Source: Flavobacteriaceae bacterium (lineage in GTDB: Bacteria > Bacteroidota > Bacteroidia > Flavobacteriales > Flavobacteriaceae). Taken from it: a stretch of 17,206 nucleotides of DNA. Under the pieces are notes generated by a model, which saw only the letters and a list, made by a program, of their open reading frames with translations, was not told where the DNA came from and ran no database searches. Positions 1 to 17,206 of this stretch are shown one piece after another (position 1 is the first letter of the stretch; every line of letters starts with the position of its first letter). The stretch lies in NCBI GenBank assembly GCA_013003145.1, contig JABDLH010000262.1:1-17206 (forward strand), read 5' to 3'. A program made the translations under genes and the position numbers.

Positions 1-316
1 GTGTAAAAGGTTTGGAAATGTAATCGTAAGCACCTTTTTTCATCGCCGATACAGCCGTTCCCACCTCCGCATAACCTGTCATGACAATTACCTGGGTTGT
101 GGGGGCAGTTTCCTTGATATGGCTCAACATTCGTATCCCGTCAAAATCAGGGAGCCTGAGATCTGTCACCACCAGGTCAAAAACCTCTTTTTTCAGTGCT
201 TCCTTGGCCTCCGGCGCGTTGAAAGTTATGATCACCTCATGGTCATGCCTGCCCAGGAAGCGTTGTAGCATCTGGCAAAATGCAGCGTCGTCTTCAATGA
301 TAAGAATTTTTGGCAT
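1..316 (-). CDS. Response regulator, receiver domain (NtrC-like), C-terminus cut by window edge
   Basis: The first 105 residues of a two-component response regulator are visible; the gene runs off the left edge, so the output domain is not seen. The receiver motifs are present: acidic pair E8-D9-D10, phospho-acceptor D52 in VVTDLRLPD, T80 in VIVMTGYAE and K102 in YISKPF. The helix-5 text MKKGAYDYISKPF is typical of NtrC/AtoC-family regulators, which carry a sigma-54-interacting AAA+ domain and an HTH after the receiver. That class is inference, because only the receiver is in the window. The start ATG is the first in frame, and a TACATTTG -7 element lies about 27 bp upstream. It shares a strand with two PepSY-like genes that have sigma-54-like promoters and upstream palindromes, which makes it the obvious candidate regulator for them. 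Confidence 0.88.
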   Translation of the reverse strand, partial: MPKILIIEDDAAFCQMLQRFLGRHDHEVIITFNAPEAKEALKKEVFDLVVTDLRLPDFDGIRMLSHIKETAPTTQVIVMTGYAEVGTAVSAMKKGAYDYISKPFT

Positions 317-342
317 GGCAAGGTTCTGTATACCTATGTACG

Positions 343-350
343 CAAATGTA
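343..350 (-). promoter_or_regulatory. Candidate -7 element (TACATTTG) of the response regulator gene
   Basis: On the minus strand TACATTTG matches the Bacteroidetes primary-sigma -7 consensus TAnnTTTG and would start transcription roughly 20 nt before the ATG at 316. No good -33 TTG lies 19 bp upstream, so support comes from the -7 box and position only. Confidence 0.4.
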
Positions 351-419
351 CTACCGATTAGATGGGCAGAAGGGTGATTTATCGTAAAAGATGTGCGCAA
401 TAGCGATGAACATAAAAAA

Positions 420-448
420 GTAACCCCGGGAGAATGTCCCGGGGTTAC
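420..448 (-). terminator. Strong intrinsic terminator
   Basis: A perfect 12-bp stem, GTAACCCCGGGA paired with TCCCGGGGTTAC, has a 5-nt loop. On the minus strand it is followed by CTTTTTTATG, a run of six T. It lies between the first PepSY-like gene and the response regulator and should isolate the two transcripts. It is the second minus-strand hairpin after that gene. Confidence 0.8.
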
Positions 449-507
449 TAGGTCAGGCAGTGTTTACTGCCCTGGTAAGATAATTGGGGTGCCGTAGCAC
501 AGTAGAA

Positions 508-538
508 AGAAAGGGGCCGATTCACCGAGCCCCTTTCT
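508..538 (-). terminator. Probable terminator of the first PepSY-like gene
   Basis: A 10-bp perfect stem (AGAAAGGGGC with GCCCCTTTCT) and an 11-nt loop lie 60 bp past the stop codon at 598. On the minus strand the stem runs into TTTCTTTCTACTG, a broken T tract, so it is weaker than the hairpin at 420-448. Confidence 0.6.
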
Positions 539-597
539 AACCAAACCAACTTGATACAAAACAAATAACTCGGTTTTAAATCAAACCAGAGTTATTT

Positions 598-906
598 CTA
601 CTGCTCTAGCCAGTTACCTTGTTCGTCAGCATACAATGTACCTGTGGTACCGTCTTGCAGAGATACTTCCAGTTTAAACTGGTTTTCCTCGTTCTTGTAT
701 GCTTTATCGATAGTCGCAGTTGGGTAGTTTTTCTCTACTGCATCCGATACTGCTTGTGGAACTTCTTCCACGGCGATTTCAGAATAATTATCCTGAGCAG
801 TTGCTACTACTTCAGTTCCTTCTCCTTGAACGGATTGGGTATCCTGCTGTGCAAATGCGGTTAAACTACCTAGTGATAATACTGCTGCAAACATTAGCTT
901 TTTCAT
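598..906 (-). CDS. Secreted PepSY-like (DUF2874-type) small protein, copy A
   Basis: A 102-residue exported protein. The start chosen is the ATG at 906, because the protein then begins MKKLMFAAVLSLGSLTAFAQ, a complete signal peptide with likely cleavage after AFA. An ATG 27 bp further upstream would put extra charged residues in front of it. The mature part has an acidic low-complexity linker (about residues 20-40), then a PepSY-like fold with VPQAVSDAVEKNYPTA (helix) and strands ending LYADEQGNWLEQ. The family is common in Bacteroidetes as short periplasmic proteins of unknown role; no catalytic residues are visible. It is a tandem paralog of the gene at 1261-1572, with near-identical signal peptide and C-terminus. 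The promoter looks sigma-54 dependent (960-974), with an upstream palindrome at 1078-1100. Confidence 0.85.
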   Translation of the reverse strand: MKKLMFAAVLSLGSLTAFAQQDTQSVQGEGTEVVATAQDNYSEIAVEEVPQAVSDAVEKNYPTATIDKAYKNEENQFKLEVSLQDGTTGTLYADEQGNWLEQ

Positions 907-959
907 ATTGTGTGTTTTAAGATTAAACTTCATTATTAATTGAATTCCCTATACCTAAT

Positions 960-974
960 GCTATAATAATACCA
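960..974 (-). promoter_or_regulatory. Sigma-54-like -24/-12 promoter of PepSY copy A
   Basis: Read on the minus strand the element is TGGTATTATTATAGC. The invariant GG (-24) and GC (-12) are present at the canonical spacing of the TGGCAC-N5-TTGC consensus; the other positions are only partly matched. It lies 68 bp before the start codon, giving a leader of about 42 nt. No TAnnTTTG element is present between the gene and the upstream palindrome. The matching layout at copy B raises confidence. Confidence 0.5.
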
Positions 975-1077
975 AAATGAAATCAAGGATACACATTGAG
1001 GTAACAACCTGTTTTTCAGTTAATTAAGTAATTTCTTGTTTTTCTATCCACGTGTAATACTGTGATCCCTATGCACA

Positions 1078-1100
1078 AAGTGTGTAATAATTACACACTT
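1078..1100. promoter_or_regulatory. Palindromic operator/enhancer site upstream of PepSY copy A
   Basis: A perfect inverted repeat of 11-bp arms (AAGTGTGTAAT / ATTACACACTT) around one central A. It lies 172 bp before the start codon of copy A and about 104 bp upstream of the -24 element, the usual distance for a bacterial enhancer-binding protein. The same GTGTGTAA half-site palindrome occurs at 1744-1770 at the same distance from copy B. A weaker half-site-like stretch, GTGTAATACTGTG, lies at 1052-1064. The rest of 907-1260 holds nothing else recognisable apart from the terminator at 1188-1209. Confidence 0.7.
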
Positions 1101-1187
1101 AAAAAGTGGCAGAAGCCGAAGGATCATAACAGGGAAGCATAGTCGTGGATACATTAGGGGAGGAGACCAGCCTACTGCAAAAAGAAA

Positions 1188-1209
1188 AGCCCCGGGTTAA
1201 CCCGGGGCT
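1188..1209 (-). terminator. Terminator of PepSY copy B (possibly bidirectional)
   Basis: A 22-bp perfect palindrome (AGCCCCGGG, TTAA, CCCGGGGCT) lies about 52 bp past the stop at 1261. On the minus strand it is followed by TTTCTTTTTGC. On the plus strand CTCTTTTAC follows, so it could also stop transcription entering from the left. Confidence 0.75.
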
Positions 1210-1260
1210 CTTTTACTAACTAATCAGTATAATCATTTGCGCTTCGCTATGAAGCCGGTA

Positions 1261-1572
1261 TTACATGTCTAGCCAGTTACCTTCACTATCTGCATACAGT
1301 TCTGAGGTACTTCCATCTTCCAGAGTTACCTGCAGTTTGTACTGCTCTTCTTCATTTACGAAGGCGTTATCAATCTCAGCGTTTGGGAAATCCCTAGTTA
1401 AAGCCTCGGTAATTGCAGCCGGTACTTCACTTAATTCGATCGCTGAAAAGTCTTCCTGAACTTCTGCAGTAGCAGCAACTTCAGTATCAACATTGATGTC
1501 TGCTTCAGTCTCCTGGGCGAAAGCTGTTAAACTTCCCAGAGACAATACGGTCATAAATAATATCTTTTTCAT
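1261..1572 (-). CDS. Secreted PepSY-like (DUF2874-type) small protein, copy B
   Basis: A 103-residue exported protein and close paralog of the gene at 598-906. The ATG at 1572 is chosen because it starts directly at the signal peptide MKKILFMTVLSLGSLTAFAQ. A longer frame to 1686 would read through the sigma-54-like promoter and add a non-signal-like leader. After an acidic linker the PepSY-like part contains VPAAITEALTRDFPNAEID and ends YADSEGNWLDM, parallel to copy A. The family is known mainly as periplasmic proteins without an assigned activity. The two copies share coding sequence, promoter position, upstream palindrome and terminator arrangement, so the whole unit of about 666 bp looks duplicated, with the linkers diverged most. 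Confidence 0.85.
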   Translation of the reverse strand: MKKILFMTVLSLGSLTAFAQETEADINVDTEVAATAEVQEDFSAIELSEVPAAITEALTRDFPNAEIDNAFVNEEEQYKLQVTLEDGSTSELYADSEGNWLDM

Positions 1573-1626
1573 GTGTTCTGTTTTTAAAATTAAATTAATG
1601 TTTGTTTTGTAATCACTGATACATAC

Positions 1627-1641
1627 GAAAATATAGTGCCA
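1627..1641 (-). promoter_or_regulatory. Sigma-54-like -24/-12 promoter of PepSY copy B
   Basis: The minus-strand element is TGGCACTATATTTTC. The -24 half TGGCAC is a perfect consensus match and the -12 half TTTC differs from TTGC at one position, at the right spacing. It sits 69 bp before the start codon, against 68 bp for copy A. The same stretch contains TATATTTT, one mismatch from a housekeeping -7 box, but no -33 TTG lies 19 bp upstream, so sigma-54 is the better reading. Confidence 0.55.
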
Positions 1642-1743
1642 GTAAGATCTCGACTTTGAAAATATAGTTAGTTCGCTGATTTTCAATCAATTATGATGTA
1701 AAGGGTGGTGAGCTATATCGTTTACCAATGGGTAAAACACAGG

Positions 1744-1770
1744 AAAAGTGTGTAATACTTACACACTTTT
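1744..1770. promoter_or_regulatory. Palindromic operator/enhancer site upstream of PepSY copy B
   Basis: A perfect inverted repeat with 12-bp arms (AAAAGTGTGTAA / TTACACACTTTT) around TAC. The core GTGTGTAA-N3-TTACACAC is shared with the site at 1078-1100 apart from central bases. It begins 172 bp before the start codon and about 103 bp upstream of the -24 element. A second, different inverted repeat (TTTACC-AATG-GGTAAA, 1721-1736) sits 7 bp away on the promoter side. Confidence 0.7.
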
Positions 1771-1796
1771 CTATGCTTAAAAGATACCAACCAGGT

Positions 1797-3338
1797 TTAA
1801 CGCACCTGGTGAGCAGGTTTTAAAAGGTCGTTCACCGTCTTTACCGGGTTAAATGTCTCCAGGGCCACCTCGACAAAGATGGTGTTCCAAAAAGCCATGG
1901 CTCCATTCCACAAACCGGGTAATTCCAAAGCTTTAAGTTTCTGGCCTTCTTTGGTCTTCTGCGTGATAAAGGCCAATTGGGAGTTCACGTAATTAGGAAG
2001 GTGAAATTTCTCACCCCGGTGATCTTTGACGGAGCATACCAGGTCTACAGGGTTAAAGTGGGTCGCATCCCTGAAGATGGAATGCTGCTTATCGTTTTTT
2101 GTATCTACCTGGGCAGACTCGATGATCTGAAGCGATACATTGTTATGATCATCCCTGATCCAGAATGGTCCTCCTCCCGGCTCCCCTTCATTCTTCACCA
2201 TTCCGCATACGCGGATAGGACGGTTTATCTTGTCTCTCAGGATCTCTATTTGTTGTGCAGCGCTGTATCCCTGGAACTTTTCCGTAAACCTGACATTCAA
2301 CTTATTTTCCAGGAATTCCCTGATCTCTTTCAACTGTTCTCCATTAAGTTCACCCTCCTGCAGCATTGCCGCATATTTAAAAGCCTGTTCCTGTACTTGC
2401 AACAAAAGCCCTGCCAGGAGCTTTTTAGAGCGGATAACCTCGCCTGCATGCTCCGGGACCACTACATTATCTATGTTCTTAATAAAGATGAGGTCTGCCT
2501 CCTGTTCATCGAGGTTCTCTATCAGTGCCCCATGACCGCCGGGTCTGAAGAGAATACTTCCATCCTCCTCCCGGAAGGGTTCGTTCTCCATAGTAACGGC
2601 AATAGTATCGGTTGATGGTTTCTGGTAGGAGTAGCTTATGTTAAACGAAGTCTGGGTCTGGCCGGACAGCCTGTCCTTTACCGCACTGAATTCATTATTG
2701 AAGAGTTCTCCGTGTTGTTCGGATATGGTGAAGTGCAGGCTGGCGCTATTATCCTGGCTTGCATAGGCAGCTCCTTCTTTCAGGTGCTCCTCGAAGGGAG
2801 TGGCCAGATAATCCCTGTAATTATGAAAGGGCAATAGTCCTTTTGGATAAAACCCATAGTTCAGTTTATCTTCCTCAAGCATCTCTGCCACGAAAAGAAA
2901 GACCTCTTCGTCCTTGGAATTTACTTTTCCTTTTATCCTATTCCTGATCATGGTGTAAAATGGAAAATCGGTAATCCCATCCACAAATCTTTTCATCGCC
3001 TTATCGCCGGTGCGTTCAAAATAATCATCCAGGGTTTCTTCATGTGGATCATATTCTGAAAGGAAATTGAATAATGCCTTGAACATACGGGAAGCGGCCC
3101 CTGATGCCGGGACAAACTTCAGCAGCTCCTTTCCCTTTTTATTCTTCTCGAAAAACTGAACGTATTCACTTTCTTCCGCCTCGCTAAGCTTAAGGATACC
3201 ATCATCGACCACCGCAGCCTTTTCCAGTTCCACAAAGGGAATCCCGGCTTTAAACATATCTATCTGTTCACGGACTTTCTTTTCAGAAATTCCCCTGGCT
3301 TTAAATTGTTTCTGATCTTTTTCTGTGAATGTCGTCAT
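1797..3338 (-). CDS. DUF4301 family protein
   Basis: A 513-residue cytosolic protein of the Bacteroidetes-specific DUF4301 family, at the usual family length. Recognisable blocks are the N-terminal ARGISEKKVREQIDMFKAG, FVPASGAASRMFKALF (about residues 75-91), RPGGHGALIENLDEQEADL, FIKNIDNVV and CGMVKNEGEPGGGPFW. These are the glycine-rich, conserved stretches expected in a nucleotide- or sugar-phosphate-handling enzyme, but the function is not established and I do not assign one. The ATG overlaps the TGA of the upstream kinase gene (ATGA), which indicates translational coupling. It is the last gene of the five-gene run. A 7-bp hairpin overlaps its stop codon, but no convincing terminator follows before the palindrome at 1744-1770. 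Confidence 0.9.
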   Translation of the reverse strand: MTTFTEKDQKQFKARGISEKKVREQIDMFKAGIPFVELEKAAVVDDGILKLSEAEESEYVQFFEKNKKGKELLKFVPASGAASRMFKALFNFLSEYDPHEETLDDYFERTGDKAMKRFVDGITDFPFYTMIRNRIKGKVNSKDEEVFLFVAEMLEEDKLNYGFYPKGLLPFHNYRDYLATPFEEHLKEGAAYASQDNSASLHFTISEQHGELFNNEFSAVKDRLSGQTQTSFNISYSYQKPSTDTIAVTMENEPFREEDGSILFRPGGHGALIENLDEQEADLIFIKNIDNVVVPEHAGEVIRSKKLLAGLLLQVQEQAFKYAAMLQEGELNGEQLKEIREFLENKLNVRFTEKFQGYSAAQQIEILRDKINRPIRVCGMVKNEGEPGGGPFWIRDDHNNVSLQIIESAQVDTKNDKQHSIFRDATHFNPVDLVCSVKDHRGEKFHLPNYVNSQLAFITQKTKEGQKLKALELPGLWNGAMAFWNTIFVEVALETFNPVKTVNDLLKPAHQVR

Positions 3339-3898
3339 GCTGCTAATAATTTATCTATATGGGCGATTGCGGCCTGTAAACGAGAGGTTTCATCCCCTCT
3401 TAAGGTAACGAAATTACGATTATATTTTTCAAGGGTTGACCTGAAATAATCAAACATTTGCTCTCTTTCATTCGGCTTGTCACGCAGATCGTCCTTCTCC
3501 CAGGGCACATCTATCCCGGTCAGGAAATACAGCTCGTAGTCGTTTTCCAGCGCATATTTTTCCAGCAAGGGATCGCAACTCCCCAGGTAGTAGGTTTCAG
3601 AATACACCTTAGTTTCCAACAGGTCTGTGTCGCAGATCAACAAACGGTCTGCCTGCTCCGACAGTGAATTTTCCAGGCTCATCTGTCCTATGGCAATCGG
3701 GATAAGGTCTTGGGGTTCGCAGGTTTTTTGTTCCCTCTCCCATTTCTCCTGCAGGTACTCCCTGGCATATTCCGGAACCCAGGGCTCCTTGTAATGATCA
3801 GCCAGCTGCATGGCCAGGGTGGTCTTCCCGGTCGATTCCGGGCCGAACAACACTACTTTAATAAGGTCTGAGGGCTTTTGTTTAAGTCTTTCTTCCAT
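3335..3898 (-). CDS. NadR-like P-loop kinase (AAA_28; probable ribosylnicotinamide kinase)
   Basis: A 187-residue ATPase/kinase. The Walker A motif GPESTGKTT is at residues 19-27, followed by WVPEYAREYL, a substrate-region signature of the NadR C-terminal kinase domain, and LLICDTDLLETKVY as the Walker B-like strand. In NadR this domain phosphorylates nicotinamide riboside to NMN. The adenylyltransferase and HTH domains of full NadR are absent, so this is a stand-alone kinase domain. Its gene overlaps the end of the pnuC-type gene by 46 bp, so transporter and kinase are almost certainly made together, fitting uptake followed by phosphorylation trapping. Because a thiamine-binding DUF77 gene is in the same run, thiamine or another vitamin as substrate cannot be excluded. 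Confidence 0.8.
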   Translation of the reverse strand: MEERLKQKPSDLIKVVLFGPESTGKTTLAMQLADHYKEPWVPEYAREYLQEKWEREQKTCEPQDLIPIAIGQMSLENSLSEQADRLLICDTDLLETKVYSETYYLGSCDPLLEKYALENDYELYFLTGIDVPWEKDDLRDKPNEREQMFDYFRSTLEKYNRNFVTLRGDETSRLQAAIAHIDKLLAA

Positions 3899-4491
3899 GC
3901 TAGGTAACCAAAGATTGCGATCAGGGTGAACAGAAAATACTGTAGGGAAGTAAAGATAAGGCCTTTATACCAGTAGAGGGGAACGGAGATCAGGTCCCCG
4001 ATGATCCAGTAGACCCAGTTCTCCAGTTTCTTCTTTGCCATCAGCCACATCCCGACAAAGAATATGGCCGTGGTTAAAGTATCCACGTAAGCGGTCCAGG
4101 TATTAAAACGATCGAGCAGGAAATAGACCACCGTCACGAATAATACAGCCCCGATAAAAAGCAGGACAGACCATTTTTTCTCTTTAGAGGTAGTAGTGGT
4201 TATGGGGATATAATGGGTGTCATCAACCTTCCTGGTCCAGTTATACCAACCTATGATGCTCATGCTAAAGTAGTAGGCATTGATCAGCATATCACCGATC
4301 AATCCAAAGATGGCGAGGATATAAACGAAGATCGCAGTGCTGATGATCCCGGTCGGGAATACGAGGATATTCTCTCGTTTAGCATACCATACACTGAGGA
4401 ATCCGAAAAATACCCCTATCATTTCCAGGACTACGAGGTAGGTTTCTACGCCTTCATATTGTGCAAAGAACCAATCAGAAATGAGGCTCAT
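3853..4491 (-). CDS. pnuC: PnuC-family vitamin transporter (probable nicotinamide riboside)
   Basis: A 212-residue inner-membrane protein with about seven hydrophobic helices. PnuC-family hallmarks are VLEMIGVFFGFLSVWYAKRE near the N-terminus, INAYYFSMSIIGWYNW in the middle and YWIIGDLISVPLYWYKG followed by GYLAWKK at the end. PnuC proteins move an unphosphorylated vitamin by facilitated diffusion, and a cytosolic kinase traps it. The ATG at 4491 is preferred over a GTG two codons earlier (4497). It overlaps the upstream DUF77 gene by 17 bp, and its end overlaps the kinase gene. PnuC relatives called PnuT carry thiamine, so the substrate is inferred from the NadR-like kinase next door. Confidence 0.85.
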   Translation of the reverse strand: MSLISDWFFAQYEGVETYLVVLEMIGVFFGFLSVWYAKRENILVFPTGIISTAIFVYILAIFGLIGDMLINAYYFSMSIIGWYNWTRKVDDTHYIPITTTTSKEKKWSVLLFIGAVLFVTVVYFLLDRFNTWTAYVDTLTTAIFFVGMWLMAKKKLENWVYWIIGDLISVPLYWYKGLIFTSLQYFLFTLIAIFGYLAWKKDLNKSPQTLLK

Positions 4492-4735
4492 AATCACTGC
4501 GGTCAGATTTGACGATCTTCATATAGAGCAATCCTCTTTCCACGGCATCAAAAGCGATTTTGACTTCTTGCTGAAGTACCGCCATCACCTTATCGTATTC
4601 CCCGTAAACCTGCGTGCTAAGGGGATTCTCCAGTACAGTAAGCCCGGATTCGCGGAGTTTCTTTATAAAGTTAATGATGGCTGGTTCGTATTCGTCCTGT
4701 AAAGGTGTAAGCGTAAGTTCTACGGATATATTCAT
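4475..4735 (-). CDS. Thiamine-binding / DUF77 (MTH1187/YkoF-like) family protein
   Basis: An 86-residue cytosolic protein beginning MNISVELTLTPL and containing NPLSTQVYGEYDKVMAVLQ, the conserved pattern of the small DUF77 (Thiamine_BP) family: a ferredoxin-like fold that forms tetramers and, in some members, binds thiamine. The length is typical. It sits between the phosphopantetheinyl transferase gene (23-bp gap) and the PnuC-type transporter (overlapping). Together these suggest a vitamin-handling unit, but whether the ligand is thiamine in this organism is inference. Confidence 0.82.
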   Translation of the reverse strand: MNISVELTLTPLQDEYEPAIINFIKKLRESGLTVLENPLSTQVYGEYDKVMAVLQQEVKIAFDAVERGLLYMKIVKSDRSDYEPHF

Positions 4736-4758
4736 AGTGCTTTTAGGTTATATGTGAT

Positions 4759-5394
4759 TCAGGAATTCTTTATGGCATAGACACAGGTAAAGCCCTCAAA
4801 TTCCAGGAAGGAAATCCGGTATTCAGATGCATCCCCATGGTAGAGTATCTCTGCCGTGGTCCGGCTGTCATCAAAGGAGAAATCCTTTACGTCTACGTGG
4901 TGGAGGAAGCTGAGTCCCTGCTTGGCATAGATCTTATAGAGTGATTCTTTAGCCCCCCATACTATGGTAAGCTTGCGGATCAATGCCTCGGAATTCGCCA
5001 GGGTCCTGTATTCTTCCAGGGGAGTGAATTTATTAGCGATCCTGAGGATCTTCTCGCGCTGCATTTCTATATCTATACCCACTTCCCTGTCCTTGCTGAT
5101 AATGATAGTGGTGAACTGGTGAGAATGGCTTATGCTGATATGGTTACCGTCCTTCAGGTGAGGTTTGCCCCCTTCGTCATAATACAGATCTTTATCCTCA
5201 TAAGCTGCTTCAGCCATCAGGTGCCGTATGCTCAGGAACCCCCTGCGGTGTAATTCTGATTTCATCCCATCCATCCGGGCTTTACATTCGGGTGTCAGCT
5301 GTATACCTTTTGCCAGCTCCTCCTCCGATTCTGTGATCTTCCAGATGTACACTGTAATGTGCTCAGTTACTGTTATAGTTTTGTAAAGAGGCAT
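4759..5394 (-). CDS. 4'-phosphopantetheinyl transferase superfamily protein (Sfp-like)
   Basis: A 211-residue enzyme expected to transfer the phosphopantetheine arm of CoA onto carrier-protein serines. The two diagnostic motifs are present: VGIDIE (residues 105-110, Mg-binding acidic residues) and WGAKESLYK (146-154). [10 protein letters not shown] (85-94) is the conserved His-Ser strand. Length and motif spacing fit the Sfp/Gsp type rather than the short AcpS type. It is the first gene of the minus-strand five-gene run and is divergent from ahcY, with 85 bp between the two start codons. No clear minus-strand -7 box was found in that gap. Confidence 0.88.
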
Positions 5395-5414
5395 AAGATT
5401 ACTTAACTTATTAT

Positions 5415-5422
5415 TACCTTTG
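5415..5422 (+). promoter_or_regulatory. Candidate -7 element (TACCTTTG) for ahcY
   Basis: TACCTTTG matches the Bacteroidetes -7 consensus TAnnTTTG. It would give a leader of about 50 nt before the ATG at 5480. No TTG lies 19 bp upstream, so the -33 element is missing or weak. Confidence 0.4.
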
Positions 5423-5479
5423 TTTTCGCTGTTTCAGCACGAAAATGGCTCTTTAACGAAAGTAAAAATAAAAAAGGAT

Positions 5480-6796
<1,317 letters not shown>

Positions 6797-6820
6797 TACC
6801 TGGGAGCCTTAAAACACCAT

Positions 6821-6852
6821 CCCTGTAATCTTTCGGTTACAGGGTTTTTTTT
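6821..6852 (+). terminator. Intrinsic terminator of ahcY
   Basis: The stem CCCTGTAATC / GGTTACAGGG (one G-U pair) with loop TTTC is followed by eight T. It lies 25 bp past the ahcY stop. Confidence 0.9.
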
Positions 6853-6861
6853 GCATAAAAA

Positions 6862-6881
6862 AACCGGCACATTGGCCGGTT
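6862..6881 (-). terminator. Minus-strand terminator-like hairpin
   Basis: A 7-bp stem AACCGGC / GCCGGTT with a 6-nt loop is followed on the minus strand by a run of seven T. It comes after the rpmA terminator at 7002-7023, so it is either a back-up terminator or the end of a separate short transcript from 6884-7000. Confidence 0.65.
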
Positions 6882-6956
6882 CTAAACTAAGCTAACTCAA
6901 AATTTCATCTGAACAGCTTAAAGGTCGTGGATATTAGGGTGTTAGAAGTTAATTTA

Positions 6957-6988
6957 AAATTAAGCTTAGCAAACCAAAAGCTTAATTT
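6957..6988. repeat. AT-rich 11-bp inverted repeat between two terminators
   Basis: AAATTAAGCTT and AAGCTTAATTT form a perfect 11-bp stem with a 10-nt loop (AGCAAACCAA). No open reading frame of note exists in 6884-7000 on either strand. It could be part of a small RNA or a protein-binding site; the sequence alone does not decide. Confidence 0.5.
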
Positions 6989-7001
6989 ATGGCCACAAAA
7001 A

Positions 7002-7023
7002 AACCCGGTAAATATACCGGGTT
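7002..7023 (-). terminator. Intrinsic terminator of the rplU-rpmA operon
   Basis: The stem AACCCGGTA / TACCGGGTT with loop AATA is followed on the minus strand by TTTTTTT. It lies about 28 bp past the rpmA stop. Confidence 0.85.
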
Positions 7024-7050
7024 CTTTATGCTGTAATCAGTTTGAAGGTC

Positions 7051-7311
7051 TTATGCTTCAAACGGCTCGATAGAAACGTAGGATTTACCTCCGGCTTTCT
7101 TAGCGAATTTTACGATACCATCTACTCTGGCATGTAAAGTATGATCTTTACCGGCGTATACGTTATCACCGGGATTGTGTTTAGTACCACGTTGCCTAAC
7201 AAGGATATTCCCCGCCATAGCAGCCTGACCACCAAAAATCTTAACGCCTAATCGTTTCGATTCTGATTCTCTACCGTTCTTGGAACTACCAACACCTTTT
7301 TTATGTGCCAT
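7051..7311 (-). CDS. rpmA: 50S ribosomal protein L27 (bL27)
   Basis: An 86-residue large-subunit protein whose N-terminus reaches the peptidyl-transferase centre. The sequence begins [20 protein letters not shown] and contains the family signature [21 protein letters not shown]. There is no N-terminal pro-extension of the Firmicutes type. It is the second gene of the operon, 55 bp after rplU, and is followed by an intrinsic terminator. Confidence 0.98.
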
Positions 7312-7366
7312 GATAATTTATTTTAGTGCGCGTCCCGGGATATGACCCAATGCGCAGGTTGTACTT

Positions 7367-7894
7367 TTATTTTTTCTCGATCGCTTCGATCAACTCAGCT
7401 TTCTTCATAGAAGAGTAACCTTCTACACCTTTGGCTTTAGCCATTTCTCTTAGCTCAGCTACCGTGTTCTTGCTCAGGTCTTGAGAAGTTTCTTCCTTTT
7501 TAGCCTTAGGAGCAGCTTTAGCAGCAGTCTCTTCTTTCTTAGGCTCAGCTTTTGCTTTAGGAGCTTCTTTTTTCTTAGAACCTTTAGCTACGATATCAGA
7601 AATAACCAACTCTGTCAGGTACTGACGGTGGCCATTCTTTTTACGATACCCCTTACGTCTTTTTTTCTTGAAGACGATTACCTTGTCACCTTTAAGGTGC
7701 TTAATGACTTTGGCTTCAACTGAAGCTCCGTCTATAGCCGGGGCGCCGATCGTGATGTCACTACCATCTTCTAAAAGAAGTACATTGCCGAAAGTAACTT
7801 TGTTACCTTCCTCTTCTTTCAGACGGTGTACATACACTTTCTGGTCTTTTGCAACTTTGAATTGCTGCCCTGCTATCTCTACAATTGCGTACAT
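7367..7894 (-). CDS. rplU: 50S ribosomal protein L21 (bL21) with C-terminal SAP/HeH-like extension
   Basis: Residues 1 to about 103 are a complete L21: MYAIVEIAGQQFKVAKDQ at the start and the rRNA-binding KKKRRKGYRKKNGHRQ at 76-91. The typical family length is about 100 residues; this one has 175. Residues 104-138 form a Lys/Ala/Glu-rich flexible linker, and 139-175 (DLSKNTVAELREMAKAKGVE and onward) look like a SAP/HeH or Rho-N-like helix-extended-helix nucleic-acid-binding motif. The extension is in frame with no sign of frameshift. I recall similar extensions in other flavobacterial L21 proteins, but did not compare them here. A consensus-quality promoter lies about 70 bp upstream. Confidence 0.95.
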   Translation of the reverse strand: MYAIVEIAGQQFKVAKDQKVYVHRLKEEEGNKVTFGNVLLLEDGSDITIGAPAIDGASVEAKVIKHLKGDKVIVFKKKRRKGYRKKNGHRQYLTELVISDIVAKGSKKKEAPKAKAEPKKEETAAKAAPKAKKEETSQDLSKNTVAELREMAKAKGVEGYSSMKKAELIEAIEKK

Positions 7895-7961
7895 AGCTTG
7901 TGTATTAATTTGTTTCTTAATTGCCTGGTACGGAACACGGGAGGTATCCCAAAGGCGGGTG

Positions 7962-7991
7962 CAAATATACGCCTAAATTGCAAATTCACAA
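7962..7991 (-). promoter_or_regulatory. Consensus Bacteroidetes promoter of rplU-rpmA
   Basis: On the minus strand a TTG (-33) at 7989-7991 is followed after exactly 19 bp by TATATTTG (-7) at 7962-7969, an exact match to TTG-N19-TAnnTTTG. The start point would be near 7955, leaving a leader of about 60 nt. The -33 element overlaps the last codons of the upstream membrane-protein gene. Confidence 0.8.
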
Positions 7992-8459
7992 GGACTTTTT
8001 AGGAAATTCAGCCGAATTTTTATCCAGGTTCCTGGAGGATTTAAAAAGTTGCATAAAAGATAAGGTCAGCACCAGGCTGGTCGCGAATCCCATGATGGCC
8101 ACCGTAAAGAAAACAATGCCCTCAAATTCCAGGTCATTAAACCACTTCTCGGATAAATTTCTCAGGAAGTTAGTATCTACCTCAGTACTATATATAGCAA
8201 AAAATATGGTAAATATAATAGTGGCCATAAAACCGGTGATGATACCGGTAGTAAAGCCCACGGTGTAATTGAATTTTTCCCGTTGCTGTATACGCATATA
8301 CTTGATCGCCTCGTAGATTCCAAAGCCTGTGATCACCCCGTTAAAAAGGCTGTAAAAAACATTAGTGTGCAACCCGAAGAGCGATAATATCAAAAAATAT
8401 GCAATCAGAGAGCCACTGGTGGCGATTCCGAACCGTATCGGCAATGTGAAAAATTTCAT
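7986..8459 (-). CDS. DUF4199-like integral membrane protein
   Basis: A 157-residue protein with about four hydrophobic segments (near residues 10-30, 32-48, 68-90 and 112-135) and the pattern YEAIKYMRIQQREKFNYTVGFTTGIITGF. That pattern resembles the DUF4199 family, four-helix membrane proteins of unknown function common in Bacteroidetes. The C-terminal tail (FKSSRNLDKNSAEF) is polar and probably cytosolic. No signal peptide beyond the first helix and no catalytic motif are seen. Its stop codon overlaps the rplU promoter, so it is likely a separate transcript, or reads into rplU. Confidence 0.65.
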   Translation of the reverse strand: MKFFTLPIRFGIATSGSLIAYFLILSLFGLHTNVFYSLFNGVITGFGIYEAIKYMRIQQREKFNYTVGFTTGIITGFMATIIFTIFFAIYSTEVDTNFLRNLSEKWFNDLEFEGIVFFTVAIMGFATSLVLTLSFMQLFKSSRNLDKNSAEFPKKSL

Positions 8460-8624
8460 AAACGGGAACGTTAGTTATACCTCTAAGATAATAATTGTTA
8501 AAGTATATACCATAAAATCAACGATCAAAGCCCCCTATTTTTAAGATTAATTTATAGTCCGCGATAGCAGGAAAGTGAAATCATACAGGGCCGAAGCTCT
8601 TGCTCCTTGCGAAATTCTGCAACC

Positions 8625-9509
8625 TCAGCTATTCGATTTACGCCTGTTCACCAGGTAGACCCCGAACAGGATAATGGCTGCGGCGGCGAGTTGCCAGAGT
8701 GAAAATCGTTCACCATCCAGGAGTCCCCAGATCACTCCCACGATGGGAATAAGGTAAGTGACGGATACTGAAAATACAGGTGAAGAAATATGTATCAGCT
8801 TATTGAACATCACTTTGGCAAAGCAGGTACCTACCACACTCAGGATAATAACATATACCAATGAACTGAAATAGTACTCCCCACCGGTCACCTCTTCGCT
8901 AAAAGCCCCGGAAAAGGCCAGGACGACCAGTGAAGGCAAAAGCACCGCGGCAAAATTCCCGGCGGCAATCCCTATGGGACTTATCCCGGAAAGCTTACTC
9001 TTGATGATATTGGCATTGAGTGCGTAGAACAGGGTTGCCAGGATGACCAGCCCGGCATACCAATAATTCTGCCCGGGGTTGATATCGGCGCCGATACCCA
9101 CAAGCATTGCAGCCCCAATGAGCCCAATGATCACTCCTATCACCTGGTTCCTGTAAAATGGAATTCTAAACACTATGAACCCAACGAAAATGGTAAACAG
9201 CGGGACCAGGGAATTCAGTATGGAAGCAATACTACTATCTATTTCGGTCTCTGCAAATGCAAACAGGAAGGCGGGAAAAAAACTACCGACAAATCCCGAA
9301 AGGGCAACCCACTTCCATTCTTCTTTTTTGATCTTAATGACAGAGCGATACCCGAACAGCAGAAGGAAGGCAGATGTAATCACCATCCTGACAGAACCAA
9401 GCTGAATAGGCGAAAAACCCTGCAGGCCCTTCTTTATTAGGATATAAGATGTTCCCCAAATGATCGACAATACGACCAGGTAAAACCATCTTCTGTTTAC
9501 GTCACTCAT
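8625..9509 (-). CDS. EamA/DMT family transporter
   Basis: A 294-residue inner-membrane protein with ten predicted helices arranged as two EamA repeats (about residues 8-140 and 150-288). Typical features are SIIWGTSYILIKKGLQGFSP in helix 1, SSIASILNSLVPLFT in the first repeat, and SPVFSVSVTYLIPIVGVIWG with GVYLVNRRK at the end of the second. The superfamily exports amino acids, metabolites or drugs, and the substrate cannot be read from sequence. It is divergent from the lipoprotein gene at 9600. The 165 bp downstream (8460-8624) show no clear terminator or gene. Confidence 0.88.
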   Translation of the reverse strand: MSDVNRRWFYLVVLSIIWGTSYILIKKGLQGFSPIQLGSVRMVITSAFLLLFGYRSVIKIKKEEWKWVALSGFVGSFFPAFLFAFAETEIDSSIASILNSLVPLFTIFVGFIVFRIPFYRNQVIGVIIGLIGAAMLVGIGADINPGQNYWYAGLVILATLFYALNANIIKSKLSGISPIGIAAGNFAAVLLPSLVVLAFSGAFSEEVTGGEYYFSSLVYVIILSVVGTCFAKVMFNKLIHISSPVFSVSVTYLIPIVGVIWGLLDGERFSLWQLAAAAIILFGVYLVNRRKSNS

Positions 9510-9599
9510 CCGGGAATTTTAAAAGGGCATAAAAGTCAGGCTTTTTGTTGAATTATATGTGTTGATATTTATTAATTTTAACAATCCAAAGCGAATCCA

Positions 9600-10034
9600 A
9601 TGCTAAAAACAATTCAATTCCTTTTTATCGTCCTGTGTATATCCCTATCCGGCTGCAAGGAGCAGGACAAATCCGAAGAAAAGGGTCAGCGAATGCAAAA
9701 GGTGATGGAAATTCACGATGAAGCCATGCCAAGGATGGGGGAACTAAGTAAGTTAGTAGGAGAGATGAAAGCCAGGGTCGATTCTACGGAAAGAGGGCAG
9801 GAATATGAAGAAGCCATGGAAGAGCTGCAGGAAGCCTACAGTGGAATGATGGAATGGATGCAGAATTTTGGCGATCGTTTTGAACCGGACGAGATCATCA
9901 ATGGCAAGGAACTCTCAGAGGAAAAACAGGAATGGCTGCTAGAAGAAGAGGAAAATATCAAAGAGGTCAGGGAGCAGATAAATTCCAGTATAAACAGGGC
10001 ACGGGAATTACTTGAAAAGGATTCAATTGAATGA
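9600..10034 (+). CDS. Helical lipoprotein of unknown function
   Basis: A 144-residue predicted lipoprotein. The signal peptide MLKTIQFLFIVLCISLSGC ends in a lipobox with Cys19 as the acylated residue. The rest is almost entirely charged and helical, rich in Glu, Met and Lys, with coiled-coil character (HDEAMPRMGELSKLVGEMKA, later KEVREQINSSINRARELLEK). Similar flavobacterial proteins carry the misleading label viral A-type inclusion protein; nothing here indicates a viral origin. It converges on the dehydratase gene with one base between the two stop codons and no room for a terminator. Confidence 0.75.
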   Translation: MLKTIQFLFIVLCISLSGCKEQDKSEEKGQRMQKVMEIHDEAMPRMGELSKLVGEMKARVDSTERGQEYEEAMEELQEAYSGMMEWMQNFGDRFEPDEIINGKELSEEKQEWLLEEEENIKEVREQINSSINRARELLEKDSIE

Positions 10035-10035
10035 T

Positions 10036-10974
10036 CTAGAATGGCAGGTTTTCCAGGTCTACATTGCCCCCGGAAATAATGATACCCACCTTTTTCCCGC
10101 GGAGTTCATCCTTTAACTGGAGTGCCGCTGCAAAAGGCACAGCACAAGAGGGTTCGGCTGTGATTTTGAGTCGCTCCCAGATTAACCGCATAGCAGAGAT
10201 GATATCTTTCTCTTCTACCCTTTCAATCTCACTTACGTATTCCAGGATAATCGGGAAATTAATATCCCCCAGCTTAGTCCGCAGACCATCCGCCACAGTA
10301 TCGGCAGATTCGTTACCCTCTATCTTACCGCTGTGGAATGAGCGGTAGGCGTCATCAGCCTGCATAGGCTCCGCCCCGACAACCTTACAGTCTCTACCCA
10401 GGAAATGGGCAGACAGTGCGGTTCCTGCTACCAGGCCACCCCCGCCTACCGGGCAGAGGATGACATCCAGGTCCGGGTAGTCCTGCAGTAATTCTGTGGC
10501 CGCCGTGCTATTGCCCAGGATCACATCCATATTGTTGGAAGGGTGTATAAAAGTAGCCCCGGTCTTCTCCTCTATCTCCTTAGAAAGAGCTTCTCGCGCC
10601 TCCAGGTTAGGGTCGCAGTCAAACACTTCTCCCCCATAGCCGATCACCGCCCTTTTCTTTACTGCTGTTGCCGTACGAGGCATGACGATATAAGCCTTTA
10701 CTCCAAGGCTTTGTGCAGCGAGGGAAAGGGCCTGGGCGAAATTCCCGCAGGAATGGGTTACCACCCCTTTATTGCGCTGCTCTTCCGTCAATCGCATGAT
10801 CGCCTGTATAGCACCTCTCATTTTAAAGGCTCCCATCCGCTGGAAGTTCTCGCATTTAAAATATAATTGTGCGCCCACCATGTGGTCTAACAAGCGGGAA
10901 GTGAGCACCGGGGTACGGTGAATGTGTGGAGCAATAGCTTTATGACATTCCAGAAGTTCTTTAGCGCCGACCAT
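10036..10974 (-). CDS. PLP-dependent threonine/serine dehydratase or serine racemase family
   Basis: A 312-residue fold-type II PLP enzyme. The cofactor lysine is K51 in GAFKMRGA, the phosphate-binding glycine loop is VGGGGLVAGT, and SCGNFAQALSLAA is the substrate-binding loop (usually SSGNHAQ). Length and the lack of an ACT domain match the catabolic threonine dehydratase, serine racemase and threo-3-hydroxyaspartate ammonia-lyase group, which sequence motifs alone do not separate. It starts 3 bp after gldD and is likely cotranscribed with it. A metabolic link to gliding is not evident. Confidence 0.85.
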   Translation of the reverse strand: MVGAKELLECHKAIAPHIHRTPVLTSRLLDHMVGAQLYFKCENFQRMGAFKMRGAIQAIMRLTEEQRNKGVVTHSCGNFAQALSLAAQSLGVKAYIVMPRTATAVKKRAVIGYGGEVFDCDPNLEAREALSKEIEEKTGATFIHPSNNMDVILGNSTAATELLQDYPDLDVILCPVGGGGLVAGTALSAHFLGRDCKVVGAEPMQADDAYRSFHSGKIEGNESADTVADGLRTKLGDINFPIILEYVSEIERVEEKDIISAMRLIWERLKITAEPSCAVPFAAALQLKDELRGKKVGIIISGGNVDLENLPF

Positions 10975-10977
10975 AAC

Positions 10978-11538
10978 TTATTTCCATTTCAGGGTTTCCA
11001 TGATCTTCCTGATATCTTTCTGCAGGTAAACAGCTGCAGGGTAAATAGAATCGTAATTAGGTTTGGCGTAGAGATACAGGGAGCCCGTAACAAAATGTTC
11101 CGTGCTATCCGTCACATAGAATTGGGCCTGTGAGGCCGCATTCCCCCTGACCTCGTAAAACATCCCGTAGACGCGGTCATCCCTGTTAACAAAAGGCTGT
11201 TCCAGGATATTATCTGCCTTGACCACGTGCTCATAAGAAAGCTTCTGCGCATCTGTCAGTAAAGATTGCAGGTTGTCTTTAACCGGCTTATAAGTGATAT
11301 AAATGGCCCCGTTCATCTCGGGGTAATCCAGTTTCAGCGCACAACCCTTAGCCGACTCCAGGATAGCCCTGTCATTATAATCAAACCCATAAGGACAGCT
11401 GTCCTTATACGTGGCCAGATCAGCTTCCGGGTAACTGAGCCTCAGCATAGCCTTTGGCTTAGGAAGTGATTCTTCCCCGCAGGAACCCAGGAACACCAAA
11501 GCGATAAACAGAAAGCATGTATTTCTAAGTAGTAGCAT
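10978..11538 (-). CDS. gldD: Gliding motility lipoprotein GldD
   Basis: A 186-residue lipoprotein with lipobox LGSC (Cys20) at the end of the N-terminal hydrophobic segment. The family signature KPKAMLRLSYPEA, then CPYGFDYN, follows directly after the Cys. GldD is required for gliding motility in Flavobacterium johnsoniae and is associated with type IX secretion; its biochemical role is not defined. The gene overlaps the end of gldE by 14 bp, the conserved order in flavobacteria. Confidence 0.92.
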   Translation of the reverse strand: MLLLRNTCFLFIALVFLGSCGEESLPKPKAMLRLSYPEADLATYKDSCPYGFDYNDRAILESAKGCALKLDYPEMNGAIYITYKPVKDNLQSLLTDAQKLSYEHVVKADNILEQPFVNRDDRVYGMFYEVRGNAASQAQFYVTDSTEHFVTGSLYLYAKPNYDSIYPAAVYLQKDIRKIMETLKWK

Positions 11539-12856
11539 GGGGAATGGTTACTTTGATTTGTTTGAGTCGTTTCCTGTCCAGGCTCTCTACCACGAACTGG
11601 TAGCCGTTAAATTGAACCGTTTCCCCCCTCTTGGGAAAACTGCCTGCAATTTCGAGTACAAATCCGGCGATAGTCTCAGATTCTCCTTTCTGGGCCTCAA
11701 ATTCATCTTCATGGTCTATACGGGCCACTTTATAGAATTCTTTCAGGGTAGTTTTCCCGTCAAAGACATAGTTATGTTCATCGAGCTTGGAAAAGATCAG
11801 GTCCTCGTCATCAAATTCGTCACTGATGTCGCCAACGATCTCTTCTATAATATCTTCAAGGGTAACAATGCCTGATGTGCCCCCGTATTCATCGACAACA
11901 ACAGCCAGGTGATTCTTCTTGGTCTGGAAATCGAGCAACAGATCATCGAGCTTCTTATTTTCCGGCACAAAGAACGGTTCCCTGATCAGGGAGAGCCAGT
12001 TAAAGGTCTTTCTATCCAGGTAAGGCAGCAGGTCTTTTACATAAAGTACCCCGATAACATTATCCATATGTTCAGAGAAAACAGGAATTCTCGAATACCC
12101 ATGTGCTTTTATCTCTGCCAGCACCTCGAGGAATTTCATCGATTCTGATAAGGCAAAAATATCGATCCTCGGCCTCATCACCTGTTTGGTATCGGTGTTT
12201 CCAAAAGTAACGATGCCTTCCAGGATCCGCTGTTCTTCTTTGGTGGTGTCGCCTTCAGAAGTAAGTTCAAGTGCCTGGGAAAGATGGTCGATACTCAGGT
12301 TGGATTTCTGCTTTCCCAGTTTGCGATACAGGTATATGGTCCCGGACCTCATGGGCAGGCTCAGGGGGCTGAAAACAAAATCGAGCACCCGCAAAGGATA
12401 GGCCATAAAATGTGCAAAATTGACCCTGTTCCGGTTGGCATAGATCTTTGGTAAAATTTCACCGAACATAAGGATGAGAAAGGTGGCCACTACCACATCT
12501 ACGATAAAACGCAGGGAAACAACCCCGAAGATCATATAGGTGATCCCGGAAAAAATGTAATCTCCAATGGTATTAAAAAGCAGGACGATCCCGATGTTGA
12601 TAGCGTTGTTGGCGATCAATACGGTTGCCAGTAATTTTTTTGGTCGGTCCAGCAGTTTGACGACAATATTCCCACGGGTGGTCTTTTTCTCTGCAATATC
12701 ATTGATATCAGTAGCAGACAGCCCAAAGTAAGCCACTTCTGCACCGGAGATCAGGGCAGAACAGGCCAGGAGAACGAATAATACAATTCCCCGGCCGATT
12801 AAGGCGGATTCTACGGCAAATTCACTTAAAAAAATACTTAAGGGGTCAGGATCCAA
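11525..12856 (-). CDS. gldE: Gliding-associated GldE, CNNM/CorC-type membrane protein with CBS domains
   Basis: A 443-residue membrane protein. It has an N-terminal CNNM/DUF21 transmembrane region (about 20-190, with SALISGAEVAYFGLSA), a CBS pair (about 205-335, with MRPRIDIFAL, HGYSRIPVFSE and VVDEYGGTSGIVTLEDIIEEIVGDI), and a C-terminal CorC_HlyC domain (about 350-440). This is the architecture of CorC-type Mg/Co transport-associated proteins. GldE is the flavobacterial member that supports GldD function. The start is TTG at 12856, giving MDPDPLSIF. No ATG is available before the first helix, and the frame upstream is only a short gap from ssb. Confidence 0.9.
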   Translation of the reverse strand: MDPDPLSIFLSEFAVESALIGRGIVLFVLLACSALISGAEVAYFGLSATDINDIAEKKTTRGNIVVKLLDRPKKLLATVLIANNAINIGIVLLFNTIGDYIFSGITYMIFGVVSLRFIVDVVVATFLILMFGEILPKIYANRNRVNFAHFMAYPLRVLDFVFSPLSLPMRSGTIYLYRKLGKQKSNLSIDHLSQALELTSEGDTTKEEQRILEGIVTFGNTDTKQVMRPRIDIFALSESMKFLEVLAEIKAHGYSRIPVFSEHMDNVIGVLYVKDLLPYLDRKTFNWLSLIREPFFVPENKKLDDLLLDFQTKKNHLAVVVDEYGGTSGIVTLEDIIEEIVGDISDEFDDEDLIFSKLDEHNYVFDGKTTLKEFYKVARIDHEDEFEAQKGESETIAGFVLEIAGSFPKRGETVQFNGYQFVVESLDRKRLKQIKVTIPHATT

Positions 12857-12880
12857 ATGTCGTGATATTAGTTTGCAATA

Positions 12881-13348
12881 CTAGAATGGCAGATCGTCCT
12901 CTTCTTCTTCCTGCTGTGCTGGCCTGGTCTCTGCCGGTCTTTCCGGCTGACTTTTTTGTTGGCTTGGAGCTGAAGACTGGGAGCCACCTCCCTGGTTTGG
13001 CATTCCACCTTCTTTTGGGGTGAGGAAAGTAAAATCCTGCACCTGTATCTCTGTAGAGTACCTTGTTTGTCCATCCTCACCTTGCCATTGGCGTGTTTTC
13101 AGCCTGCCTTCCACATAGATCTTATCACCTTTACTCAGGTATTTCTCGCATACTTCGGCGGCTTTGTTACGAACAACGATATTATGCCATTCCGTAGTGG
13201 TGACTTTTTCACCTGTCTGCCGGTTGGTATAGGATTCGTTGGTAGCGATCGGGAACCTACCAATGCAGTTACCTCCTTCAAAATAATGCATTTTTACTTC
13301 ATCTCCCAGATGCCCGATCAGCATCACTTTATTCAATGTTCCGCTCAT
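12881..13348 (-). CDS. ssb: Single-stranded DNA-binding protein
   Basis: A 155-residue protein. The N-terminal OB fold (about residues 1-108) begins MSGTLNKVMLIGHLGDEVKM and contains TEWHNIVVRNKAAE and KIYVEGRLKTRQWQ. A Gly/Gln/Ser-rich disordered linker follows, then an acidic tip ending DDLPF, which docks repair and replication partners. It binds ssDNA as a tetramer. It lies between mutY (15-bp gap) and gldE (24-bp gap) and appears to have its own -7 box inside the mutY 3' end. Confidence 0.96.
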   Translation of the reverse strand: MSGTLNKVMLIGHLGDEVKMHYFEGGNCIGRFPIATNESYTNRQTGEKVTTTEWHNIVVRNKAAEVCEKYLSKGDKIYVEGRLKTRQWQGEDGQTRYSTEIQVQDFTFLTPKEGGMPNQGGGSQSSAPSQQKSQPERPAETRPAQQEEEEDDLPF

Positions 13349-13363
13349 AATATTAATCTTGGG

Positions 13364-14410
13364 TCAAAAGTACGAATTTTTAAGAGTTTTAATATAATCT
13401 GCGATAAGGACGGGAACAGGATAATCATCCAGTTCCTCAACGGGGATCCCACGCTCTAATTCGCCCGGGATCTCTATACGCCAGAAGCGGGTATAGAGGT
13501 GCTGATGACTTAATTTATGGACGATGGGCTCTTCATTTTCCAATGAAACCGAGAAGCAATCATAGCCGGGAAAAGTTTCTTCTACCTTATTATATAAGGA
13601 CTCCTGTTCCAAAATTTCCTCGGATTCTACCAAAGGGAATTCGTACAACTGTTGCCAGATCCCCTTTTTATCGCGTTGCTGCAGCCTGGTCTTTCCCTTT
13701 TCATCCAGTAACACCAGGTAATTAAAATACCTGTTCCTCAACTTGCCCTTTTTAATCTTCACCGGGAGTTCCCCTACCATCTTCTTTTCAAGGGCCATGC
13801 AGGAGGCATTTAATGGACAGGTATTGCAAGCCGGATTACGGGGTGAACATTGCAGGGCACCAAACTCCATCAACCCCTGGTTGTATTCTGCGGCGCGTTG
13901 GGGATCCATCACCTCCCGGGCCAGTTCTTTAAAATATTTGATTCCTTCAGTACTGTTCACAGGCAGGCTGATTCCGAAATAACGTGACAGCACCCGGTAA
14001 ACATTTCCGTCAACCACGGGTTCCGGCCGATCAAAAGCAATGGAAGCAATTGCGCTGGCGGTGTAATCCCCAACGCCTTTCAGTTTTTTTAATTCCGAGT
14101 AAGTATCCGGGAATTTTCCATCCCTATCCCGGCTAATGGTCTTTGCCGTGGTATGCAGATTCCTGGCGCGCGAATAGTAGCCCAGGCCTTGCCATAACTT
14201 TAACACTTTTTTTTCGCTGGCATCCGCGAGCTCGCCAACCGTGGGAAAATTCTCCAGGAACAGCTCGTAATACGGTAGTCCCTGCGCCACCCTGGTCTGC
14301 TGCAACATAATCTCTGACAGCCATATTTTATAAGGGTCCCGCGTATTTCGCCATGGTAAATCGCGTTTATTAGCCCTGTACCAGTGGATTATTTTAGAAG
14401 AAAATAGCAT
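13364..14410 (-). CDS. mutY: A/G-specific adenine DNA glycosylase MutY
   Basis: A 348-residue repair enzyme that removes adenine mispaired with 8-oxoguanine. Visible are catalytic Glu33 in SEIMLQQTRV, the helix-hairpin-helix LKGVGDYTA (110-118), catalytic Asp134 in VVDGNVYR, and a complete 4Fe-4S ligand set C188-X6-C195-X2-C198-X5-C204. A C-terminal NUDIX-like 8-oxoG-recognition domain starts near residue 228. All key residues are intact and the length is normal. It is the first gene of the mutY-ssb-gldE-gldD run and is divergent from the HU gene. Confidence 0.95.
   Translation of the reverse strand: MLFSSKIIHWYRANKRDLPWRNTRDPYKIWLSEIMLQQTRVAQGLPYYELFLENFPTVGELADASEKKVLKLWQGLGYYSRARNLHTTAKTISRDRDGKFPDTYSELKKLKGVGDYTASAIASIAFDRPEPVVDGNVYRVLSRYFGISLPVNSTEGIKYFKELAREVMDPQRAAEYNQGLMEFGALQCSPRNPACNTCPLNASCMALEKKMVGELPVKIKKGKLRNRYFNYLVLLDEKGKTRLQQRDKKGIWQQLYEFPLVESEEILEQESLYNKVEETFPGYDCFSVSLENEEPIVHKLSHQHLYTRFWRIEIPGELERGIPVEELDDYPVPVLIADYIKTLKNSYF
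13365..13372 (-). promoter_or_regulatory. Candidate -7 element (TACTTTTG) for ssb
   Basis: The minus-strand TACTTTTG matches TAnnTTTG and would initiate within about 10 nt of the mutY stop, roughly 10 nt before the ssb ATG. No -33 TTG is seen. The same octamer precedes mutY. Confidence 0.35.
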
Positions 14411-14427
14411 GCTTGGAAAATAAAGAA

Positions 14428-14435
14428 CAAAAGTA
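14428..14435 (-). promoter_or_regulatory. Candidate -7 element (TACTTTTG) for mutY
   Basis: The minus-strand TACTTTTG lies 18 bp before the mutY ATG and matches TAnnTTTG. A -33 TTG at 19 bp is absent. Confidence 0.4.
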
Positions 14436-14489
14436 ACGGTTTAAGGACTTAATATTAGTTTGTTAAGACGAAAGAACGAATTTAATTTA

Positions 14490-14497
14490 TATATTTG
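14490..14497 (+). promoter_or_regulatory. Candidate -7 element (TATATTTG) for the HU-like gene
   Basis: TATATTTG is an exact TAnnTTTG match, identical to the rplU box, and leaves a leader of about 30 nt to the ATG at 14535. No TTG is at the ideal -33 spacing; the nearest is 27 bp upstream. Confidence 0.5.
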
Positions 14498-14534
14498 CAT
14501 CCCTTTAAAAACACATAGAAAATTAATTTTTACA

Positions 14535-14825
14535 ATGACGAAAGCGGATATCGTATCGAAAATCTCAGAAAAGCTGGGAATAGAAAAAGGAGACGTACAG
14601 GCGACGGTAGAAACGTTTATGGAAGAGGTTAAGTCTTCACTGGAAAACGGTGATAACGTATACCTTAGAGGATTTGGAAGTTTTATCGTCAAAACCAGGG
14701 CTGAAAAGACCGGTAGGAACATCTCCAAGAATACTACCATAAAGATCCCGGCCCATAACATCCCGGCATTTAAACCTGCAAAGGTTTTTGTAGAAGGAGT
14801 AAAAAGTAACGTTCAAGTAAAATAA
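14535..14825 (+). CDS. HU/IHF family DNA-binding protein
   Basis: A 96-residue nucleoid protein of the HU/IHF fold: helical N-terminus MTKADIVSKISEKLGIEKGD, then LRGFGSFIVKTRAEKTGRN (the beta arm base), then IKIPAHNIPAFKPAKVF. It bends DNA as a dimer. The ATG at 14535 is chosen because homologs begin MTKADIV; the longer frame back to 14460 runs through the promoter. HU and IHF-beta are not distinguished with confidence. The 29-residue COX24-like gene follows after 23 bp. Confidence 0.93.
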   Translation: MTKADIVSKISEKLGIEKGDVQATVETFMEEVKSSLENGDNVYLRGFGSFIVKTRAEKTGRNISKNTTIKIPAHNIPAFKPAKVFVEGVKSNVQVK

Positions 14826-14848
14826 TAACCTTTTAAAAGTAGAACTCT

Positions 14849-14938
14849 ATGCCGAGTGGTAAAAAAAGAAAGAGACATAAGGTGGCTACTCACAAGCGTA
14901 AGAAACGCAGAAGAGCCAACCGACACAAGAAAAAGTAG
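14849..14938 (+). CDS. 29-residue basic COX24/AURKAIP1-like protein (possible small-subunit ribosomal protein)
   Basis: A short frame beginning ATGCCGAGTGG encodes 29 residues, starting MPSGKKRKRHKVATHKRKK and ending NRHKKK; about 20 of the 29 are Lys, Arg or His. The pattern matches the small AURKAIP1/COX24-domain proteins annotated in Flavobacteriia, related to mitochondrial mS38 and to the actinobacterial ribosomal protein bS22, which bind 16S rRNA. Ribosome association here is inference. It lies 23 bp after the HU-like gene and just before RNase E/G. Its stop codon is inside the following terminator stem. Confidence 0.8.
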   Translation: MPSGKKRKRHKVATHKRKKRRRANRHKKK

Positions 14939-14957
14939 TTTTCATAACTACTTTTTC
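14929..14957 (+). terminator. Terminator overlapping the end of the small basic gene
   Basis: A 12-bp perfect stem, GAAAAAGTAGTT / AACTACTTTTTC, has loop TTCAT. The T run is part of the 3' arm. The TAG stop lies inside the 5' arm, so the last codons and the terminator share sequence. Confidence 0.65.
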
Positions 14958-15075
14958 GCTTTATACGTTCATTGACATAGAAATTCCAAAAAGGATTTCG
15001 ACGGGTTAAATACAACCTGCAACAAATATTGTTTAACCATTCATCCCTGTATGGGGTGGATATAAATTGATTCAG

Positions 15076-16623
15076 GTGAATAGAGAATTAGTCGTAAGAT
15101 CCAATTCCAATGCCGTCGATTTTGCCTTACTGAAAGATGGAAAACTAACAGAACTACACAAAGAAGAGGATACCAACAATTTTAACGTGGGCGACATCAT
15201 GATCGCCAAGATCAGGAAGCCGGTTACCGGTCTGAATGCAGCATTCGTTAATGTTGGCTATGAAAAAGATGCCTTTTTGCATTATCATGACCTGGGACCA
15301 CAGTTGGCCTCGATGTTAAAATTTGTGAAGGCTGTCAGTACGGGAAAACTTAAAGATTATTCCCTTAAGAATTTTCCATTCGAAAAAGATATTGATAAGA
15401 ATGGTAGCATTAAAGATGTTATCAAAGCGAATCAATCACTACTGGTTCAGATAGTAAAAGAACCCATTTCCACCAAAGGACCAAGGATCAGCTCCGAGCT
15501 TTCTATAGCCGGTCGATACCTGGTAATGGTCCCTTTTTCTGACCGTGTCTCTGTATCCCAGAAGATCGGCAGTAAAGAGGAGAAAGACCGACTTAAAAGG
15601 CTTATTAAAAGTATTAAGCCGAAAGGATTTGGAGTCATCATCAGAACAGTAGCAGAAGGCAAGAAAGTCGCCGAGTTGGACAAGGACCTTCAGAATTTGC
15701 TGGATAAATGGACAGCAATGTGTAAGAAATTATATAAGGCGCCCACCCCATCCAAAGTCCTGGTAGAAATGAATCGTGCTTCCTCAATATTGAGAGATGT
15801 TTTCAACGACAGTTTTACCGGTATACATGTGGATGATGAAACGCTTTATAACCAGATCAAAGATTATGTTCTGGAAATCGAGCCCGAAAAAGAGTCTATT
15901 GTAAAACTGTATTCGTCACCTGTCCCGATTTTTGAAAAATTCGGAATAGATCGCCAGATCAAAACTTCCTTCGGCCGAACGGCCTCTATGAGTAAAGGTG
16001 CTTACCTGATCATAGAACACACAGAAGCATTACACGTAATTGATGTAAACAGTGGAAACCGTTCTAATAAGGCCAAGAACCAAGAGGACACTGCCTTCGA
16101 GGTAAACCTGTTGGCCGCTACTGAAATTGCAAGGCAATTGCGCCTTCGCGATATGGGCGGGATCATCGTGGTGGATTTTATCGATATGGTAAAATCGGAT
16201 CACAGGCGAAAACTGTTCGATCACCTCAGGAACGAGATGAAAGACGACAGGGCCAAGCACAAGATCTTGCCTCCGAGCAAGTTTGGCCTGATACAAATTA
16301 CAAGACAACGGGTACGTCCGGAAATGAAGATCAAAACCACCGAAGCCAACCCTAGTGGTAATGGCCAGGAAATAGAAGCACCGATTGTGCTGATAGAAAA
16401 GATCAACGTAGACCTGGAGCGCCTCATGAAAGGCGACGGGAAAGACAAAAGTATCACATTGAACACCCATCCGTTTATTGCAGCATACCTGACCAAGGGC
16501 TTCCCTTCTATACGTTCTAAATGGTTTTTAGAACACAAGAAGTGGATAAAGATCCAACCACGAGATGCCTACACGTATCTCGAATATTGTTTTAAAGACA
16601 AAGAAGGTCAGACCCTTAACTAA
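15076..16623 (+). CDS. rng: Ribonuclease E/G family endoribonuclease
   Basis: A 515-residue RNase G-type enzyme for rRNA maturation and mRNA decay. An S1-like RNA-binding region (about 35-120, with KPVTGLNAAFVNVGYEKDAFLHYHDLGP) is followed by the catalytic core with VIDVNSGN (Asp323) and VVDFIDM (Asp367, Asp370), the Mg-binding acidic positions. The start is GTG at 15076, giving MNRELVVRS in line with homologs; an upstream TTG (15067) would add three residues. The two Zn-link cysteines (CPxC) after the catalytic domain in E. coli RNase E/G are absent: FGLIQITRQRVRPEMKIKT runs into NPSGNGQE without cysteine. The leader 14958-15075 has no clear promoter that I could identify. Confidence 0.92.
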   Translation: MNRELVVRSNSNAVDFALLKDGKLTELHKEEDTNNFNVGDIMIAKIRKPVTGLNAAFVNVGYEKDAFLHYHDLGPQLASMLKFVKAVSTGKLKDYSLKNFPFEKDIDKNGSIKDVIKANQSLLVQIVKEPISTKGPRISSELSIAGRYLVMVPFSDRVSVSQKIGSKEEKDRLKRLIKSIKPKGFGVIIRTVAEGKKVAELDKDLQNLLDKWTAMCKKLYKAPTPSKVLVEMNRASSILRDVFNDSFTGIHVDDETLYNQIKDYVLEIEPEKESIVKLYSSPVPIFEKFGIDRQIKTSFGRTASMSKGAYLIIEHTEALHVIDVNSGNRSNKAKNQEDTAFEVNLLAATEIARQLRLRDMGGIIVVDFIDMVKSDHRRKLFDHLRNEMKDDRAKHKILPPSKFGLIQITRQRVRPEMKIKTTEANPSGNGQEIEAPIVLIEKINVDLERLMKGDGKDKSITLNTHPFIAAYLTKGFPSIRSKWFLEHKKWIKIQPRDAYTYLEYCFKDKEGQTLN

Positions 16624-16625
16624 AT

Positions 16626-16662
16626 AAAAAGCGATTCCCACAAAGGGAGTCGCTTTTTTTTT
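16626..16662 (+). terminator. Intrinsic terminator of the RNase E/G gene
   Basis: The stem GCGATTCCC / GGGAGTCGC (one G-U pair), extended by five A-T pairs, has loop ACAAA and is followed by nine T in all. It starts 3 bp after the stop codon. Confidence 0.92.
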
Positions 16663-16710
16663 GCCTATTTCTCACTAACTTATCTGTACAATAATCACCA
16701 TTCCAAGCTC

Positions 16711-17206
16711 ATGAAAATTTCTGCCTACCTATTGATAAGCTTACTGATCACCAGCTGTAAAAACGATGCTGCCCAGGAAAATTTAGCAGATCTCCTGGAC
16801 GGGATGCCGTACATCGAGGGGAAAATGGATTACCTGGATTCTCCTTATGTCACTGCCGGGAACCGGGTCTATATGGTGGGGCAGCAGGACGGGAGTTTTG
16901 CAGAAATCGGTTGGCATATCAAAGGAGAGATGGGAGGAATTTGGAATCATCCTATAAAATTGATGGACGGATTTAATGCAGAACTTCTCTTCGCAGAAGA
17001 CCGCACCCCTCTTGACCGAGCTGATAAATTTATCAATTATCCACTTGCCAATGTACACCAGTATTCCCTTTCAAAATACCAATTGTCAGTAGAACGCTGG
17101 CAGATAGTGCCCGACGATAAAGAAGGAATAGCGATCCAGTATATCTTTCATAACCAGGGAGACAACACAGTAGAATTTGATTTAAATTTTACAGCCCATG
17201 CAGACC
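16711..17206 (+). CDS. Secreted lipoprotein resembling glycogen-debranching-type glycoside hydrolases, N-terminal part
   Basis: The first 165 residues are visible before the window ends. The signal peptide MKISAYLLISLLITSC has a lipobox with Cys16. The mature start contains YLDSPYVTAGNRVYMVGQQD, FAEIGWHIKGEMGGIWNHP and INYPLANVHQYSLSKYQLS, a beta-rich N-terminal domain like that ahead of the (alpha/alpha)6 barrel in flavobacterial glycogen debranching-like lipoproteins. The catalytic domain would be off the window, so the enzyme class is provisional. The ATG at 16711 follows a 48-bp gap after the RNase terminator, so it is a separate transcript. No clear -7 box was identified. Confidence 0.7.
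   Translation, partial: MKISAYLLISLLITSCKNDAAQENLADLLDGMPYIEGKMDYLDSPYVTAGNRVYMVGQQDGSFAEIGWHIKGEMGGIWNHPIKLMDGFNAELLFAEDRTPLDRADKFINYPLANVHQYSLSKYQLSVERWQIVPDDKEGIAIQYIFHNQGDNTVEFDLNFTAHAD

Follow-up and report, generated by a model that had tools for sequence, protein, structure and literature searches.

The window, the whole stretch of 17,206 nucleotides analyzed here, is one complete contig (C166) of a bin sized 2.17 Mb and 68% complete. Two PepSY-like gene units, each with a palindrome and a TGG element, lie on its minus strand, an observation of the earlier note that we confirm. The proximal gene (598..906) encodes 102 residues, with what appears by eye to be a signal peptide followed by one PepSY-like unit, and the distal paralogue (1261..1572) encodes 103; both proteins are apparently secreted, judging their N-termini by eye. 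Each gene had been credited with its own terminator, and terminator-like hairpins do follow on the minus strand, at 419..449 behind the proximal gene and 1185..1212 behind the distal one. The palindromes, proposed activator sites of the proximal and distal genes, are exact copies of GTGTGTAA-N3-TTACACAC at 1080..1098 and 1748..1766, the former with 1 mismatch in both sister genomes. A palindrome 172 bp before each start codon had been described; there is one per gene, but its near edge is 173 bp (proximal) or 175 bp (distal) away from the start codon, and of the arm lengths given, 11 and 12 bp, the first is right for the proximal copy (around one central base) while the distal arms measure 13 bp. 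Between the proximal palindrome and its promoter, secondary half-sites ATCACA and TTACACG (1051..1066, minus strand) are kept within the genus; those of the distal promoter are TTACCCA and GGTAAACG (1719..1735, minus strand). The putative -24/-12 elements are TGGTATTATTATAGC for the proximal gene (960..974, minus strand) and TGGCACTATATTTTC for the distal gene (1627..1641, minus strand), and their TGG triplets sit where they had been placed, 68 and 69 bp before the ATG. The form TGG-N10-GC holds for the proximal promoter, with GC at -13/-12, but not for the distal one, which has TC there instead (TGG-N10-TC). With up to 3 mismatches allowed, the palindrome matches twice in the window, where shuffled sequence gave 0.03 matches on average and reached 2 in 1 of 200 shuffles; with up to 2 allowed, no further match turned up in the bin at its 68% completeness. 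Elsewhere in the window, an adenosylhomocysteinase-like sequence (by eye) is split into two adjacent plus-strand ORFs at 5420-6454 and 6473-6796, which suggests a frameshift or an assembly error.

The products resemble the PF11396 PepSY_like/BVU2987 family in that a profile of the family hits PepSY-like proteins of solved structure (3db7, E 3e-6; 3u1w, 1.2e-5; 3due, 1.6e-5), and differ from it in having about 100 residues and a single unit and in falling individually below the Pfam cut-off, with 24.2 and 18.9 bits against a gathering threshold of 28.3; PepSY-like proteins scanned from three relatives likewise stayed below it. The model of the proximal protein shows an E-H-E-E-E order over residues 42-94, with a pLDDT of about 90 for residues 41-100 and 74 overall. 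Its best three fold matches are to Bacteroides periplasmic PepSY-like proteins, 3elg (two chains) and 4dsd, at probabilities of 0.90-0.97 with weak E values of 0.12-0.16, and none of the 672 matches reached E <= 0.001. Identity between the two paralogues is 53%. A tree built from 34 copies places the window's distal gene, with 93/90 support, in a cluster with five distal copies from other genera (L013, L014, L100, L109, and L115), the copy at 2417 of L102, and a single proximal copy, that of L100; the remaining proximal copies have no resolved placement. Since the distal copies group across genera, the pair is old, and a recent duplication is rejected. Polaribacter and Wenyingzhuangia have had later duplications of their own.

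At the end of the contig, and cut by it, is the start of a minus-strand gene (2..316) for the receiver domain of an NtrC-type activator, the probable regulator of the pair. A near-identical gene lies on contig C263 of the same bin; the two overlap for about 139 bp with some 92% identity by eye (window 1-140 against 1-140 of L143, the C263 locus), and the C263 copy continues through a sigma-54 AAA+ domain to a helix resembling the Fis-type helix in the orthologue L013. Because the overlap differs by about 8%, C263 should be regarded as a strain variant and not as the literal remainder of the gene, and the double occurrence of the same stretch at about 92% identity means that the bin mixes strain variants. 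Downstream on C263 lie a convergent gene for an 823-residue hybrid kinase (HisKA, HATPase, and receiver, with Hpt below its cut-off) and then a TonB receptor gene; the kinase has two apparent membrane segments with a domain of about 250 residues between them (by eye) that has no Pfam match. The arrangement is intact in the sister genomes G340 and G160, which belong to the same genus and where the order is the 1797-3338 gene, PepSY, PepSY, activator, convergent kinase, and TonB receptor, the last named via the C263 copy. The NtrC-type architecture of receiver, sigma-54 AAA+ domain, and Fis-type helix-turn-helix is complete in L013, the cut window gene showing the receiver only, and the GSFTGA loop was found in all 15 activator loci checked. 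A sigma-54 mechanism would need rpoN in the genome, and the bin has one rpoN match, along with three strong PF00158 matches (228-242 bits) and five weak ones (20-36 bits).

This linkage extends to relatives. The activator loci surveyed (L013-L046) are the first 34 among the best 80 of 578 relatives; a kinase is convergent in 22 of them, upstream on the same strand in 5, and not found nearby in 7, some of which are cut contigs. PepSY-like genes stand ahead of the activator in 10 of the 34 loci (L016 included), 9 of these being among the 11 with Flavobacteriaceae titles; of the other two so titled, L018 shows no PepSY-like gene and L019 begins at the activator gene. The palindrome was sought blind to genes, as a 21-mer with up to 2 mismatches, in the same 149 family genomes that were searched for the kinase sensor domain. 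It occurs in 23 of them, against 3 for the reversed pattern. Leaving aside the window's own genome, 22 genomes contribute 24 sites; a PepSY-like gene follows 16 of these sites, including 8 of 8 with 0-1 mismatch, and the remaining 8 have no such gene behind them. Moreover, the sensor domain is found in 22 of the 23 genomes with the palindrome and in 25 of the 126 others (Fisher p 2.5e-12, kinship ignored here as in the other tests), while 25 of the 47 kinase-bearing genomes lack the palindrome at the threshold used. A combined pattern of the palindrome and TGGYAY-N5-TTYC, which requires C at -12 and so cannot judge that base, matched in 27 of 397 genomes (three of them own-genus) against 3 for the control, and 22 of the 27 matches lie directly before a PepSY-like ORF. 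Besides L124 (see below), four matches lie elsewhere: in L119 ahead of the activator gene and lacking any PepSY ORF, in L122 about 600 bp short of a PepSY-like gene, in L137 just behind one, and in L128 next to nothing clear. The sites in L119, L122, L137, and L024 (7150-7400), with no PepSY-like ORF directly behind them, may be read as marking decayed genes or small RNAs. The expectation that orthologous upstream regions would conserve the signals was borne out, with palindrome, distance, and TGG element kept across genera, and many relatives would share the predicted circuit.

The promoter signal was assessed upstream of PepSY-like genes, in 43 distinct regions picked by activator neighborhood or palindrome and not by promoter. 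A -24/-12-like element is present in 34 of them, where 200 resamples averaged 0.3 and never exceeded 2, and GG at -25/-24 in a TGGYAY context occurs in both window promoters and in 37 of the 43 regions. The six without a -24 match include copies 2 and 3 of L021 and copy 2 of L040, which lie close behind another PepSY gene, and L015 (1657), which is partly unsequenced; the other two are L046 and L102 (1960). Anchored on the TGG, the 37 regions give the consensus TTTGGCAY..TTTTTTCT.TA. Canonical sigma-54 promoters have GC at -13/-12. Here, the base at -13 is T in 26, C in 7, G in 3, and A in 1, and that at -12 is C in 34 and T in 3, these counts preferring, where a region has two TGGs, the one with C. 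In the same genome set, the promoters of groES, a sigma-54-motif gene in F. psychrophilum (PMC9723704), read TGGCAY-AATTTCTG, with GC retained in 5 of the 8 readable cases (of 10), three of the five being own-genus. From this comparison, the two kinds of promoter share the -24 block but differ in the -13 base. By eye, TGACA/TGTCA elements recur 5' of the sigma-54-like groES promoter (L144-L149, L151, and L152), possibly as the site of another activator.

The distance from palindrome to promoter is restricted as well. It could be taken in the 34 of 43 regions that combine a TGG with a palindrome at 4 mismatches or fewer, a limit that may let in some chance matches; six regions were dropped for want of a TGG and three for a poorer palindrome (L014 4963, L022 5313, and L108 86). 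From the first base of the palindrome to the TGG there are 112-115 bp in 6 regions, 123-126 in 21, 136-139 in 6, and 94 in L015, so that 33 of 34 fall inside three windows about 12 bp apart. Three of the 34 regions have two TGGs; the count is 33 if the TGG with C at -12 is taken and 31 if the downstream one is taken. The combined-pattern matches behave similarly, 25 of 27 lying at 124-127 or 135-138 with 109-138 allowed, and the other two at 117 and 132. Such steps, at about 12 bp near one helical turn, would fit a looping contact made on one face of the DNA, although a phase test favored no single period between about 11 and 14 bp. The consensus of 25 sequences shows, moreover, a TTACACA..TATACA-like block at roughly 22 and 33 bp past the palindrome, as would be expected for an oligomeric activator.

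Whether it is the neighboring activator that binds these sites can be approached through its recognition helix, classed in 36 loci by the residue before RKTLY. All 10 loci with T there fit a TGTGTAA-type site (0-3 mismatches) better than TGTGGAA, as does the one locus with N. Of the 25 D-type loci, 4 have a clear TGTGGAA site (0-1 mismatch), L039 and L046 are ties, L036 leans weakly to TGTGGAA, and 18 are without a clear site, among them L038, which leans weakly to TGTGTAA; conversely, all 4 loci with a clear TGTGGAA site have the D-type helix. This pairing is suggestive of binding, and it is one of three lines, with linkage and kinase co-occurrence, that point to the neighboring activator as the probable binder. 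In L024, L027, and L028 the variant palindrome, TGTGGAA-N3-TTCCACA, follows the activator gene; in L022 it precedes that gene and has 1 mismatch. A PepSY-like gene follows the variant site in L022 and L027; L024 has no such ORF there, and L028 stops at the contig edge. The exact Bacteroides-type pattern (GTGTGGAA palindrome plus TTGGCA) was found in 0 of 296 genomes of the phylum, and hence this Bacteroidales variant rests on the four contigs named.

The favored reading, to which we assign a probability of roughly 0.8, is a local two-component sigma-54 module, similar to ZraPSR, that drives the PepSY-like proteins. The earlier note had proposed an enhancer-binding protein acting on sigma-54, and this idea gains support from rpoN, from the adjoining receiver-AAA-Fis activator and hybrid kinase, and from the palindrome, distance, and TGG kept across genera. 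The anatomy, its conservation, the restricted spacing, the linkage, and the co-occurrence of kinase and palindrome are properties of the DNA as it stands, and from them we infer DNA binding by the neighboring regulator, a phosphorelay, and sigma-54 dependence. In such a module the membrane-bound hybrid histidine kinase would sense some condition and transfer phosphate to the NtrC-type response regulator encoded next to it. Once activated, that regulator would oligomerize on the GTGTGTAA-N3-TTACACAC palindrome and the adjoining TTACACA/TATACA half-sites and loop to RNA polymerase-sigma-54 at the TGG element 112-139 bp away. The PepSY-like proteins would then be switched on, with a separate promoter and terminator for each in the window.

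What the proteins might do once exported can be argued in two ways. They may inhibit or chaperone an envelope protein without acting back on the kinase, a serious candidate that we nevertheless place somewhat below even odds, with inhibition of another envelope protein as the main alternative to kinase feedback; profile and fold searches favor it in pointing to the PepSY-like family, while the linkage of kinase, activator, and PepSY-like genes and the near single-target circuit would better fit accessory proteins engaged in feedback. By analogy with ZraP and CpxP in their own systems, we tentatively advance feedback of this kind, in which the PepSY-like proteins would act on the kinase from the periplasm, as its ligands or as inhibitors. 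A stronger version, in which this closed loop is widespread in the Flavobacteriaceae and has the Bacteroidales variant (TGTGGAA, D-type helix), the PepSY-like proteins are both its main output and the kinase ligand, and the promoters form a distinct sigma-54 class with T/C for G at -13, seems doubtful when all of its parts are taken together.

The earlier note had also suggested a wide, undescribed envelope-response regulon under control of the palindrome. Some observations lean that way: G030 and G050 have sites before PepSY-like genes on contigs other than that of the kinase, L124 (G089) has a combined match, at the off-step distance of 117, ahead of a gene that looks by eye like an RND efflux adaptor, and the F. 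psychrophilum sigma-54 motif precedes chaperone, gliding, and exported-protein genes (PMC9723704). Nevertheless, G160 and G340, the sister genomes, have only two sites each at up to 1 mismatch, all of them at this PepSY locus, and sites at up to 3 mismatches number 4-9 in seven genomes against 4-11 for the reversed-pattern control. The circuit thus looks mainly local and nearly confined to a single locus, and a wide regulon is improbable. More improbable still is that the palindromes are intrinsic terminators or the sites of an unrelated repressor, with the TGG coincidental. The distal palindrome (1748-1766) could indeed form a hairpin with a weak T tail right behind the 1797-3338 gene, and some relatives, L100 for example, lengthen the stem, but the proximal palindrome sits beyond a separate terminator, and the TGG steps of about 12 bp, the conserved extra half-sites, and the co-occurrence with the kinase also speak against this reading. 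Finally, control by the primary sigma factor, with the palindrome region merely modulating, has in its favor the missing G at -13 in most copies and can be set aside as the least credible reading, since the sigma-A -7 box TAnnTTTG (named in PMC9723704) occurs in 0 of the 43 upstream regions, below the resampled mean of 3.5, and the conserved blocks are TGGYAY and the C at -12.

The local sigma-54 module would give flavobacterial PepSY-like proteins a regulatory context, where the literature searched, mostly without subscription journals, yielded none, nor, among the papers listed, any tying PepSY-like genes to sigma-54 or to this activator. Moreover, the spacing rule yields clear predictions.

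Among known systems, the module resembles ZraPSR of E. coli in combining a sensor kinase, a sigma-54 response regulator, and a small periplasmic protein. The differences are several: the window-type kinase is a hybrid with a receiver and a probable Hpt, and is convergent; the orthologue L013 scores 375 bits and fails the ZraR equivalog cut-off of 760; and the product is PepSY-like, with two paralogues under separate promoters, whereas ZraP is a helical zinc protein. In ZraPSR the small periplasmic protein represses the operon when zinc-bound (PMC10848872), and CpxP-CpxAR would be a functional analogue of the window module. Adjacent PepSY-like genes are likewise found in Bacteroides thetaiotaomicron (BT_0922-0923); an iron/colitis study lists them together with a PAS-domain sensor kinase and, in its accessible portion, ties them neither to sigma-54 nor to this activator, unlike the case made here (PMC10434189). 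In F. psychrophilum, one sigma-54, three PF00158 proteins, and -24/-12 promoters (motif SM4) are reported, with chaperones, proteases, gliding, and exported proteins as targets and, in the available text, no activator paired with a target (PMC9723704); the word PepSY is missing from its main text. The window genome is alike in its one rpoN, three strong PF00158 matches, and putative -24/-12 promoters. That experimental map of flavobacterial sigma-54 promoters, as far as its accessible text goes, leaves the pairing of activator and target open (PMC9723704), and here an activator, its DNA site, the promoter type, and the target are proposed together.
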